Both the position numbers and the translations under genes were made by a program. 64,000 nucleotides of DNA from Streptomyces sp. NBC_00878. Lineage in GTDB: Bacteria > Actinomycetota > Actinomycetes > Streptomycetales > Streptomycetaceae. Below the pieces are notes generated by a model. It searched no databases. It was not told the DNA's origin and was given only the letters and a program-made list of their open reading frames with translations. This document shows, in pieces, positions 1-64,000 of this stretch (positions within the stretch are counted from its first letter, which is position 1; each line of letters begins with the position of its first letter). The stretch covers positions 372,001 to 436,000 of the forward strand of contig NZ_JAPEOK010000001.1 in NCBI RefSeq assembly GCF_026341515.1. Direction: 5' to 3'.

Positions 1-358
1 TCCGTGTCAGGCAGGTCAGGGACGCGTGGACGCACCGGTGGTCAACCGGAGCGACATTCGACCGCTCGTCGTGGGTGAAAGTCCGTACCCGGCAGTAAGC
101 CCCCTCCTCGGTCGGAGACGTTAGGACCGGACCAACGGGTCGTCAAGATGCCTACACGTACCGGACTGTTCACCGTTCAGGCCTGGCGCGGCGGTCGGCA
201 AGCTCTATCAGGTCATCCGTCCCGGACTCTTGACTCCGTTCACCGCAGTCGCGATTCTCGATCCACCGTTTGCACGAGTCATGACAACCAGCCGTGGGGC
301 GTCAATCCCCGCTGTCCGGGTCATCGACCGCGCCGTCCGCCGACCGAAGACGTGGGTG
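1..358. other. Left-edge non-coding stretch
   Basis: No convincing gene is seen before the ATG at 359; the longer reading frame from 230 lacks a ribosome site and places extra residues ahead of a clear signal peptide. Around 76-105 the words GGGTGAAAGTCC and CCCGGCAGTAAGCC resemble the P2/P3 core of FMN riboswitches, and also a phrase common in group II introns. The expected second half is not clearly present, so no RNA is called. Confidence 0.3.
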
Positions 359-2422
359 ATGACCGTGACTCAACAGCCGATCCACAGGCGCAGACCAGCT
401 GCGGTTCTGACGTTGCTCCTGCTCGTACTGGCCGCGACGCTCGGGCCCACGCCCAGTTCCGCGGCGGAGACCGACTGGTGGAATCCGGTCGCGCGGCCCG
501 CGGCGGACTCCCGGATCGGTGTCACGGGTGAGCCCTTCAAGGGGACCAACGCCCAGGGCGAGGTACGCGGGTTCGTCGACGCGCACAACCACATCATGGC
601 CAACGAGGCCTTCGGCGGCCGGCTCATCTGCGGCAAGCCGTTCTCCGAGGCGGGGGTCGCCGACGCGCTCAAGGACTGCCCCGAGCACTATCCCGACGGC
701 TCGCTCGCGATCTTCGACTACATCACCAACGGCGGCGACGGCAAGCACGACCCCGACGGGTGGCCCACGTTCAAGGACTGGCCCGCCTACGACTCGATGA
801 CGCACCAGCAGAACTACTACGCCTGGGTGGAGCGGGCCTGGCGCGGCGGACAGCGCGTCCTCGTCAACGACCTCGTCACCAACGGCGTGATCTGCTCGGT
901 CTACCCCTTCAAGGACCGCAGCTGCGACGAGATGACCTCCATCCGCCTCCAGGCGAAGCTGACGTACGACATGCAGGACTACATCGACAAGATGTACGGC
1001 GGCACGGGCAAGGGCTGGTTCCGGATCGTCACCGACAGCGCCCAGGCCCGCGAGGTCGTCGAACAGGGCAAGCTGGCCGTCGTCCTGGGCGTCGAGACGT
1101 CCGAGCCGTTCGGCTGCAAGCAGATCCTGGACATCGCGCAGTGCGACAAGGACGACATCGACGCCGGTCTGGACGAGTTGTACGACCTGGGCGTACGCAG
1201 CATGTTCCTCTGCCACAAGTTCGACAACGCGCTCTGCGGGGTCCGTTACGACGAGGGCGGTCTCGGGACGGCCATCAACGTCGGCCAGTTCCTGTCGACC
1301 GGCACCTTCTGGCAGACGGAGAAGTGCACGGGCCCGCAGCACGACAACCCCATCGGGGGTGCGGCGGCGCCGAGCGCCGAGGAGGAGCTGCCCGCCGGGG
1401 TCGAGGTCCCGTCGTACGACGAGGACGCCCAGTGCAACAAACGCGGGCTCACCGAGCTGGGCGAGTACGCCGTGCGCGGCATGATGCAACGCAAGATGAT
1501 GCTGGAGATCGACCACATGGGCGTCAAGGCCACCGGCCGCGTCCTCGACATCTTCGAGTCGGAGTCCTACCCCGGTGTGCTCTCCTCGCACAGCTGGATG
1601 GACCTCAACTGGACCGAGCGCGTCTACGGTCTCGGCGGCTTCATCGCCCAGTACATGCACGGATCCGAGGAGTTCGGCACGGAGGCGGACCGCACGAAGG
1701 CGCTGCGCGACAAGTACGACGTCGGGTACGGCTACGGCACCGACATGAACGGCGTCGGCGGCTGGCCGGCCCCGCGCGGAGCGGACACCTCGAACCCCGT
1801 GACGTACCCCTTCCGCAGCGTCGACGGCGGCTCGGTCATCGACAAACAGACGACCGGCGAGCGCACGTGGAACCTGAACACCGACGGCGCCGCGCACTAC
1901 GGGCTCGTCCCGGACTGGATCGAGGACATCCGGCTCACCAGCGGCCAGGACGTCGTGGACGACCTCTTCCGGGGCGCCGAGTCCTACCTCGACACCTGGG
2001 GTTCTTCCGAGCGGCACAAGGCCGGGGTGAACCTGGCCAAGGGCTCGTCCGCGTCGGCCAGTTCGTCGGAGTCGAACCCCTTCACCAGCTACGCCCCGGG
2101 CCGGGCCGTGGACGGTGACGCGGACACCCGTTGGGCGAGCGACTGGAGCGACGACCAGTGGCTCCGGATCGACCTCGGCTCCACGAGCACGGTCAAGCGC
2201 GTCACCCTCGCATGGGAGCGCGCCTACGGGAAGTCGTACCGCGTCGAGGTCTCCACCGACGGCACCACCTGGCAGTCCGTCTGGTCCACGACCACCGGTG
2301 ACGGCGGTCTGGACACGGCCCAGTTCAGCGGCGTACCGGCCCGCTATGTACGGATCCACGGGCTGGACCGGGGCACCGATTGGGGATACTCCCTTCACGA
2401 GGTGGGCGTCTACAGCAGTTGA
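359..2422 (+). CDS. Secreted M19-like metallohydrolase with C-terminal discoidin (F5/8C) domain
   Basis: 687 aa. The ATG at 359 was chosen because it begins a clean signal peptide (basic HRRR, then a Leu/Ala core, cleavage near SSAAE, about residue 36). The catalytic part begins with VDAHNHI, the His-x-His metal motif of amidohydrolase and membrane-dipeptidase-like barrels, and continues through VLGVETSEPF, FLCHKFDN and LEIDHMG to a GTDMNG block. The last ~130 residues (NLAKGSSASAS onward) form an F5/8 type C sugar-binding domain. The protein is probably exported and acts on a polymer or cell-wall substrate, which cannot be told from sequence. It lies 26 bp before a TetR gene, so the two may be co-transcribed. 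Family: confident; substrate: unknown. Confidence 0.8.
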   Translation: MTVTQQPIHRRRPAAVLTLLLLVLAATLGPTPSSAAETDWWNPVARPAADSRIGVTGEPFKGTNAQGEVRGFVDAHNHIMANEAFGGRLICGKPFSEAGVADALKDCPEHYPDGSLAIFDYITNGGDGKHDPDGWPTFKDWPAYDSMTHQQNYYAWVERAWRGGQRVLVNDLVTNGVICSVYPFKDRSCDEMTSIRLQAKLTYDMQDYIDKMYGGTGKGWFRIVTDSAQAREVVEQGKLAVVLGVETSEPFGCKQILDIAQCDKDDIDAGLDELYDLGVRSMFLCHKFDNALCGVRYDEGGLGTAINVGQFLSTGTFWQTEKCTGPQHDNPIGGAAAPSAEEELPAGVEVPSYDEDAQCNKRGLTELGEYAVRGMMQRKMMLEIDHMGVKATGRVLDIFESESYPGVLSSHSWMDLNWTERVYGLGGFIAQYMHGSEEFGTEADRTKALRDKYDVGYGYGTDMNGVGGWPAPRGADTSNPVTYPFRSVDGGSVIDKQTTGERTWNLNTDGAAHYGLVPDWIEDIRLTSGQDVVDDLFRGAESYLDTWGSSERHKAGVNLAKGSSASASSSESNPFTSYAPGRAVDGDADTRWASDWSDDQWLRIDLGSTSTVKRVTLAWERAYGKSYRVEVSTDGTTWQSVWSTTTGDGGLDTAQFSGVPARYVRIHGLDRGTDWGYSLHEVGVYSS

Positions 2423-2448
2423 CGCCCGCTGGAACGAAGGGAACACCC

Positions 2449-3135
2449 ATGGCACGGATGCCGTCGGCCGAACGGCGTCGGCAGCTCACCGAGGCGGCCA
2501 TCCGCGCGATGACCCGGGACGGCGTCTCCAAGACGACGACCCGGTCCATCGCCGCGGAGGCCGACCTCTCCCTGAGCGTCTTCCATTACTGCTTCGACTC
2601 CAAGCAGGCCCTGATCGAGTCCGTGATCACAACGATCACCGAGCACTCCACCACGGTGGTGAGGGAAGCGATCAGGCCGAAGGCCACCCTTCGGGAGACC
2701 GTCCGGGCCGGTTTCCAGGCCTACTGGGACCATGTGTCCGCGCATCCCGGTGAGCACATGCTCACGTACGAGCTGACGCAGTACGCTCTGCGCCAGCCCG
2801 GGTTCGAGCACCTGGCGCGACGGCAGTACCAGCTGTACTGCGACACCTACACCGAACTCGTCGAACAGCTCGGCCGCAGCATGGACTTCGAACTCCGCGT
2901 CCCGGTCCTCGTGCTGGCCCGCTACCTGGCCGCGATGACCGACGGGCTGACGCTGAACTTCCTCGTCCTCGGCGACGACGCGGCCTGGGCGGACATCCTC
3001 GACATGATCACCGACCACGTCGCGGGCCTCGTCCGTGACACGGACGACGACCTCACGGGCCTCGACGGCCTCACGGACCGCAACACCCCCGCGTCAGGAT
3101 CCGGGCCCGCCGGTTCCCCTTTTTTCGTCCCCTGA
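2449..3135 (+). CDS. TetR family transcriptional regulator
   Basis: 228 aa. The ATG at 2449 follows GGAACGAAGGGA, whereas an upstream in-frame start at 2380 lies inside the preceding gene. The N-terminus has the TetR helix-turn-helix (ERRRQLTEAAIRAM, then GVSKTTTRSIAAEADLSLSVFHYCF). The C-terminal ligand domain resembles the TetR_C_6-like group (YWDHVSAHPGEHMLTYELTQYALR). Its ligand is unknown. Position right behind the secreted hydrolase suggests it controls that gene, or the divergent-spaced terpenoid genes downstream. The extreme C-terminus (after about residue 205) is Gly/Pro-rich tail. Confidence 0.9.
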   Translation: MARMPSAERRRQLTEAAIRAMTRDGVSKTTTRSIAAEADLSLSVFHYCFDSKQALIESVITTITEHSTTVVREAIRPKATLRETVRAGFQAYWDHVSAHPGEHMLTYELTQYALRQPGFEHLARRQYQLYCDTYTELVEQLGRSMDFELRVPVLVLARYLAAMTDGLTLNFLVLGDDAAWADILDMITDHVAGLVRDTDDDLTGLDGLTDRNTPASGSGPAGSPFFVP

Positions 3136-3183
3136 TGTGACCTTTCACAAAAGTCCACTTGAGTGACGAAAGGGAATTCCATA

Positions 3184-3198
3184 GATGCAGAATGCATC
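3184..3198. promoter_or_regulatory. 15-bp palindrome upstream of the terpenoid genes
   Basis: GATGCA-GAA-TGCATC is a perfect 6-bp inverted repeat inside an unusually AT-rich 220-bp gap between the TetR gene and the P450. It is followed by AAAAAA. It could be an operator for the TetR or LAL regulator nearby; it does not have the T-tract of a plus-strand terminator. Confidence 0.35.
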
Positions 3199-3359
3199 AA
3201 AAAATGTTTCACCCAACGCCTCTTTGTGCTCCTGTGCGCCCCCATGGAAAGTGGATCTGGGGGGCCGATGACAGTTGGACTGGGCAGGACATGATTCAAG
3301 CACCGAGCCGGTGGCACGTTCACCGATTTACGTGAGTCGACTGAGGCAGGTGGTATTCC

Positions 3360-4862
3360 ATGAGCGACGCCATGCCCACACCGGATCGACTATGGACTGT
3401 GGGCACTGCGCCAGGCATATTCCCAGCCGCCAGCCACGGTATCGCTTTGTTCCGTCGGCCGTTGGCTTTTCTGAATTCTCTGCCCGCCCGAGGCGATCTG
3501 GTCGAGATACGCCTGGGTCCGATGCGGGCCTGGGTGGCATGCCACCCGGAACTGGTCCACCGGATGCTCATGGATCCGCGCACCTTCGACAAGGGAGGTT
3601 CGCAGTACGACAGGCTCCGGGCCCTGATGGGTGACGGCGTGGTCACCTGCCGCCAGCCGGCACATCGACGGCAGCGCACATTGCTCCAACCGGACTTCCG
3701 CGCGTCCCGCGTCGCCGACTACACGGAACTGATGGGCGAGGAAGCGGAGTCGGTGTGCCGCACGTGGCGTGCGGGGCAGAGGATCGACGTCAGCGCCGCG
3801 ATGATGGCCCTGACGACAAGGGTGACCAGCCGCGTCCTCTTCTCCGACTCGCTCGACGCCGCCACGGCCGCCCAGCTGCGGAACTCCCTCGGCACCATCG
3901 TCCGCGGCCTGTTCGTCCGCACGGTCGTGCCGGTCGACGCCCCGTTCCGTGTCCCCACACCGGCGAACCGCCGCTATCGGCGTGAGGTCGACCGTCTGCA
4001 CGGGATCATCGACTCGGTCATCGCGGCACGGCGCCGGGGCACTCCTCGCGACGATCTGTTGGGGACCCTGCTGGCCGCGGCGCGCGACGGGGGCGAAGAC
4101 TCCCGCGCGGGGGGCGAGGACACGGCGGTCACCGAACAGGAAGTCCACGACCAGCTCATCACACTCCTGCTCACCGGCGTGGAGACCACCGCGCTCTGCA
4201 TGGCCTCCGCCCTCAGTCTCCTGGCACAGCATCCGGAGACCGAGCGCCGCCTGCACTCCGAGGTCGACACCGTGCTCGCCGGGCGGCGACGGCCGGACCT
4301 CGACGACCTGCCGCGTCTCACCTACACCCGCTCCGCCGTCACCGAGACGCTGCGCCACTCCCCACCGGGCTGGCTCTTCACCCGCGTCACGACCAGAGAG
4401 ACGGAATTCGCCGGGTGCCGTCTCCCCGAGGGCGCCACCGTCCTCTACAGCCCCTACCTCCTGCACCACGATCCCGCGTCGTTCCCCGACCCCGAACTGT
4501 TCCTGCCCGAGCGCTGGTTGCCGGGGTCGGAACGGGCCACGGCCGCATCGCACCGCGCGATGCTTCCGTTCGCCACGGGCAGCCGCAAATGCCTCGGTGA
4601 CGCGTTCGCCATGGCGGAGGCCACGGTGGCCGTCGCGACCATCGCCGGCCGCTGGCGGCTGCGCCACCCGCCCGGACCGGTCGAACCACCGCGCCCCGCG
4701 GTGACATTCGGCCCGAGGTCGCTGCCGATGATCTGCGAACCACGTTCAGTCGATCCGGTCGGCACACCGCCTCTTTCCCGTTCCCGCACTCCCCGAGCCA
4801 CGGTGACATCCCACGTACAGGACCCCCGGACAGCAGGTGACCACGGTGTCGACAACGCATGA
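3360..4862 (+). CDS. Cytochrome P450 of the terpenoid locus
   Basis: 500 aa, soluble class I bacterial P450. The oxygen-binding I-helix is LLLTGVETT, the ExxR pair lies in TETLRH, and the haem-thiolate loop is PFATGSRKCLGD, where the Cys ligates haem. The ATG at 3360 has AGGCAGG 9 nt upstream. Its stop overlaps the start of the terpene synthase by 26 bp, so the two are translationally coupled, and the natural inference is that it oxidises the cyclase product, as PtlI (CYP183 family) does for pentalenene. No ferredoxin or ferredoxin reductase gene is adjacent, so electrons must come from elsewhere. The last ~40 residues after FGPRSLPMICEPR are an atypical Pro/Ser/Thr-rich tail. Confidence 0.92.
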   Translation: MSDAMPTPDRLWTVGTAPGIFPAASHGIALFRRPLAFLNSLPARGDLVEIRLGPMRAWVACHPELVHRMLMDPRTFDKGGSQYDRLRALMGDGVVTCRQPAHRRQRTLLQPDFRASRVADYTELMGEEAESVCRTWRAGQRIDVSAAMMALTTRVTSRVLFSDSLDAATAAQLRNSLGTIVRGLFVRTVVPVDAPFRVPTPANRRYRREVDRLHGIIDSVIAARRRGTPRDDLLGTLLAAARDGGEDSRAGGEDTAVTEQEVHDQLITLLLTGVETTALCMASALSLLAQHPETERRLHSEVDTVLAGRRRPDLDDLPRLTYTRSAVTETLRHSPPGWLFTRVTTRETEFAGCRLPEGATVLYSPYLLHHDPASFPDPELFLPERWLPGSERATAASHRAMLPFATGSRKCLGDAFAMAEATVAVATIAGRWRLRHPPGPVEPPRPAVTFGPRSLPMICEPRSVDPVGTPPLSRSRTPRATVTSHVQDPRTAGDHGVDNA

Positions 4863-5850
4863 GGAAATCACGTTTACCGGGCAAGGAGAAATTCGCGCCG
4901 ACAGTCTGAAGGACCTGATCGACGCCACTCTCTACATGCCGTTTCCCTTCCTGAGCAATCGCCATCAATCAGAATCGGCGGCAGGCGTCGACACCTGGCT
5001 GCGGACAATGGGGCTGACCGACGACCCGGCGGTGACAGCCATGATCGCCAAGACTCGCCCGGCCGAACTCGCGGCCTACAACAGCCCGACCGTGGACTGC
5101 GACATCCTTCAGATCGTGGCCAACCAAATCGCCTACCAGTTCATCTTCGACGACCTGGCGGAAGAGGTCGGCCGACTGCGGCCGGGCCACCTCCTGCCCA
5201 TGCTCAGCGAGAGCATCGGAATCCTGCGCGACGGCCAACCACCCAGCACCCCCCTCGGCGCGGCACTGGCCGACCTCTACCGCCAGGTCCAGGAACGGTG
5301 CACACCCGCACAAGCGGCGCGATGGTCCTGGAACAGCCGTGAGTACGTACACGGCTTGCTGTACGAGGCGGTGGCGCAGACGCACACTCCGCCTGTGCGG
5401 ATGGGGTTGTGCAACTCGATACGGTCGCTCACCGCGGGAGTCGAGCCCTTCTACCCGCTGTGCGAGGCCGCGCAGTCTCACGAACTGGCCCCCGAAGAAA
5501 TCCACCACCCCGTCATGCGGCGTTTGGGACGGCTGTCGGCCGACGCCGCCGTGTGGATACCAGACCTCTTCTCCGCGGTGAAGGAGCAACGGGCGGGCGA
5601 AATGATCAACCTGGCCCTTGCCTACCAGCGGGCGTACCAATGTTCCCTGCCGGAGGCCGTCACGCACGCCATCCGACAGATCAACAGCACGATCAGCGAG
5701 TTCGAGACACTCTACGAGGAGATCAAACCGGAGCTGAGTCCGGCCGGCGTCGGCTATGTGGAGGGCATGGCGGGCTGGATCCGCGGGTGTTACTACTGGT
5801 CACGCACTGTGCCGCGCTACGCGGACGCGACAGCGTCCGCCCTCTGCTGA
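4837..5850 (+). CDS. Class I terpene synthase with substituted NSE triad
   Basis: 337 aa, the usual length of bacterial sesquiterpene-type cyclases. Seen: the MPFPF motif (residues ~31-35), an Asp-rich metal motif in FIFDDLAEE (~107-115), an effector Arg region (NSIRSLTAGVEPFYPL), and a C-terminal RY pair (VPRY). The second metal motif, normally N-D-x-x-S-x-x-x-E, reads P-D-L-F-S-A-V-K-E at 5558-5584, so the first Mg ligand Asn is Pro. Start is GTG 4837 (GTG 4846 is possible), overlapping the P450. It should cyclise a prenyl diphosphate, with chain length and product unknown. The substitution may mean altered activity or an unusual metal site. Confidence 0.9.
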   Translation: MTTVSTTHEEITFTGQGEIRADSLKDLIDATLYMPFPFLSNRHQSESAAGVDTWLRTMGLTDDPAVTAMIAKTRPAELAAYNSPTVDCDILQIVANQIAYQFIFDDLAEEVGRLRPGHLLPMLSESIGILRDGQPPSTPLGAALADLYRQVQERCTPAQAARWSWNSREYVHGLLYEAVAQTHTPPVRMGLCNSIRSLTAGVEPFYPLCEAAQSHELAPEEIHHPVMRRLGRLSADAAVWIPDLFSAVKEQRAGEMINLALAYQRAYQCSLPEAVTHAIRQINSTISEFETLYEEIKPELSPAGVGYVEGMAGWIRGCYYWSRTVPRYADATASALC

Positions 5851-5953
5851 GAGCAGACCAACCCCACTACGTTACCTGAAGAGAGGGCGCCCAAACCGAT
5901 CCGGCGCATGATTCGCCCGTCTCTGTGTACTCATTGCTCAATACGACCACCCG

Positions 5954-8929
5954 ATGTCCACAAGGGCGTACGCTCAGCGCTTGCCTTCCGAGGATCAACG
6001 ACAGGAAGCGGTAGGGCATATGGCGCATGAGCTGAGGCAACCGATCACCGAGACCCATCTGTTGCTGGAGCGCCATCGGGAACTCCGCGCGATCGACGCC
6101 ACGTTGGCCGACCTCAGCGATGCGGGAGACGGTGTGCCGCGACCGCGGCACACCGGGCTGCTCGCCTTCACCGGCTCGGCCGGGTTGGGGAAGACGGCAC
6201 TCATGGCAAAGGTGCGTTCCAAAGCCGTGGCACGCGGATTCACTGTGCTCTCGGGCAAGGGCGGCGAGAAGGAACAGGAGCTGGCCTTCCGCTTGGTACG
6301 CCAGCTCGTGCAGCCCGCCCTCGCGGCGATGGACGAGCCCGAGCGTCGGGCCTTCCTTGGTAGTTGGTACGACATCGTCGCCACCGCGCTGGGTCTGGAG
6401 GCGACGGGCACTGCCCGGGTGCCGGATCCGACCGGGGTGCGCGACGGCCTCGACTGGGTCATGACGCGCCTCGCCGTGATGAAGGCGCCCGTCGTCCTGC
6501 TCCTGGACGACATGCACTGGGCCGATGTCGAGTCCCTGAACTGGCTCGCCTCCTTCGCCCCGCGGGCCGAAGACCTCCCGCTCCTGATCGTCGTCGCCTA
6601 CCGGCCCGACGAACTGCCGCACGAGGCGGCGGCCTTCCGCACATTTGTCGAACGCCACCGGCATCGCCCCTACTCCCTGTCGCCGCTCACCACCGAGGGC
6701 GTGGCACGGATCGTCAGGGACGAGGTGGGCAGGGGAGCCGAGGACGAGTTCTGCGACGAATGCTGGTCGGCCACCGGCGGAAGCCCGTTCGAAACGGTCG
6801 AACTCGCCATCCGGCTCCGCGAGCACCATCTCAAGGGCACACAGAGCGACTTGCCCACGATGCGTGACCTCGCCTCGGCGGTCAAAGGACCCGGGCTGCT
6901 CGATCGCCTGCACCGGCTCGGTGGGACCACCGTCCGCTTCGCGTGGGTCGCGGCCGTCCTCGGTACGTCCATCTCGCCAGAGCTCGCCGCCACCATCGCG
7001 GTGGTCGGCAGCGAGGAAGCCGCCGAGGCGACCGAGAGGCTGCGCACCGCTCGGATCCTGGCGGACGCCCCAGGTCACGGAGGCGGCCTGGAGTTCATGC
7101 ATCCCCTGATCGCCACAGCGGTCTACCGGGACATCCCCGCAAGTCTGCGGGTGGGCCTGCACAACAGGGCGGCGGAGGCCGTCAGCGCGGCGGGGTTCGG
7201 CCCCACCGCCGCTGCCCGGCACCTGCTGGAGGTGCCGTGCGAGGGCAGGCCCGAGGCAGTCGAATGCCTTCGGGAGGCCGCCCGCGAGTACCTTCGTGCC
7301 GGGGCTCCGGAGGCTGCCCGACGCGTCCTGACCCGGGCTCTGCAGGAGCCGCCCCTTCTGGAAGACCGCGCGGCGCTCCTCCACGAACTCGCGTGCTCGA
7401 CCTTCCTGATCGAACCCGCGGCCACCGTCAGCCATCTCCGGGCAGCTCTCGCGGAGCCCGGAGTCGACCCCGATCTGCGCGCCTCCATCGTCTACCGGCT
7501 GACCCAGGCGCTGGCCCACCTCGACCGAGTGGCCGAGGCGGCAGCCGTGGCCGCCGACGAGGCGCAGCAGACGCCCAATCCGCGTATCCGACTGCGCATG
7601 CAGGCCGATCACTTCGTATGGAGCGCGTTCCGCACCGACGAGCCCGACTCGCCCGCCCGCTCGCGCATGCTGGCACGGCTGGCCGAGCGGCTGACCGGCC
7701 GTGGTCTGGAGGAGCGATACATCCTGGGCCTACGGTCCTGGGACGCCATGATGCGCGGTGAGCCGCGGCAGACCGTCCTCGAATACGCAGAGGAGGCTCT
7801 GCGGGGCGGGTTGAGCTGGACCGACGAGAACCGTGGCTTCGAGGTACCCGTTTCGGTCGCCATGGTTTTCGCCTACTGCGACCAGCCACGCCGGGCCGAA
7901 GAGCTGTTCACCAAGGGTCTGGCGGACTGCGAGACCAAGGGGTGGCGTGGTTCCCATCTGGCTCTGGGCCAGACCCTCCTCGGCTACATCCGCTACCGTC
8001 GCGGCTGCCTTGTCGAGGCGGAGAACCTGGTGCGGGAGGGCCTGCGCACCGCCGACCGCGTTGAAGGAGCGGTGCCCGCCCAGTGGTTCGCCATCGGCAT
8101 CCTCATCCAGACCCTCCTCGCCCGTGGGCGGACCGAGGACGCGCGTCGGCTCGCCGACTCGTACAACTACGGCGACGTGGTCCCGAACGCCGTCATCTAC
8201 CCGGACCCCCGCACGGTGTACGCCGAACTGCTCCTGGCCGAAGGCCGGCACAGCGAGGCCGAGCAGCTGTTGTCCGCGGTCGGGGAATGGCTGGAGTCAC
8301 GGTCCTGGCACAACCCGACCTGGTGCCCCTGGCAGCTGAACCTCGCGTCCGCCGTCGCTCCCACCGATCCCGACCGGGCGATCCATCTCGCCCAGGACGC
8401 CGTCAAGCGGGCCCGTGACTTCGGCGCGGCCTCCGCGATCGGCCAGGCGCTCCATACCGAGGCCGAGGTGACCGGCGGAACGGCGGCCCTCGACCTGTAC
8501 GCGGAGGCCGTCGAGCATCTCGAACGGTCACCCGCCTCGTACGAACTGGCCCGTGCGCAGGTCGGCCACGGCGCCGCGCTGTCCCGGAACGGCAGGCTGC
8601 AAGAGGCCGCGGACCGTCTCTACCAAGGTCAGGAAGGCGCCGTCCACTGCGGTGCCGAGGCCCTGGCAACCCGCGCCCGGGAAGAACTCGCGGCAGCCGG
8701 ACTGCGCCCGCTGCCCCTGCGGTACGCGCAGACGGACACGCTCACCGCCCAGGAACGCAGGGCCGCCGAGATGACGGCCCAGGGGCACCCCGCAGCGGTG
8801 GTCGCGAAGGCCCTGCGTCTCACCGAACAAGGCGTGACGCGACTGCTCTCCTCCGTCTACCGCAAGATCGGCACCGACACCGCGGGCCTCGCCAAAGCCC
8901 TGGAGACCTATCCCCGCCCCCGACCGTGA
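5954..8929 (+). CDS. LAL-family LuxR-type ATPase regulator, likely regulator of the terpenoid locus
   Basis: 991 aa. An N-terminal AAA-like ATPase has Walker A GSAGLGKTALM (~residue 73) and Walker B VVLLLDDMHWAD (~180). A long TPR-like helical middle follows, then a C-terminal LuxR helix-turn-helix (LTAQERRAAEMTAQG...VTRLLSSVYRKIG). The HTH is divergent: the usual SNxEIA and TVxxHLxxIY parts are degenerate. The start ATG 5954 has no good Shine-Dalgarno, and an internal ATG at 6020 is possible. It lies 103 bp after the terpene synthase on the same strand and is the obvious pathway regulator, though that role is inferred from position only. Confidence 0.88.
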   Translation: MSTRAYAQRLPSEDQRQEAVGHMAHELRQPITETHLLLERHRELRAIDATLADLSDAGDGVPRPRHTGLLAFTGSAGLGKTALMAKVRSKAVARGFTVLSGKGGEKEQELAFRLVRQLVQPALAAMDEPERRAFLGSWYDIVATALGLEATGTARVPDPTGVRDGLDWVMTRLAVMKAPVVLLLDDMHWADVESLNWLASFAPRAEDLPLLIVVAYRPDELPHEAAAFRTFVERHRHRPYSLSPLTTEGVARIVRDEVGRGAEDEFCDECWSATGGSPFETVELAIRLREHHLKGTQSDLPTMRDLASAVKGPGLLDRLHRLGGTTVRFAWVAAVLGTSISPELAATIAVVGSEEAAEATERLRTARILADAPGHGGGLEFMHPLIATAVYRDIPASLRVGLHNRAAEAVSAAGFGPTAAARHLLEVPCEGRPEAVECLREAAREYLRAGAPEAARRVLTRALQEPPLLEDRAALLHELACSTFLIEPAATVSHLRAALAEPGVDPDLRASIVYRLTQALAHLDRVAEAAAVAADEAQQTPNPRIRLRMQADHFVWSAFRTDEPDSPARSRMLARLAERLTGRGLEERYILGLRSWDAMMRGEPRQTVLEYAEEALRGGLSWTDENRGFEVPVSVAMVFAYCDQPRRAEELFTKGLADCETKGWRGSHLALGQTLLGYIRYRRGCLVEAENLVREGLRTADRVEGAVPAQWFAIGILIQTLLARGRTEDARRLADSYNYGDVVPNAVIYPDPRTVYAELLLAEGRHSEAEQLLSAVGEWLESRSWHNPTWCPWQLNLASAVAPTDPDRAIHLAQDAVKRARDFGAASAIGQALHTEAEVTGGTAALDLYAEAVEHLERSPASYELARAQVGHGAALSRNGRLQEAADRLYQGQEGAVHCGAEALATRAREELAAAGLRPLPLRYAQTDTLTAQERRAAEMTAQGHPAAVVAKALRLTEQGVTRLLSSVYRKIGTDTAGLAKALETYPRPRP

Positions 8930-8971
8930 CCTGGCAGTCCAGCCGTCCGGCCATCCATCAGTCCAGCCGGC

Positions 8972-10018
8972 CTAAATCCTGTTGGTCCCCAGAGCGCGGA
9001 GCAGCATGGGCAGCGAGCGGTACAGCTCGCGTTTCCAGTACGGAGGCGCGTGCGTACCGGCGTAGAAGTGGGTGGTCACCGGAGTTCCGACGGAGGCCAG
9101 GCGGGTGGCCAGGGACTGGGACTGGCGTTGCATGAGGGTCTCCGTGGGGGAGATCGCGTCCTCGGGGAACGGGTCGGCAGGGTCCTCCAGGCCCGGGACC
9201 TCCGGGTCCGGTGGTGTGCCGGGCGGGTCGAGGACGCCTGCCGTGCCGTCGCCGCTGGAGAGGTGGACCGGGATGGTGCGCAGCCGGTCGGCCAGGTAAT
9301 AGGGGTCGTGCGCCTGCCAGTTGGCCCGTTGGGCGACCGGGTCGCCCCACACCGCCGTCCAGTCCAGGCCCAGGTACGTCATCCCGGCCCGGACCGCGTG
9401 CGGATGCTCCAGTGGATGCACGAATCCGCTGAAGCTCGCCACCGCCCGGAACAGACCCGGGTGGCGTGCCGCGTAGGAGAGGGCACCGAACCCGCCCTGC
9501 GACTCCCCGGCGGCCGCACGACGGGGGCCCGCTCCGTAGTGGCGTTCCAGCAGCGGGCGGACTTCCCGCAGGTGGAACGTCTCCACGGCGGGCGGGCCGC
9601 CCTTCCCACCGTTGAACCAGTCGGTGTAGAAGCCGAACAACGGCATCTCCGGCATCACGACCAGTACGTCCCGCAGGTGGGGCAGGTCCTGGAGGCGAGC
9701 GTCGTAGTCCTCGGTCCACGCCTTGTGGTTACCGTCGCCGCCGACGAGTAGATAGAGCGTCGGCCAGGTCTGGCCGGGCCGTCGCCGCTCCCAGCCGTCC
9801 GGCGTCAGCAGCCGGACCTTCGCTGTGCGGCCCAGCGCGGGCGAGTCCACTGTGATGTCGACCTGGCGCTCACCCACCTCCTCCTCGGCGATGACCCTGG
9901 CGCCGTGCGGGGCGGCGGCAGTCGCTTCCGCACCCATGACGGACACTGCCGCCAGCAGCAGGAGATCGGCGATCACCAAGGCGAGCAGCACGCGTAGGCG
10001 TGAAGTGCTCCAGGGCAT
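8972..10018 (-). CDS. Exported antigen-85/esterase-D-like alpha/beta hydrolase
   Basis: 348 aa. Two ATGs are six bases apart; the second (10018) sits 7 nt from GGAGG whereas the first nearly touches it, so 10018 is the start. The N-terminus is a signal or anchor helix (LRVLLALVIADLLLLAAVSV). The catalytic nucleophile lies in AAGESQGGFGAL (G-x-S-x-G), with the alpha/beta-hydrolase partner His probably in the C-terminal THFYAGTHAPPYW. Mycolyltransferase-like esterases of this family act outside the cell on acyl esters. It is the last gene of the minus-strand two-component/ABC operon (22 bp after the permease), which suggests a role in envelope or drug response. Confidence 0.82.
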   Translation of the reverse strand: MPWSTSRLRVLLALVIADLLLLAAVSVMGAEATAAAPHGARVIAEEEVGERQVDITVDSPALGRTAKVRLLTPDGWERRRPGQTWPTLYLLVGGDGNHKAWTEDYDARLQDLPHLRDVLVVMPEMPLFGFYTDWFNGGKGGPPAVETFHLREVRPLLERHYGAGPRRAAAGESQGGFGALSYAARHPGLFRAVASFSGFVHPLEHPHAVRAGMTYLGLDWTAVWGDPVAQRANWQAHDPYYLADRLRTIPVHLSSGDGTAGVLDPPGTPPDPEVPGLEDPADPFPEDAISPTETLMQRQSQSLATRLASVGTPVTTHFYAGTHAPPYWKRELYRSLPMLLRALGTNRI

Positions 10019-10040
10019 GAGCATTCCTCCGTTCCTGTCT

Positions 10041-10814
10041 TCAGACGTCGCGGCCGCGCAGGGCCCCGGTCGCGAGCAGGAGCAGCGCCGCCGTGTAACC
10101 CGCCACCAGGAGCAGGGACGGCCAGGGGCCGAGGCTGCCGACCGTTTCCGCGGTCGCGTCCGAGGTCTGGATCAGCTTCTCCAAGGCGCTCGTCGGGGAG
10201 ACGCCCGCGATCCAGCGCTGGGCGTCGCCGAAGAGCGGGCCCAGGAGGGAGGGCAGGAGCAGCAGGCCGATGACCGTGCTGACGGCTCCCGCGGAGTGGC
10301 GTACGAGGGTGCCGACCGCGAGGCCGAGCAGCCCGGCGACGGCGAAGGAGGCGGCGATGCCGAACAGGGCCGGCAGCGGCTCGCCCTGGGCGTACTTGCC
10401 GTTCTCCAGCATCGCGCCACCGATCAGGTAGGCGAGCGTGCAGGAGACCAGCGCCAGGACGTACATCAGGGCCGCGATCAGGGCGGCCTTCGCGGCGAGC
10501 ACGGTGGCGCGGCGCGGGTTGGCGGCGAAAGTGGTGCGGACGGTGCCGCTGCCGTACTCGCCCGTGATCAGCAGGGCACCGACGACCGCGGCCAGCATCT
10601 GAGCGGGGACGGAGGCGGTGAGACTGCCGCCGAGCACCGTGTCGTCCGGTTGCAGGCTCCCGGTCGCCGCGACGAACACCGCACCCAGCACGGGCACGAC
10701 GGCGGTCGCGACGGTCGTCCAGACCGTGGAGCGCACGCTGTGGAACTTGATCCACTCATGGGCCAGGGCCTGCGGGAAGCCTGCCCGGGCGGTGGTGAGC
10801 GTCGTGGGCGCCAT
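10041..10814 (-). CDS. ABC-2 type transporter permease
   Basis: 257 aa with six predicted membrane helices (for example VVPVLGAVFVAA, MLAAVVGALLITG, LIAALMYVLALVSCTLAYLIG, AASFAVAGLLGLAVGTLV, VIGLLLLPSLLGPLF, LLLVAGYTAALLLLATGAL). The sequence ITGEYGSGTVRTTFAANPRR is the usual ABC-2 cytoplasmic loop. Its ATG shares one base with the stop of the ATPase gene (TGATG), so it is translationally coupled to it. Together they form an exporter of the drug or bacitracin resistance type; the substrate is unknown. Confidence 0.92.
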   Translation of the reverse strand: MAPTTLTTARAGFPQALAHEWIKFHSVRSTVWTTVATAVVPVLGAVFVAATGSLQPDDTVLGGSLTASVPAQMLAAVVGALLITGEYGSGTVRTTFAANPRRATVLAAKAALIAALMYVLALVSCTLAYLIGGAMLENGKYAQGEPLPALFGIAASFAVAGLLGLAVGTLVRHSAGAVSTVIGLLLLPSLLGPLFGDAQRWIAGVSPTSALEKLIQTSDATAETVGSLGPWPSLLLVAGYTAALLLLATGALRGRDV

Positions 10815-11746
10815 CAGACCGTCTCCTTCCGGCTGCTCCGGACCGCGCTCGTCCGGTACTCGGCCGCGTCCTGGGACAGGACCGTGTAGACCTCCTCCAA
10901 CGAGGAGTGGGCGGGGGTGAGTTCATGGATCGCGAGACCGTGGTCGCGGGCGAGGTCACCGATGGCCGCGGCGTCCGGACCGTCCACCCGCCAGCCGCCC
11001 CGCGCGTCGAGCCGGACGTCGGCGCCCTTCGCCTCCAGGAGGCCCCGCAGCTTCTCGGGTTCCGGGGAGCGGACGAGCGTATGGGCGCGGGAGTTGGTCT
11101 CGATGAAGGCGCGCATCGTGGTGTCGGCGAGGAGCCTGCCGCGTCCGATCACGATCAGATGGTCGGCGGTCAGCTCCATCTCGCTCATCAGATGGCTGGA
11201 GAGGAAGACCGTACGGCCCTGTGCGGCAAGGGACTTCATCAGACCGCGGATCCAGCGGATGCCCTCGGTGTCCAGCCCGTTCACCGGCTCGTCGAGGATC
11301 AGCGCCTCCGGGTCACCGAGCAACGCGGCGGCGATGCCGAGCCGTTGGCCCATGCCGAGCGAGAAGCCGCTGAACCGGCGGCCCGAGACCTCGGTCAGAC
11401 CGGTCAGGTCCAGCACCTCGTCGACGCGGCGGCGCGGGATGCGGTTGCTCGCCGCGAGCCCGGCCAGATGCCGGTACGCCGAACGGCCGCCGTGCGCGCC
11501 CTTCGCGTCCAGCAGCGAGCCGACGGCGCACAGGGGCGCCGCCAACTCGGCGTAGGACTTCCCGCCGACCGTGACCGTGCCCGAGGTGGGCGTGTCCAGG
11601 CCGAGGATCAGTCGCATGGTGGTGGATTTGCCTGCGCCGTTCGGGCCGAGGAAGCCGGTCACCCGGCCGGGCCGGACCGTGAAGGACAGCTGGTCCACGG
11701 CGGTCTTGTCGCCGTACTTCTTGGTGAGTTCGCGTGCCTCGATCAT
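10814..11746 (-). CDS. ABC transporter ATP-binding protein
   Basis: 310 aa. ATG 11746 begins MIEARELTKKYGDKTAV; the open frame extends further upstream but without a start context. Walker A is GPNGAGKST, the signature is FSGFSLGMGQRLGIA (a degenerate LSGGQ as in DrrA/BcrA-type ATPases), Walker B is ALILDEPVNGLD, and the H-loop lies in SSHLMSEME. It powers the neighbouring ABC-2 permease. A perfect 16-bp palindrome lies 58-73 bp upstream of the start. Confidence 0.94.
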   Translation of the reverse strand: MIEARELTKKYGDKTAVDQLSFTVRPGRVTGFLGPNGAGKSTTMRLILGLDTPTSGTVTVGGKSYAELAAPLCAVGSLLDAKGAHGGRSAYRHLAGLAASNRIPRRRVDEVLDLTGLTEVSGRRFSGFSLGMGQRLGIAAALLGDPEALILDEPVNGLDTEGIRWIRGLMKSLAAQGRTVFLSSHLMSEMELTADHLIVIGRGRLLADTTMRAFIETNSRAHTLVRSPEPEKLRGLLEAKGADVRLDARGGWRVDGPDAAAIGDLARDHGLAIHELTPAHSSLEEVYTVLSQDAAEYRTSAVRSSRKETV

Positions 11747-11803
11747 GTCTTCGACGGTAGGGAACGGCGACGCCCCGGACATCCGCCGCCGGGAGTCGGC
11801 CGC

Positions 11804-11819
11804 TACTCCCGCGGGAGTA
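11804..11819. promoter_or_regulatory. 16-bp palindromic operator before the ABC transporter
   Basis: TACTCCCGCGGGAGTA is a perfect palindrome in the 76-bp gap between the response regulator and the ABC ATPase. A further GGGAGT half-site lies at 11791-11796. A 14/16 match is found in front of the kinase gene at 13803-13818, which makes it the likely binding site of the co-encoded NarL-type regulator. Confidence 0.6.
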
Positions 11820-11822
11820 CCC

Positions 11823-12491
11823 TCACCGCTCCCCCGCACGGACGAGGCCGGTCTCGTACGCCAGCACCACCAACTGCGCCCGGTCCCGCGCTCCCAGCTT
11901 GGTCATCGCCCGGCTGACGTGGGTCTTCGCGGTCAACGGGCTCATGATCAGCTGTCGGCCGATCTCCTCATTGCTGAGCCCTGCCGCGACCAGGGCCATC
12001 ACCTCGCGCTCCCGGTCGGTGAGCACGGCCAGCCGCTCGGAGCCGGCCGCCTCCGGGGCCCTCAGCCGGGCGAACTCCTCGACGACCGACCGTGTGACCG
12101 CCGGTGCGAGGAGGCCCTGTCCGGCCGCGACCGTACGGATCGCCGCGCGCAGCCCGTCCGGCTCGATGTCCTTCAGCAGAAAGCCCGCGGCACCGTGCCG
12201 CAGCGCCTCGAAGACGTACGCGTCGACCTGGTAGGTGGTGAGCATGACGACGCGTACGCCGTCGAGGGTGCGGTCGGCGGCGATGCGACGAGTGGCCTCG
12301 ATGCCGTCGACACCGGGCATCCGGATGTCCATCAGCACCACGTCGGGCCGCGTCAGCCGCACCGCCTGGACGGCCTGCGTCCCGTCGGCCGCCTCCGCGA
12401 CCACCACCAGGTCGTCGGTCAGGTCCAGCAGGGCCCGGAAACCGGCGCGCACGACGGTCTGGTCGTCGGCGAGCACCACGCGCACGGTCAC
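11823..12491 (-). CDS. NarL/LuxR-type response regulator
   Basis: 222 aa. The receiver domain has acidic VLADDQ at the start, the phosphoacceptor Asp in VVLMDIRMPG (~residue 55) and the conserved Lys in FLLKDIEPDG. The C-terminal HTH is LTDREREVMALVAAGLSNEEIGRQLIMSPLTAKTHVSRAMTKLGARDRAQLV. Its ATG overlaps the kinase stop by four bases (ATGA). It is predicted to activate the downstream ABC transporter and esterase through the palindromes at 11804 and 13803. Confidence 0.95.
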   Translation of the reverse strand: MTVRVVLADDQTVVRAGFRALLDLTDDLVVVAEAADGTQAVQAVRLTRPDVVLMDIRMPGVDGIEATRRIAADRTLDGVRVVMLTTYQVDAYVFEALRHGAAGFLLKDIEPDGLRAAIRTVAAGQGLLAPAVTRSVVEEFARLRAPEAAGSERLAVLTDREREVMALVAAGLSNEEIGRQLIMSPLTAKTHVSRAMTKLGARDRAQLVVLAYETGLVRAGER

Positions 12492-13768
12492 GGCTGCCCG
12501 CCACGGAGTGCCTCGGCCGGACGTATGACCGGGAGCACGGCCCGTACCCGGAAGCCGCCGCCGGACACCGGTCCGTACTCGATGCTGCCACCCACCGCGG
12601 CGGCCCGCTCCCGCATGCCGACGAGTCCGAAGCCTCCGGGCGCGATGTGCGACGGTGGTCCGATCCGCAAGGGTGAGCCCGTCTCCGACGGTGGGCCGGT
12701 CCGCGACGGTGGGGCGCTCTCCGGGGGTGGGCCGGTTTCCGAGGGTGGGCCGTCGTCCGCGATCTCCACCGACAGCCGGTCGCCCTGCCGGGTGACCGAG
12801 ACCGCCGCGTGCCGGGAGCCGGAGTGCTTGGCCACGTTGGTCAGCGCTTCCTGCACGATGCGGTAGGCCGCGAGCTCGACCATCGGCGAGAGGCCGTCCG
12901 CCGTGCCGACCTGGCGCAGCGCCGCGTCCACGCCGCTGTCGGTGAACCGGTCGACCAGTTCGGGCAGTTGGGCAAGTCCGGGAGCGGGCGTCGTGGTTTC
13001 GCGGTCGTGGTCGCGCAGCACGGTGACGGTGGCCCGCAGTTCTCCCACCGCTTCCTTGCCCGAGTCGCGTACCTGTCGCATCGCCTGCCGGGAGACCTCG
13101 GGCCGGGTGTCGAGTGCGTCGAGGGCGACTCCGGCCTGCACCGCCATCGCGGTCACCGTGTGCGCGACGATGTCGTGCAGTTCGCGGGCGATGCGCAGGC
13201 GCTCCTCGTGCACCCGGCGCGCCGCCTCCCGCTCCCGCTCCTCCTCGGCGCGAGTGGCCCGGGCCGCGTACTCGTCCATCAACTGCCGCCGCGTACGGAT
13301 GACTTCGCCGAGCAGCAGGGGCACCAGCGGCCAGATCATCTCCAGCAACGGCAGCCCCTGCGGGTTGGCCACGTCACGCCCCACCCTCAGCGCGACCGCG
13401 CCCGAGACGAGGGAGGCGACGAGCCCGGTCCACAGCGTGCGCCGCCGGTCGCCCAGCACCGCGACGGTGTACAGGGCGACGATCACGGGCAGGTTGAGCA
13501 GCTCCCCGATGTGCCCGTACAGCGCCCAGCCCGCGCAGGCGGCGCCCGTGACGACCGCGACCGGCACCGGCCACCGGCGCCGGCCCAGCAGCGCGATCAG
13601 GGAGACCGCGAGCAGCAGCCAGGTGATCCCGTCCGCCTGCCGGTAGTCGGGGTCGTTGGACGCGGCGTCGGACGCCGTGAACAGCCCGACCACGGCGACC
13701 ACCAGCAGATCCGTGGTCAGCGGCGACAGTGATCGCGCGCGCTCCATCAGGCCGTCGATGCTCGTCAC
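12488..13768 (-). CDS. Sensor histidine kinase (HisKA_3) with hexapeptide-repeat insertion
   Basis: 426 aa. The N-terminal half holds several membrane helices with very short loops, typical of intramembrane-sensing kinases beside ABC exporters. The dimerisation helix carries the phospho-His in RIARELHDIVAHTVTAMAVQ (~residue 200). The ATPase domain shows IVQEALTNVAKHS and GFGLVGMRERAAAVGG. Between the G1 box (EIADDGPP) and GFGL lies a run of about six Pro-rich hexapeptides of the type PPSETG (residues ~337-371; 12654-12758), in the place of the ATP lid. Kinase activity is still expected, as all catalytic boxes are present. Confidence 0.93.
   Translation of the reverse strand: MTSIDGLMERARSLSPLTTDLLVVAVVGLFTASDAASNDPDYRQADGITWLLLAVSLIALLGRRRWPVPVAVVTGAACAGWALYGHIGELLNLPVIVALYTVAVLGDRRRTLWTGLVASLVSGAVALRVGRDVANPQGLPLLEMIWPLVPLLLGEVIRTRRQLMDEYAARATRAEEEREREAARRVHEERLRIARELHDIVAHTVTAMAVQAGVALDALDTRPEVSRQAMRQVRDSGKEAVGELRATVTVLRDHDRETTTPAPGLAQLPELVDRFTDSGVDAALRQVGTADGLSPMVELAAYRIVQEALTNVAKHSGSRHAAVSVTRQGDRLSVEIADDGPPSETGPPPESAPPSRTGPPSETGSPLRIGPPSHIAPGGFGLVGMRERAAAVGGSIEYGPVSGGGFRVRAVLPVIRPAEALRGGQP
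12654..12758 (-). repeat. 18-bp tandem repeat inside the kinase ATP lid
   Basis: Six contiguous near-copies of an 18-bp unit (plus strand GGTGGGCCGGTCTCCGAC-like; copies begin at 12654, 12672, 12690, 12708, 12726 and 12744, the last shortened to 15 bp). The unit is a multiple of three, so the reading frame is kept and each copy encodes one hexapeptide. Confidence 0.85.
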
Positions 13769-13802
13769 GTCATCACCGTAGGGGCCTGATCACGCCGGCG
13801 CA

Positions 13803-13818
13803 TACGCCCACGGGAGTA
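13803..13818. promoter_or_regulatory. Second copy of the two-component operator
   Basis: TACGCCCACGGGAGTA matches the perfect palindrome at 11804-11819 in 14 of 16 positions and lies 35 bp upstream of the kinase start. This implies autoregulation of the kinase-regulator pair. Confidence 0.55.
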
Positions 13819-13840
13819 GTCCGCCGACCGGCCCCGGCCG

Positions 13841-14623
13841 CTAGGACCGGCGGCGGGGTTTTCCGCGCTTCGTTCCCTTGGGGGCGCCGGATCCGGTGCG
13901 TGGGCTCTTGCCGGTCGGCTTACCCGTTGCCCTGCCCGCGGCGGGCTTCCGACGCGCTGCGCCTTTGTCCGCTTTATCGGAGCCCTTGCTCTTCGGCTGC
14001 GACTGGGCCGTGGAACGGCCCCGGGTGCTGTTGACGGTCCGGCCGCGGACGATGCCGATGAAGTCCTCCACCAGGTCCGTGGTCCGGTCCTCCGGCCAGG
14101 ACAGGGCGACGCGGGACTCGGGGGCGTCGGTGACCGGCCGGTATGTGAGGTCCTTGCGGTGGTGGAGGCGGGCGAGCGACTGCGGGACCACCAGGAGTCC
14201 CACCCCGGCCGCCACCAGTTCGATCGCGTCCTCCGTCGTCGCGGGGCGCTCGATCGCGGGGCGACCCGGCGGGTGCTCCCAGTCGAGGGTGTCGTCGAGG
14301 GGGTGCAGCACGATGTCGTCGGCCAGGTCCTCGGCGGTCACCTCGTCGACGGCCGCCACGACGTGGTCGTTCGGGACCACGACCACCGTCGTCTCGGTGT
14401 AGAGGGGGATCGCGCTGAGGTCCGTACCGTCGACCGGCAGCCGTACGAATCCGGCGTCGGCGTCGCCGCCCCGCAGCACGGCGAAGGCTTCGGCGACGGA
14501 CACCGCGAGGAGGGTGAGGGGGACGTCGGGCAGCCGCTCGTTCCAGATCCGCACCCACTTGCTGGGCGTCACTCCCGGGACATACGCGAGCCGGAACGAA
14601 GGGGATTCTTCCGAGCCTGTCAC
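13841..14623 (-). CDS. LysR-type effector-binding domain protein lacking an HTH, with basic tail
   Basis: 260 aa. Residues ~8-200 read as a periplasmic-binding-like LysR substrate domain (FRLAYVPGVTPSKWVRIWNERLPDVPL; VAAGVGLLVVPQSLA), but the usual 60-residue N-terminal winged helix is absent; the protein starts directly at the first beta strand. The last ~60 residues are a Lys/Arg/Ser/Gly/Pro tail (KPAAGRATGKPTGKS), similar to histone-H1-like tails, that could bind DNA non-specifically. It is divergent from a DUF5997 gene 58 bp away; this pairing recurs in actinomycetes to my knowledge. The function is unknown. Confidence 0.75.
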   Translation of the reverse strand: MTGSEESPSFRLAYVPGVTPSKWVRIWNERLPDVPLTLLAVSVAEAFAVLRGGDADAGFVRLPVDGTDLSAIPLYTETTVVVVPNDHVVAAVDEVTAEDLADDIVLHPLDDTLDWEHPPGRPAIERPATTEDAIELVAAGVGLLVVPQSLARLHHRKDLTYRPVTDAPESRVALSWPEDRTTDLVEDFIGIVRGRTVNSTRGRSTAQSQPKSKGSDKADKGAARRKPAAGRATGKPTGKSPRTGSGAPKGTKRGKPRRRS

Positions 14624-14681
14624 CTGGCCAGGTTACCCGGCGTGGTCGGCGGTGGTTCACATGCTCGATACCCTGGGCAGC

Positions 14682-15086
14682 ATGACGTCGCACCAGAACA
14701 CCCAGACGATGAAGCCCGCGACCGCGGCCAAGAAGCTGGGTGTGTACCTCGAGGCCACCCCCGCCGAGTTCCAGGAGGGAGTCGTCTCGCGCTCCGAGCT
14801 GACCGCCCTGCAGGCCGATCCCCCTCAGTGGCTCCAGGACCTGCGAAGCAACGGCCCGCACCCCCGTCCGGTGGTCGCGGCGAAGCTCGGCGTCTCCATC
14901 GCGGGGCTCGCGCGCGGCGGTGTCACGGAGGCTCTCACCACGGAGCAGATCGAGGCCCTGAAGAACGAGCTTCCCGAGTGGCTCCAGAAGGAGCGCGCCA
15001 CCCAGGCCGAGGTCCGCAAGGAAGCGGTCCGCATCAAGGAGAAGAACGCGGAGCGCGACGACAAGGACGATCAGCCGCGTCAGTAG
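14682..15086 (+). CDS. DUF5997 family protein
   Basis: 134 aa, conserved in actinobacteria, no known function. The ATG at 14682 begins MTSHQNTQTMKPATAAKKLGVYLEATPAEFQ; a TACCCT -10-like hexamer ends 7 nt upstream, so the message could be leaderless. The fold looks helical with two similar helical units (AAKKLGVYLEA and AAKLGVSIAGLARGG), which resemble degenerate HTH repeats. The C-terminus is highly charged (EVRKEAVRIKEKNAERDDKDD). It is divergent from the LysR-like protein and may work with it. Confidence 0.8.
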   Translation: MTSHQNTQTMKPATAAKKLGVYLEATPAEFQEGVVSRSELTALQADPPQWLQDLRSNGPHPRPVVAAKLGVSIAGLARGGVTEALTTEQIEALKNELPEWLQKERATQAEVRKEAVRIKEKNAERDDKDDQPRQ

Positions 15087-15148
15087 CGGTCTTCGGGCCG
15101 CCCCGGCGCTCCTCGAACCGCCGCGGCGCGCTGTGGAAGACTCGATCC

Positions 15149-15859
15149 GTGATCATCGAACGTGCGTACGCACACATGGCTTCGTACGACGACACCGCGT
15201 GGCCCTGGTCCGTGCCCTGTGTGCGCGGGCTACTCGCGGACGGGGTGCGGTTCACGGCACCGGTGACCTTTGTCGTGGGTGAGAACGGCTCGGGCAAGTC
15301 GACCCTGGTCGAGGCGCTGGCCGAGGGCTTCGGTCTGGACTCCTGGGGCGGCTCGCACGACTGGCGGTACGCGAGTCCCCGGGCCAAGTCGGTACTCGGC
15401 GAGCGGATCCGCTTCGACGCGGCGGCAGCACGCGGGCGCCGCATGCTCGGCAGCTGGTCGGCCCGCAAGGGGTTCTTCCTGCGGGCGGAGACGGCGATGG
15501 ACGCGCTGGACCGGGAAGGGCTCGCGCCGGATTCGGTCAGTCACGGCGAGGGCTTCCTCGCGGCGTTCCGCGGGAAGTTCCTGGAGCCCGGGCTGTATGT
15601 GCTGGACGAGCCGGAGGCGGCGCTGTCGTTCGGCTCCTGCCTCGAACTGCTAGGCCATTTCGACCAGTTGACGAAACAGGGCGGGCAGGTCATCTGTGCC
15701 ACGCACTCGCCGCTGCTGACCGCGCTGCCCGGTGCGGACATCATCGAGGTCGGCGACCACGGGATGCGCCGGGTGGCCTGGCAGGACCTCGCCCTCGTCG
15801 ACCACTGGCGCCGCTACCTCGCCGACCCGCAGGCCTATCTCCGACACATCCTCGACTGA
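15149..15859 (+). CDS. AAA/ABC-type ATPase, SMC-like P-loop protein
   Basis: 236 aa. GTG 15149 starts VIIERAYAHMASYDDTAWPWSVPCVRGLL, followed by Walker A VVGENGSGKSTLVEALA. A signature-like SHGEGFLAAF and Walker B GLYVLDEPEAALSF with the following H-loop (ICATHSPLLTALP) complete the set. This is the predicted AAA_21/OLD-like group of stand-alone ATPases in bacteria, with no membrane part and no nuclease seen. The partner and role are unknown. Confidence 0.85.
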   Translation: MIIERAYAHMASYDDTAWPWSVPCVRGLLADGVRFTAPVTFVVGENGSGKSTLVEALAEGFGLDSWGGSHDWRYASPRAKSVLGERIRFDAAAARGRRMLGSWSARKGFFLRAETAMDALDREGLAPDSVSHGEGFLAAFRGKFLEPGLYVLDEPEAALSFGSCLELLGHFDQLTKQGGQVICATHSPLLTALPGADIIEVGDHGMRRVAWQDLALVDHWRRYLADPQAYLRHILD

Positions 15860-15998
15860 GGACGACCCGTGACCGAGGGGCAACCCCCGCGAACGCCCCC
15901 GCAAGCGCCCCGCGAGCGCCGCCCTCAGTGATCGCCTGCCAGAATGGCGATCACCGTCGGCGTTCGACAGAACCCGCCCCGGACGATGGAGGAGCCCC

Positions 15999-17027
15999 GT
16001 GCCGCTGCCCTCACAACCGTTGCGCAAGCTGGGCTTCTTGACCATCGGGCTGTTCGACGAGGCCGACCCCGGCAAGGGCCACGAGTCGACGCTGGAGATC
16101 ATCCAGCTCGGTGAGCGACTGGGCTTCGACAGCGCGTGGCTGCGCCACCGCCATCTCCAGTTCGGCATCTCCTCCCCCGTGGCCGTCCTGGCCGCGGCCT
16201 CGCAGCGCACCACCCGTATCGAACTCGGTACCGCGGTCATCCCGTTGGGCTGGGAGAACCCGCTGCGGCTGGCGGAGGACCTGGCCACGGTCGACATCCT
16301 GTCCGGCGGCCGGCTCAATCCCGGCATCAGCGTCGGCCCGCCGATGCACTACGACCAGGTCAAGCAGGCGCTGTATCCGGACACCGCCGACGCGGAGGAC
16401 TTCGGGTACGACCGGGTGGCGCGGCTGCTGGACTTCGTACGCGGCAAGCCCGCCACCGACTTCAGCGGCGTCGAGGGCTTCGAGGTGTTCTCGGACCGGG
16501 TCCAGCCGCACGCTCCCGGTCTGGGCCGCCGCCTCTGGTACGGCGGCGGAAGCCTGCGGTCGGCCCAGTGGGCGGGTGAGCACGCGATGAACTTCCTGAC
16601 CAGCAGCGTCGTCAAGGCGGAGGAGTCCGAGGACTTCGCCGAGGTCCAGCTGTCCCACGTACGCGCCTTCCGCGCCCATCACCCCGACGGCGACCGCGCC
16701 CGCGTGTCCCAGGGGCTCGTCGTCATCCCCACCGACAGCGCCTCGCCGCGGCAGCGCGCGAAGTACGAGGCGTACGCGGAGAAGCGGCTGCCTCGGACCG
16801 CCTCGCCGCAGGGGCCGGCCCGCCTGATGTTCGCGCCCGACCTCGTCGGCACCTCCGCCGAGATCGCCGAACGGCTCTACGCGCACGCGGCGTTCAGGGA
16901 GATCGACGAGGTGGCGTTCGCGCTGCCCTTCACCTTCGAGCACGACGACTACGTCCAGATCCTCACCGACATCGCCACCCGGCTCGGCCCGGCACTCGGC
17001 TGGCAGGCGTCGACTCAGCCCGGCTAG
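15999..17027 (+). CDS. LLM-class flavin-dependent monooxygenase
   Basis: 342 aa, luciferase-like TIM barrel. The start GTG 15999 has GGAGG 8 nt upstream. Characteristic parts: LGFLTIGLFDEADPGKGHESTLEIIQLGERLGFDSAWLRHRHLQ, then TRIELGTAVIPLGWENPLRLAEDLATVDILSGGRLNPGIS. It would use reduced FMN supplied by a separate reductase to oxidise an unknown substrate. It is convergent with the GNAT gene, with only 17 bp between stops. Confidence 0.9.
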   Translation: MPLPSQPLRKLGFLTIGLFDEADPGKGHESTLEIIQLGERLGFDSAWLRHRHLQFGISSPVAVLAAASQRTTRIELGTAVIPLGWENPLRLAEDLATVDILSGGRLNPGISVGPPMHYDQVKQALYPDTADAEDFGYDRVARLLDFVRGKPATDFSGVEGFEVFSDRVQPHAPGLGRRLWYGGGSLRSAQWAGEHAMNFLTSSVVKAEESEDFAEVQLSHVRAFRAHHPDGDRARVSQGLVVIPTDSASPRQRAKYEAYAEKRLPRTASPQGPARLMFAPDLVGTSAEIAERLYAHAAFREIDEVAFALPFTFEHDDYVQILTDIATRLGPALGWQASTQPG

Positions 17028-17044
17028 AGGGCTCGTCGGCGGTG

Positions 17045-17353
17045 TCAGTCACTCACCTTGCTGCGTGCCTGGTACAGCAGATCTCCGTACGCGGGGTGGC
17101 GGGCGATCCAGCCCGCGTAGAAGGGGCAGGTGGCCAGCACCCGCAGGCCCGCGGCACGCGCCTCGTCCAGGGAGGCCCGGACCAGCGCGGACCCGACGCC
17201 CTTGCCCTCTGACTCCGGGCTCACCTCGGTGTGGACGAACGCGATCAGTTCCTCGGTACGGATGTACTCCGCGAAACCGGCGACCGCCGGCGCTCCGTCG
17301 ATCCGGGCCTCGTAGCGACGCGCCCCGGGCACGTCTCTGACCTCGATCGCCAT
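17045..17353 (-). CDS. GNAT N-acetyltransferase, YjdJ-type
   Basis: 102 aa. ATG 17353 follows GGAGGAGAC, so the upstream start at 17386 is rejected. The short GNAT fold includes acetyl-CoA loop VSPESEGKGVGSALVRASLDEARAAGLRVLATCPFYAGWIARHP, matching the small YjdJ/GTX-type acetyltransferases. The substrate is unknown. Confidence 0.9.
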   Translation of the reverse strand: MAIEVRDVPGARRYEARIDGAPAVAGFAEYIRTEELIAFVHTEVSPESEGKGVGSALVRASLDEARAAGLRVLATCPFYAGWIARHPAYGDLLYQARSKVSD

Positions 17354-17484
17354 GTCTCCTCCTCGAACCCCGTTGAGCCGGTGCACGAGACTAACTCACC
17401 GTGGCCAGAACCCGTACCGGGGCCGGCGGGCCGTCCTGAGGACGGGCCCGCCCTCGCCCACGTGGCCCGGGTACGCGCCCGCGT

Positions 17485-18282
17485 TCAGGACACGTCGGAC
17501 AGCTTCGGCATCTCGCCCTCGGTCGTGGAGACGTCGATCACGGAGAACGACGCACCCTGGGGATCGCTCAGCGCCGCGAACCGCCCGAAGGGGCTGGTCA
17601 TCGGGCCGAACCGCAGGATCGCGCCGCGTTCGGTCGCCCTCGCCACGGCCGCGTCGCAGTCCTCGACGGTGAAGTAGACGTTGACGTAGGACGGCACCTC
17701 GGGCGGGAACTCCTCCGTCATCTTCATCCGGCCCAGGACCGTCTCCTCGCCGACGTTGAAGATCCTGAAGTCGATCGCGTCGTCCTCCATCTGCTGCGCC
17801 CGGTAAGGGAAGAGCGCGGCGAAGAAGGCGTCCGCCTTCTCGGGCTCCCTGGTGAAGACCTCCGCCCAGCAGTAGGCACCGGGCACGGCCTTCGCCTCGA
17901 AGCCCTCGTGCGCGCCGGCCTCCCACACACCGAAGACGGCGCCGCTCGGCTCCTGGGCCAGCGCCATGGTGCCGAAGTCGCCGACCTTCATCGGTTCCAT
18001 CAGGACCTGGCCGCCGTTGGCGCGGACCTTCTCGGCGGTGGCGGCGGCATCCGGCGACGCGAAGTACAGACACCAGGCCGACTGTCCCTCGGCTCCGGGC
18101 ATCGGCGGCACGACGGCGGCCACCGCCTTGCCGTCCGCATAGGCCTGCGTGTAGTTCCCGTACTCCGACGAGGCCTCGCCGAACGTCCACCCCAGCACGT
18201 CACCGTAGAAACTCTTGGCACCCTCGACATCGCTGAACATCGCGTCGGCCCAGCACGGTGTTCCCTCAGGTTGTACGGCCAT
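17485..18282 (-). CDS. Protein with two VOC (glyoxalase/bleomycin-resistance) domains
   Basis: 265 aa in two tandem halves. Residues ~8-125 begin GTPCWADAMFSDVEGAKSFYGDVLGWTF, and residues ~140-255 begin GAYCWAEVFTREPEKADAFFAALFPY. Each is a paired beta-alpha-beta-beta-beta VOC unit. Such proteins bind metals or small ligands; some confer hydroxylase or resistance functions, but no substrate can be inferred. It stands alone, with a 364-bp regulatory gap upstream. Confidence 0.88.
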   Translation of the reverse strand: MAVQPEGTPCWADAMFSDVEGAKSFYGDVLGWTFGEASSEYGNYTQAYADGKAVAAVVPPMPGAEGQSAWCLYFASPDAAATAEKVRANGGQVLMEPMKVGDFGTMALAQEPSGAVFGVWEAGAHEGFEAKAVPGAYCWAEVFTREPEKADAFFAALFPYRAQQMEDDAIDFRIFNVGEETVLGRMKMTEEFPPEVPSYVNVYFTVEDCDAAVARATERGAILRFGPMTSPFGRFAALSDPQGASFSVIDVSTTEGEMPKLSDVS

Positions 18283-18420
18283 GACACTGACTCCCTCGTC
18301 ATTGAAGGCTCTGACTTGTCACGCTAGCCAGCCGCCGCCCGACGCGCGCGGCGAATGCCCCGAAATACGTGCTGTAAGTCAGTTTCGCCACTTGGCGGCC
18401 GCACTCAGGGCGACCGGTGG

Positions 18421-18460
18421 TGACCGACGATGACCAGTGATGACCAGTGATGACCGATGT
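18421..18460 (+). repeat. Four 10-bp direct repeats (TGACC-N5)
   Basis: TGACCGACGA, TGACCAGTGA, TGACCAGTGA and TGACCGATGT stand head to tail. The 10-bp period puts every TGACC on about the same helix face, as in arrays bound by OmpR-family or similar regulators. They are ~80 bp upstream of the promoter at 18540. Confidence 0.75.
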
Positions 18461-18539
18461 TCCGACACGGGCTGGTGCGGCGTCTTACGCTCCCCGCGCC
18501 GCACGCGCCCGCGCCGGAACTCCCCCGGGCGGCTCCCCC

Positions 18540-18569
18540 TTGAACCGTGGGTGCTTACTGTTCTACCTT
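18540..18569 (+). promoter_or_regulatory. Promoter of the response regulator/hybrid kinase pair
   Basis: TTGAAC, an 18-bp spacer and TACCTT fit a housekeeping-type promoter. Transcription would start near 18577, about 70 nt before the GTG at 18647. Confidence 0.55.
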
Positions 18570-18646
18570 CGCCACATGGTCGGGGCATCAACGCCCGCTC
18601 ACCAGCGACACAACGTGCGGGCGGCAGTTGGGCCGGGTGATGACGA

Positions 18647-19321
18647 GTGCGTCCACACCTCGCGTTGATCGAGGACGATCCCGACTTCGCACTGATGTGC
18701 CGTACCTATCTGGAGCGCGAGGGTTTCACCGTCACATGGGCCATGGACGCCCGGGCCGGCAAGGCCGTCATGTACGACGGCGGCATCGATCTCGTCGTCC
18801 TCGATCTGGGACTTCCCGACGGCAGCGGTCTTGAGCTGTTGCGGGCGCTGCGCTCCACCAGTCGACTTCCGGTCATCGTCGTCAGCGGTCGCGGCGACGA
18901 GACGGACCGGGTGGCGGGCCTGGAGATCGGCGCCGACGACTATCTCGTCAAGCCGTTCTCACAGCGCGAACTCGTGGCCCGTATCGGTGCCGTGCTGCGC
19001 CGCTCCCAGCCGCCCGAGCTGCCCACCGTCCTCGACGTCGGGACGCTGCGCGTCGACACCGCCGCACGTCAGGCGCGCGGGGCGGGTGTCCCGCTGCACC
19101 TGCGCCCCAAGGAGTACGCCCTCCTGGAGGTCCTCGTGCGCTCCCCCGGGCGGGTCTTCTCCGCCGGGCAACTGCTGGAGCTGATCTGGGGAGCGTCCTG
19201 GCAGCAGCCCGCGACGGTCATCGAGCACGTGTACCGGCTGCGCGGCAAACTCTCCCGCCTCCCGGCGCCCGCACCGAGGATCACCACGGTGCGAGGCTAT
19301 GGATACCGACTCGATCCGTGA
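18647..19321 (+). CDS. OmpR/PhoB-type response regulator
   Basis: 224 aa from GTG 18647. The receiver has LIEDDPD, phospho-Asp in LVVLDLGLPDGSG (~residue 51) and Lys in DDYLVKPFSQ. The winged-helix output domain has LRPKEYALLEVLVRSPGRVFS and TVIEHVYRLRGKLSR...TTVRGYGYRLD. It lies 9 bp before the hybrid kinase and forms a pair with it. The signal and targets are unknown. Confidence 0.94.
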   Translation: MRPHLALIEDDPDFALMCRTYLEREGFTVTWAMDARAGKAVMYDGGIDLVVLDLGLPDGSGLELLRALRSTSRLPVIVVSGRGDETDRVAGLEIGADDYLVKPFSQRELVARIGAVLRRSQPPELPTVLDVGTLRVDTAARQARGAGVPLHLRPKEYALLEVLVRSPGRVFSAGQLLELIWGASWQQPATVIEHVYRLRGKLSRLPAPAPRITTVRGYGYRLDP

Positions 19322-19330
19322 GGGCCGCCC

Positions 19331-21037
19331 ATGTCCACGAGCCGTCCGTCCGACGTACCGCATCCCGCCCCTCATCCCGCCCCGGATTTCCGGCGCCTGT
19401 TCGACTCCACGCTCTCCCCGCTGCTCGTCCTCACCCCCGACTTCACGATCGTCGAGGTCAACCGCGCCTATCTGACGGCCACGGGCACGCGGCGGAGCAT
19501 CGTCGGACGCCCCATATTCGATGTGTTCCCCGACAACCCCGACGACCCGTCGGCCGACGGCGTCACCAACCTGCGCCGCTCCCTGGAGACGGTGGTGAGC
19601 ACGAGCCGCACGGACACCATGGCGCTGCAGCGGTACGACATCCCGACAGACGCGACGGACGCGACAGACGCGAAGGCCGGCTTCGTCGAGCGCTACTGGA
19701 GCCCGGTCAACACACCGGTCCTGGACGCCGACGGCCGGGTGACCCACATCATCCACCGGGTCGAGGACGTCACCGAGTTCGTACGGCTGCGCCGGGCCGG
19801 GCACGAGCGGGCGCGGGCGGCCGCCGAGGCGCAGATGCGCGCGGAGGGCATGGAGATCGATCTGTTCGTCCGCGCGCGGGAGATCCGGGAGGTCAACGAG
19901 CAGTTGCGCCGGGTGAACGGCGAACTCGACGCCGCTGGGCGGGAGTTGCAGGAGGAGCAGCGGGCCAAGGACCGGTTCATCGCGACGCTCTCGCACGAGC
20001 TGCGCAATCCGCTGGCAGCCGCGACCGCGGCGACCGAGCTGCTGGCGCTCGACCTGCCGGGCGGCCATCCGGCGCTCTCCGTCCTGGAGCGGCAGCTCGG
20101 CATTCTGGCCCGGATGAGCAACGACCTGCTGGACGGCACGCGCGCGGTGACCGGGCGGCTGGATCTGGTGCGCGAGCGGGTGGATCTGCGGTCGGTCGTC
20201 GAGAGCGCCTGCGCCGACATGTGTGGGCTGTTCGGCCATGAGGGACGGGCCCTCGACGTCCGGCTGCCCGACGGACCGGTGCTCGTCGACGGTGACCGGC
20301 TGCGGCTGGCCCAGGTACTGACGAACCTCCTGTCGAACGCGCTCAAGTACACACTGCCGGGCGGCCGTACGGACGTGTGCCTGTCGTCCTTGGACGGGCA
20401 GGCCGAGATCACGGTCGGAGACGACGGGATCGGTTTTGAACCCGGGCAGGCCGAGGAACTGTTCGGGGTGTTCATGCGGGCGGCTCCCACCGGGCCGCGC
20501 ACTCCCGAGGGGCTCGGCCTCGGGCTCGCGGTGGCCCGGACGGTCGTCGAACTCCACGACGGCCGGATCTCCGCGCACAGCGACGGGCCGGGCAAGGGCG
20601 CCTCGTTCCGCGCGCTGCTGCCGACGGCCACGGCGGACGCGGCCCAGCCGGCCCGCCCCGCTGCCGCCGCGCGTGCGCAGCGGCAGTTGGTCGTCCTGAT
20701 CGTCGAGGACAACACGGACCTCGCCGCGACCTACCGCTCCCTGCTGGAGCGCCAGGGGCATCACGTCACGGTCGTCCACACGGGCACGGACGCCGTCACG
20801 GCCACCGAGGCCCACCTCTTCGACGTCGTACTGTGCGATCTCGGGCTGCCCGACATGGACGGCTATACGGTCGCCCGCGCCGTACGGTCCCGTCCGCACG
20901 GCGCCGGGGTCCGCCTCGTCGCGGTCTCCGGCTTCAGCCGGGACACCGACCGTACGCTCGCCCACGAGGCCGGCTTCGACGCCCACCTGGCCAAGCCACT
21001 GCCGCTCGCGGATCTGCTGGACCTCCTGGAGCGCTGA
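19331..21037 (+). CDS. Hybrid PAS-histidine kinase-receiver protein
   Basis: 568 aa. There is no membrane helix, so it is cytosolic. A PAS domain (~18-145: FRRLFDSTLSPLLVLTPDFTIVEVNRAYL) leads to a coiled-coil (AAEAQMRAEGMEIDLFVRAREIREVNEQLRRV), then HisKA with phospho-His in ATLSHELRNPLAAAT (~222), HATPase (LTNLLSNALKYT, GDDGIGF, GLGLGLAVARTVVELH) and a C-terminal receiver (LIVEDNTDLA, VVLCDLGLPDMDG, AKPLP). An in-frame Thr-Asp-Ala repeat (DATDATDA, 9-bp units, ~19647-19675) extends a PAS loop. This architecture resembles blue-light/redox-type soluble sensors. Confidence 0.93.
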   Translation: MSTSRPSDVPHPAPHPAPDFRRLFDSTLSPLLVLTPDFTIVEVNRAYLTATGTRRSIVGRPIFDVFPDNPDDPSADGVTNLRRSLETVVSTSRTDTMALQRYDIPTDATDATDAKAGFVERYWSPVNTPVLDADGRVTHIIHRVEDVTEFVRLRRAGHERARAAAEAQMRAEGMEIDLFVRAREIREVNEQLRRVNGELDAAGRELQEEQRAKDRFIATLSHELRNPLAAATAATELLALDLPGGHPALSVLERQLGILARMSNDLLDGTRAVTGRLDLVRERVDLRSVVESACADMCGLFGHEGRALDVRLPDGPVLVDGDRLRLAQVLTNLLSNALKYTLPGGRTDVCLSSLDGQAEITVGDDGIGFEPGQAEELFGVFMRAAPTGPRTPEGLGLGLAVARTVVELHDGRISAHSDGPGKGASFRALLPTATADAAQPARPAAAARAQRQLVVLIVEDNTDLAATYRSLLERQGHHVTVVHTGTDAVTATEAHLFDVVLCDLGLPDMDGYTVARAVRSRPHGAGVRLVAVSGFSRDTDRTLAHEAGFDAHLAKPLPLADLLDLLER

Positions 21038-21038
21038 C

Positions 21039-21083
21039 CCGTCGGGGTACGGCGGCCCGGCCCGGCCCGCCGTACCCCGACGG
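21039..21083 (+). terminator. GC-rich terminator hairpin
   Basis: CCGTCGGGGTACGGCGG at 21039-21055 pairs perfectly (17 bp) with 21067-21083 across an 11-nt loop, directly after the hybrid kinase stop. There is no T-tract, as is common in Streptomyces. Confidence 0.75.
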
Positions 21084-21234
21084 CGGTATGGACCGGACCC
21101 CCGGGAGTCGGCGCTTGTGCTGACGGAGAGCGCAGGTCGGCGGCCTGGTGGCCGCTGGCTGGACCTTACGGTCGGTGTGTGATCGGTTGCGGTGGGCCAC
21201 CGGGTTTCACGCGGTGGGGTGCAGAGACAGCCGT

Positions 21235-21271
21235 CCGACGGGGTGCGCCGCTGTGCCGCGCACCCCGTCGG
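21235..21271 (+). other. 14-bp perfect hairpin in the 21.1-21.4 kb gap
   Basis: CCGACGGGGTGCGC (21235-21248) pairs with 21258-21271 across a 9-nt loop. It lies in a 290-bp gap, about 100 bp upstream of the small gene at 21374, and may be a second terminator or a leader structure. The rest of the gap shows nothing recognisable. Confidence 0.4.
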
Positions 21272-21373
21272 GGCGACAACCGGTCAGGACGCCGACAGCC
21301 GGTCGGAGCGCCCAGGCCCGGATCTGCGAGGCGTTCGGGCTGTCGAAAGCGCTTCGGCGGGTACACGTACGCC

Positions 21374-21595
21374 ATGACCGATGTCGTGGACTCCGACGAA
21401 CTCCTGCGCCGAATCCGGCGCGCTCGGACCTGGGCCGCCCGGGAGGCGGAAACGTGGCAGGCGCGGAGCGACGACCTCAGGCAGCGCGATCCCGACGGCT
21501 CACGCGACGCCGAGATGCGGGGGCACGCCTACGAGGCCGTACGCAAAGTGCTGGACGAGATCCTGACCCCGGGTGTGCACGCCGCGGACGACTGA
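21374..21595 (+). CDS. Small conserved-type hypothetical protein
   Basis: 73 aa (MTDVVDSDELLRRIRRARTWAA...). It looks like a real soluble helical protein: charged, heptad-like, with Streptomyces codon bias, ending AVRKVLDEILTPGVHAADD. The ATG is preceded by GGGTACACGTACGCC with no clear ribosome site, so leaderless expression is possible. I do not recognise a family. Confidence 0.55.
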   Translation: MTDVVDSDELLRRIRRARTWAAREAETWQARSDDLRQRDPDGSRDAEMRGHAYEAVRKVLDEILTPGVHAADD

Positions 21596-21885
21596 ATCGC
21601 GGCGGGACAGGGACGACGCTCAGCCACCCGCGGGACACCGACCGTCCGATCGCGCGGGCCGCTCCCGATTCCGGGCGCGCTGGGTCTCCTCGGCGGACTG
21701 TGCGGGAATCGACCGACCGGTACGCGGGACGTACGTGCCGCCGATGAGGCGGCGCAGAGGCGTCACGCGGGACCTGACCTCCGGGTGCTTGGTGGTGTTC
21801 ATGGGGTCACAGTGCGCCATCGGTGCCGGAGCAACCAGATCACTGTTGTGTGCAGGACCGCGGATCCTGGTACCGGAACCACCAG
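21596..21885. other. Gap downstream of the small gene
   Basis: 290 bp between two convergent genes. A 60-codon minus-strand frame from ATG 21802 to 21620 exists (MNTTKHPEVRSRVTPLRRLIGG...) but has no ribosome site. No terminator with a clear stem stands out. Confidence 0.3.
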
Positions 21886-23766
21886 TCAGCGGATGCCTGG
21901 CAGCCTCAGCGTGAAGACCGACCCGGTGCCGGGTTCGCTGGTGACCGCCACGGTACCGCCGTGGGCCGTGATGAGCTGACGCACGATCGACAGACCCAGG
22001 CCGCTGCCGCCGGTGCGCCGACTGCGGGACTTCTCCGCCCGCCAGAACCGTTCGAAGACCCTGGGCAGATCCTCCGGGGCGATACCGCTGCCGGTGTCGG
22101 CCACTTCGAAGAGGACCGCGTCGTCGTCGCGGCGGACGGAGAGCGTGACCGTGCCGTCGGCGGGCGTGTGGCGTATCGCGTTGGAGACCAGGTTGCCCAG
22201 CACCTGCCGCATACGGACCGGATCCGCGTCGAGCCACAGCGTGCCGCCCGAACCGGTCGAACCGTCGGAGCGGTTCGCATCGTCCGAGCCGGCCGAACCG
22301 TTCGAGCTCTTTGAGCCGTTGACGGCCGTGCTCAGGCGGACTCCCGCCGTCTCGGCCCCCACCCGGTGCGCCGCGACGGTCTGTTCGAGCAGTTCGTCGG
22401 CGCGGACCGGCTCGCGGTGCAGCCTGAGCGTGCCCGCGTCGGCGTCCGCGAGGTCCTGGAGGTCGTCGATGACCCGCTGGAGCACGATCGCCTCGTCGTG
22501 GAGGGAGGCGAGCAGCTCGTGGTCGGGGGCGACGACGCCGTCGCGGGTCACCTCCAGCCAGCCGCGGATGTTGGTGAGCGGCGTGCGCAGTTCATGGGCG
22601 ATGTCGGCGACCATCGCCTTGCGCTGCGCCTCCATTCGTTCGCGGCGCTCGGTCAGGTCGTTGAACGCGACGGCCAGGATGCCCGTCTCGTCCTGGGTGG
22701 TCACGGGCACGCGTACGTGCTGTTCCGGTGGCTGCTGGGCGGCGTGCGTCAGCGCGCGCAGCGGCCGTACGAGCCGGGTGGCGACCAGCGCGGTCACGGC
22801 CACCGTGAGGGCGAGGACGAGGCCGGCGACGCCCGTGACCTTGGCCTTGTTGGCGGCGGACATGTCGAAGTGCGGGGCGGCGCTGTCGCCGCGGCCGAGG
22901 AACAGTTCGGCGGCCGGGGCGACGTAGGGATCCAGTTGCCGACGTCGGGCGCGGTCGACGCACTGCTCCGCCTTCTTGTTCTGGTCGGCTATCTGCTCGT
23001 CCGTCGCGCCGAGGTACTTCGTCGGCAGGGGCTTGACCTTGAGGCCGGCCGTGACGGTGAAGGGTGCGGGGAGTGTCAGGTCGACACCGTCCAGGCAGCC
23101 CTTGGCGTACGTGGTGAGTTCCGCCAGGGCCTTCTCCTCCGTCGCGGTAGGGGTGTTGAGCAGGCCGTCGGCGCACGGCGTCGGTACCGCGCCTCCGTCC
23201 ACAGTTCCCCCCTCGTCGGTGAGGACGGAGCGGCCGCTGGGCAGTTGCGTGATGCTGGTGTCGACGTAGTTCTCCGAGAAGCAGTGCCGGCGTTTCTCGG
23301 CCAGCTGACGCACGCGCTTGCGCTCCGCGGGCGGCAGCAGGTACGGACCCACCGCGCGCGGATCGATGCCGGTGCGCTGTGCTCCGGGCTCGGTGAAGGT
23401 GTCGGTGTGCAGGGGATCCACCACGGCAGCGGCCCTGGGCGGCAGGGCCGTGTTCCGGGTTTCGGAGTCCGCGATCGGCGTGCGGTCCTGGGTCGTCAGA
23501 GCGATGCGCCGCCCTGACCTGTCCGACATCGCGCGGACGGTCTTCTCGACGCCGGACCAGTCACGATGGGTGGCCGCGTAACCGCTCAACTGCCGGAGGA
23601 TGTCCATGTCCTCGGCCAATACCTGCCCCTGCTCCTCCTGGATCGCCCGGGTCGTGGTCTGCACCGCCAGCCAGGCCGTCGCCGCCACGGAACACATGGC
23701 GATCAGCACGGACGTGATCAGCAGCCGGACCAGCAGCCGCTTGCGCAGCGGTATCGCGCCGGTCAT
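21886..23766 (-). CDS. Membrane sensor histidine kinase (HAMP-HisKA-HATPase)
   Basis: 626 aa. TM1 (LLVRLLITSVLIAMCSVAATAWLAV) and TM2 (VTGVAGLVLALTVAVTALVATRL) bracket a ~300-residue extracytoplasmic sensor with Cys residues. A HAMP domain, HisKA with phospho-His in ADIAHELRTPLTNI (~residue 390) and HATPase (LGNLVSNAIRHT; ADTGSGIAPEDL; SGLGLSIVRQLI) follow. A 24-residue Ser/Gly/Asn/Asp insertion (22240-22324) interrupts the ATPase domain before the N box. ATG 23766 overlaps the regulator stop by 4 bp, so the two are coupled. Confidence 0.93.
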   Translation of the reverse strand: MTGAIPLRKRLLVRLLITSVLIAMCSVAATAWLAVQTTTRAIQEEQGQVLAEDMDILRQLSGYAATHRDWSGVEKTVRAMSDRSGRRIALTTQDRTPIADSETRNTALPPRAAAVVDPLHTDTFTEPGAQRTGIDPRAVGPYLLPPAERKRVRQLAEKRRHCFSENYVDTSITQLPSGRSVLTDEGGTVDGGAVPTPCADGLLNTPTATEEKALAELTTYAKGCLDGVDLTLPAPFTVTAGLKVKPLPTKYLGATDEQIADQNKKAEQCVDRARRRQLDPYVAPAAELFLGRGDSAAPHFDMSAANKAKVTGVAGLVLALTVAVTALVATRLVRPLRALTHAAQQPPEQHVRVPVTTQDETGILAVAFNDLTERRERMEAQRKAMVADIAHELRTPLTNIRGWLEVTRDGVVAPDHELLASLHDEAIVLQRVIDDLQDLADADAGTLRLHREPVRADELLEQTVAAHRVGAETAGVRLSTAVNGSKSSNGSAGSDDANRSDGSTGSGGTLWLDADPVRMRQVLGNLVSNAIRHTPADGTVTLSVRRDDDAVLFEVADTGSGIAPEDLPRVFERFWRAEKSRSRRTGGSGLGLSIVRQLITAHGGTVAVTSEPGTGSVFTLRLPGIR

Positions 23767-24461
23767 CCGCGGTCCCCGCTGAGCTTGTATCCCACGCCGA
23801 AGACGGTCAGCAGCCGCACAGGTCTGCGCGGATCCGCCTCCAGCTTCTTGCGCAGGTTCATGATGTGCACGTCGACGGCCCGCTCGGTCGAGGACCGGTC
23901 GATGCCCCGGGTGCGGTGCAGCAGCTGCTGCCGGGAGAAGACCCGCTCCGGCTCGGCGACCATGGCCAGCAGGATCTCGTACTCGGCCGGAGTGCAGTCC
24001 ACCGGCGCTCCGTCGCACGCGACCTCGTGCCGTACCGGGTCCACGGTGATCCCGGCGGCCCGTACGACCGGGTCCTCGCGTTGTCCGGCGGCCTGGCGCC
24101 CGCTGCGGCGCAGGACGGTGCGGATGCGGGCCATCAGTTCGCGCGGGCTGTACGGCTTGGTCATGTAGTCGTCCGCGCCGAGTTCGAGACCGAGCAGGAC
24201 GTCCGCTTCCGTGGAGCGCGCGGTGAGCATGAGGACGGGGATGTCCTCGTCCCGGCGCAGCGCCCGGCAGACGCCGAAGCCGTCGATCACCGGGAGCATC
24301 AGGTCGAGGACGACGAGGTCGGGGCGGCGCTGCCGGACCGCGTCAAGGGCGGCCCGGCCGTCGTGGACCACGGTGGCGGTGTGGCCCTCGCTCAGCAGGG
24401 AGCGGCGTATCAGTTCCGCCTGTTTCTCGTCGTCCTCGGCAACCATCACATGTGCGCACAC
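23763..24461 (-). CDS. OmpR-type response regulator
   Basis: 232 aa from GTG 24461 (CAHVMVAEDDEKQAELI); the open frame upstream has no start context, whereas a TAGCAT hexamer lies exactly 7 nt before this GTG. The receiver has VAEDDE, phospho-Asp in LVVLDLMLPVIDG, and Lys in DDYMTKPYSP. The winged helix has CTPAEYEILLAMVAEPERVFSRQQLL and RAVDVHIMNLRKKLEADP...VFGVGYKLSG. It is paired with the downstream membrane kinase. Confidence 0.94.
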   Translation of the reverse strand: MCAHVMVAEDDEKQAELIRRSLLSEGHTATVVHDGRAALDAVRQRRPDLVVLDLMLPVIDGFGVCRALRRDEDIPVLMLTARSTEADVLLGLELGADDYMTKPYSPRELMARIRTVLRRSGRQAAGQREDPVVRAAGITVDPVRHEVACDGAPVDCTPAEYEILLAMVAEPERVFSRQQLLHRTRGIDRSSTERAVDVHIMNLRKKLEADPRRPVRLLTVFGVGYKLSGDRG

Positions 24462-24468
24462 GGGCCTG

Positions 24469-24474
24469 ATGCTA
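24469..24474 (-). promoter_or_regulatory. -10 hexamer of a probable leaderless message
   Basis: On the minus strand TAGCAT ends 7 nt before the GTG start of the response regulator, the classical spacing for leaderless Streptomyces transcripts. The -35 region (GTCCCA) is weak. Confidence 0.45.
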
Positions 24475-24571
24475 AGCGGCCGAGGCCGTGGTGGGACCGG
24501 GCGTGAGGGGCTTCCCACACCCTGACACGTTCCTCACAACCACCTGCTTCCGCTCTGGTCAGGTGTGCGGC

Positions 24572-27103
<2,532 letters not shown>

Positions 27104-27392
27104 GCGAGCCCCGCACAGCCCGGAGTTCGGCGGCGGACAACGCATGGCGCGGCGACTGCGACCGTCGCGCCATGCCCACCCGTCCCGGCGTGCGCACGGA
27201 GTCCACGAGCACCCGGCACCCCTCCGGTGGATCCGCCGACGCGCCCGTCGACACACCCGCCGAGAGAGCACGACAGTTGGTATGTACCTGACCATGAAGT
27301 GCCGCTAGGCTCTGCTCCGCCATGAAATGAGAGCGCTCTCACAGTTCAGCTGTTCCTCCCCCACCTTGCTGGAACAACGAAGGGCTACTGCC
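27104..27392. other. Gap between xylanase and protease
   Basis: 289 bp. There is no clear terminator after the xylanase. The notable element is the 14-bp palindrome at 27328-27341; a TAGGCT hexamer at 27306-27311 could be the -10 box of the protease promoter, but its -35 is poor. Confidence 0.4.
27328..27341. promoter_or_regulatory. CebR-like/LacI-type operator before the protease
   Basis: TGAGAGCGCTCTCA is a perfect 14-bp palindrome with central CG. It differs from the CebR box TGGGAGCGCTCCCA by one symmetric pair. It lies 52 bp upstream of the TTG start of the S1 protease. Confidence 0.6.
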
Positions 27393-28562
27393 TTGAGACG
27401 CACCACGACCATGCGCACCGGCCTTGCCGCCCTCCTTCTCGTCGGCGGCACCTGGGCGACCGTCGCCGCCGGACCCGCCTCGGCCGCCGACGCCCCCGAA
27501 CCCGCCCGTTCCTCCGGCGCTCCGGCCTCCGCCGCGCTCCTCGACGCCATGCAACGCGACTTCGGCCTGACGAAGAGCCAGGCCGAGGCTCGGCTCGCCG
27601 CCGAGAAGACCGCGACGGCCGTCGAGCCGACGGCGCGGCGCGCGGCGGGAGCCGCGTACGGCGGCTCCTGGTTCGACGCCGAGAGCGGGAAGTTGACCGT
27701 CGCCGTCACGGCCGGCGCCTCCGACGCCGCCGTCGATTCCGTACGGGAGACCGGCGCGAGTGTCCGTACCGTCAAGTACAGCGCGCGACAGCTCGACGCG
27801 GCCAAGGCCCGCATCGACAAGCTGGACGCGCCCGAGGGTGTCAGCAGCTGGCACGTCGACGCCAAGGCCAGCTCGGTCGTCGTGGCCGTCGCCGCCGCGC
27901 AGCGTGCCGACAACGACGTCCAGAAGTTCCTTTCGAAGGCCCGTGCGGCGGGTCCCGTCACCGTCGAAGAGGCTGCCAAGGCGCCCGAGACCTTCGCCGC
28001 CGGGACGGTCGGCGGCGACCCCTTCTACACCGGCAACGTCCGCTGTTCCATCGGGTTCTCGGTGCACGGCGGCTTCGTCACCGCGGGGCACTGCGGCGGG
28101 GCGGGCCAGAGCGTCAGCGGCTGGGACCGCTCCTACATAGGAAACATCCAGGGCTCCTCGTTCCCGGACAACGACTACGCCTGGGTCAACGTCGGAAGCG
28201 GCTGGTGGACCGTGCCGGTCGTGCTCGGCTGGGGCACCGTTTCGGACCAACTGGTCCGCGGATCCGCCGAGGCGCCCGTCGGTGCCTCCATCTGCCGGTC
28301 GGGGTCGACCACGCACTGGCACTGCGGCACGGTGCTCGGCAAGAACGAGACCGTCAACTACAGCCAGGGCGCGGTGCATCAGATGACCGGAACCAGCGTC
28401 TGCGCGCAGCCGGGCGACTCCGGCGGCTCGTTCATCAGCGGCGACCAGGCGCAGGGGGTCACCTCCGGCGGCTATGGCGACTGCACCAGCGGTGGTCGGA
28501 CCTGGTTCCAGCCCATCAACGAGATCCTCAACCGGTACGGCCTCACGCTCCACACGGCCTGA
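27393..28562 (+). CDS. Secreted S1 serine protease (streptogrisin/alpha-lytic type)
   Basis: 389 aa. The TTG at 27393 is preferred over ATG 27411 because GAAGG stands ~8 nt before it. After a signal peptide (GLAALLLVGGTWATVAAGPASAA) comes a ~170-residue propeptide of the alpha-lytic type, then the mature enzyme near TVGGDPFYTGNVRCSIGF. The catalytic triad is visible: His in TAGHC (~231), Asp in DNDYAWV (~260), Ser in PGDSGGS (~344). Three disulfide pairs are likely. It is an extracellular chymotrypsin-like protease; the exact streptogrisin subtype is not assigned. Confidence 0.95.
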   Translation: MRRTTTMRTGLAALLLVGGTWATVAAGPASAADAPEPARSSGAPASAALLDAMQRDFGLTKSQAEARLAAEKTATAVEPTARRAAGAAYGGSWFDAESGKLTVAVTAGASDAAVDSVRETGASVRTVKYSARQLDAAKARIDKLDAPEGVSSWHVDAKASSVVVAVAAAQRADNDVQKFLSKARAAGPVTVEEAAKAPETFAAGTVGGDPFYTGNVRCSIGFSVHGGFVTAGHCGGAGQSVSGWDRSYIGNIQGSSFPDNDYAWVNVGSGWWTVPVVLGWGTVSDQLVRGSAEAPVGASICRSGSTTHWHCGTVLGKNETVNYSQGAVHQMTGTSVCAQPGDSGGSFISGDQAQGVTSGGYGDCTSGGRTWFQPINEILNRYGLTLHTA

Positions 28563-28606
28563 TCCGGCGGGCTGCGCGGTACGGCTGTTCCACGGTACGC
28601 CTCGAC

Positions 28607-28640
28607 GGGCTCCGTCACCGGCCAGGTGACGGAGCCCTTT
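28607..28640 (+). terminator. Terminator of the S1 protease
   Basis: GGGCTCCGTCACC pairs perfectly (13 bp) with GGTGACGGAGCCC across a 5-nt loop, followed by TTT. It is 45 bp after the protease stop. Confidence 0.85.
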
Positions 28641-28834
28641 GCCGTCCGCCCGGGCCACCCCGCCCACCACCTGGGGGCCGAAGAGCCCTTGATTCACCGC
28701 CCGTTCACCGAGCCTGCCACCTCCGTCGGTGCACCCCGCGTCCCAACGACCTACGCTCGGCGGCACTTCACGGGACCGGTCCCCCGACGGGCAGCCGGGC
28801 CCCGTTGCCCGTCACCGACGGAAGGTTCCGTTAC

Positions 28835-31282
28835 ATGCTCCACAGATCCACCGCTGTGGCGCGGAGGTTCGGCAGGAGAGCCGCCGTCCTCGCGCTGACC
28901 ACCGCGCTCGCCGCCGCACTGCCCGGCCCGGTCTCCTCGGCGGCCGACGTCGCCGAGGCCCCGGCGCGGCCCACCGCGTTCGTCGACCCGCTCATCGGCT
29001 CGACGAACGGCGGCAACACCTACCCGGGTGCCACCCTCCCGTACGGCATGATCGCCTGGTCGCCGACCAGTACCCGGGGCGACCAGACCAGCACGGGCGC
29101 CGCCAACGGCTACGAGTACAACGCGACCCGGCTGCGCGGGCTGAGCCTCACCCACGTCAACGGCGCGGGCTGCAACCCGGGGGCCGCCGGCGACGTACCG
29201 ATCATGCCGTTCGTCGGGGACGTCACGTCGTCGCCCTCGGCCGACACCACGGACTCCGTCTACGCCGCGAACTTCTCACACGCCGACGAGCGGGCTGTAC
29301 CGGGCCGCTACTCCGTGGGGCTCGACTCCGGTGCCCGCGCCGATCTCGCCGTCTCCCGGCGCGCCGGCGTCGCGGACTTCACGTTCCCCGCCGACAAGCC
29401 CGCCAACCTGCTCTTCCGGGTCTCCAACTCGCTCAATGGCAGCGAGGACGCCCACGTCGAGATCGACCGGGCCAAGCGCAAGGTGAGCGGCTGGGTACTG
29501 ACCGGCGCGTTCTGCGGGCGGCGCGCCAACGGCGGCGTCAACAACCGCAAGAGCTACTACCGGCTCTACTTCAGCGCCTCGTTCGACCGCGCGTTCTCCT
29601 CTGCGGGTACGTGGAAGGACGGCGCCCTCTCCCCCGGTGCCGTCTCGGGCGGAGGCGGCGAGGGGTACGCCACCGGTGCGGACCGCGCGGGCCGCGGCTC
29701 CGGAGGCTGGGTCGGCTTCGACACCGCGTCCGACAACGATGTCCGCATGCGGCTGGGCATCTCGTACGTGAGTCTCGCCGGTGCCGAAACCAACCTCCGC
29801 CAGGAGATCGCGCCGCGGACGAGTGTCGACGAGGTGGCGGCGGCCGGGAGCCGGGCCTGGGACCGCGAGCTGCGTTCCGTACGCGTCGGGGGTGGCAGTA
29901 CGGCCCAGCGCACCGCCTTCTACACCGCGCTCTACCACTCGCTGATGCAGCCGAACCTGGTCAGCGACACCGACGGCCGTTATCCGGGCATGGACGGCAA
30001 GCCGCATCGCGTGGAGCACGGGCAGGGGGCGCAGTACAGCAACTTCTCCGGCTGGGACCAGTACCGGGCGCAGATACAGCTGCTCGCCCTGCTCAAGCCG
30101 CGGATCGCCGGGGACTTCGCCCAGTCCCTCCACAACTTCGCACGGCAGAACGGTGGGGTGTGGGACCGCTGGGTGCACATCAACGGCCCCACCCACGTGA
30201 TGACCGGCGATCCGACGGCGGCCACACTCGCCACCTTCTACGCCATGGGGGTCCGCAACTTCGACTACCGCGGCGCCTTCGACTCCCTGGCCCGCCAGGC
30301 CACCGTGCCGCACCCCGACGGGCTCTCCGACGCGGGCTGCCCCGGCCAGTGCACGGGCCAACGGCCCAACCTCGCCCAGTACTTGACCTCCCAGTACGCG
30401 GCGCAGGACGTCTGCCACTGCTGGGGCGGTGCCGCCGAGACCCTGGAGGACTCGGTCGCCGACGACGCACTCGGCCGCTGGGCGAAGCTGCTGGGCCTCA
30501 ATGAGCAGGCCGCCGCCTTCACCGCGCGGGGCGGCTGGTGGCGCAACGTCTTCAACCCGGGAGCCACCGACGGGGCGGGCACCAACGGCTACATCCAGGC
30601 CCGCAATCTCGACGGTTCATGGGTCACTCCGTTCAGCCCGGGCAGCGATCGCGGTTTCGCCCAGGGCACCAGCGCCACGTACACGTGGATGGTGCCGCAG
30701 GACGTGCAGGGGCTCGCCGAGGCGATGGGCGGACGCGAGTCGGCCGCACGTCGGCTGGACGGCTTCTTCCACAAGCCCGACGGTTCCTGGTCGGTGAAGG
30801 GTGGTGACGCTCTGCGGTACGACCCGACCAACGAGCCCGGCATTCACGCCCCTTGGCTCTACAACGCGCTCGGTCAGCCGTGGAAGACCCAGGAGACGGT
30901 CCGGCAGATCCTCGACACCGTGTACGGCACCGGACCTGCCGGGCTGCCCGGCAACGACGACCTCGGCACCATGTCCGCCTGGTACGTCTTCTCGGCGCTC
31001 GGCCTCTATCCGCAGACCCCGGGCAGCGCCAACCTGCTCCTTGGCGCCCCGCTCTTCCCGCACGCCGTGGTCGACCGGCGGGGTGGCGGTGACATCGTCA
31101 TCGACGCGCCCACCGCCGACGCCGACCATCCGTACGTCAGTGGTGTCCGGCTCAACGGCCGTGCGTACGACCGTTCCTGGACGGATGCCCGCTTCCTGCG
31201 GAACGGTGGAACGCTCTCCTTCGGCCTCGCGCGGCAGCCGGACACCGGCTGGGCGACCGCGCCCGAAGGACTGCCCCGCTGA
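28835..31282 (+). CDS. Secreted GH92 alpha-1,2-mannosidase-like glycoside hydrolase
   Basis: 815 aa, GH92 of typical length. ATG 28835 follows GGAAGG; the larger open frame from 28205 overlaps the protease and is rejected. A signal peptide ends near SSAADVAEA. Family landmarks are FVDPLIGSTNGGNTYPGATLPYGMIAWSP at the N-terminus, catalytic-site NEPGIHAPWLYN (~665) and the near-invariant GNDDLGTMSAWYVFSALGLYPQTPGS. The enzyme should remove alpha-mannose from glycans with Ca2+; substrate linkage is not determined. It is bounded by terminators on both sides, so it is monocistronic. Confidence 0.92.
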   Translation: MLHRSTAVARRFGRRAAVLALTTALAAALPGPVSSAADVAEAPARPTAFVDPLIGSTNGGNTYPGATLPYGMIAWSPTSTRGDQTSTGAANGYEYNATRLRGLSLTHVNGAGCNPGAAGDVPIMPFVGDVTSSPSADTTDSVYAANFSHADERAVPGRYSVGLDSGARADLAVSRRAGVADFTFPADKPANLLFRVSNSLNGSEDAHVEIDRAKRKVSGWVLTGAFCGRRANGGVNNRKSYYRLYFSASFDRAFSSAGTWKDGALSPGAVSGGGGEGYATGADRAGRGSGGWVGFDTASDNDVRMRLGISYVSLAGAETNLRQEIAPRTSVDEVAAAGSRAWDRELRSVRVGGGSTAQRTAFYTALYHSLMQPNLVSDTDGRYPGMDGKPHRVEHGQGAQYSNFSGWDQYRAQIQLLALLKPRIAGDFAQSLHNFARQNGGVWDRWVHINGPTHVMTGDPTAATLATFYAMGVRNFDYRGAFDSLARQATVPHPDGLSDAGCPGQCTGQRPNLAQYLTSQYAAQDVCHCWGGAAETLEDSVADDALGRWAKLLGLNEQAAAFTARGGWWRNVFNPGATDGAGTNGYIQARNLDGSWVTPFSPGSDRGFAQGTSATYTWMVPQDVQGLAEAMGGRESAARRLDGFFHKPDGSWSVKGGDALRYDPTNEPGIHAPWLYNALGQPWKTQETVRQILDTVYGTGPAGLPGNDDLGTMSAWYVFSALGLYPQTPGSANLLLGAPLFPHAVVDRRGGGDIVIDAPTADADHPYVSGVRLNGRAYDRSWTDARFLRNGGTLSFGLARQPDTGWATAPEGLPR

Positions 31283-31286
31283 CACG

Positions 31287-31334
31287 GCACGGGTGGTGCC
31301 CCGGGTCCGGTCGGACCCGGGGCACCACCCGTGC
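31287..31334. terminator. Long bidirectional terminator
   Basis: A perfect 22-bp inverted repeat (left arm 31287-31308, right arm 31313-31334, loop GGTC) sits between the stops of the convergent GH92 and DUF1206 genes. Confidence 0.85.
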
Positions 31335-31343
31335 AGACGCCCG

Positions 31344-32171
31344 TCAGACCTTGCGGTACCTGGCCATGGCGAACGAGAACAGTCCGAAGAGCAACAGACC
31401 GACGGCTATGAGCACCAGCAGCCACGGCCCCGCCGGGGTCTCGGTGAACGAGCGCAGAGTGTCGTCCACGCCCTTGGCCCTGTCCGGTTCGTACTCCTCG
31501 GCGGCCCGGAGCGCGAAGCCTCCGGCGACGGCGAACACCAGACCGCGGGCCACACCGCCGCCGACGCCCGTCACGTCGACCGTCCGGCGCACCCGGTGCG
31601 ACATCTCACCGAGCCTCATGTGCTTGTGGTACTTCCGGCGCGCGGCCTGCACCACCATCCAGACACCCGCGCAGAGGATCGCCGCGCCGGCCGCGGCCAC
31701 GAGCCACTGCCCGGCGGGCAGGTCCATGGCTCTGGCCGTCGCGTCCCGGGACTTGCCGTCGCTCGATCCACTCCCGGCGGAACCGGCGGCGAAGGAGAGC
31801 GCGGAGTAGGCGACCAAGCCGTAGAACACGGCTCGTGCGGCCGACGCCAGCCTCTTCTTCCCCTTGTGGCCGTCGGGGCCCGCCGCGCCGAAGACCGCCT
31901 CGGACAGCCGCCAGAGCGCCATACCGACCAGCCCGATGCCGAGCGCCCAGAGCACGGCCTCACCGAAGGGCTTCCCGGCGACCTCCTGGAGTGCGCCCCC
32001 CTGATCCGCCTGCTTGCCGCTGCCGCCGAAGGCGATCTGCAGCGCCAGCAGGCCCACCAGCAGGTAGATGACACCGCGCGCGGTGAATCCTGCCCGGGCC
32101 GCGCCCTCGATCGCCGGGGCAGCCTTGCGTTTCCCCGCCCGGCCGCCTCGCGTCAACGTGCTTGCGTTCAT
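31344..32171 (-). CDS. DUF1206 integral membrane protein
   Basis: 275 aa. Two adjacent ATGs follow GGGAGG; the second (32171) has the better 5-nt spacing. Six membrane helices fall in three pairs (GFTARGVIYLLVGLLALQIAF..., ALSFAAGSA..., GVARGLVFAVAGGFALRAA), matching the internally repeated DUF1206 family (each repeat starts ARGxxYxxxG). The function is unknown. It is divergent from the REC-oxidoreductase operon, 181 bp away. Confidence 0.9.
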   Translation of the reverse strand: MNASTLTRGGRAGKRKAAPAIEGAARAGFTARGVIYLLVGLLALQIAFGGSGKQADQGGALQEVAGKPFGEAVLWALGIGLVGMALWRLSEAVFGAAGPDGHKGKKRLASAARAVFYGLVAYSALSFAAGSAGSGSSDGKSRDATARAMDLPAGQWLVAAAGAAILCAGVWMVVQAARRKYHKHMRLGEMSHRVRRTVDVTGVGGGVARGLVFAVAGGFALRAAEEYEPDRAKGVDDTLRSFTETPAGPWLLVLIAVGLLLFGLFSFAMARYRKV

Positions 32172-32352
32172 CATTGCCTCCCGCTCTCGCAGGTGCCCCT
32201 GCCCGGCCGTACGACACCCGGGCGGGCGCCGCCCGTGCGGTACCTCCCGGTTTCGGAGCGAAGCGGGACGATCGAACATACGATGGGCATGCACCGGGGC
32301 GGCATGGCAGTCGGGCCGCACCGGGACGCCGACCGCTCGGGGTGGGAGACGC

Positions 32353-34029
32353 ATGGCACAGGGCACGGACGCGGCACGGACCGTCATCCTGACCGTGGAC
32401 GACGATCCGGGGGTTTCGCGTGCCGTGGCCCGTGACCTGCGGCGTCGTTATGGCGAGGAGTACCGGATCGTGCGCGCCGAGTCGGGCGAGAGCGCCCTCG
32501 ACGCGCTGCGGGAGCTGAAGCTGCGCGGTGATCTCGTCGCGGTGATCCTGGCGGACTACCGGATGCCCCAGATGAACGGCATCGAGTTCCTGGAGCAGGC
32601 CCTGGACGTGTACCCGGGCGCGCGGCGCGTGCTGCTGACCGCGTACGCGGACACGAACGCCGCCATCGACGCGATCAACGTCGTCGACCTCGACCACTAC
32701 CTCCTCAAGCCCTGGGACCCGCCCGAGGAGAAGCTCTATCCCGTCCTGGACGAGCTCCTGGACGCCTGGCGGACCTCCGACCACCGGGCGGTGCCGATCA
32801 CGAAGGTCGTCGGGCACCGCTGGTCGGCCCGCTCGTCGGACGTACGGGAGTTCCTGGCCCGCAACCAGGTGCCGTACCGCTGGTACTCGTCGGACGAGCC
32901 GGAGGGCAAGCGGCTGCTGGCCTGCGCGGATCAGGACGGTGAGCGGCTGCCGCTCGTGGTCACCGCGGACGGGGCCGTGCTGGTCGAGCCCGACGACCCC
33001 GAGCTGGCCGCCCAGGTGGGGCTGGCCACGACACCGGCCGAGGACTTCTACGACCTCATCGTCATCGGCGGCGGACCCGCCGGGCTCGGCTCGGCGGTGT
33101 ACGGGGCTTCGGAGGGACTGCGGACCGTGCTGGTGGAGCGCTCCGCGACCGGCGGGCAGGCGGGCCAGAGCTCACGGATCGAGAACTACCTCGGCTTCCC
33201 GGACGGCGTGTCCGGGGCCCAGCTCACCGACCGGGCCCGGCGTCAGGCGTCGAAGTTCGGCGCCGAGATCCTGACCGCGCGCGAGGTGACGGGGCTGGAG
33301 GTCAACGGTTCCTCGCGGACCGTGCGGTTCTCCGACGGTTCCGCGATCTCCGCGCACTGCGTGATCCTGGCGACCGGTGTGTCGTACCGGCAGCTGCAGG
33401 CGCCGGGCACGGATGGCCTGACCGGGTGCGGCGTGTACTACGGCTCGGCGCTGACCGAGGCGGCCTCGTGCCAGGGGCACGACGTGTACATCGTCGGCGG
33501 CGCGAACTCCGCAGGCCAGGCTGCGATGTTCCTGTCCAGGGGCGCGAAGTCGGTCACCCTGCTCGTGCGCGGCTCCTCCCTGTCCGCGTCGATGTCGCAC
33601 TACCTGATCGGGCAGATCGAGGGTGCGCCGAACATCAACGTCCGTACGGGGACGGTCGTCGAGGCGGCGCACGGCTCCGACCACCTGGAACAGCTCACCC
33701 TGTGCGACGTCGCGAGCGGGCACACCGAACTCGTCGACGCGCAGTGGATGTTCGTGTTCATCGGCGCGGCCCCGCTGACCGACTGGCTGGACGGCACCGT
33801 GCTGAGGGACGAACGCGGGTTCATCGTCGCCGGACCCGACCTGGCCGTCGGCGGACAGCCGCCGCCCGACTGGGAGCTGGACCGGGCGCCGTACCATCTG
33901 GAGACGAACGTGCCCGGAGTGTTCGTGGCGGGTGACGCCCGCGCCGAGTCCGCCAAGCGGGTCGCCTCCGCCGTCGGAGAGGGAGCCATGGCCGTGATGC
34001 TCGTCCACCGGTATCTGGAGCAGTCGTGA
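32353..34029 (+). CDS. Receiver/glutaredoxin-like/thioredoxin-reductase-like fusion without redox cysteines
   Basis: 558 aa; ATG 32353 follows GGGAGA. Residues ~10-130 are a receiver (TVDDDPG; phospho-Asp in VILADYRMPQMNG; Lys in YLLKPWDPP). Residues ~150-225 resemble a glutaredoxin fold (KVVGHRWSARSSDVREFLARNQVPYRWYSS) whose CxxC has become SARS. From ~235 comes a TrxR-type flavoprotein (LIVIGGGPAGLGSAVY; ATGGQAGQSSRIENYLGFP; VYIVGGANSAGQAAMF), but the CATC active site is GSAL (GVYYGSALTE). It therefore cannot cycle a dithiol in the usual way, and may be a flavin/NADPH sensor or a ferredoxin-reductase-like enzyme. It overlaps the next gene by 4 bp. Confidence 0.9.
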   Translation: MAQGTDAARTVILTVDDDPGVSRAVARDLRRRYGEEYRIVRAESGESALDALRELKLRGDLVAVILADYRMPQMNGIEFLEQALDVYPGARRVLLTAYADTNAAIDAINVVDLDHYLLKPWDPPEEKLYPVLDELLDAWRTSDHRAVPITKVVGHRWSARSSDVREFLARNQVPYRWYSSDEPEGKRLLACADQDGERLPLVVTADGAVLVEPDDPELAAQVGLATTPAEDFYDLIVIGGGPAGLGSAVYGASEGLRTVLVERSATGGQAGQSSRIENYLGFPDGVSGAQLTDRARRQASKFGAEILTAREVTGLEVNGSSRTVRFSDGSAISAHCVILATGVSYRQLQAPGTDGLTGCGVYYGSALTEAASCQGHDVYIVGGANSAGQAAMFLSRGAKSVTLLVRGSSLSASMSHYLIGQIEGAPNINVRTGTVVEAAHGSDHLEQLTLCDVASGHTELVDAQWMFVFIGAAPLTDWLDGTVLRDERGFIVAGPDLAVGGQPPPDWELDRAPYHLETNVPGVFVAGDARAESAKRVASAVGEGAMAVMLVHRYLEQS

Positions 34030-35474
34030 GCGGGCAGCCGATGCCGTGCGACGCGGCCGAGCTCGGCACACTCTTCCTGTTCGAGAAGCTGGACGCCGAA
34101 CAGCTGGGACGGCTGTGCCAGGAAGGGCGCGTGGAGAAGTTCGAGCCCGGCTTCGTGTACCAGGAGGGCGAACCGGCCACCTGCTTCTTCGTGCTCCTCG
34201 AAGGCACGGTCGTGATGTCGCGCCGGGTCGGCGGCGACGACGTGGAGATCAGCCGCACGTCCCAGCGCGGGGTGTACGCGGGTGCCATGCAGGCCTATCT
34301 GGCCGCCTCGGACGACGCGAGCTACAAGGGCTCCCTGCGGGTCACCGTGCCCTCCCGGTTCTTCATCCTGCCCGCGGAGACGTTCAACGCGGTCCTGCGG
34401 GAGTGGTTCCCCATGGCCGTGCACCTGCTGGAAGGACTGTTCTTCGGCAGCCAGAACACCCAGCGGACCATCGGGCAGCGCGAGCGGCTCCTGGCACTGG
34501 GCTCGCTGTCGGCCGGGCTGACGCACGAGCTCAACAACCCGGCCGCGGCGGCCGTACGGGCCACGTCCGCGCTGCGGGACCGGGTGGCCGGGATGCGGCA
34601 CAAGCTCGGCCTGATAGCGACGGGCTCGTACGCGCGCGCCGCGCTGGAGCAGCTCGTCGAGATCCAGGAGCGCACCGCCGAACAGGTCGCCAAGTCCACG
34701 CCCTTGAGCCCGCTCGAAGCCTCCGACCGGGAGGACGCGCTCGCCGACTGGCTCGACGACCGCGGCATCGCGGGCGGCTGGCAGCTCGCGCCGACGTTCG
34801 TGCAGGCGGGCCTCGACACCGACTGGCTGGACCAGGTCGCGGCGACCGTGGACGAGGGGACGCTCGAAGGCGCGATCAGGTGGCTCAACTACACGGTGGA
34901 AACCGAGCTGTTGATGAACGAGATCGAGGACTCCACGACCCGGGTCTCGAATCTCGTGAACGCGGCCAAGCAGTACTCCCAGCTCGACCGCGCGCCCTAC
35001 CAGGTCGCCGATGTGCACGAACTCCTGGACAGCACACTGATGATGCTCGCCGGGAAGATCGGCCCCGGCATCAGGATCGTCAAGGAGTACGACCGTACGC
35101 TGCCCAGGATCCCCGCCTACCCGAGCGAGTTGAACCAGGTGTGGACGAACCTCATCGACAACGCGGCCTCCGCGATGGGCGGCGAGGGTGTACTGACCGT
35201 ACGCACCGCGCTCGAACGGGAGCGGCTGCTCGTCGAGTTCCGTGACACCGGGCCCGGCGTGCCCGAGGAGATCCGCGGCCGGATCTTCGACCCGTTCTTC
35301 ACCACGAAGCCCGTGGGCGAGGGCACCGGACTCGGGCTCGACATCTCCTGGCGCATCGTCGTGAACAAGCACCACGGGCATCTGGAGGTGCACTCGGAAC
35401 CCGGCGACACCCGTTTCCAGGTCTTCCTCCCGCTCACCGCCGCCGAACCCGACGCCCCTGAGGAGGCCTCATGA
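34026..35474 (+). CDS. Histidine kinase with N-terminal cyclic-nucleotide-binding domain
   Basis: 482 aa, GTG 34026, no membrane helix. Residues ~12-135 form a cNMP-binding/Crp-like beta barrel (LFLFEKLDAEQLGRLCQEGRVEKFEPGFVYQEGEPATCFFVLLEGTVVMS). The phospho-His lies in LSAGLTHELNNPAAAA (~168), and the ATPase domain shows NLIDNAASAM, RDTGPGVPEEI, IFDPFFTTKPVGEGTGLGL. Its GTGA start overlaps the oxidoreductase stop, so its partner is probably the receiver of that fusion. It would sense a small ligand or partner domain in the cytosol; the bound nucleotide is unknown. Confidence 0.92.
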   Translation: MSGQPMPCDAAELGTLFLFEKLDAEQLGRLCQEGRVEKFEPGFVYQEGEPATCFFVLLEGTVVMSRRVGGDDVEISRTSQRGVYAGAMQAYLAASDDASYKGSLRVTVPSRFFILPAETFNAVLREWFPMAVHLLEGLFFGSQNTQRTIGQRERLLALGSLSAGLTHELNNPAAAAVRATSALRDRVAGMRHKLGLIATGSYARAALEQLVEIQERTAEQVAKSTPLSPLEASDREDALADWLDDRGIAGGWQLAPTFVQAGLDTDWLDQVAATVDEGTLEGAIRWLNYTVETELLMNEIEDSTTRVSNLVNAAKQYSQLDRAPYQVADVHELLDSTLMMLAGKIGPGIRIVKEYDRTLPRIPAYPSELNQVWTNLIDNAASAMGGEGVLTVRTALERERLLVEFRDTGPGVPEEIRGRIFDPFFTTKPVGEGTGLGLDISWRIVVNKHHGHLEVHSEPGDTRFQVFLPLTAAEPDAPEEAS

Positions 35475-35821
35475 CGACGCCGGACGGAATCGACCCCAGC
35501 GTCCCGCCGAGCGGCGCGGGGTGCGTCGAGTGCGATGCGGCGGGCGGCTGGTGGTTCCATCTGCGGCGCTGTGCGCAGTGCGGTCACGTGGGCTGCTGCG
35601 ACGACTCCCCCGCCAAGCACGCCACCGCCCATCACCAGGCCACCGGCCATCCGTTCATCCGCAGCTTCGAGCCGGGCGAGCGCTGGTTCTGGAACTTCGA
35701 GACGTCCGAGCTGTACGAGTCCGGTCCGGACCTCGCCCCGCCGCTCGCCCACCCGGCGGACCAGCCCACGCCCGGACCCGCGGGACGGGTTCCGGCGAAC
35801 TGGGCGGACACGCTGCGCTGA
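35471..35821 (+). CDS. UBP-type zinc-finger protein
   Basis: 116 aa, ATG overlapping the kinase stop (ATGA). The sequence CVECDAAGGWWFHLRRCAQCGHVGCCDDSPAKHATAHHQATGHPFIRSFEPGERWFWNFETSELYE carries the Cys/His ligands of a ZnF-UBP fold: CxxC, CxxC, a further Cys and three His. In eukaryotes this fold binds the free C-terminal Gly-Gly of ubiquitin; the bacterial role is unknown. Being third in a coupled operon suggests it acts with the flavoprotein or kinase. A Pro-rich tail follows. The ligand motif is spelled in pieces: CVEC, RCAQC, GCC, KHATAHH, GH. Confidence 0.9.
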   Translation: MTTPDGIDPSVPPSGAGCVECDAAGGWWFHLRRCAQCGHVGCCDDSPAKHATAHHQATGHPFIRSFEPGERWFWNFETSELYESGPDLAPPLAHPADQPTPGPAGRVPANWADTLR

Positions 35822-35895
35822 CGTGGCCGCGCTGCGCTGAGGCGGACACCCACCCTGCGCTGAGGTGGGCGCGGACGCTGTGCTGAGGCGGGCGC
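35813..35895 (+). repeat. Tandem repeats across the UBP stop codon
   Basis: CTG(C/T)GCTGA occurs at 35813, 35832, 35855 and 35878, each followed by G-rich variable DNA, giving 19-23-bp units. The first copy contains the stop codon of the zinc-finger gene, so the array looks like duplications of the gene's 3' end. Confidence 0.7.
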
Positions 35896-35969
35896 GGCCT
35901 TCGCGGCCACCCTCCCGCTCGCCTGCCCCGCCCCGGCCGAGGGGAGCGCACGGGTGCCAGACTGCGGCC

Positions 35970-36647
35970 ATGACCGCGCACCTCGTCTCCGTCATCGGGA
36001 GCAGCCCCGGAGTCGGCAAGTCCACCCTGTGCCGGGCCCTGGCCGACTGGCTGGCCGGGCTCGGCGCGTCGGTCGACCACTTCGAGGAGGCCGACATCCT
36101 CGCCCGGCCCGCGTTCCGGCCGGTTGCCGAGGAGTTCGCGGACGGGACCTCCGACGTCCGGCCCGAGACCCTCGTCGAGTCAACGCGCGCCTACGTAGAG
36201 GAGTCCCTCGCGGCGGGCAGGGACTACCTGGTGACGGACGCGCTCCTGCCCTTCGTTCCGTCCCTCGTGGCGTGGGGCCACGACGAGAGCACCCTCGTCC
36301 GGGTCGTGAAGGAGCTGACCCGCGCGGTGCTGCCTGCCGAGGTCACCGTGGTGTACGTCCACGACGACCCGGCCACCGCACTGCGCCGGGCCGTGGAGCG
36401 TGAGGAGGCCGACTGGGAGGACTGGTACGTCGGGAAGCTCGCCGGCTCCCCCGGCACCCGGGCGGTTCACGATCTCCCGTCGGCCGCCGCTCACCTTCGC
36501 TTCGAGGCGGAGCTGACCCGTCGGCTTCTCGCGGACACTCCGTGGCGCGTACTCACCGTGGACGCGGGAACACTCGGCGCGCAGGAGTCCTTCGCCTACG
36601 TCCAGCACTGTGTGACGGAGTCGCTGAGGCTGCCGAAGCGGCGGTGA
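35970..36647 (+). CDS. P-loop nucleoside/nucleotide kinase-like protein
   Basis: 225 aa from ATG 35970. VSVIGSSPGVGKSTLCRALADWLAGLG is a clear Walker A at residues ~6-17. A likely catalytic or substrate-binding part is DYLVTDALLPFVPSLVAWGHDE, and VVYVHDDPATALRRAVERE resembles the lid region of deoxynucleoside/uridine kinase-like proteins. The exact family is not assigned. It stands 148 bp after the zinc-finger gene. Confidence 0.75.
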   Translation: MTAHLVSVIGSSPGVGKSTLCRALADWLAGLGASVDHFEEADILARPAFRPVAEEFADGTSDVRPETLVESTRAYVEESLAAGRDYLVTDALLPFVPSLVAWGHDESTLVRVVKELTRAVLPAEVTVVYVHDDPATALRRAVEREEADWEDWYVGKLAGSPGTRAVHDLPSAAAHLRFEAELTRRLLADTPWRVLTVDAGTLGAQESFAYVQHCVTESLRLPKRR

Positions 36648-36785
36648 AGGCACCGAACGGCCACTGTCGGCCGCGGTGAACGGCCGTTGTCGGACGCGGC
36701 GAGCGACCCCGCCGACGGCCTGGCCCGCGCCGGTCGTCGGCGTTCGGCCGGTGGCCGTGTCAGTGGTGCGTGCCAGGATGGATGT

Positions 36786-39700
36786 GTGCCGACCACCTCA
36801 TTCACCACGCCGTTCATCGGCCGCGAGGACGAACTCGCCCGCCTGACCCGAGTCCTGGACCGGGCCCGGGCCGGTGAGCCGCGTGCCGTGCTCGTCGCGG
36901 GGGACGCGGGCGTCGGCAAGACCCGGGTGCTGGCCGAGGCCGCGGGGCATGCCACCGAGTCCGGCACGACCGTCGTCACAGGTCACTGTGTCGACCTCGG
37001 TGACGTGGGCCTGCCGTACCTGCCGTTCACCGAGATCCTGGGCGTGCTCGCCGCCGACGAGCGGTTCTCCGCCGCCCTGGCCGCGCACCCGGTGGTCGAC
37101 CGCCTGCTCGGCGACGGCAGCGGCGGTGCGAGAGGCGCGGGCGGACGGCTGCAGTTGTTCGAGGGCATGGCGGGTCTGCTGGCCGATCTCGCCGAGACCG
37201 CTCCGCTGCTGCTGGTCCTGGAGGACCTGCACTGGGCGGACCAGTCCTCCCGCGACCTGCTGCGCTTCCTGCTCAGCCGCGGGATCCTCCAGTCCCGGGT
37301 CCGCTCAAGAGGAGGGCACGCGGTCGCGGATGGCCCGCCCGGTCAGCGGCTCGCGGTGTTCGCCTCGTACCGCGCCGACGATCTGCACCGCAGACACCCG
37401 CTGCGCCCCCTGCTCGCCGAGCTCGTCCGGCTGCCCGTCGTCGAGCGGCTCGAACTGCGGCCTATGCCCGACGGCGAGGTGGCACGCCTCGTCCGTGCCC
37501 AGCAGGTCGCCCCTCTGCCCGATGCCACCGTCCGCCGAATCGTCGAGCGCGCCGAAGGCAACGCGTTCTACGCGGAGGAGTTGCTCGCCGCCACCTCCGA
37601 GACCATGCCCGGGGCGGCGTCCGCCGTGCCGAGCGGGCTGGCCGACGTGCTGCTCATCCGCTTCGAGCAACTCGGGGCGACCGCCCAGCAGGTGCTGCGC
37701 ACGGCAGCCGTCGCGGGGCGCCGCGTCGAGCACGATCTGCTGCGTGACACCGTCCAACTGCCCGAGGAGGAGCTGGAGTCGGCCCTGCGCGAGGCCGTCG
37801 GGCGGCAACTCCTCGTCCCCGGTGACGACGACACGTACTCCTTCCGGCATGCCCTGATCCGCGAGGCCGTCTACGCCGACCTGCTGCCGGGTGAACGGGT
37901 TCGGCTGCACAGGGCGTTCGCCGGAGTGCTGGCCGGGCGCGGCCACCGGGCCGAGAGCGCGGCGGAGCGCGCCCACCACTCCCGGGAGAGCCACGACCTG
38001 GCCGACGCGCTGGCCGCGTCGTTGGAGGCCGCCGACCACGCGGGCCGCGTCCGGGCGCCCGCCGAGGAGCTGCGGCATCTGGAAGCCGCGCTCGACCTGT
38101 GGTCGGCGGTGCCGCCCGACGCGCGGCCCGAAGGCTTCGACACGGTCACCTTGACGCTGCGCGCCTCCGCGGCCGCCGCGCACGCCGGTGAGACCCACCG
38201 GGCCGTCTCGCTGACGCGGTCCGCGCTCGCGAGAGTCGGCGACGACGAGGACTCCGAACTGGCCGCCCGGGTCCGCTACACGCTCGCGGGCAACCTCATG
38301 CGCATCGACAACCTCGCGGCCGCGTTCACGTACAGCAACGAAGCGCTCGCGATGATCCCCGCCGATCCTCCGTCGCGCACCTGGGTGTGGGCCGCGGCCA
38401 CGCATGTCATGGCGGCGACGTACATGGGCGAGGACGAGGCCGCCCACCGCGTGGCCCGCAAGGCCCTGCGCATCGCCGAGGAACTCGACGTGTCCGACGC
38501 GCAGGCCGATCTGCTGATCTCCCTGGTCAGCCTGGAAGGGGGCAGCCGACGTACCCCCGAGGGGCGGGCTAGGCTGCGGGACGCACGTGAGCTGGCCCGC
38601 CGCGCGGGCAACGCCTCCGTCGAGATGCGCGCGCTCTTCAACCTCTCCATCGGCTCGCACGAATCCGGTGACCTGGACGAATGCCTGACCTGGCTCACCG
38701 AGGGGCTGGAGCGGGCGGGCCGCGCCGGGCTCCTCTCGTCTCCGTACCCGGTGGAGATGCGCTATCTGCGCTCCCTGATGCTGTACACCCTGGGCCAGTG
38801 GGACGAGTGCCTCCGAGCCGCGGAGACCGAGCTCGACGGGCTGCCGACGGCGGGCAGGTACGCGATCGGGCCCGCCCTGTCCGTGGCCCTGGCGCGCGGT
38901 GACCAGCATGCCGTCGAGCGGGCCCGGGCCCTGCTCGACGGGCCGTTCGACTGGATGGCCACGCTCGTCGCGGGCCTCCTCCTGACCGACGCCGCGGTAC
39001 TGCGACACGACGCGGAGGAGGCCCTCGAACAGTTCCGTACGACGCTTGCCGCTCTCATCGACGACGCCGGCACCACGCCCCATGTGGCCGTACGGCTCGC
39101 GGCCCTCGCCCTGACCGCCATCGGGGACGCGGTCGTGGAGTCCCGACGGACCGGCGACGAGGAAGGTGCCGACCGCTGGACGGAGACCGGGACGGAGTTG
39201 ATGGAGCTGGCCCGGATCACGGCGAACAAGGGCGAGGACGATACGCCGCAGGGCCCCGAGGGACTGGCGTGGCTGGCACGCGCCGAGGCGGAGCGGGCGC
39301 GGGCCTGTGCCCAACCGGACGGCGGACCTGAGGGCGAACCGGACGTCGAGCGGGGCGTTGAACGGAGCGCCGAACGGAGCGTCGAGGCCTGGAAGAAGGC
39401 CGTCGTGGCGTTCGGCTACGGGGACGTCTATGAGCAGGCCCGCTGTCAACTGCGGCTGGCGGAGGCCCTGTTGGTGGCGGAGCGGCGCGACGAGGCCGCC
39501 GAGCACGCGCGGGCCGCGCGCGACACGGCCGTCCGGCTGGGCGCCGTGCCCCTGCGCGACGAGGTCGAGCAGCTGATCCGCCGGGGCCGCCTCGCGGAGA
39601 CCGCGTCCACGGCCGGCCGGGCACCGATGCTGACGGCACGCGAGAACGACGTCCTGTTGCTTCTTTCGCGCGGCCGCACCAACCGCCAGATCGGCGAGGA

Positions 39701-39839
39701 ACTGTTCATCAGCGGCAAGACGGCGAGCGTCCACGTCTCCAACATCCTCGCCAAACTGGGCGCCGCCAGCCGTACGGAGGCGGTGGCGATCGCCTACCGC
39801 GAGGGGTTGGTCGAGTCGGAGCCGTCCGCTTCGGGCTGA
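36786..39839 (+). CDS. Large LuxR-type ATPase regulator (LAL-like)
   Basis: 1017 aa from GTG 36786 (PTTSFTTPFIGREDELARL). Walker A is VAGDAGVGKTRVL (~38) and Walker B is LLLVLEDLHWADQSS (~141). A long TPR-like helical region follows, including an in-frame Glu-Arg-rich repeat (VERGVERSAERSVE). The C-terminal LuxR HTH is intact: LTARENDVLLLLSRGRTNRQIGEELFISGKTASVHVSNILAKLGAASRTEAV. It is convergent with the ABC importer and probably controls genes elsewhere. The inducer is unknown. Confidence 0.93.
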   Translation: MPTTSFTTPFIGREDELARLTRVLDRARAGEPRAVLVAGDAGVGKTRVLAEAAGHATESGTTVVTGHCVDLGDVGLPYLPFTEILGVLAADERFSAALAAHPVVDRLLGDGSGGARGAGGRLQLFEGMAGLLADLAETAPLLLVLEDLHWADQSSRDLLRFLLSRGILQSRVRSRGGHAVADGPPGQRLAVFASYRADDLHRRHPLRPLLAELVRLPVVERLELRPMPDGEVARLVRAQQVAPLPDATVRRIVERAEGNAFYAEELLAATSETMPGAASAVPSGLADVLLIRFEQLGATAQQVLRTAAVAGRRVEHDLLRDTVQLPEEELESALREAVGRQLLVPGDDDTYSFRHALIREAVYADLLPGERVRLHRAFAGVLAGRGHRAESAAERAHHSRESHDLADALAASLEAADHAGRVRAPAEELRHLEAALDLWSAVPPDARPEGFDTVTLTLRASAAAAHAGETHRAVSLTRSALARVGDDEDSELAARVRYTLAGNLMRIDNLAAAFTYSNEALAMIPADPPSRTWVWAAATHVMAATYMGEDEAAHRVARKALRIAEELDVSDAQADLLISLVSLEGGSRRTPEGRARLRDARELARRAGNASVEMRALFNLSIGSHESGDLDECLTWLTEGLERAGRAGLLSSPYPVEMRYLRSLMLYTLGQWDECLRAAETELDGLPTAGRYAIGPALSVALARGDQHAVERARALLDGPFDWMATLVAGLLLTDAAVLRHDAEEALEQFRTTLAALIDDAGTTPHVAVRLAALALTAIGDAVVESRRTGDEEGADRWTETGTELMELARITANKGEDDTPQGPEGLAWLARAEAERARACAQPDGGPEGEPDVERGVERSAERSVEAWKKAVVAFGYGDVYEQARCQLRLAEALLVAERRDEAAEHARAARDTAVRLGAVPLRDEVEQLIRRGRLAETASTAGRAPMLTARENDVLLLLSRGRTNRQIGEELFISGKTASVHVSNILAKLGAASRTEAVAIAYREGLVESEPSASG

Positions 39840-39862
39840 TCGCCGAAGAGGCATCGGCACCG

Positions 39863-39897
39863 GCGAGGCGCCGTCTGCCGCCGGGGCGGCGCCTCGC
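39863..39897. terminator. Convergent-gene terminator
   Basis: GCGAGGCGCC (39863-39872) pairs with GGCGCCTCGC (39888-39897) between the stops of the LuxR gene and the ABC ATPase. Confidence 0.65.
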
Positions 39898-39918
39898 TCA
39901 CCGCCCGCCGCCGGACGC

Positions 39919-40758
39919 TCAGGACTCGGTCTTCTGGAGCACGGGCTCGATCGCCCGGTCCGCGGCCACCGGGCCCGGGGCCGTGTCCCCGTGGTGGTGC
40001 TTGGCCCGCTGGATCTGCTCATAGACGTGTGCGCGCAGTTCGGCGAAGCGCGTGCTGGAGCGGGTGTGCAACTGGTCGCGCTCGTCGGGGAGATCGATGG
40101 TGAGGTCCTCCTGCACGACGGTCGGGGACTTGGAGAGGATCAGGGTGCGCTGCCCCAGGTAGACGGCCTCGTCGATGTCGTGGGTGACGAACAGGACGGT
40201 GACGCCCAGGTCGCGCCACAACTGCCGGATGAGGTCCTCCAGTTCGGCACGTGTCTGCGCGTCGACCGCCGCGAACGGCTCGTCCATCAGCAGCACCTTC
40301 GGCTCGTACGCGACGGCGCGGGCGATGGCGACCCGCTGCTGCATACCGCCGGAGAGCTGCCAGGGGTAGGCCTGGTGGGCGTCGGCGAGGCCGACCACTT
40401 CGAGGGCGTGGTCCACCAACTCCCGTTCGCGCGCCTTGCCGAGCTTCTTGCGGCGCAGCGGCAGGGCGACGTTGTCGCGCACGTTCATCCAGGCGAACAG
40501 GGAGCGGCCGTACTCCTGGAAGACGACCGCCATGCCGGGCGGTGGCCCGGCGACCGGGCGGCCGTCAAGACGCACCTCGCCCCGGGTGGGGGCGAGCAGG
40601 CCCGCCATGCACTTCAGCAGCGTGGTCTTGCCGCAGCCCGACGGCCCGACCAGACACACGAGTTCGCCTTCGGCTATGTGAAAGGTGAGGTTGCGCAGCG
40701 CCTCGACGTTGCGGTGCCGACCGGTGTAGATCTTCTGCAGGTCTTGTACGTCGAGCAT
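39919..40758 (-). CDS. ABC importer ATPase, SsuB/TauB/NrtD type
   Basis: 279 aa; ATG 40758 begins MLDVQDLQKIYTGRHRNVEALRNLTFHIAEGELVCLVGPSGCGKTTLL. Walker A, Q-loop (MAVVFQEYGRSLFAWMNV), signature LSGGMQQR, Walker B VLLMDEPFAAVD and H-loop THDIDEAVYLG are all present and match nitrate/sulfonate/taurine importers. It is the last gene of a four-gene operon, 49 bp from the permease; that gap holds short tandem repeats. Confidence 0.94.
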   Translation of the reverse strand: MLDVQDLQKIYTGRHRNVEALRNLTFHIAEGELVCLVGPSGCGKTTLLKCMAGLLAPTRGEVRLDGRPVAGPPPGMAVVFQEYGRSLFAWMNVRDNVALPLRRKKLGKARERELVDHALEVVGLADAHQAYPWQLSGGMQQRVAIARAVAYEPKVLLMDEPFAAVDAQTRAELEDLIRQLWRDLGVTVLFVTHDIDEAVYLGQRTLILSKSPTVVQEDLTIDLPDERDQLHTRSSTRFAELRAHVYEQIQRAKHHHGDTAPGPVAADRAIEPVLQKTES

Positions 40759-40776
40759 CGACGTCTCCTTGTCAGG

Positions 40777-40825
40777 CGTTGCGTCAGGGATTGCGTCGGG
40801 GGGTGCGTCAGGGATTGCGCTGCGC
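40777..40825 (-). repeat. 12-bp tandem repeat between permease and ATPase genes
   Basis: Near-copies of TTGCGTCAGGGA run from the permease stop into the gap before the ATPase (TTGCGTCAGGGA, TTGCGTCGGGGG, GTGCGTCAGGGA, TTGCG). The first bases overlap the permease 3' end. Confidence 0.65.
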
Positions 40826-41590
40826 GCGGCGCAGACCGTGGTACCAGGCCAGGGCGCGGTTCTCGGCAAACCGGAAGAGCAGGGCCAGGAGGAAGCCGAG
40901 GATGCCGAGCAGCAGGACGCCGCTCCACATCTCGGGGATGGCGAAGGAGCGTTGGAACTGGACGATGGTGAAGCCCAGGCCGTTGCTGGCGGCGAACATC
41001 TCGCTGATGACCATGAGGATGATCCCGATCGACAGGGCCTGGCGCATGCCCGTGACGATCTGCGGGCTCGCGGCGCGCAGCACCAGATGCCGCAGGCGCG
41101 CGGCGCCGGTGATGCCGTAGGAGCGGCAGGTGTCGCCGAGCACCTCGTCCACCGCGCGAACGCCTTCGACGGTGTTGAGCAGGATCGGCCACACGCAGCC
41201 GCTGACGATGACGAGCACCTTCATGGTGTCGCCGATGCCCGCGAACAGCATGATCACCGGGACGAGCACGGGCGGCGGGATGGCCCGGAAGAGTTCGAGG
41301 ACCGGTTCCAGGACGTCCCGTACGGCCCGCCGGGTGCCGACGACCAGGCCGAGCCCCACTCCGAGGGCCACGGCGAGGAGGTAGCCGGCCACGAGGCGCA
41401 GCAGGCTCGGGACCACGTCCGACAGCAGCCGTTCCGCCGTCCAGACCTTCCCGAAGCTCTCCAGGATGGTGGCCAGGGGCGGGAAGTAGAAGTCGGTGCT
41501 TCCTGCGGTGGCGAACCACCACACGGTGAAGAGGACCGCGGGCAGGCCCAGTACCAGCAGCCCGCGGCGCAGGACGGAGAGGGCGGTCAT
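40808..41590 (-). CDS. ABC importer permease (second of two)
   Basis: 260 aa from ATG 41590 (MTALSVLRRGLLVLGLPAVLFTVWWFA). Five to six membrane helices are predicted, with the EAA-like loop DEVLGDTCRSYGITGAARLRHLVLRAASPQIVTGMRQALSIG typical of the BPD_transp_1 SsuC/NrtB group. It overlaps the first permease by 4 bp. Two different permeases in one operon imply a heterodimeric channel. Confidence 0.92.
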   Translation of the reverse strand: MTALSVLRRGLLVLGLPAVLFTVWWFATAGSTDFYFPPLATILESFGKVWTAERLLSDVVPSLLRLVAGYLLAVALGVGLGLVVGTRRAVRDVLEPVLELFRAIPPPVLVPVIMLFAGIGDTMKVLVIVSGCVWPILLNTVEGVRAVDEVLGDTCRSYGITGAARLRHLVLRAASPQIVTGMRQALSIGIILMVISEMFAASNGLGFTIVQFQRSFAIPEMWSGVLLLGILGFLLALLFRFAENRALAWYHGLRRAQRNP

Positions 41591-42450
41591 GCGGTCACCT
41601 CCGTGCGTACGGACTGGTGCCAGTGCAGTGCCCGTCGTTCGACCGCTCGTGCCGCGAGGTTGACGGCGACGCCGAGCAGGCCGGTGACCAGGACGAGGGC
41701 GTAGACCTCCGGTACGGCGCCGGACACCTGCGCGACGGCGATCTCGTGGCCGAGTCCCGGGGCGCCGATGACGAGTTCGGCGGTGATGGTGAGGATCAGC
41801 GCCACGGTGGCGGCGAGCCGTACGCCCGTCATCACGTACGGCAGCGCGGTGGGCCACAGGACGTGGCGGACCCGGCCCCAGGTGCCGAACCGATAGCTGC
41901 GGGCGGTGTCCTCGGCGACCGGGTCGACGTCCTGCATGCCGGCCAGGACCTGGACGATCACCTGCCAGAAGGAGGCGTACACCACGAGCAGCAACTTGGA
42001 CCTGAGGTCGGTGCCGTAGAGCAGGACGGCGACGGGGATCAGTGCCACGGACGGGATGGGGCGCAGGAACTCGATGGTGGAGGCGGTCACCGCGCGCAGT
42101 ACGGGTACGGAGCCGATGACCACTCCGGCGGCGACGCCCGCCACGACGGCGACGGCCAGCCCCAGGACCCAGCCGGTCAGGGTGTCGCCGAGCGCGGTCC
42201 AGAACGTGGGCTCGGCGAGCAGGCTCCCCAGGGTGCGGACGGTTTCCGAGGCGGGCGGCAGGTAGTCGGGCGACACCAGGCCGGTGTGCGGCAGCACTTC
42301 GAGTACCGCGACCAGTCCGGCGAGACCCGCGAGGCCGCGCAGCATCGCGACCGGGACCGGACCGCGCCGGGCGGGTGCCTCGGCCCCGCCGGGACCGGAG
42401 TCGGTCCCGGCGGGCTCCGCCAGTACAGGGGTGAGACCGGGGCTGGTCAT
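41587..42450 (-). CDS. ABC importer permease (first of two)
   Basis: 287 aa. ATG 42450 overlaps the binding-protein stop (ATGA). A Pro/Gly/Ala-rich N-terminal extension precedes the helices (LRGLAGLAGLVAVLEVLP; LGLAVAVVAGVAAGVVIG; VALIPVAVLLYG). The EAA loop is DPVAEDTARSYRFGTWGRVRHVLWPTALPYVMTGVRLAATVAL. Same family as the following permease but clearly distinct in sequence. Confidence 0.92.
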   Translation of the reverse strand: MTSPGLTPVLAEPAGTDSGPGGAEAPARRGPVPVAMLRGLAGLAGLVAVLEVLPHTGLVSPDYLPPASETVRTLGSLLAEPTFWTALGDTLTGWVLGLAVAVVAGVAAGVVIGSVPVLRAVTASTIEFLRPIPSVALIPVAVLLYGTDLRSKLLLVVYASFWQVIVQVLAGMQDVDPVAEDTARSYRFGTWGRVRHVLWPTALPYVMTGVRLAATVALILTITAELVIGAPGLGHEIAVAQVSGAVPEVYALVLVTGLLGVAVNLAARAVERRALHWHQSVRTEVTA

Positions 42451-43424
42451 GAGAACAGCGCGTTCAGGTCGGGCTTCTTGTCGCCGAAGATGCCGTCCTC
42501 CTCGCCGAGGACGGCCAGCTTCTCCAGGGAGGCCATGTCGATCTCCGCCGGCCAGCTGGGCAGGATGAGCTTCTCCAGCACATCGCCGCTGATCTTGGTG
42601 TAGGAGGTGAGGATCTGGCGCGCCTCGTCGGGGTGCTCGGAGGCGTAGGTCAGCGATTCGGCCATCGCCTCGCTGAACTTCTTCACGAGTTCCGGGTTCT
42701 CCTGCATCACCTTGGCCGAGGTGAAGTACGTGGCCACGGTCAGCTTCGGGTCGGTCTCGGCGAACGGGGAGGCGATGACGCGGGCACCCTGTGCCTTGGC
42801 GATCGTCGTCGCGGGCTCGCCCATCCAGGCCGCGTCCACCTGATCGCCGTCCAGGGCGGCCGGCATCTGGTCGAACGGCATCTCGACGAACTTGACCTTG
42901 GACGGGTCGCCGCCAGCCTTGCGGACCGACTCGCGGACTGTCAGGACCCCGATGTTCTGCAGGGTGTTCACCGCCACCGTCTGCCCGGCGAGGCCCTTGG
43001 GCGACTTGATCGAGCTGTCCTTCTTGACGGCGACGCCGGTGACGTCGGCCCCGAGCTTTCCGTTGCTGGCCGCGCCGTTGGCCACCGACTTGACCGGCAC
43101 GCCCTTGGTCTGGGCGATCATCAGCGAGGTGGTGTTGCTGAAGCCGAACTGGAACTGGCCGCTCACCACTCCGGGGATGATCGCCGCGCCGCCCTGGGCG
43201 CTCTCCATCTTCAGCTTGATGCCCCGGCTGCTGAAGAAGCCCTTCTTGTCGCCCAGATAGAGCGGTGCGACATCGACGATCGGGATGATGCCGACCTTGA
43301 CCTCCGTGGTCCCGCCTCCGCCGGAGGACGCCGAAACGCCGCTCGAAGAGGACGAGGACCCGCATCCGGCCGCGCCTACGACCATGACCACGGCTATGGC
43401 TAGCCCGAATATGCGCCTTTGCAT
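42447..43424 (-). CDS. ABC importer substrate-binding lipoprotein (NMT1/SsuA-like)
   Basis: 325 aa; ATG 43424 lies after AGGAGGAGC. A lipobox (VVGAAGC) ends the signal peptide, then a Ser-rich tether (GSSSSSSG). The mature part matches the NMT1/SsuA/TauA group: VKVGIIPIVDVAPLYLGDKKGFFSSRGIKLKMESAQGG, ... DAAWMGEPATTIAKAQG. Known ligands include nitrate, alkanesulfonates, taurine, thiamine precursors and aromatic acids; this one is undetermined. It heads an operon divergent from a PaaX-family repressor, which hints at an aromatic ligand (inference). Confidence 0.9.
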   Translation of the reverse strand: MQRRIFGLAIAVVMVVGAAGCGSSSSSSGVSASSGGGGTTEVKVGIIPIVDVAPLYLGDKKGFFSSRGIKLKMESAQGGAAIIPGVVSGQFQFGFSNTTSLMIAQTKGVPVKSVANGAASNGKLGADVTGVAVKKDSSIKSPKGLAGQTVAVNTLQNIGVLTVRESVRKAGGDPSKVKFVEMPFDQMPAALDGDQVDAAWMGEPATTIAKAQGARVIASPFAETDPKLTVATYFTSAKVMQENPELVKKFSEAMAESLTYASEHPDEARQILTSYTKISGDVLEKLILPSWPAEIDMASLEKLAVLGEEDGIFGDKKPDLNALFS

Positions 43425-43709
43425 GGGCTCCTCCTGACGGAAACACCTCTGGTGGCGTGCACACCTCACGGTGACCGCGACCGTGACCGGACAGGCCGAG
43501 CGGGTCGAGCCGGTCGAGCGGAGAACCGCGAGCTCCGGGAACGCGTCGGAAGTCGACGCCGAACCGGCTTCGGTAGCCGGCCCGGCCTCGGGCGCTCCCG
43601 GAGCCGCAGCCGCCGGACGCGCGGAGTGCCGACGACGAGACAGCGGAGCGGGGAGTAGATCCGCGGCTTCGTCACGGCCTTCCGGCCCGTCCGGACGTTG
43701 TGCACTTTC

Positions 43710-43738
43710 TTGACGGCCGCAATCTACACATCTATCTT
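43710..43738 (+). promoter_or_regulatory. Promoter of the PaaX-family gene
   Basis: TTGACG, exactly 17 bp, TATCTT, in an AT-rich patch. The start would be near 43745, 30 nt before the GTG. Confidence 0.75.
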
Positions 43739-43742
43739 CGCG

Positions 43743-43761
43743 TTGTCAGTACTCCGGACAA
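43743..43761. promoter_or_regulatory. Probable operator of the PaaX-family regulator
   Basis: TTGTC, nine bases, GACAA: an inverted repeat that overlaps the predicted transcription start of the promoter at 43710, the position expected for autorepression. Confidence 0.45.
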
Positions 43762-43774
43762 GGGAGGTTGCACA

Positions 43775-44665
43775 GTGGACGGCCGTACCCTCTCCCACGT
43801 GCACGACGAGGCTCCACAGGCGGCCGTGGACGTCCCCGAAGGACCGCAGCTGCGCCCGCAGTCGCTGATGTTCGCCTTCTTCGGCGGGCATGTCCTGGAG
43901 GAAGGGCCCCTGTGCGTGTACTCCGGCAGCGTCATCGACGTACTGGCCCGCGCCGGGGTCGGCGAACAGGCGGTGCGGTCCACCCTGACCCGCATGGTCA
44001 ACCGCGGTCTGCTGCGACGTCAGCGGGAGGGGCGCCGGATGTACTTCGGCCTGACCCCGCAAGCGACGGAGATCCTCTGGAACGGCAGGAAACGGCTCAG
44101 GGACACCGGCGCCGTCAACGACGACTGGGACGGCACCTGGACGCTGCTGGGCTTCTCACTGCCGGAGTCCTGCCAGCGCCAGCGGCACGACCTGCGCTCC
44201 CGGCTCACCTGGTCGGGCTTCGGCCCCCTGTACAGCGGGCTGTGGATCGCGCCCGGCGACCTCGACGTGTCCGAACTCGTCTCCGAACTCGGACTCACGG
44301 CCCACGTCAAGATCTTCCACGCCACGGCCGACGAGGCCACCGACATCGGCCTGATGATCCGCGACACCTGGGACCTGGACGGCGTCGGCGCCCGGTACGC
44401 CGACTTCGACAAGCGCTGGACCGACGGGCCCAGCTCCGGGCCCAGCTCCGGTTCCGGCGATCCGCTCGGGACCCAGCTGCGCCTGACCAGCGAGTGGCTC
44501 CGGATCATCCGTACGGACCCGCGGCTGCCCGCCCGGCACCTCCCCGCCGCCTGGCCCGCCCGGTCGGCCCACGACACCTTCCACCGCATCGCGGAACAGA
44601 CCGAGGAGCCCGCCCTCCGGATCGCCGCCGACCTCATGGAGACCGCACCGCTGCGGCCGTCCTGA
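43775..44665 (+). CDS. PaaX family transcriptional regulator
   Basis: 296 aa. GTG 43775 has GGAGG 8 nt upstream. The N-terminal winged helix is PQLRPQSLMFAFFGGHVLEEGPLCVYSGSVIDVLARAGVGEQAVRSTLTRMVNRGLL, followed by the PaaX central domain (WDGTWTLLGFSLPESCQRQRHDLRSRLTWSGFGPLYSGLWIAP). PaaX proteins repress aromatic (phenylacetyl-CoA) catabolism genes. A duplicated GPSS element (GGGCCCAGCTCC twice, ~44428-44451) lengthens a loop. Its divergence from the ABC importer suggests it controls that operon and itself. Confidence 0.93.
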   Translation: MDGRTLSHVHDEAPQAAVDVPEGPQLRPQSLMFAFFGGHVLEEGPLCVYSGSVIDVLARAGVGEQAVRSTLTRMVNRGLLRRQREGRRMYFGLTPQATEILWNGRKRLRDTGAVNDDWDGTWTLLGFSLPESCQRQRHDLRSRLTWSGFGPLYSGLWIAPGDLDVSELVSELGLTAHVKIFHATADEATDIGLMIRDTWDLDGVGARYADFDKRWTDGPSSGPSSGSGDPLGTQLRLTSEWLRIIRTDPRLPARHLPAAWPARSAHDTFHRIAEQTEEPALRIAADLMETAPLRPS

Positions 44666-44836
44666 CCCGGCGAACGCCGGCGATCGCCCACGGCACCTGG
44701 CGGTGCGGCTGCGAGGTCGGGTGGATGGCGGTGTGATGGAGACAGGCCCACGCGGGGCCGGGCCGCCGTTTGTGGCACGGACGACCGGTTACACGAACGG
44801 GACGGCGCGCATCCGTACGAGAAGAGGAGGCTGGTC

Positions 44837-45190
44837 ATGACGCCTGGCACGCATCTCGCCCTGACGCTCACCCTCAGCGGCGGCACGGCCGCCGACGCGC
44901 GGGCGGTCGTCCACACCCTCGAATCCGCCTTCGGAGCGGCGGAGGACCTGCCCGGGGACGGAGGCGCCACGGTCCACACAGCGGCGTTCGACAACGACGT
45001 GCCGGTCGGTGCCGGTGTCACGCCACCGGCCGCACCACGGCTCTCCGCCCCCGTGACCGTCACCCTGCAAGGCAGCCCGGAGGCGGTGCGCCGGGCCGAC
45101 GAGACCTTGACCGCCGTGTTCACCGTGCGCGAGGAGGGGATGGTCTCCGGCGACCAGGAACAGGAATGGCAACTGCGGCTGGAGCCGTAG
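44837..45190 (+). CDS. Hypothetical protein
   Basis: 117 aa with GAGGAGG 9 nt before the ATG, so translation is well supported. Sequence MTPGTHLALTLTLSGGTAADARAVVHTLESAFGAAEDL... ends in TVREEGMVSGDQEQEWQLRLEP. Predicted alpha-beta, no signal peptide, no cysteines. A possible dodecin/ferredoxin-like small domain, but no family is recognised. Confidence 0.65.
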   Translation: MTPGTHLALTLTLSGGTAADARAVVHTLESAFGAAEDLPGDGGATVHTAAFDNDVPVGAGVTPPAAPRLSAPVTVTLQGSPEAVRRADETLTAVFTVREEGMVSGDQEQEWQLRLEP

Positions 45191-45294
45191 CCGCCGCTGG
45201 ACCACTCGTCCGCTCGTCCACCCGTCCGCTCGCCCACTGAGCCGTAGAGCCGCCCGGCCCTTGAGCGGTACGCCCGCACACCGAGCCGTGGCCC

Positions 45295-46074
45295 TCACCT
45301 GCCGAGGCGCAGCGCCCGCATCTGCTCGTCGAGCGGGCACAGCCCGACGTCCTCGCGCCGCTCGTCGAGCGTCCGGGGCTGACGGACCGGATACGGGCAC
45401 AAGGTCGCGGGGTCGACCCGGGTCCCGTAGAACTGCGGCTGGCCGAGTTCGACGGCGCAGTGGTCGGCGATGTACGCGTGGTGCGGCGCGGGACAGCGTC
45501 CGTCCGCCGTGGCCTGGGCGATCAGGTCGCGGCACGCGAGCTGGAAGTCGAGGTCCGGAGCGTGCAGGAGGATCATCAGCGCAGCCGTCGAGGCGGGCGC
45601 GCCGACGAGGTCGGCGGTCGGCCAGGCATGTCGCTCGACGATGGTCTTCAGCGCTTCGGCGTTGCCCTTTCGGCACTCGGCGACACGGCGACGCGCGACC
45701 TGCGGGGGACTGCGGTGCGCCTCCCTCGTCACTCGCTGGTCCTCGTCCGCTCTGCGGACCAGTTCGCGGGCGAGGGCGGCCGCGAGCGCCGGGACCACGA
45801 CCGGACGCCCTTCCCGCACCTCGTCCAGCTCGTCGCGCATCTCGTCGTGCGTGCGCCCCGCGCCGCCCTCCCCCGCCGTGTCATGCGTGCGCCCCGCGTG
45901 CGCGTCCCGGCCCGGGTCCGCCGGGGCAGGCCCCAGGGCAGGCGGGTCACCCGGCTCACCCACCTGCCCCGTACGCCCCGCACGCCCTTCCTGCCCCGGA
46001 GTGGGGACGACCCCCGTACGCCCCTCCCGCGCCGTGGCGTGCGCGACGTGACCCGGCGTGCCGGAACCGCTCAT
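45295..46074 (-). CDS. DUF6624 domain protein
   Basis: 259 aa. ATG 46074 overlaps the preceding HATPase gene stop (ATGA). The N-terminal ~75 residues are Gly/Pro/Asp-rich and disordered, with an AGRTHD repeat. The remainder fits DUF6624: ARRRVAECRKGNAEALKTIVERHAWPTADLVG, then ALMILLHAPDLDFQLACRDLI and ELGQPQFYGTRVDPATLCPYPV. Function unknown. It is coupled to an anti-sigma-like ATPase, so a role in signalling is plausible. Confidence 0.8.
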   Translation of the reverse strand: MSGSGTPGHVAHATAREGRTGVVPTPGQEGRAGRTGQVGEPGDPPALGPAPADPGRDAHAGRTHDTAGEGGAGRTHDEMRDELDEVREGRPVVVPALAAALARELVRRADEDQRVTREAHRSPPQVARRRVAECRKGNAEALKTIVERHAWPTADLVGAPASTAALMILLHAPDLDFQLACRDLIAQATADGRCPAPHHAYIADHCAVELGQPQFYGTRVDPATLCPYPVRQPRTLDERREDVGLCPLDEQMRALRLGR

Positions 46075-46631
46075 GACACCCCCTGAATTTCCAATGAGAA
46101 CCACACCCGCTTCCCCGTTTCTCCCGGCGCGGGTGGTGCGATGCCCCAGTCGTCGACCAGCGCGGCCACGATGGCGAGCCCGCGTCCGGACTCCTCGGCG
46201 ACGTCCGCCGTGCGGTGGCGCGGCAGGTCGGGCGAGCGGTCGGCGACCGTCACCCGCACTTCGTGGTCCGTGCACTCGACGGTGACGGTGACCATGTCAC
46301 CGGCGTCGGGGCTGCCGTACTTGACGGCGTTGGCGAACAGTTCGTCCGTGGCCAGGACGGCGTTGTCGAGCCGCTCGGCCGGCAGACGCAGGTACGACAG
46401 CTGTTCGGCGACCGTGCGCCGCACGCCCGAAGCGCGCGACGCCTGCGCGGGGACCACGATGCGAAGGAGCCGGGGCCCGCTCACGGCGAGGGGGGCGGCC
46501 GGAGCCGCGGGCCCGACCGGAACGGTCTGGGCCGCCTCACCGGCCCAGGGCCCGCCGACGGGGGCGTCCTGGTCCACGCCGTGCGTCAGCGACGGCGACG
46601 GCCGACGGCGGTGCGCCCTGGATGCCGTCAT
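46071..46631 (-). CDS. Anti-sigma/regulatory kinase-like HATPase protein
   Basis: 186 aa; ATG 46631 follows AAGGAGGCACG. After a ~50-residue disordered N-terminus comes an HATPase_c fold of the RsbW/SpoIIAB-like type: RLDNAVLATDELFANAVKYGSPD (N box), VTVADRSPDLPRHR and GRGLAIVAALVDDWGI (G box). No histidine phosphoacceptor domain exists. In Streptomyces such proteins neighbour XRE/DUF397 pairs and bind sigma factors or anti-anti-sigma factors. The likely partners are the regulators at 49.3-50.4 kb (inference). Confidence 0.88.
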   Translation of the reverse strand: MTASRAHRRRPSPSLTHGVDQDAPVGGPWAGEAAQTVPVGPAAPAAPLAVSGPRLLRIVVPAQASRASGVRRTVAEQLSYLRLPAERLDNAVLATDELFANAVKYGSPDAGDMVTVTVECTDHEVRVTVADRSPDLPRHRTADVAEESGRGLAIVAALVDDWGIAPPAPGETGKRVWFSLEIQGVS

Positions 46632-46763
46632 CGTGCCTCCTTCATGTGCAGCACGGGTGGGGGACGGTCTCGGTGGCTGCTCGTGCAGCCAACCGGCCGG
46701 AGCGGCGGGAGACCAGGGGGTGCGGGGGTTGTCCGGTTGCGGGCGCGTAGTGGTTTGGCATGT

Positions 46764-47615
46764 ATGTTCGATCGCGTGAGCAATGTGGGCGAAGGCCGGG
46801 CGGTCGACAGCGGGCAGGGTGCCCGCGGCTGGCCCGGCGTGAGCGGCAAGCGGGTGCTGGTCACCGGCGGCACCCGCGGGCTCGGCGAGCAGATCGTGCG
46901 ACTGCTGGCCGCCGAGGGCGCCCGGGTGGCGACGTGCGCGCGTACGGCACGGGACCTGAAGGCGCTGAGAGGGACGCTGAGCTTGGATGCCGTGGCGCCC
47001 GACCGGCTGTTCACCCGAGCTCTCGATGTCACCGAACCGAAGCGGCTGGAAGCCTTTGTCGCCGCCACGGCGAAACGTTTCGGCGGCCTGGATGGGGTGG
47101 TGGCCTGTGCGGGCGGTTCTCGTGGGCGCGGCCTCGAAGGGTCGGACGCGGAGGACTGGGCCGCGACCTGGGAACTGAACGTCGGACACACCGCGCGGCT
47201 GGTACGGGCCGCCGTCCCCCATCTGCGGACGGCGGGCGGTGGCTCGGTCGTGGTCATCTCGTCGATCTCGGGCTGGAAGCCGGGCCCGAACGCGCAGTAC
47301 GGAACCGCGAAGTCCGCGCAGATCCATCTGGCCGCCTCCCTGGCCCGCGAGCTCGGCCCGGACGGGATCCGGGTGAACGCCGTCTCGCCGGGATCGATGC
47401 TCATCCCGGGCCGCCGCTGGGACCGGATGCGCAGAGAAGAACCCGATGCCTTCGCCGCGTTCACGGCGGCCGAACTGCCGGGCGGGGAGCCGGTCGCGCC
47501 GCAGGAGGTGGCGCGCGTGGTGGCATTCCTGCTGTCGGACTGGTCGAGCGGCATCTCCGGGGCCAATCTGCCCGTGGACCGCGCCCAGAACGCGCCCTCC
47601 CCCGACGGCTACTGA
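46764..47615 (+). CDS. Short-chain dehydrogenase/reductase (SDR)
   Basis: 283 aa. ATG 46764 is used; GTG 46776 is an alternative. The NAD(P) motif is VLVTGGTRGLGEQI, and the catalytic Ser-Tyr-Lys set is in VVISSISGWKPGPNAQYGTAKSA (Y-x3-K). It contains GGLDGVVACAGG and LNVGHTARLV as expected. It oxidises or reduces an unknown alcohol/ketone. Divergent from the HATPase gene. Confidence 0.92.
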   Translation: MFDRVSNVGEGRAVDSGQGARGWPGVSGKRVLVTGGTRGLGEQIVRLLAAEGARVATCARTARDLKALRGTLSLDAVAPDRLFTRALDVTEPKRLEAFVAATAKRFGGLDGVVACAGGSRGRGLEGSDAEDWAATWELNVGHTARLVRAAVPHLRTAGGGSVVVISSISGWKPGPNAQYGTAKSAQIHLAASLARELGPDGIRVNAVSPGSMLIPGRRWDRMRREEPDAFAAFTAAELPGGEPVAPQEVARVVAFLLSDWSSGISGANLPVDRAQNAPSPDGY

Positions 47616-47650
47616 GCCGCCGGACGGGCCGGTCGCGCCTGGGCCGATGG

Positions 47651-49075
47651 TCATGCCACCGCCCCCAGCACCGGTCGGGACCTGCGCTCGAACTCCTGGA
47701 CCAGCGGCTCGTGGCGGCGGGACTCCAGCCTCCTGCGGAAGTCGCGCAGGGCCTGGATGGACCGCTCGCTGTGCATCGCGCTGAGGGTGTCGAGCGCCTC
47801 GGTCGCCGTGCCGATGGCCTCGTCGAGGCGGTTCTGCTGGAGGTGCGCGGTCGCCAGTACGGAACGGCTGATGGCCTGGCGCCTGCGCCGGTCGGCGTTG
47901 GCGTCGACGGACTCACCGGCGGTGCGCTCCGCCTGCGCGGCGAGGCCGAGGTCGCGGAAGCACAGGGCGGACTCGGCCTGCAGATAGTGGTGGTCGAGGA
48001 AGCTCACCCACGCGGACTCCTGCGCGGCTCCCCGGCTCGCGTCCAGTTGCTGTTCCGCGAGCTTCAGGGCCTCGGCCGTCTCGCCGGAGCGGCCCCGTGC
48101 CGCGTGTCCGCGCGCCGACATGGCGTACAGGCGCATCAGGCCGAGCGGGCTGCCCGAGTCCTTCGCGGTCGCGATGCCCGCCCTGGCCAGTGCCACGCCC
48201 TCGTCCGGGCGGCCGAGGCTGGTGGCGAGGTGGGAGAGACCGGCCAGGATCTGGCCGCCCAGCACGCGGTCGCGGCCCTCGGCGCAGAGCCGCAGCGCCT
48301 GGGTCATATAGCGCTGTGCGAGTCCGTACTCCCCCGCGTCGTACGAACTCCAGCCGGCCATCGCGGCGAGGCGGGCGGCCGCGGCGTACAGCAGTCGCTG
48401 CTGGTGCGGGGGGGTGCCTCGGCGCTGGAGCAGGGGCACGACCTCGGTGCACAGGTAGTGCACGATGCTGGTGCGCACTCCCCCGCCGCCGAAGTGGTTG
48501 TCCATCTGGTCGAACATGCCGATCATGGCGTGCACCTGCTCGACGGGCCCGCCGTCGGTGACCGGCGCGAGCCGAGCGGCGTCGTTGTTCCCGGCGTGCT
48601 CCACCATCCAGAGCAGCCACTCGCGCTGAGGGTTCGTCAGGGCGCCCGCGACGAAGGGGACCGCGCCGAGGAGGCTGCGGCGGGAGATGTCGGTGGAACC
48701 CAGTTCGGCCAAGGTGTGCAAGGTGTCTGCCAGGTCTTCGCGGTACACAAGTGCCCTGCCGGCGACCGGGCGTTGCTGGTCGGGGGGCAGGAAGCCGAGG
48801 TCCGTGGGCGAGACGGCGTGGCCGAGTCGCTCGGACAGCACGGCGGCGATCAACTCCGGCGTGTTTGCCCGGGGTTGCTGGCCGTTCAGCCAGCGGGTGA
48901 CCGACGCCTTGTCGTAGTTCGAGTCCGCACCCTGTCTGCGCCCCAGTTCGTTGACCCGCAGGGCGAGCGAGGCGTAGGAGCAGCCGGCGTCTCTGAGGGC
49001 GGCCGCCAGTGCCTTGTTGGCCCCGGCGGGCCCCTTGCTCGGGCTCCTCGATTGTCCGTCGGTCACGCTGGCCAT
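47651..49075 (-). CDS. NsdA-like TPR regulatory protein with N-terminal HTH
   Basis: 474 aa from ATG 49075 (MASVTDGQSRSPSKG). Residues ~20-95 form an XRE-like helical DNA-binding region (LAAALRDAGCSYASLALRVNELGRRQGADSNYDKASVTRWLNGQQPRANTPELIAAVLSERLGHAVSPTDLGF). The C-terminal two thirds are TPR-like repeats (AGEYGLAQRYMTQALRLCAEGRDRVLGGQ; HLQQNRLDEAIGTATEALDTL). In Streptomyces, NsdA and its paralogues repress sporulation and antibiotic production. It is divergent from the XRE gene at 49321, with a palindrome in between. Confidence 0.85.
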   Translation of the reverse strand: MASVTDGQSRSPSKGPAGANKALAAALRDAGCSYASLALRVNELGRRQGADSNYDKASVTRWLNGQQPRANTPELIAAVLSERLGHAVSPTDLGFLPPDQQRPVAGRALVYREDLADTLHTLAELGSTDISRRSLLGAVPFVAGALTNPQREWLLWMVEHAGNNDAARLAPVTDGGPVEQVHAMIGMFDQMDNHFGGGGVRTSIVHYLCTEVVPLLQRRGTPPHQQRLLYAAAARLAAMAGWSSYDAGEYGLAQRYMTQALRLCAEGRDRVLGGQILAGLSHLATSLGRPDEGVALARAGIATAKDSGSPLGLMRLYAMSARGHAARGRSGETAEALKLAEQQLDASRGAAQESAWVSFLDHHYLQAESALCFRDLGLAAQAERTAGESVDANADRRRRQAISRSVLATAHLQQNRLDEAIGTATEALDTLSAMHSERSIQALRDFRRRLESRRHEPLVQEFERRSRPVLGAVA

Positions 49076-49192
49076 CCAGGTCTCGCATCGCGGTGCTGCG
49101 GTCCGCCCTTCCTGCCAGGGCGTCAACTCCACGGCGGCGGTGCGCTGTTGTGCGCCGTAGCCGCCGGACTGTGCGGCAGGTCACTCGGTCAC

Positions 49193-49198
49193 TATGAT
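49193..49198 (+). promoter_or_regulatory. Possible -10 box (TATGAT)
   Basis: TATGAT lies 123 bp before the GTG of the XRE gene, with no good -35 (TGTGCG at 17 bp spacing). Weak. Confidence 0.25.
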
Positions 49199-49224
49199 GG
49201 CCGACACGCACAACCCGCAACAAG

Positions 49225-49245
49225 CGTTCTGATAATTTCAGAACG
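49225..49245. promoter_or_regulatory. 21-bp palindrome between NsdA-like and XRE genes
   Basis: Arms CGTTCTGA and TCAGAACG with spacer TAATT. It is the only strong inverted repeat in the 245-bp divergent gap and is a likely operator for the XRE-DUF5753 regulator. Confidence 0.55.
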
Positions 49246-49320
49246 ATCCGCATCGCTCTGTCTGTGCCGCCGACGCCGTGGCACACTGCACGCTGTGACG
49301 GCCGTTCCGGGAGGTAGGAC

Positions 49321-50187
49321 GTGAGCGACAACCGCTCGGGCGGCAGCGCACCGACCGTCCTGCGGATGGTTCTCGGCAAGCGGCTCCGACATCTGCGGGA
49401 ACAGGCCGGAGTCTCCTTCGAGGACGCGGCGCGGGCCATCGAGGTCACTCCTCTGACGGTCCGCCGGATCGAAAAGGCCGAGGTCGGCCTCCGTATCCCC
49501 TACGTCAGGGAGTTGCTGCACACCTACGGAGTTCCGGACTCCGAGATAGACGACTTCCTCGCCATGGCCAGGGAGGCAAACCAGCCCGGCTGGTGGTACT
49601 CGTACCGTGACGTGCTGCCGGAGTGGTTCAGCGCCTACGTGAGCCTGGAGAGCGAAGCCAGCGTCATCCGTCTCTACGAACCCCACTACGTCCCGGGCCT
49701 GTTACAGACGCACGACTACGCGGCAGCGCTCATGCACATCGGCTTTCCGAACGAGACGAAGGAGGACATCGACCGCCGCGTCGCCCTGCGCCTCAAGCGC
49801 CAGGACCTGCTCGCGAAATCCAGCGCGCCTGCCGTCTGGGCCATCCTGGACGAGACGGTGCTGCGCCGTCCGGTGGGCGGGGCCGAGGTGATGCGGGCCC
49901 AGATCGACCGGCTGAACGAGGTCCTGGACATGCCGAAGGTCCGGATCCAGATCCTGCGCTACTCCGTGGGAGCCCACCCGGGCGCGTTCGGCCCGTTCCA
50001 CCACTTCCGCTTCGGCTTCTCCGAACTTCCCGATGTCGTCTACACCGAGAGCCTCGTCGGCTCGGTCTACGTCGACCGGCCGGCCGACGTCGTGACGTAC
50101 CTCGAAGTAATGGACCGGATGTCCGTGCAGGCGGAGCCGGTCACTCGGACCAGGGCCATCCTGGCTGAACTGCGTAAGGAGTTGTGA
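49321..50187 (+). CDS. XRE-DUF5753 transcriptional regulator (WhiJ/AbaA-like) with TTA codon
   Basis: 288 aa from GTG 49321. The HTH_31-type domain (~14-70) reads LGKRLRHLREQAGVSFEDAARAIEVTPLTVRRIEKAEVGL. DUF5753 (~95-280) begins VSLESEASVIRLYEPHYVPGLLQTHDY and ends MSVQAEPVTRTRAILAELRKEL. Codon 128 (49702-49704) is TTA, the rarest Streptomyces codon, read by the bldA tRNA, so its translation should wait for late growth. It is followed at 3 bp by a DUF397 gene, as in WhiJ-type pairs that gate development or antibiotic production. Confidence 0.93.
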   Translation: MSDNRSGGSAPTVLRMVLGKRLRHLREQAGVSFEDAARAIEVTPLTVRRIEKAEVGLRIPYVRELLHTYGVPDSEIDDFLAMAREANQPGWWYSYRDVLPEWFSAYVSLESEASVIRLYEPHYVPGLLQTHDYAAALMHIGFPNETKEDIDRRVALRLKRQDLLAKSSAPAVWAILDETVLRRPVGGAEVMRAQIDRLNEVLDMPKVRIQILRYSVGAHPGAFGPFHHFRFGFSELPDVVYTESLVGSVYVDRPADVVTYLEVMDRMSVQAEPVTRTRAILAELRKEL

Positions 50188-50190
50188 GCC

Positions 50191-50436
50191 ATGAGTTCCA
50201 TGGAGCCCACCTACAGCGGCATGCCCGCCATCGATCTGGGAACCGAGGGCTGGGAGAAGCCCTGGAGCGGCACCAACGGCGGCAGCTGCGTCGAGGCCAA
50301 GCGACTGCCCGACGGCAGCGTCGCGTTCCGCCAGTCCAAGGACCCGGACGGGCCCGCCCTGATCTACACCCGGGACGAGATGATCTCGTTCCTGGAGGGC
50401 GCGAAGTCCGGCCAGGCCGACTTCCTCGTCGCCTGA
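50191..50436 (+). CDS. DUF397 small protein
   Basis: 81 aa. GTNGGSCVEAKRLPDGSVAFRQSKDPDGPALIYTRDEMISFLEGAKSGQADFLVA is the DUF397 core. AAGGAG lies 9 nt before the ATG, in the end of the XRE gene. DUF397 proteins act as partners or antagonists of the adjacent XRE-DUF5753 regulator. Confidence 0.95.
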   Translation: MSSMEPTYSGMPAIDLGTEGWEKPWSGTNGGSCVEAKRLPDGSVAFRQSKDPDGPALIYTRDEMISFLEGAKSGQADFLVA

Positions 50437-50498
50437 CACCCGCGTCGCCCGGCACCGCGCCCAACTCCCGCGTCACGAGCCCGCGTTCGGACACCACG

Positions 50499-50605
50499 GC
50501 ACACCCCGACGCCACCACTCGCCCGGACGCCACCGTTCGCCCGGGCCGGGCAGCGCCACTACGCCCGCACAACCGTCCACCACTACGGCCGCACAACCGG
50601 ACAAC
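50499..50605 (+). repeat. C-rich imperfect repeats after the DUF397 gene
   Basis: Two pairs of near-repeats, GACGCCACC(A/G)(C/T)TCGCCCG and CCACTACG(C/G)CCGCACAACCG, fill the gap between the DUF397 stop and the next gene. They lie in an open frame that is not thought to be coding. Confidence 0.6.
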
Positions 50606-50676
50606 CCGCACGCGCACTCCCGCCGTGCGGGTCGCCCGGCCACACTGAGCGAGTCGGTCGTCCTGGAGGGAGTGGC

Positions 50677-51192
50677 ATGCGCACGCTCCATGAGGCCCTC
50701 GGCCGGTGCCGGACACTGGTCGTCGAGGGCCCCGACGGCATCGACCGAAGCGGACTGCTCGCCGAACTGGTCCGCAACGGATTCATGATCAGGCGCTCAC
50801 GGGGCCATCTGCACCATGTGGACCCGACGCGTCCGTACCGCGAACTCCTCGCCGCGCCCGGCCGCCTGGCGGTCGACGGCGGCATCATCCACGAACTGGT
50901 CTACGGGCCACTGCGCCGCGGGCACTCCCGGGTGACCTGGATCCAGGCGCTCGACTTCGCCGAGTCCGTGGCCGAACGGGACGGCGCCCTGCTCCATGTG
51001 ACGGACTCGGGACGAGAGACGGGCACGGAGAGCGCCGATGCGGCCGACGCCTACCTCCGTGCGGTCCGCACCCTCGCCCAGCACGTCCCCGTCGTCACTC
51101 TCGATATCGCCGGCCCCGGCCCGCCCCTACGCGCGTCCACCGCCACGCCTCCTCAACTGGGGCGATGCAAACGGAAGTTGACGGTAGGTTAG
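50677..51192 (+). CDS. Thymidylate/deoxynucleoside-kinase-like protein with degenerate P-loop
   Basis: 171 aa; GGAGGGAG precedes ATG 50677. The N-terminus aligns with dTMP/deoxynucleoside kinases: TLVVEGPDGIDRSGLLAELVRNG where a kinase has EGxDGAGKSTL. The catalytic Lys is Arg and the Gly before it Asp. DGGIIHELVYGPLRRG matches the DRGxxSExVYG substrate loop. It is likely a catalytically altered relative, perhaps a nucleotide sensor. Next to a DUF574 methyltransferase 35 bp downstream. Confidence 0.65.
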   Translation: MRTLHEALGRCRTLVVEGPDGIDRSGLLAELVRNGFMIRRSRGHLHHVDPTRPYRELLAAPGRLAVDGGIIHELVYGPLRRGHSRVTWIQALDFAESVAERDGALLHVTDSGRETGTESADAADAYLRAVRTLAQHVPVVTLDIAGPGPPLRASTATPPQLGRCKRKLTVG

Positions 51193-51227
51193 TGACAGAC
51201 CGCGTGACGCACGGCAGGAGACCTCCC

Positions 51228-52037
51228 ATGGCAGACGGCCAATCCACTCCCGACCAAGACGCTTTGTCCAAGATCGACACCACGGTGCCGCACTCGGCCC
51301 GCATCTGGAACTACTGGATGGGCGGCAAGGACAACTACGAGGTCGACCGGGAGGCGGGCGACGCCTACCGCGAGATCGCGCCGAACATCGAGACGATGGC
51401 CCGCGCCTCCCGCGGCTATCTGATCCGTACCGTGACCTTCGTCGCCGGAGAGCTGGGCATCCGCCAGTTCCTCGACATCGGCACGGGCCTTCCCACGTAC
51501 GACAACACCCACCAGGTCGCCCAGCGCGTGGCGCCCGAGTCGCGGATCGTCTACGTGGACAACGACCCGCTGGTACTGCGGCACGCCCAGGCACTGCTCA
51601 CCAGCACCCCCGAGGGCGTCACGGACTACATCGACGCGGACCTGCACGAGCCCGAGAAGATCATCGAGGCCGCGGGCAAGATCCTGGACTTCGACAAGCC
51701 CGTCGCGCTGATGCTGATGGGCATCCTGGGCCACATCCAGGACTACGAGGAGGCCCAGTCGATCGTCCGCCGCCTCCAGGCCGCCCTGCCGTCGGGCAGT
51801 TACTTCGTGCACTACGACAGCACCGACACCGACGCCGAACTGAAGCGTGCCCAGGAGGGCTACGACGACACCGGCGCCGTCCCGTACGTGCTGCGCAGCC
51901 CACGGCAGATCTCCGTCTACTACGACGGCCTGGAACTGCTGGATCCCGGCATCGTCTCCTGTCCGCTGTGGCGCCCCGAGCCGGGCACCACTCCGGAACC
52001 GACGGACGTGTACGGGGGCATCGCCCGCAAGCCCTGA
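51228..52037 (+). CDS. SAM-dependent methyltransferase of the DUF574 (Methyltransf_19) family
   Basis: 269 aa; AGGAGA 6 nt before ATG 51228. The family opening PHSARIWNYWMGGKDNYEVDREAGD is unmistakable. The SAM motif is QFLDIGTGLPTYDNTHQVAQ, followed by IVYVDNDPLVLRHAQALL. These enzymes are abundant in Streptomyces and mostly uncharacterised. The stop TGA is in the first unit of a 7-bp tandem repeat. Confidence 0.92.
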   Translation: MADGQSTPDQDALSKIDTTVPHSARIWNYWMGGKDNYEVDREAGDAYREIAPNIETMARASRGYLIRTVTFVAGELGIRQFLDIGTGLPTYDNTHQVAQRVAPESRIVYVDNDPLVLRHAQALLTSTPEGVTDYIDADLHEPEKIIEAAGKILDFDKPVALMLMGILGHIQDYEEAQSIVRRLQAALPSGSYFVHYDSTDTDAELKRAQEGYDDTGAVPYVLRSPRQISVYYDGLELLDPGIVSCPLWRPEPGTTPEPTDVYGGIARKP

Positions 52038-52062
52038 GCCCTGCGCCCTGCGCCCTGCGCCC
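52031..52062 (+). repeat. 7-bp tandem repeat spanning the methyltransferase stop codon
   Basis: GCCCTGA, then three copies of GCCCTGC and a partial GCCC. The first unit contains the stop codon. Confidence 0.75.
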
Positions 52063-52068
52063 ATCGTC

Positions 52069-52099
52069 GGCCCTGACGCCCCCCGTTGGCGCCAGGGCC
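52069..52099. terminator. Terminator between convergent methyltransferase and oxidase
   Basis: GGCCCTGACGCC (52069-52080) pairs with GGCGCCAGGGCC (52088-52099) with one mismatch and a 7-nt loop. Confidence 0.6.
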
Positions 52100-52123
52100 G
52101 GTCTCGGGTGCGGGTCCGGCCGG

Positions 52124-53521
52124 TCAGGGCCGCGCGGCCGGCTGAATGTTCTGGTTGAGCCGGAACAGGTTGGCCGGGTCGTACTCGGCCTTGATCCGGG
52201 CCAGCCGGGCGTAGTTGTCGCGGTAGCTGGCCCGTACGCGCTCCTGGCCCTCGTCCATCATCATGTTCACGTAGGCGCCGCCCGCCGAGTACGGGTGGAG
52301 GGCCTCGAAGTAGTCGACGGTCCACCGCTTGATGTCGTCGGCGTTGGCCGGGTCGGGGTCCACGCCCGCGTAGACGGACGCCCAGCGTGCGTCACGGTAG
52401 CTCCAGGCGGTGTCGGTCGGCGCGTGGTCGTGGACGGCGCCGTCGATCGGGTACAGGTGCATCGTCGACTTCATGGTCGGCAGTTCGGCGCCGAACTTGG
52501 CGTGCAGGTCGATGGCTTCGGCGGGGATCTCGTTGACGAAGTCGGCACGCCAGTACCACTGGTCGCCGGGCGGGTAGAGGCCGTCGAAGGCACCCTGGAT
52601 CGCGGGGTGCGGCATCGGCGCGGGGCCGTGCAGCATCGGCTGCGGCAGGGCGTCGAGCAGCGGTGCCATCGCGCGGGCCGCGGCGTCCGTGTCCTCTCCG
52701 GCATAACACCAGACGACACCGCAGGCCTTGCGCCCATGGAGTTCCTCGGGGAACGGCGGGGCGGGCGGGACGGCGCCGATCAGGAAGAATCCGTTCAGTT
52801 CGCGCGGCGCGTGCGGAATGAAGTCGCGGTAGGCGGCGAGGACTTCGGCGCACTGCTCGACGGGCCAGAACGTCGGGCCGGCGACGACCGTGCTCACCTC
52901 GTGCAGCCGGAACCGGAACGAGGTGACGACTCCGAAGTTGCCGCCTCCGCCACGGATCGCCCAGAACAGATCGGGGTTCTCGTCGGCGCTCGCGCGCACG
53001 TACCGGCCGTCCGCCAGGACGAGTTCGGCCTCCAGCAGGTTGTCGACGGTCAGCCCGCACTTGCGGGAGAGATGGCCGAGGCCGCCGCCGAGCGTGAGGC
53101 CCCCGACACCGGTCGTGGAGATGATGCCGCTCGGGGTGGCCAGACCGTGCGCGTTGGTGGCCTGGTCCACCTCGCCCCAGACGCAGCCGCCGCCGACGCG
53201 GACCGTCCTGGCCGCCGGGTCGACCTCGATGTCCTTGAGCGGGGACAGGTCGACGACCACGCCGCCGTCGCAGGTCCCGAGTCCCGCGCCGTGGTGCCCG
53301 CCACCGCGTACGGCGAGCGGAAGGTCGTGGGCGCGGGCGAAGCCGATGGCGTGCGTGACGTCCTCGGCGCTCGTACAGCGCGCCACCAGGGCGGGCCGAC
53401 GGTCGATCATCGCGTTGTAGACGGGACGGGCCTCGTCGTAGGCGGAGTCGTCCGGCCCGATCAACTCCCCCTTGAACTGGGTGAGTTCCTGCCGGGCCGC
53501 CTGTGCTGGTGTGACGGACAT
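52124..53521 (-). CDS. Secondary-metabolite-type FAD-linked oxidase (PCMH + BBE)
   Basis: 465 aa; the second ATG (53521) is 7 nt from GGGGG and so preferred over 53527. PCMH FAD domain: RPALVARCTSAEDVTHAIGFARAHDLPLAVRGGGHHGAGLGTCDGG, with the flavin-linking His in GGHH. The usual Cys of bicovalent berberine-bridge enzymes (in the GxCxxVG segment) is absent (PSGIISTTGVGG), so one covalent bond, as in 6-hydroxy-D-nicotine oxidase. A C-terminal BBE segment ends YARLARIKAEYDPANLFRLNQNIQP. Substrate unknown. Confidence 0.9.
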   Translation of the reverse strand: MSVTPAQAARQELTQFKGELIGPDDSAYDEARPVYNAMIDRRPALVARCTSAEDVTHAIGFARAHDLPLAVRGGGHHGAGLGTCDGGVVVDLSPLKDIEVDPAARTVRVGGGCVWGEVDQATNAHGLATPSGIISTTGVGGLTLGGGLGHLSRKCGLTVDNLLEAELVLADGRYVRASADENPDLFWAIRGGGGNFGVVTSFRFRLHEVSTVVAGPTFWPVEQCAEVLAAYRDFIPHAPRELNGFFLIGAVPPAPPFPEELHGRKACGVVWCYAGEDTDAAARAMAPLLDALPQPMLHGPAPMPHPAIQGAFDGLYPPGDQWYWRADFVNEIPAEAIDLHAKFGAELPTMKSTMHLYPIDGAVHDHAPTDTAWSYRDARWASVYAGVDPDPANADDIKRWTVDYFEALHPYSAGGAYVNMMMDEGQERVRASYRDNYARLARIKAEYDPANLFRLNQNIQPAARP

Positions 53522-53637
53522 GTGCATCCCCCGATCCTGGGACCCGGCTTCCGGGCCCCTTCCATGCGCCCGTTTCTAGTCCCGTCCCCCGTGCGCGGAT
53601 ATCCGTGCCGACCACTCACCTCGGCGTCGGCGGCTAC

Positions 53638-56238
53638 CTAGGTCTCACCTCCGGGCATCAGCCCCAGCTCCGTGGCGCGGGCGGCGGCCTGTCTGCGGGT
53701 GCGCGCGCCGAGTTTGTCCAGTACGGCGGAGACGTGGTTGTCGACCGTGCGGACCGACAGCACGAGCCGCTCGGCGATCTCGGGGTTGGTCAGTCCCTGG
53801 GCCAGCAGCCTCATCACCTGGAGCTGACGCTCGGTGAGGCCCGCGGGGTTGTCCCGCGTCGCGGGCAGCGGGCCGCGCGGAATGTGCCGCACACCGAGCC
53901 GCCGCAGTTCGCCGCGGACCAGGCGTCCCAACGGCTCCGCGCCGAGCGCGTCCAGACCGGCGAGGGCCGTGAGTTTGTCGTCCGGGTCCGTGCTCTCGGC
54001 GAGGGCGGCGGCGTGCTCGTACGGGCAGCCGGCCGCGCGCCAGATCTCGGCCGCCTCGCGCCAGCGTCCGGCCGTCTGGAGCGCGTACGGATGGTCCGAG
54101 CCGTCCGCCGGTACGCGGCGCCCGGCCTTGCTGAGCCAGTGGCCGAGTTCGGCGCGGTGCGGTACGGCGGACAGGCGGCACGCCTGCTCGAAGACCTCGT
54201 CGGCGGCCTCGACCATCGCCTGGTGATCGCCGCGGAGCCAGGCGGCCTCGGCGCGGGCCGCCGCGACCGGGCCGGTGCGCTGCAGTTCGCGGGTGCGGAC
54301 GGCGATCTCCCAGGCCTGGTCGAGCAGTTCGTCGCCGCCGCTCCGGCCACGGCGGACGCGTACCCGGGCCAGCACGGTCAGGGCGGGACTCCGGGCGGGT
54401 ACGGACTCGTGGGTGCCGAGCTCGGCGTGCCGCTCCGCGTCGTCCCAGGCTCCGGCGGCGAACCGGCGCAGCGCCATCGCGACATGGAGATAGCTGAGGA
54501 AGCCGAGGTGTTCCGCCCGGTCGGCCAGCGCCATGCCGGGGGCGAGGAAGCGGTCGGCCTCGGTGTACTCGAGCCGTTCGAGCAGCGTCCAGATGAGGTT
54601 GGCGTACGAGCGGCAGGCGTGCTCGACCTCGCCCGCGGCCAGTGCGACCTTCAGGCTCTCCTCCAACTGGGCGCGGCCCAGCGGGTCGCCGGCGCGCCAG
54701 CGGGCGGTGCCGACGTTGTTGAGGGCGTGCGCGAGGATCGCGTTGTCGCCGGTGCGGCGGGCCAGGACGATGGCGCGCTCGCCGAAGTCGATGGCCTGGG
54801 CGGTGCGTTCGCCCAGCATGTGGAGCTGGGAGGTGTTGCTGAGGGCGAGCGCGAGCAGCCGGTCGTCGCCCGCGTCCTCCAGTACGGCGATGGCCTCGCG
54901 CGCGGCACGCTGGGCCTCGTCGGCGTCGCCCGCCCACCAGTGGATACGGGACAGCCAGCGCAGGTCGGCGCCGAGCGCCCGGGTGTCGCCGAGGAACCGG
55001 CGCAGGGTGACCGCGTCCCGCTCGGCGTCGACGGCGGCCGCGGAATCGGCGATGGTGTAGCTCTCGACGGCGTACCGCTCCAGCAGATCGGCCAGTTCGG
55101 CGGCTTCGAACCGGTCGCGCTGTCGCAGGACGAGCCGCAGGTGGGCCGCAGCCTCGCGGTGTGCGCCGGCGCCCGCGGCGTCCCGGGCGGCATCGGGGCC
55201 GTAGCGTGCGACGGCCTCCTGGTCGCCGGCTTCCGCCGCGTGGTGGACGACGCGGGACGGGTCGGAGCCGGGCTTCGCGACGAGCGCGGCCAGGACGTGG
55301 CGGTTGAGTTCGATGCGCCGCGCGGCGGGCAGCGAGTCGGCGACGGCCCGGCGGATCAACTCGTGCCGGAATCCGGCCCGTTCGGGTGTCACGGTCAGCA
55401 GTCCGCGCTGTTCGGCGGCGGCCAGCTCTGCCACTCCGTCCGTGAACAGCGCGTCGACGAGGGGCCGTTCGACCGCTGAGGGCACCACGGCGAGCTGTTC
55501 CAGGGCGTCCCGGGTGTGGTCGTCCAGGCCGCGCAGCCGGGCCAGGACGGCGTCGACCACGGTCGGCGGAACGTCGCCGGTGCCGCCGGCCGCCACCACC
55601 TCGGCGACGAAGAACGGGTTGCCCGAGGTCACCTCGTACACCTCCGCCGGGTCCAGGCGGCTCACCGCGCTCAGTGTGCGCACGGCGTCCGGGGAGAGCC
55701 GGGACAGCGGCAGGCGGTGCACGCGTTCGGCGCGGGAGACCTGGCCGAGGAGGTGGTGCAGTGGGTGGCGGCGGTCCAGTTCGTCGTCGCGGTAGGTGAG
55801 GACCAGGAGCGCCGGGAGGCGTTCCACCCGGTGCACAAGAAACCGCAGCGCGTCGAGCGAGGCCTCGTCGGCCCAGTGCACGTCCTCGACGACGAGGACG
55901 GCCGGGTGCGGGGCGGCGGTCAGCTCCATGCGCAGGGCGTCGTACACCCGGGACCGGTCGCCGCCCACCGCGAGGGCCCTTGCCAGTTCGGCACCGACGC
56001 TGCCGACGAGGTCGCGGAACGGGCCGAGCGGCCGTCGCGTCGCCAGGTCGTCGCACTCCCCCACCAGGACACGGGCCTTCGCGGGGAGCACGGCCGGCAT
56101 GGCCCTCAGCAGGCTCGACTTGCCGATGCCCGCCTCACCGAAGACGAGCGCGACCGACCCGGCTCCATCGGCCGCGTCCCGCGCGGCGGCGGCCAGTCGG
56201 TCCAGCTCGTGGTCTCGTTCGAGGATCCCCCCATCCAC
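53638..56238 (-). CDS. LuxR-type ATPase regulator (LAL-like)
   Basis: 866 aa from GTG 56238 (VDGGILERDHELDRL); an upstream open frame to 56406 runs through a tandem repeat and is rejected. Walker A is VFGEAGIGKSSLL (~34) and Walker B VLVVEDVHWADEAS (~115). The C-terminal HTH is intact: LTERQLQVMRLLAQGLTNPEIAERLVLSVRTVDNHVSAVLDKLGARTRRQAA. Middle region TPR-like. Third such regulator in the window. Function unknown. Confidence 0.93.
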   Translation of the reverse strand: MDGGILERDHELDRLAAAARDAADGAGSVALVFGEAGIGKSSLLRAMPAVLPAKARVLVGECDDLATRRPLGPFRDLVGSVGAELARALAVGGDRSRVYDALRMELTAAPHPAVLVVEDVHWADEASLDALRFLVHRVERLPALLVLTYRDDELDRRHPLHHLLGQVSRAERVHRLPLSRLSPDAVRTLSAVSRLDPAEVYEVTSGNPFFVAEVVAAGGTGDVPPTVVDAVLARLRGLDDHTRDALEQLAVVPSAVERPLVDALFTDGVAELAAAEQRGLLTVTPERAGFRHELIRRAVADSLPAARRIELNRHVLAALVAKPGSDPSRVVHHAAEAGDQEAVARYGPDAARDAAGAGAHREAAAHLRLVLRQRDRFEAAELADLLERYAVESYTIADSAAAVDAERDAVTLRRFLGDTRALGADLRWLSRIHWWAGDADEAQRAAREAIAVLEDAGDDRLLALALSNTSQLHMLGERTAQAIDFGERAIVLARRTGDNAILAHALNNVGTARWRAGDPLGRAQLEESLKVALAAGEVEHACRSYANLIWTLLERLEYTEADRFLAPGMALADRAEHLGFLSYLHVAMALRRFAAGAWDDAERHAELGTHESVPARSPALTVLARVRVRRGRSGGDELLDQAWEIAVRTRELQRTGPVAAARAEAAWLRGDHQAMVEAADEVFEQACRLSAVPHRAELGHWLSKAGRRVPADGSDHPYALQTAGRWREAAEIWRAAGCPYEHAAALAESTDPDDKLTALAGLDALGAEPLGRLVRGELRRLGVRHIPRGPLPATRDNPAGLTERQLQVMRLLAQGLTNPEIAERLVLSVRTVDNHVSAVLDKLGARTRRQAAARATELGLMPGGET

Positions 56239-56283
56239 GCTGCGATTCTGGCACGCGTTCGCCTCGAAGACGGTGCCTCGGCG

Positions 56284-56347
56284 GGCGTAGTTGGATTCGG
56301 CTGGGGCGTAGGTGGATTCAGTTGGGGGCGTAGGTGGATTCGGCTGA
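56284..56347. repeat. Three 21-bp tandem repeats upstream of the LuxR gene
   Basis: Units with the core GGCGTAG(G/T)TGGATTC begin at 56284, 56305 and 56327. The neighbouring 3' end of the hydrolase gene contains the related TTGGATTCG (56356-56364). Confidence 0.75.
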
Positions 56348-56351
56348 CGGC

Positions 56352-57311
56352 CTACTTGGATTCGATCCGGCCGAGCGGATCGGGGCCGGCCGTCAGCGCG
56401 TCGCACGCCGCCTGCCAGGCAGGATCCCCGGGGTAGAGCTCGGTGCGGAGGTAGGCCCAGGTGAGCCGCTGGATCGCGGCCACTCGCTCGGGGTTCTCGT
56501 CCGTGGTCTCGGCGACGTCGTATCCGGAGACCCCGCCGAGCCCGTGCTCCGCGTCGAACAGGGTGAGCAGGGACTTGGGGCCCGGGGAGAGGACGTACGG
56601 ATCTGCGTGCCAGTCCGCGCCCGCGACCGTCAGGTGGGCAGAGGTGTCCTTGTCACCGGCGACCACGAGGGTGGGCGTCGTCATCCCGGAGAAGTCCGTG
56701 GTCAGGAGGAAGGGGAAGCTCTCGGCCACGGACTCGGTGAGGGCATCGCCGCCCCTGCCGGGCGCGGCGAGCAGGACACCCGCCTTGATGCGGGGCTCGG
56801 CCAGGTTCACTTCCATTCCGTCGTGCGGATCTGCGAGCCGGGCGCCGAGCAGCAGGCTCGCGGTGTGTCCGCCCATCGAGTGCCCGGCCACCGCGACCCT
56901 GCTCCGGTCCAGGCGCCCGAGGAGCTGCGGGACGGCGGCCTCGATCTCGTCGAGCCGGTCGAGTATGTGCTTCATGTCCTCGGCCCGTGATCGCCAGAAC
57001 AGGGGCGCTCCGGGGGTGGCGGGATCCAGGCTCAGTGTCGTGGAGCTCAGATGGGTGGGCTGGATCACGACGAAGCCGTGCGCCGCCCAGAAGTGGGCGA
57101 GGGGGGCGTAGCCGTTCAGCGAGGAGAGGTGGTTCGAGTAGCCCTGACCGTGCGAGAGGAGGATGACGGGCAAGTCGCTCCCGGTCACGGGGGCGGAGAC
57201 CCGTACCTCCAGGTCCACGGCTCGGCCGGGGGCCGGGAGCACTACGGGAGCGACCGAGAGGACGGGCGTGGGCGGAGTGAGAGTGTCGGCCGGGTACGTG
57301 GATGCACTCAT
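56352..57311 (-). CDS. Alpha/beta hydrolase (PET-hydrolase/chlorophyllase-like)
   Basis: 319 aa. Oxyanion-type motif LLSHGQGYSNHLSSL and nucleophile AVAGHSMGGHTASLLLG (Ser in G-H-S-M-G), with Asp in TLVVAGDKDTSAH and His in FDAEHGLGG. There is no signal peptide, so it is cytosolic. Substrate unknown. Its promoter (57425-57454) carries two copies of the TetR operator, so it is the likely target of the divergent TetR gene. Confidence 0.9.
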   Translation of the reverse strand: MSASTYPADTLTPPTPVLSVAPVVLPAPGRAVDLEVRVSAPVTGSDLPVILLSHGQGYSNHLSSLNGYAPLAHFWAAHGFVVIQPTHLSSTTLSLDPATPGAPLFWRSRAEDMKHILDRLDEIEAAVPQLLGRLDRSRVAVAGHSMGGHTASLLLGARLADPHDGMEVNLAEPRIKAGVLLAAPGRGGDALTESVAESFPFLLTTDFSGMTTPTLVVAGDKDTSAHLTVAGADWHADPYVLSPGPKSLLTLFDAEHGLGGVSGYDVAETTDENPERVAAIQRLTWAYLRTELYPGDPAWQAACDALTAGPDPLGRIESK

Positions 57312-57406
57312 GATGCGTATTTCCCTTCGATGGCCTCTGCCGCCGGTCTCGTTCGGCCGGCGGCGGGCAAGGCGGACAGGAGCGTCCGGCTTCGACTACG
57401 CTTAAG

Positions 57407-57421
57407 CGGAGCGCCGTTCCG
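57407..57421. promoter_or_regulatory. TetR operator, copy 1
   Basis: CGGAGCGCCGTTCCG, inverted-repeat ends CGGA and TCCG with 7 bp between. Lies just downstream of the hydrolase -10 box. Confidence 0.65.
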
Positions 57422-57424
57422 ATT

Positions 57425-57454
57425 AATATACGGAGCAGCGTTCCGCTTAGTCAA
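57425..57454 (-). promoter_or_regulatory. Hydrolase promoter
   Basis: On the minus strand TTGACT (57454-57449), an 18-bp spacer and TATATT (57430-57425). Start expected near 57418, giving a ~107-nt leader to the ATG at 57311. Operator copy 2 fills the spacer. Confidence 0.75.
57431..57445. promoter_or_regulatory. TetR operator, copy 2
   Basis: CGGAGCAGCGTTCCG differs from copy 1 at two positions and begins 24 bp from it. Being within the -35/-10 spacer of the hydrolase promoter, its occupancy should block polymerase. Confidence 0.65.
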
Positions 57455-57476
57455 CGGCCGTCGACAGGAGAGCGTG

Positions 57477-58073
57477 GTGCCCCCTACAAGCCAGCCCGGG
57501 GAAGGGCGGGCCCGGAGCAAGCGGGCCGACGCGCTACGCAACCAGCAGACGCTGCTCACCGCCGCCGCCGAGGTGTTCGTCACCTCCGGCATCGATGCGC
57601 CGATCCGTGAGATCGCGGCCAGAGCGGGCGTCGGGATGGGGACGATCTACCGCCACTTCCCGACCCGGGCGGATCTCGTCGTCGCCGTCTACCGCCACCA
57701 GGTCGAGGCATGCGCCGAGGCCGGCCCGAGCCTGCTGGCCGGCGCCGACTCCCCGCTCGCGGCGCTGCGCCAGTGGGTCGACCTCTTCGTCGACTTCCTG
57801 GTCACCAAGCACGGACTCGCCAACGCGATGCAGTCGGACACCAGCGGCTTCGACGCGCTGCACTCCTACTTCCTCGACCGCCTGGTGCCCGTCTGCGCGC
57901 AGTTGCTCGACGCCGCGGTCGACGCCGAAGAAATCAGGCCCGGCACACAGGCCTACGAACTGATGCGCGGCATCGGCAACCTCTGCATCGGGCGGGACAG
58001 CGACCCCCGCTACGACCCTCGCCGCCTGGTCGAACTGCTCCTTCGTGGACTGCAGCGACCGCAGCCCCTCTAA
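57477..58073 (+). CDS. TetR family repressor of the divergent hydrolase
   Basis: 198 aa. Two GTG codons follow AGGAG; 57477 gives 6-nt spacing and is preferred over 57474. HTH: LLTAAAEVFVTSGIDAPIREIAARAGVGMGTIYRHFPTRADLVVAVYRHQ. The C-terminal region (WVDLFVDFLVTKHGLANAMQ) matches the SCO1402-like TetR_C group. Divergent from the hydrolase with paired operators between them. Confidence 0.94.
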   Translation: MPPTSQPGEGRARSKRADALRNQQTLLTAAAEVFVTSGIDAPIREIAARAGVGMGTIYRHFPTRADLVVAVYRHQVEACAEAGPSLLAGADSPLAALRQWVDLFVDFLVTKHGLANAMQSDTSGFDALHSYFLDRLVPVCAQLLDAAVDAEEIRPGTQAYELMRGIGNLCIGRDSDPRYDPRRLVELLLRGLQRPQPL

Positions 58074-58096
58074 ATCCTGTAGTCGATGCACGCCTC

Positions 58097-58126
58097 TTGA
58101 TGCTCAACAGTTTCGCTGCATAGGAT
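58097..58126 (+). promoter_or_regulatory. Rhamnosidase promoter
   Basis: TTGATG, an 18-bp spacer and TAGGAT. Start expected near 58133, immediately before the operator at 58140. Confidence 0.65.
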
Positions 58127-58139
58127 CGTTCACAGTCGA

Positions 58140-58153
58140 TTGAATCGTTTCAA
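58140..58153. promoter_or_regulatory. LacI-type operator before the rhamnosidase
   Basis: TTGAATCGTTTCAA, a 14-bp near-palindrome (12 of 14 symmetric) with central CG, the hallmark of LacI-family sites. It lies just downstream of the predicted transcription start. Confidence 0.65.
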
Positions 58154-58223
58154 ACGACGTCGTGCTCGCCGCTTCGACACCCGCATCCATGCACGACGCA
58201 CGTACGCAAGCAAGGGGCCACAG

Positions 58224-61200
58224 ATGACCAAGGGTTGGAATCGCCGCGTCTTCCTCCGCACCTCCGTCGCCGGAGTGGGCGCCTCCGCCGCTCTCGGCTC
58301 CGGGGCCGTCACGACCGCCGCCGCGTCGGCGGGGACGGCCGCCGACGCCTCGCCGAGCGGCCGACTGCGCGTCGAGCGCACAACTGTCGAGTACGCCGAG
58401 ACGCTGCTCGGCACCGAGGTCGAAAAGCCCAGACTCACCTGGGAACTGGCCGCCGAGGGCCGTGGCGCCCGGCAGAGCGCGTACCAGGTGAGAGTGGCGC
58501 TGAGCGAGAAGGCGCTGCTTCAGGGGCGGCGCATGGTCTGGGACTCCGGGCGGGTCGCGTCGGACCGTACCGTCGGCGTCGTGTACGCGGGCCCCGCCCT
58601 GCTGCCGCGCACCCGCTACCACTGGCAGGTCAGGGTCTGGGACGGCGAGAACCGACCGTCGGCGTGGAGTGCTCCGCGCTGGTGGGAGATGACGTTCCCG
58701 AAGGACGCCTGGGAGGGCTTCTGGATCGGTGCGGACGCCCCGCCGAAGCCGCCGACGTTCGACAGCGCTTCCTGGATCTGGTCGGCCGGTTCGAACTCCG
58801 GCGGCGCGCCCGTCGGGTCCCGCTGGTTCCGTGGCGCGTTCACGCCGCCCGCGGGCGCGGAGATCCGCAAGGCCACGCTGCTCGCCACGGCCGACGACGA
58901 CTTCATCCTGTATCTCGACGGCGGGCAGGTGGTGGACCAGCCCGAGGAGACCGATGCCTGGCGGAAGGGCCATCTCGTCGACGTCACCGAGCAGGTGCGT
59001 GCGGCCGGGTCCGGACCGATCGTGGTCGCCGCGCGGGCGACGAACCGAGGCGGCTCCGACAATCCCGCGGGTCTGCTCGTACGGCTCATCGTGGAGACCG
59101 GAACGGACACGGTCGAACTGGTCACGGGTAAGGGGTGGCGCTCCGCCGAGACCGAGCAGGACGGCTGGCATCGGCCGGAGTTCGACGACGGTGCGTGGCC
59201 CGAAGCGGCCGTGCTCGCGCCGTACGGGCAGGGTCCTTGGGGCACAGGCGTGTCGCTGTCGTCATCCGAGCTGCCGGCGCCGCTGCTGCGACGCGAGTTC
59301 TCCGTCTCGAAGCCGGTGGCACGCGCTCGCCTCTACATCAGCGGCCTCGCCTACTACGACGCGGAGATCAACGGCGAACGTGTCGGCCGCCAGGTCCTCG
59401 ACCCGGGCTTCACCGACTACGACGAGACAGTGCTGTACGCGGTGCACGACGTGACGGATCACCTCCGGCGGGGCACCAACGCGATCGGCGTGACCCTCGG
59501 CCGAGGCTTCTTCGGCATGAAGACATTCAACGTGTGGCACTGGGACAATCCGCCGTGGCACGGCGAGCCGCGGCTCCTCGGCCAGTTGGAGATCGACCAC
59601 CCGGACGGTTCCCGCACCACGGTCGCCACGGACGACCGGTGGCGGATCACCGAGGGCCCGACCCTCTCCAACTCCCTGTACGCGGGCGAGACCTACGACG
59701 CGCGCAAGGCACCCGCAGCCTGGAGCCGCCCCGGATTCGACGACAGCGGCTGGCAGAAGGTCCAGCGCCAGGAAGCCCCGAAGGGCACCCTGCACGCGCA
59801 GCCGCACGACCCCATCGAGATCACCGATACCGTACGCCCGGACTCCATCAAGGAGTTGAGCGAGGGCGTGTACGTCGTCGACATGGGCCGCACGATGGCC
59901 GGCTGGACGCGGCTGACCGTGCGGGCCGACGCCGGGACGACAGTGCGGCTGATCCACGGGGAGAAGCTGAAGTCCGACGGGAGCGTCCACGCCGAGACCG
60001 GGCACGTACCGGGCCGGTTCCAGACCGACGAGTACGTGTGCGCGGGCGGCGGCGCCGACGAGGTGTGGGAGCCCAAGTTCTCGTACAAGGGCTTCCGTTA
60101 CGTGCAGATCAGCGGACTGCCCGCCAAGCCGAAGCCGTCGCAGGTGGTGGGCCGTGTCGTCCACACACGCGTGGCGTCGACGGGCACCTTCGCCTGCTCC
60201 GAGCCGTTCTACGAGCGGCTGGAGAAGGCGATGCGGCGCACGGTCCTCAACAACCTGCACGGCATTCCGACGGACACGCCGATGTACGAGAAGAACGGCT
60301 GGACCGGTGACGCGCAGCTGGGCGCACCCGTCATGACGTACGCGCTCGGGGCGCACCGCTTCCTGTCGAAGTGGCTCGGTGACCTGAAGGACAGTCAGAA
60401 TGCCGCGGGGCAGCTGCCGGTGATCGTGCCGAGCGGCGGCTGGGGCTACAACGAGCTCGCGCCGGCGCCGGAGTGGACGACGGTGTACCCCTTCCTGCTG
60501 CGGGAGATGTACCGCGTCTACGGGGACGAGCGTCTGGCCCGCGACCACTGGGCGCCGCTGACCCGCTACCTGGACTGGGAGCTCGCCCGGCTCCAGGACG
60601 GACTCGCGGTGACCGCCCTGGGCGACTTCCTGCCGCCGGGCTACGGCGGCAACCCGCCCGAGGACACCCGGCTGACCGCGACGGCGTATCTGCACCGGGC
60701 ACTCGTCGGCACCGCGGAACTGGCGGATCTGCTGCGCGAAGCCGAGGTGGCGGACCGCTACCGCAAGGCCGCCGCCTCGCTCAAGGAGGCGTTCAACACG
60801 GCCTTCCTGGGCCCGGACGGCCACTACCGCACGGCGAAGGACCCCGAATACCGGCAGACCAACAACTGCATTCCGCTCGCCTTCGGGCTGGTCCCGCCGG
60901 GCGCCCGCGCCACGGTCGTCGACTCGCTCCTCGCCGACATCAAGCAGCGCGGCAACCATCTCAACACCGGCGCGCTGGGGACGAGCGTGCTGCTGCGGCA
61001 GTTGTCCGCGCAGGGGCACCCCGAGGTGGCCCACGCGATCGCCATGCAGCGCACGTACCCGAGTTGGGGTTACTGGTTCGAGAACGGCGCCGACACCATG
61101 TGGGAGATGTGGCCGCTCGACTCCCGTTCCCGGTCCCACTACTTCCAGGGCACGGTCGTGCAGTGGCTGTACGAGAACGTGGCCGGGCTGCGCCCCGGGG

Positions 61201-61499
61201 ACGCGGGCTACCGGACCTTCACGGTCCGCCCCGACGGCGGCACGGGCGTGGACTGGGCCCGTACCTCGATACACACGGTGCGTGGTGAGGCTTCGGCGGC
61301 GTGGTCGGTCGTGGGCGGTTCGACACGGCTGTCGGTGCGGGTGCCGGTCGGTTCGACGGCCGAGGTGTACGTGCCGGCGCCGAGCCGCCCGGCCGTGAAG
61401 GCACCGGGCGGGGCGAAGTTCGTGCGCGTGGAGCCGGGGTTCGTGGTGTACGAAGTGGCCCACGGCGGCTGGGAGTTCGTGGCGCGGGCCGCCGGGTGA
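58224..61499 (+). CDS. Tat-secreted GH78 alpha-L-rhamnosidase with CBM67-type domain
   Basis: 1091 aa. ATG 58224 has AAGGGG 7 nt upstream; the frame from 58140 would run through the operator and is rejected. A twin-arginine signal is RRVFLRTSVAGVGASAALG. Residues ~180-340 (SWIWSAGSNSGGAPVGSRWFRGAF) match the rhamnose-binding CBM67 domain of Streptomyces avermitilis Rha78A. The (alpha/alpha)6 domain carries the acid Glu in YEKNGWTGDAQ (~690) and a second Glu in NGADTMWEMW (~960). A C-terminal beta domain follows. It releases L-rhamnose from plant polysaccharides or glycosides outside the cell. Confidence 0.95.
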   Translation: MTKGWNRRVFLRTSVAGVGASAALGSGAVTTAAASAGTAADASPSGRLRVERTTVEYAETLLGTEVEKPRLTWELAAEGRGARQSAYQVRVALSEKALLQGRRMVWDSGRVASDRTVGVVYAGPALLPRTRYHWQVRVWDGENRPSAWSAPRWWEMTFPKDAWEGFWIGADAPPKPPTFDSASWIWSAGSNSGGAPVGSRWFRGAFTPPAGAEIRKATLLATADDDFILYLDGGQVVDQPEETDAWRKGHLVDVTEQVRAAGSGPIVVAARATNRGGSDNPAGLLVRLIVETGTDTVELVTGKGWRSAETEQDGWHRPEFDDGAWPEAAVLAPYGQGPWGTGVSLSSSELPAPLLRREFSVSKPVARARLYISGLAYYDAEINGERVGRQVLDPGFTDYDETVLYAVHDVTDHLRRGTNAIGVTLGRGFFGMKTFNVWHWDNPPWHGEPRLLGQLEIDHPDGSRTTVATDDRWRITEGPTLSNSLYAGETYDARKAPAAWSRPGFDDSGWQKVQRQEAPKGTLHAQPHDPIEITDTVRPDSIKELSEGVYVVDMGRTMAGWTRLTVRADAGTTVRLIHGEKLKSDGSVHAETGHVPGRFQTDEYVCAGGGADEVWEPKFSYKGFRYVQISGLPAKPKPSQVVGRVVHTRVASTGTFACSEPFYERLEKAMRRTVLNNLHGIPTDTPMYEKNGWTGDAQLGAPVMTYALGAHRFLSKWLGDLKDSQNAAGQLPVIVPSGGWGYNELAPAPEWTTVYPFLLREMYRVYGDERLARDHWAPLTRYLDWELARLQDGLAVTALGDFLPPGYGGNPPEDTRLTATAYLHRALVGTAELADLLREAEVADRYRKAAASLKEAFNTAFLGPDGHYRTAKDPEYRQTNNCIPLAFGLVPPGARATVVDSLLADIKQRGNHLNTGALGTSVLLRQLSAQGHPEVAHAIAMQRTYPSWGYWFENGADTMWEMWPLDSRSRSHYFQGTVVQWLYENVAGLRPGDAGYRTFTVRPDGGTGVDWARTSIHTVRGEASAAWSVVGGSTRLSVRVPVGSTAEVYVPAPSRPAVKAPGGAKFVRVEPGFVVYEVAHGGWEFVARAAG

Positions 61500-61563
61500 G
61501 GTGACGCGTAGGCGGTGAGGCGTGGGCGTGAGGCGGCGGGAACGGCGATCGCCGATCGGCTTT

Positions 61564-62301
61564 CTAGGACGCCGTGCGGGATTCGAGGTCGGTTCGGGTG
61601 TCGTTGCCGTAGACGCCTGATTCGTCGCCGCGGATGCCGTACCAGAGCTGGAAACGGGCCACCGCCGCGGTCAGTGTGGCGTCGTAGACGCCGCTGGCCG
61701 TGCCGCCCTCGTACACGTTGGGGATACGGAGCAGCCGTTCCTGAAGGTCGCTCACCTCGGGGCCGCTGGCACCCTCTCGGAGGGTGCCGGCGCCGTCGGG
61801 GTCGGCGGCGGGCTGGGACGGCGACGGGGCTGACGATGCGGCCGGGGGCGGCGCCTCCGCTGTGTCGTCGGTGGCGCTTCTGTCCCAGGTGAGCAGAAGA
61901 GCCGCGCTGAATCCCGCCAGGGCGGCGGCCACCGCGGCGATGGCGACGGCCGCGCGGCGGAACAAGGACGTGCGGCCACCGTGCGCCGTCGTACGGGCGA
62001 CTCGGCGGCCGTGTGTGTCGTGCGGGTCGCCCGGGTAGTGGCCGTCGTCGCTCGCGAAGTCCGCGATGACGGGCGGCAGTTCCTGGGTGTCGTCCTCCGC
62101 CGTCCGGGGCAGGGCGGCGGAGGACTGCGTTCCCTGGACCGCGACCGCGATGACCTCGTATCCGTCGTCCGAGTCGCGTTCTCTCTCCTGGGCCTGGCGC
62201 ACCAGCTCCGACAGGGCTCCTGACCGGCGGCGGCGCATGACGTGGGTCGGTTCCAACGCCGACCGGTTCGGCGGCAGTTCGGGGTCGTACGGTGTCGACA
62301 A
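61564..62301 (-). CDS. Membrane-anchored peptidoglycan-binding-domain protein
   Basis: 245 aa from TTG 62301 (GGAG 6 nt away; the start could instead be further upstream, to 62376). A cytoplasmic segment (MRRRRSGALSELVRQAQERERDSDDGYEVIAVAVQG) precedes one TM helix (AAVAIAAVAAALAGFSAALLLTW). A Pro/Ser/Ala linker leads to a C-terminal PG_binding_1 domain (LREGASGPEVSDLQERLLRIPNVYEGGTASGVYDATLTAAVARFQLWYG). Similar proteins accompany Streptomyces cell-wall genes; function not known. Confidence 0.85.
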   Translation of the reverse strand: MSTPYDPELPPNRSALEPTHVMRRRRSGALSELVRQAQERERDSDDGYEVIAVAVQGTQSSAALPRTAEDDTQELPPVIADFASDDGHYPGDPHDTHGRRVARTTAHGGRTSLFRRAAVAIAAVAAALAGFSAALLLTWDRSATDDTAEAPPPAASSAPSPSQPAADPDGAGTLREGASGPEVSDLQERLLRIPNVYEGGTASGVYDATLTAAVARFQLWYGIRGDESGVYGNDTRTDLESRTAS

Positions 62302-62480
62302 CCTGCTCTCCCTCCGGGCGCTACTGATCCGGGCGCTACTGAGCAGTGGTACGGGTACCCCCGCCCGGAAGTTCAACAGCGGCCCACCGAGTTGACCGGT
62401 GATCGGCGTGCGCGGAGGCTCACCGGGCGAGCCCCGCCGCCCGAAGGACGTGAGCGGCGGCGGAGCCCACCCGGTGCCTG

Positions 62481-63227
62481 TCAGCGGTTCATCAACGCGA
62501 AGACTCCCCAGCCCAGGTACTCACGCTGGTACCGGACGTGCCGCACGGGTCCGGTGGCGAGATCCTCGCGCATCTCGTCCGCCATCTCGTCATCGGGATG
62601 GGTGTCCAGCCAGCGCCGGGTGGCCAGCCACTGCGCGGCCACGTACCGGTCCCAGCTGTCCTGGTCGGCGAGGACCATCTCCACCACGTCGCAGCCGAGC
62701 CGGCCGAAGAGTTCGAGCAGCTCGGGGAGCGGGCGGAAGTCGTCCTTCGTGGTGGCGAAGCAGCCTTCGATGGTGGCCTGGTCCTGGGGCTCGCGGCGCC
62801 AGTACGGCTCGCCGATCAGCATGATCCCGCCCGGGGCGAGGCTCCGGCGGAGCAGTTCGAGGGTGCCGGTCGCGCCGTCACCGATCCAGGTGGCGCCGAT
62901 GCACGCGGCGATGCCGACGGGTTCGTCGGCGACGTGGCCGGTCGCGTCCCCGTGCCGGAAGGCTACCCGTTCGGCGACTCCGAGCTCCGCCGCCCGAGTC
63001 CGGGCCTTGGCGAGGAACTCGGTACTGATGTCCACTCCGGTGCCGGTCACCTGGTGGTCGCGCGCCCAGGTGCACAGCATCTCGCCGCTGCCGCAGGCGA
63101 GGTCGAGCATGCTCGTCCCGGGTGCCAGGTCGAGGGCCCGGCCCAGGGTGGCCAGCTTCTCGCTGGTGAACGGGTTGTGAATGCGGTGTCCGCTCTCGCG
63201 GATGGTGAAGCTACGTGGCAGATCCAC
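62481..63227 (-). CDS. SAM-dependent methyltransferase (class I)
   Basis: 248 aa. The SAM-binding motif MLDLACGSGEMLCTWARDH (motif I) is followed by GTGVDISTEFLAKARTRAAELG. The C-terminus (SWDRYVAAQWLATRRWLDTHPDDE...YQREYLGWGVFALMNR) resembles ubiquinone/ sterol-type small-molecule methyltransferases of the MT-11 type. It is divergent from the ATP-grasp gene. Confidence 0.9.
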   Translation of the reverse strand: MDLPRSFTIRESGHRIHNPFTSEKLATLGRALDLAPGTSMLDLACGSGEMLCTWARDHQVTGTGVDISTEFLAKARTRAAELGVAERVAFRHGDATGHVADEPVGIAACIGATWIGDGATGTLELLRRSLAPGGIMLIGEPYWRREPQDQATIEGCFATTKDDFRPLPELLELFGRLGCDVVEMVLADQDSWDRYVAAQWLATRRWLDTHPDDEMADEMREDLATGPVRHVRYQREYLGWGVFALMNR

Positions 63228-63376
63228 TTCTGGGATTCCTTCGGTCCGAGGAGGTCGTGGTGGCTGGAGTGCGCAGCCCGCCGTACGTGGCCGCGCTCGT
63301 CTGGACCGTCATCTCCCGCACCCCACTCTGTAAGGACCCACGCTCGGACCGCCAAGGGCCGGCCGAACAACCAACC

Positions 63377-63412
63377 AAGGACCAGCCCAAGGACCAGCCC
63401 AAGGACCAGCCC
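63377..63412 (+). repeat. Three perfect 12-bp tandem repeats
   Basis: AAGGACCAGCCC three times, plus a degenerate fourth (TCGGACCGGCC). Confidence 0.9.
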
Positions 63413-63496
63413 TCGGACCGGCCGAGGCTAAAACCGCGCACCCGGCCCCGTCCACCGGTTTTTTGCCGCGACGGCAACAAGGCGGGGCAATCAGAT

Positions 63497-63515
63497 GACA
63501 ATGAAAATGATTGTC
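63497..63515. promoter_or_regulatory. Fur/Zur-family metal-responsive box
   Basis: GACAATGAAAATGATTGTC: a 19-bp element with perfect arms GACAAT and ATTGTC. It matches 15 of 19 positions of the Fur box GATAATGATAATCATTATC, and TGAAAATGATTGTCG (63502-63516) is close to the Streptomyces Zur motif TGAAAATGATTTTCA. About 94 bp upstream of the ATP-grasp start. Confidence 0.65.
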
Positions 63516-63608
63516 GATAACGTGTGCGTCGGTCACGCCGTCCGCGCCCCGCCATGGGGTGCCCCCGGCGTGCCCGGAACGTCAACCGGCGTGCGCGAAA
63601 GGGGAGTT

Positions 63609-64000
63609 GTGGCTCATCTGTTGGTGGTCGAAAGCTGGGTCGGGTCGATGAGCAGACTGCTGCCACGGGCGATCCGGGAGGGCGGGCACGAGTTCACGTT
63701 CCTCACCCGCGATCTGCACCACTACCTGCGCTCCGCTCCGGAGGGCACGGCCCACCCCCTGCTCGCGGCCCGCAATGTACTGACCGCCGACACGAACGAC
63801 GTCGACGCCCTGCTTCCGGAGGCGGAACGTCTGCACGGGGCGCTCGCCTTCGACGGGGTGGTGACGTCCTGCGACTACTACCTGCCGACCGTGGCGCGGA
63901 TCGCCGCCCGGCTGGGGCTTCCCGGTCCGACGCCCGAGTCGGTGGAGAACGCCTGCCGCAAGGACACGACCCGCCGCGTCCTCGGCGAGGCGGGTGTCCC
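63609..64000 (+). CDS. ATP-grasp domain protein (partial, cut by window end)
   Basis: First 130 codons, start GTG 63609 after AAAGGGGAG. Sequence VAHLLVVESWVGSMSRLLPRAIREGGHEFTFLTRDLHHYLR... ...GVVTSCDYYLPTVARIAARLGLPGPTPESVENACRKDTTRRVLGEAGVP is the N-terminal and lid-entry region of carbamoyl-phosphate-synthase-like/D-Ala-D-Ala-ligase-like ATP-grasp enzymes that make peptide or amide bonds. Such enzymes occur in NRPS-independent metallophore pathways. The active-site half is outside the window. The Fur/Zur box upstream predicts induction by metal (probably zinc) starvation. Confidence 0.8.
   Translation, partial: MAHLLVVESWVGSMSRLLPRAIREGGHEFTFLTRDLHHYLRSAPEGTAHPLLAARNVLTADTNDVDALLPEAERLHGALAFDGVVTSCDYYLPTVARIAARLGLPGPTPESVENACRKDTTRRVLGEAGV

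Follow-up and report, generated by a model that had tools for sequence, protein, structure and literature searches.

Among the closest described relatives of the flavoprotein considered here is ATII-TrxR from a Red Sea brine pool, in which a cNMP domain is joined to a thioredoxin reductase (TrxR)-like FAD module. According to the available part of its report, this sister protein binds FAD, uses NADPH (Km 5.21 uM) as well as NADH, reduces thioredoxin (Trx; kcat 28.4 per s) and DTNB, and has redox centres named by the authors as Cys206-Cys223 and Cys376-Cys467 (PMC6544261). Response regulators that combine a receiver (REC) domain with thioredoxin reductase ('Mycobacterium-like') are named in passing in the accessible portion of another paper (PMC5847659), and a 2008 survey places the bacterial UBP zinc finger among conserved hypothetical proteins in the section at hand (PMC2602986). 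The available text of a review of Deinococcus thiol reductases holds nothing on such fusions, and the term 'cyclic nucleotide' is absent from it (PMC8945050).

In the window, by which we mean the whole stretch of 64,000 nucleotides of Streptomyces sp. NBC_00878 that was analysed, three genes on the + strand are chained by two 4-base overlaps in the order fusion, kinase and UBP finger (Table 1). This bears out the coupled trio proposed in the initial annotation, i.e. a REC–Grx-like–TrxR-like fusion, a soluble histidine kinase with a cNMP-type domain and a UBP zinc finger. A promoter scan of the locus gave no sigma-70-like site, and terminator-like sites numbered 1 against 0.8 expected.

Table 1. 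Features of the three-gene locus (positions in the window)
Feature	Position	Strand	Length	Basis
REC–Grx-like–TrxR-like fusion flavoprotein gene	32353..34029	+	558 aa	
REC domain, residues 12-124	32386..32724	+		PF00072 7e-15; D16 D17 D68 T96 K119 present
Asp68, predicted phospho-acceptor	32554..32556	+		alignments
Grx-like domain, about residues 150-222	32800..33018	+		
SARS where Grx has CxxC	32824..32835	+		alignment with relatives
TrxR-like FAD/NAD(P)H module, residues 229-558	33037..34026	+		PF07992; solved TrxR structures
GSAL where TrxR has CATC	33442..33453	+		alignment with relatives
Cys373, conserved lone cysteine	33469..33471	+		Cys in 98/140
GTGA start/stop overlap, fusion/kinase	34026..34029	+		sequence
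cNMP-domain soluble histidine kinase gene	34026..35474	+	482 aa	Pfam; kinase boxes conserved
cNMP-binding-type sensor domain of kinase, residues 43-125	34152..34400	+		PF00027 4e-7
His167 of kinase, predicted autophosphorylation site	34524..34526	+		His in 75/75
HATPase domain of kinase, residues 366-471	35121..35438	+		PF02518 1e-22
ATGA start/stop overlap, kinase/UBP finger	35471..35474	+		sequence
UBP-type zinc-finger protein gene	35471..35821	+	116 aa	PF02148 1.9e-12; best solved relative 2ida, E 1e-24
zf-UBP domain, residues 18-80	35522..35710	+		C18 C21 C34 C37 C42 C43 H50 in 67/67 rows

The fusion shares its combination of REC and TrxR with the proteins of PMC5847659, the available text of which is silent on a Grx-like part, lost cysteines, a kinase or a UBP finger. 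ATII-TrxR differs in that its cNMP domain is fused directly, without REC, and in that it is reported to be an active Trx reductase (PMC6544261). The FAD/NAD(P)H fold is also common to low-Mr thioredoxin reductase (TrxB) and AhpF, the latter with an N-terminal thioredoxin-fold part comparable to the Grx-like part (PMC8945050, available text); unlike either, the fusion lacks CxxC in both of these parts and carries just one Grx-like domain, preceded by a REC domain. The TrxR-like ferredoxin/flavodoxin NADP reductases resemble the fusion in having a TrxR fold without CxxC (PMC10294844). Their fold match to the fusion is weaker than that of TrxR. To our knowledge, these reductases carry no REC or Grx parts. 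The third protein has a solved counterpart in 2ida, likewise a small stand-alone bacterial UBP finger, presumably from Rhodopseudomonas, that was deposited as a hypothetical protein. The ZnF-UBP of eukaryotic USP5 belongs to the same zf-UBP family (E 1.3e-3) and has the pocket aromatics in common with the bacterial finger, which differs in having more conserved Cys/His and a replaced pocket Arg.

We suggest, with a probability of roughly 0.55, that the locus encodes a conserved three-part signalling unit composed of a kinase, a REC-controlled NAD(P)H/FAD protein that lacks the dithiol of TrxR, and an accessory UBP finger. The initial annotation had envisaged an NAD(P)H/flavin-linked signalling device, of which the linked, conserved unit with its flavin/NAD(P)H module is supported and the connection to Pup is not. 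In the preferred reading, the soluble kinase would sense an intracellular cue via its cNMP-type domain and autophosphorylate on His167, and the phosphate would then move to Asp68 of the REC domain encoded next door, both sites being present. Phosphorylated REC would alter the activity or the partner contacts of the Grx-like/TrxR-like FAD module. There is no dithiol in the module, and the normal TrxR relay is therefore not usable; hydride or electrons would probably pass from NAD(P)H via FAD to another acceptor, or else the module may report the NAD(P)H/flavin state, perhaps through the kept C373. The UBP finger would serve the kinase or the flavoprotein as an accessory or docking domain, because in relatives it forms one chain with the kinase and also lies beside cNMP-fused modules. 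A literature search returned no biochemistry on any member of the trio.

The fusion matches the TrxR fold in both its FAD and its NAD(P)H domain and stays below the cut-offs of the equivalogs for TrxR (TIGR01292, 209.2 versus 343.45 bits) and AhpF (TIGR03140, 154.7 versus 502.9 bits). In TrxR-like ferredoxin/flavodoxin NADP reductases a C-terminal segment stacks on the FAD of the partner subunit; the fusion, considered as a single chain rather than a dimer, terminates with the last TrxR-like helix. Its N-terminal part matches the Grx/NrdH fold and lacks the catalytic Cys of the CxxC/CxxS loop. Among 140 relatives from several phyla, neither outer residue of the TrxR CATC (first and fourth) is ever Cys and none has CxxC in the Grx loop, where 12 have a single Cys at 158-161; the alignment excluded module matches that were truncated or below 450 bits, e.g. 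the split gene L077 and the contig-end matches L183 and L217. Given these counts, the cysteine losses are not decay: a TrxR that degenerated recently in a single lineage is ruled out by a dithiol loss that spans the whole family in the sample. The module thus keeps the glycine-rich dinucleotide motifs and, as modelled, the TrxR fold, but not the dithiol. The initial annotation read the loss of both redox centres from a single protein, and an intact CxxC is missing at both places in every relative surveyed; its term 'cysteine-free' was too strong, C373 being Cys in 98 of the 140. By class, C373 is kept in 56/71 members with an intact REC phosphosite, 34/37 cNMP-fused proteins, 6/10 with neither domain and 1/21 with a degenerate REC. 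Database entries for the family are named FAD-dependent oxidoreductase or thioredoxin-disulfide reductase, and the latter name implies the dithiol that is missing from all 140.

The neighbourhoods of relatives, whose genes were located by profile searches over stop-to-stop frames, show how far the three genes travel together. At 59 Streptomyces loci the kinase is found 58 times, UBP 54 times and both 53 times. In a multi-phylum scan that covered the best 80 of 154 relatives, so that the shares are not unbiased, and that comprised 78 complete loci, the kinase lies within 2.5 kb in 39/49 REC fusions and in 0/23 cNMP-fused proteins, and UBP lies within 3 kb in 14/49 REC fusions, 5/23 cNMP-fused proteins and 4/6 proteins with neither; with wider limits, some kinase match occurs within 3.5 kb in 4/33 cNMP-fused proteins, in which a cNMP domain stands where REC would be. 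Across 148 Bacteroidota genomes, UBP and the module co-occur in 14, with UBP alone in 2 and the module alone in 9 (p 6e-12), and 11 complete trios are present, 9 of them in the order UBP–kinase–fusion and the other 2 in the order kinase–fusion–UBP. For Actinobacteria, the co-occurrence counts (31, 14, 16, 137) are a hand tally among the matches listed, the weakest matches lying outside the list, and take as family members those matches that include the Grx part. Kinase and UBP form a single chain in L109 and in 51 of the 120 best-listed relatives, a share biased by the choice of query, which was also a single kinase–UBP chain. The Streptomyces, multi-phylum and Bacteroidota neighbourhoods together rule out random adjacency, the outcome that would have undone the proposal of a coupled trio. 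The absence of UBP beside 35/49 REC fusions in the same best 80 of 154 relatives, and beside 5/59 Streptomyces fusions, counts against the preferred reading; on a quick tree at least 20 changes are required to account for UBP proximity, which thus comes and goes. Recurrent neighbours at trio loci are lineage-specific, and with their clustering muddled by shadow ORFs no regulon was drawn.

The REC domain holds the full phosphosite set of acceptor Asp, acidic pair, Thr and Lys, and in the kinase alignment, which includes that of the window, H167 and N379 are present in 75/75 and the G-box residues in 74-75 of 75. When loci whose two flanks were both shorter than 2.5 kb are left out, a kinase lies near 63/71 REC domains with an intact phosphosite and 1/22 degenerate ones (L081, cut by a contig end), an association with a raw p of 2e-13. 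In the tree test, for which neighbour states were left out where the flank was short, supported branches yield only 4 independent pairs (6 on all branches), of which 2 agree, 0 oppose and 2 show no difference (sign test, p 0.5, not significant). The independent-pairs test cannot reach significance, and co-evolution of REC and kinase is not supported on the raw p; the link between the two follows clades, which speaks against the preferred reading. A further point against it comes from the kinase sensor domain (30.4 bits against a cut-off of 27.5), which is no nearer to the cNMP domains of the flavoproteins than to two Crp-like proteins: with the kinase cNMP profile, cNMP-fused flavoproteins score a median of 71 bits (43-94) and the Crp-like proteins 92 and 90. 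A ligand common to the two kinds of cNMP domain does not follow from this comparison, a common origin is unsupported, and a swap of one and the same sensor domain can be claimed at superfamily level only. The phosphate-binding motif with its Arg that marks cAMP-binding domains is absent from the window's kinase and present in some distant kinases, e.g. L109.

The thiol chemistry of ATII-TrxR, for which reduction of Trx and DTNB is reported in the available text (PMC6544261), does not fit a module without disulfide chemistry and speaks for a thiol enzyme after all, in which the lone C373 would pair with a second thiol supplied in trans by Trx or the Cys-rich UBP finger. This reading, which we consider quite unlikely, gains from the frequency of C373, albeit nearly lost in the REC-degenerate group, from trxA adjoining UBP and cNMP-TrxR on Rhodococcus and Nocardia plasmids, and from C. 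metallidurans CH34, in which a protein with the architecture of ATII-TrxR (L135, cNMP plus TrxR) has WASP for CATC and no active-site CxxC, although it may differ from the record with which the ATII-TrxR authors made their comparison. It is weakened by the 15/71 REC-intact members without C373 and by the Trx activity coming from one report on a recombinant protein, with carry-over of host TrxR possible (PMC6544261, available part). Somewhat better placed, yet still unlikely, is a switched electron-transfer enzyme akin to the TrxR-like ferredoxin/flavodoxin NADP reductases, in which phosphorylation would gate the delivery of NAD(P)H electrons to a carrier such as ferredoxin, flavodoxin or a quinone. 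Alternatively, the module may act only as a sensor, its flavin redox state being read through REC to the kinase with turnover incidental. The joint occurrence of REC and kinase is consistent with this, as is a predicted model closer to 5mh4, a TrxR form of FR type (rmsd 2.1), and to 1f6m, a complex of TrxR with Trx (2.4), than to entries titled as FO form (5mjk, 7.4; 5w4c, 5.2). Nevertheless, a predicted conformer is weak evidence, ATII-TrxR does turn over NADPH with the Km given above, and no constant downstream transcription factor is seen; we consider a pure sensor very unlikely.

The remaining alternatives concern the finger. Its Pfam match (47.7 versus a cut-off of 22.7 bits) and a complete set of putative zinc-ligand Cys/His, with H54 and H60 in 66/67 rows, identify it as zf-UBP, and in one alignment against the USP5 residues that we take to form the ubiquitin pocket, the Trp is kept in 66/67 and two aromatic places are W in 57 or Y in 9 and Y in 51 or F in 15. 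These features favor a reader of Pup or a ubiquitin-like tag that couples tagging to redox signalling. In the same alignment, however, the place of the USP5 pocket Arg is His in 57/67, and judging from the sequences the finger does not show the aromatic pocket plus Arg clamp of ubiquitin C-terminus binders; UBP fingers are attached to cation:proton antiporters as well. The Pup partner raised by the initial annotation fares no better: the window's genome has a Pup gene, but it is the only one of 14 genomes with a UBP-linked module in which Pup was found, the 13/13 others including several MAGs of uncertain completeness. Pup is therefore disfavored as the partner, and we regard a tag reader as highly improbable. 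Rather unlikely, but less so, is that the finger recognizes the C-terminus of a peptide, or a small ligand of similar kind, and docks this ligand or its carrier to the kinase-controlled NAD(P)H/FAD protein, which would have given up dithiol chemistry, in a widespread and probably old module.

Our literature search, with most subscription journals outside its scope, returned no description of the trio. The combination of REC and TrxR is already named in print, and the trio looks like a redox signalling system that is undescribed as such. If the preferred reading is true, it would constitute a widespread two-component system with a flavin/NAD(P)H module rather than a transcription factor as output, and would place the bacterial UBP zinc finger in a functional context. 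If the finger docks C-termini or similar small ligands, bacteria without Pup would connect ubiquitin-type finger recognition with flavin signalling, and on antiporters this finger would act as a regulatory domain.

The fusion protein of the trio carries GSAL at residues 364-367, where the alignment places the CATC of thioredoxin reductases (TrxR), and SARS in the glutaredoxin (Grx) loop at 158-161. None of 30 aligned rows, the window's protein and 29 relatives from the actinobacterial phylum, has Cys at the TrxR positions; likewise, among 140 relatives (loci L063-L224), Cys at 364 or 367 and CxxC in the Grx loop are both absent. A lone Cys lies somewhere in 158-161 in 12 of the 140, and in three a CxxC occurs within the Grx-TrxR part, in printed contexts that are not the active site. 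CxxC is also absent from 13 of 13 further Bacteroidota modules. Because this set spans Actinobacteria, Cyanobacteria, Deinococcus, Pseudomonadota, Bacteroidota, Acidobacteria and others, cysteine loss marks the family as sampled, and the loss of both redox centres proposed in the initial annotation holds throughout this sample. The description of the fusion as cysteine-free was, however, too strong: C373, nine residues past the first lost TrxR cysteine, is widely kept, with Cys at this place in 98/140 relatives (REC-intact 56/71, cNMP-fused 34/37, neither domain 6/10, REC-degenerate 1/21).

We found no description of the trio in the literature searched. The report on ATII-TrxR, which has a cNMP plus TrxR architecture, describes a purified, FAD-bound, dimeric protein that uses both NADPH and NADH and reduces DTNB and thioredoxin, with Cys206-Cys223 and Cys376-Cys467 as redox centres according to its authors (PMC6544261); to judge by spacing only, its Cys376 may correspond to the place of C373. 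A cNMP plus TrxR protein from the C. metallidurans CH34 megaplasmid, which may differ from the record compared by those authors, has an active site without CxxC. TrxR-like FNRs show that the TrxR fold can function without CxxC (PMC10294844), and a 2008 survey counts bacterial zf-UBP mini-proteins as conserved hypothetical proteins (PMC2602986).

Within Streptomyces, 121 genomes drawn evenly across the genus, the window's own among them, yielded 59 fusion loci in 58 genomes, including a truncated copy (genome G219) and a contig-edge copy (G306). A same-strand kinase gene lies 3' of the fusion at 58/59 loci, with spacing compatible with start/stop overlap at 51 of the 58, and a UBP gene is present at 54/59. 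The trio is complete at 53/59 loci, among them that of G023, where the UBP copy behind the kinase is split over two frames. Of the six incomplete loci, one lies at a contig end (G211), the G219 locus lacks the kinase, and in the other four (G263, G237, G253 and one of the two in G313) no UBP gene is close by. Eleven UBP matches in these genomes are distant from any fusion, and the window's genome has a second UBP finger apart from the trio. The neighbours of the trio and other placed features are listed in the table.

Coordinates of neighbouring genes and of UBP-finger features
Feature	Sequence	Coordinates	Strand	Remark
GH10 with CBM2 + GH92 gene	window	25151-31282		upstream of trio
DUF1206 gene	window	31347-32174	-	divergent from trio; likely start near 32174 by reading
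Second UBP finger (L002)	G000:C1	3520320-3520481		outside window
Split UBP copy (G023)	L086	10375-10606		two frames
Na_H_Exchanger–UBP fusion	L091	5207-7117		cation:proton antiporter (Pfam)
UBP finger fused to Kef/TrkA-like chain	L237	2941-5097		cation:proton antiporter, judged by eye

Beyond the genus, a one-genome-per-species scan with a multi-phylum alignment covered the best 80 of 154 relatives, and 78 of these 80 have the complete module. Among these 78, the kinase profile finds a match no more than 2.5 kb away for 39 of the REC-bearing modules (n=49), with UBP within 3 kb in 14 and both in 13; modules with a cNMP domain in place of REC (n=23) have UBP in 5 and such a kinase match in none; and those with neither domain (n=6) have UBP in 4. 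In 148 genomes of Bacteroidota, the phylum of Dyadobacter (L151), UBP above cut-off occurs in 16, the module in 23 and both in 14 (p 6e-12); for the window's phylum, sampled with 198 genomes, the corresponding numbers are 45, 47 (flavoprotein family, hand count) and 31 (p 4e-14). Genome size may inflate the co-occurrence values in both phyla; the adjacency of UBP and module is independent of it. By coordinates, 12/16 Bacteroidota UBP genes are on the same strand as a module match and less than 2 kb away, and the 11 complete loci have the order UBP–kinase–fusion (9) or kinase–fusion–UBP (2). Together with the genus loci, these complete loci bear out a non-random gene association.

Several neighbourhoods differ in content. 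On a Tsukamurella plasmid (L131) the trio is followed by genes for S-(hydroxymethyl)mycothiol dehydrogenase and for an MBL-fold hydrolase, which may together detoxify formaldehyde. On three cyanobacterial plasmids (L123, L124, L140) glgX and an AGE epimerase gene precede the fusion and an ATP-binding (kinase) gene follows it; two of the three also have a low-temperature-requirement gene after the fusion. Seven loci (L078-L080, L174, L180, L182, L184), four of which carry mycobacterial titles, have among their neighbours rpoA and ribosomal-protein genes (S13, S11, S4, L17), all identified by visual reading of the sequence.

The kinase accompanies an intact receiver. With the acidic pair, D68 and K119 all preserved, a kinase lies within 2.5 kb in 63/71 cases, compared to 1/22 for degenerate REC domains, the one (L081) being counted as degenerate solely because the contig begins inside the gene. 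With a wider distance limit and the window added, the numbers are 67/71, 0/20 and, for cNMP-fused modules, 4/33. This pairing fits a predicted phosphotransfer from kinase to receiver. The trait is clade-structured, with four independent pairs on supported branches (six on all branches), of which two agree and none opposes (sign test p 0.5); on the same quick tree, 12 changes are needed for architecture, 6 for kinase and 20 for UBP proximity. At L103 and L104 three tandem cNMP kinases stand behind a single REC fusion. In the window's kinase, the canonical phosphate-binding motif is missing from the cNMP domain. Since a profile built from kinase cNMP domains shows no preference for cNMP-fused flavoproteins over Crp-like proteins, a cNMP sensor common to kinase and fused flavoproteins is unsupported.

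The UBP finger is tied to both partners. At L109 a single ORF encodes cNMP, HATPase and zf-UBP domains, and 51 of the 120 best-listed relatives in a protein search have all three (precomputed Pfam), a share biased by the query itself being such a chain; despite this bias, kinase–UBP single chains exist and are numerous, which ties the finger to the kinase. At other loci it lies alongside cNMP-fused flavoproteins without such a kinase, and it is thus also tied to the flavoprotein. In 67 aligned UBP rows C18, C21, C34, C37, C42, C43, H50 and R32 are invariant. Relative to the pocket of USP5, the aromatic places are matched by W28, W/Y74 and Y/F76, but the Arg place is His in 57/67 rows; a C-terminal-peptide pocket is possible. 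Pup, suggested initially as a possible tag, has become a weaker candidate: its gene was found in the window's genome and in none of the other 13 searched, several of which are MAGs. On Rhodococcus and Nocardia plasmids (L127, L137, L142) a UBP finger ends a chaperone operon in the order J-domain protein, CbpM, ClpB, TrxA, UBP and, further on, DUF1931, with cNMP-TrxR between the last two in L127 and L137, GrpE in L137 and L142, and DnaK in L142.

In total, what the initial annotation observed is right save for small overstatements, and the case for its flavin-linked signalling unit has become stronger. We classify the trio as a variant two-component system with an unusual output, and not as a thioredoxin reductase, because the dithiol defining that enzyme was looked for and is absent.
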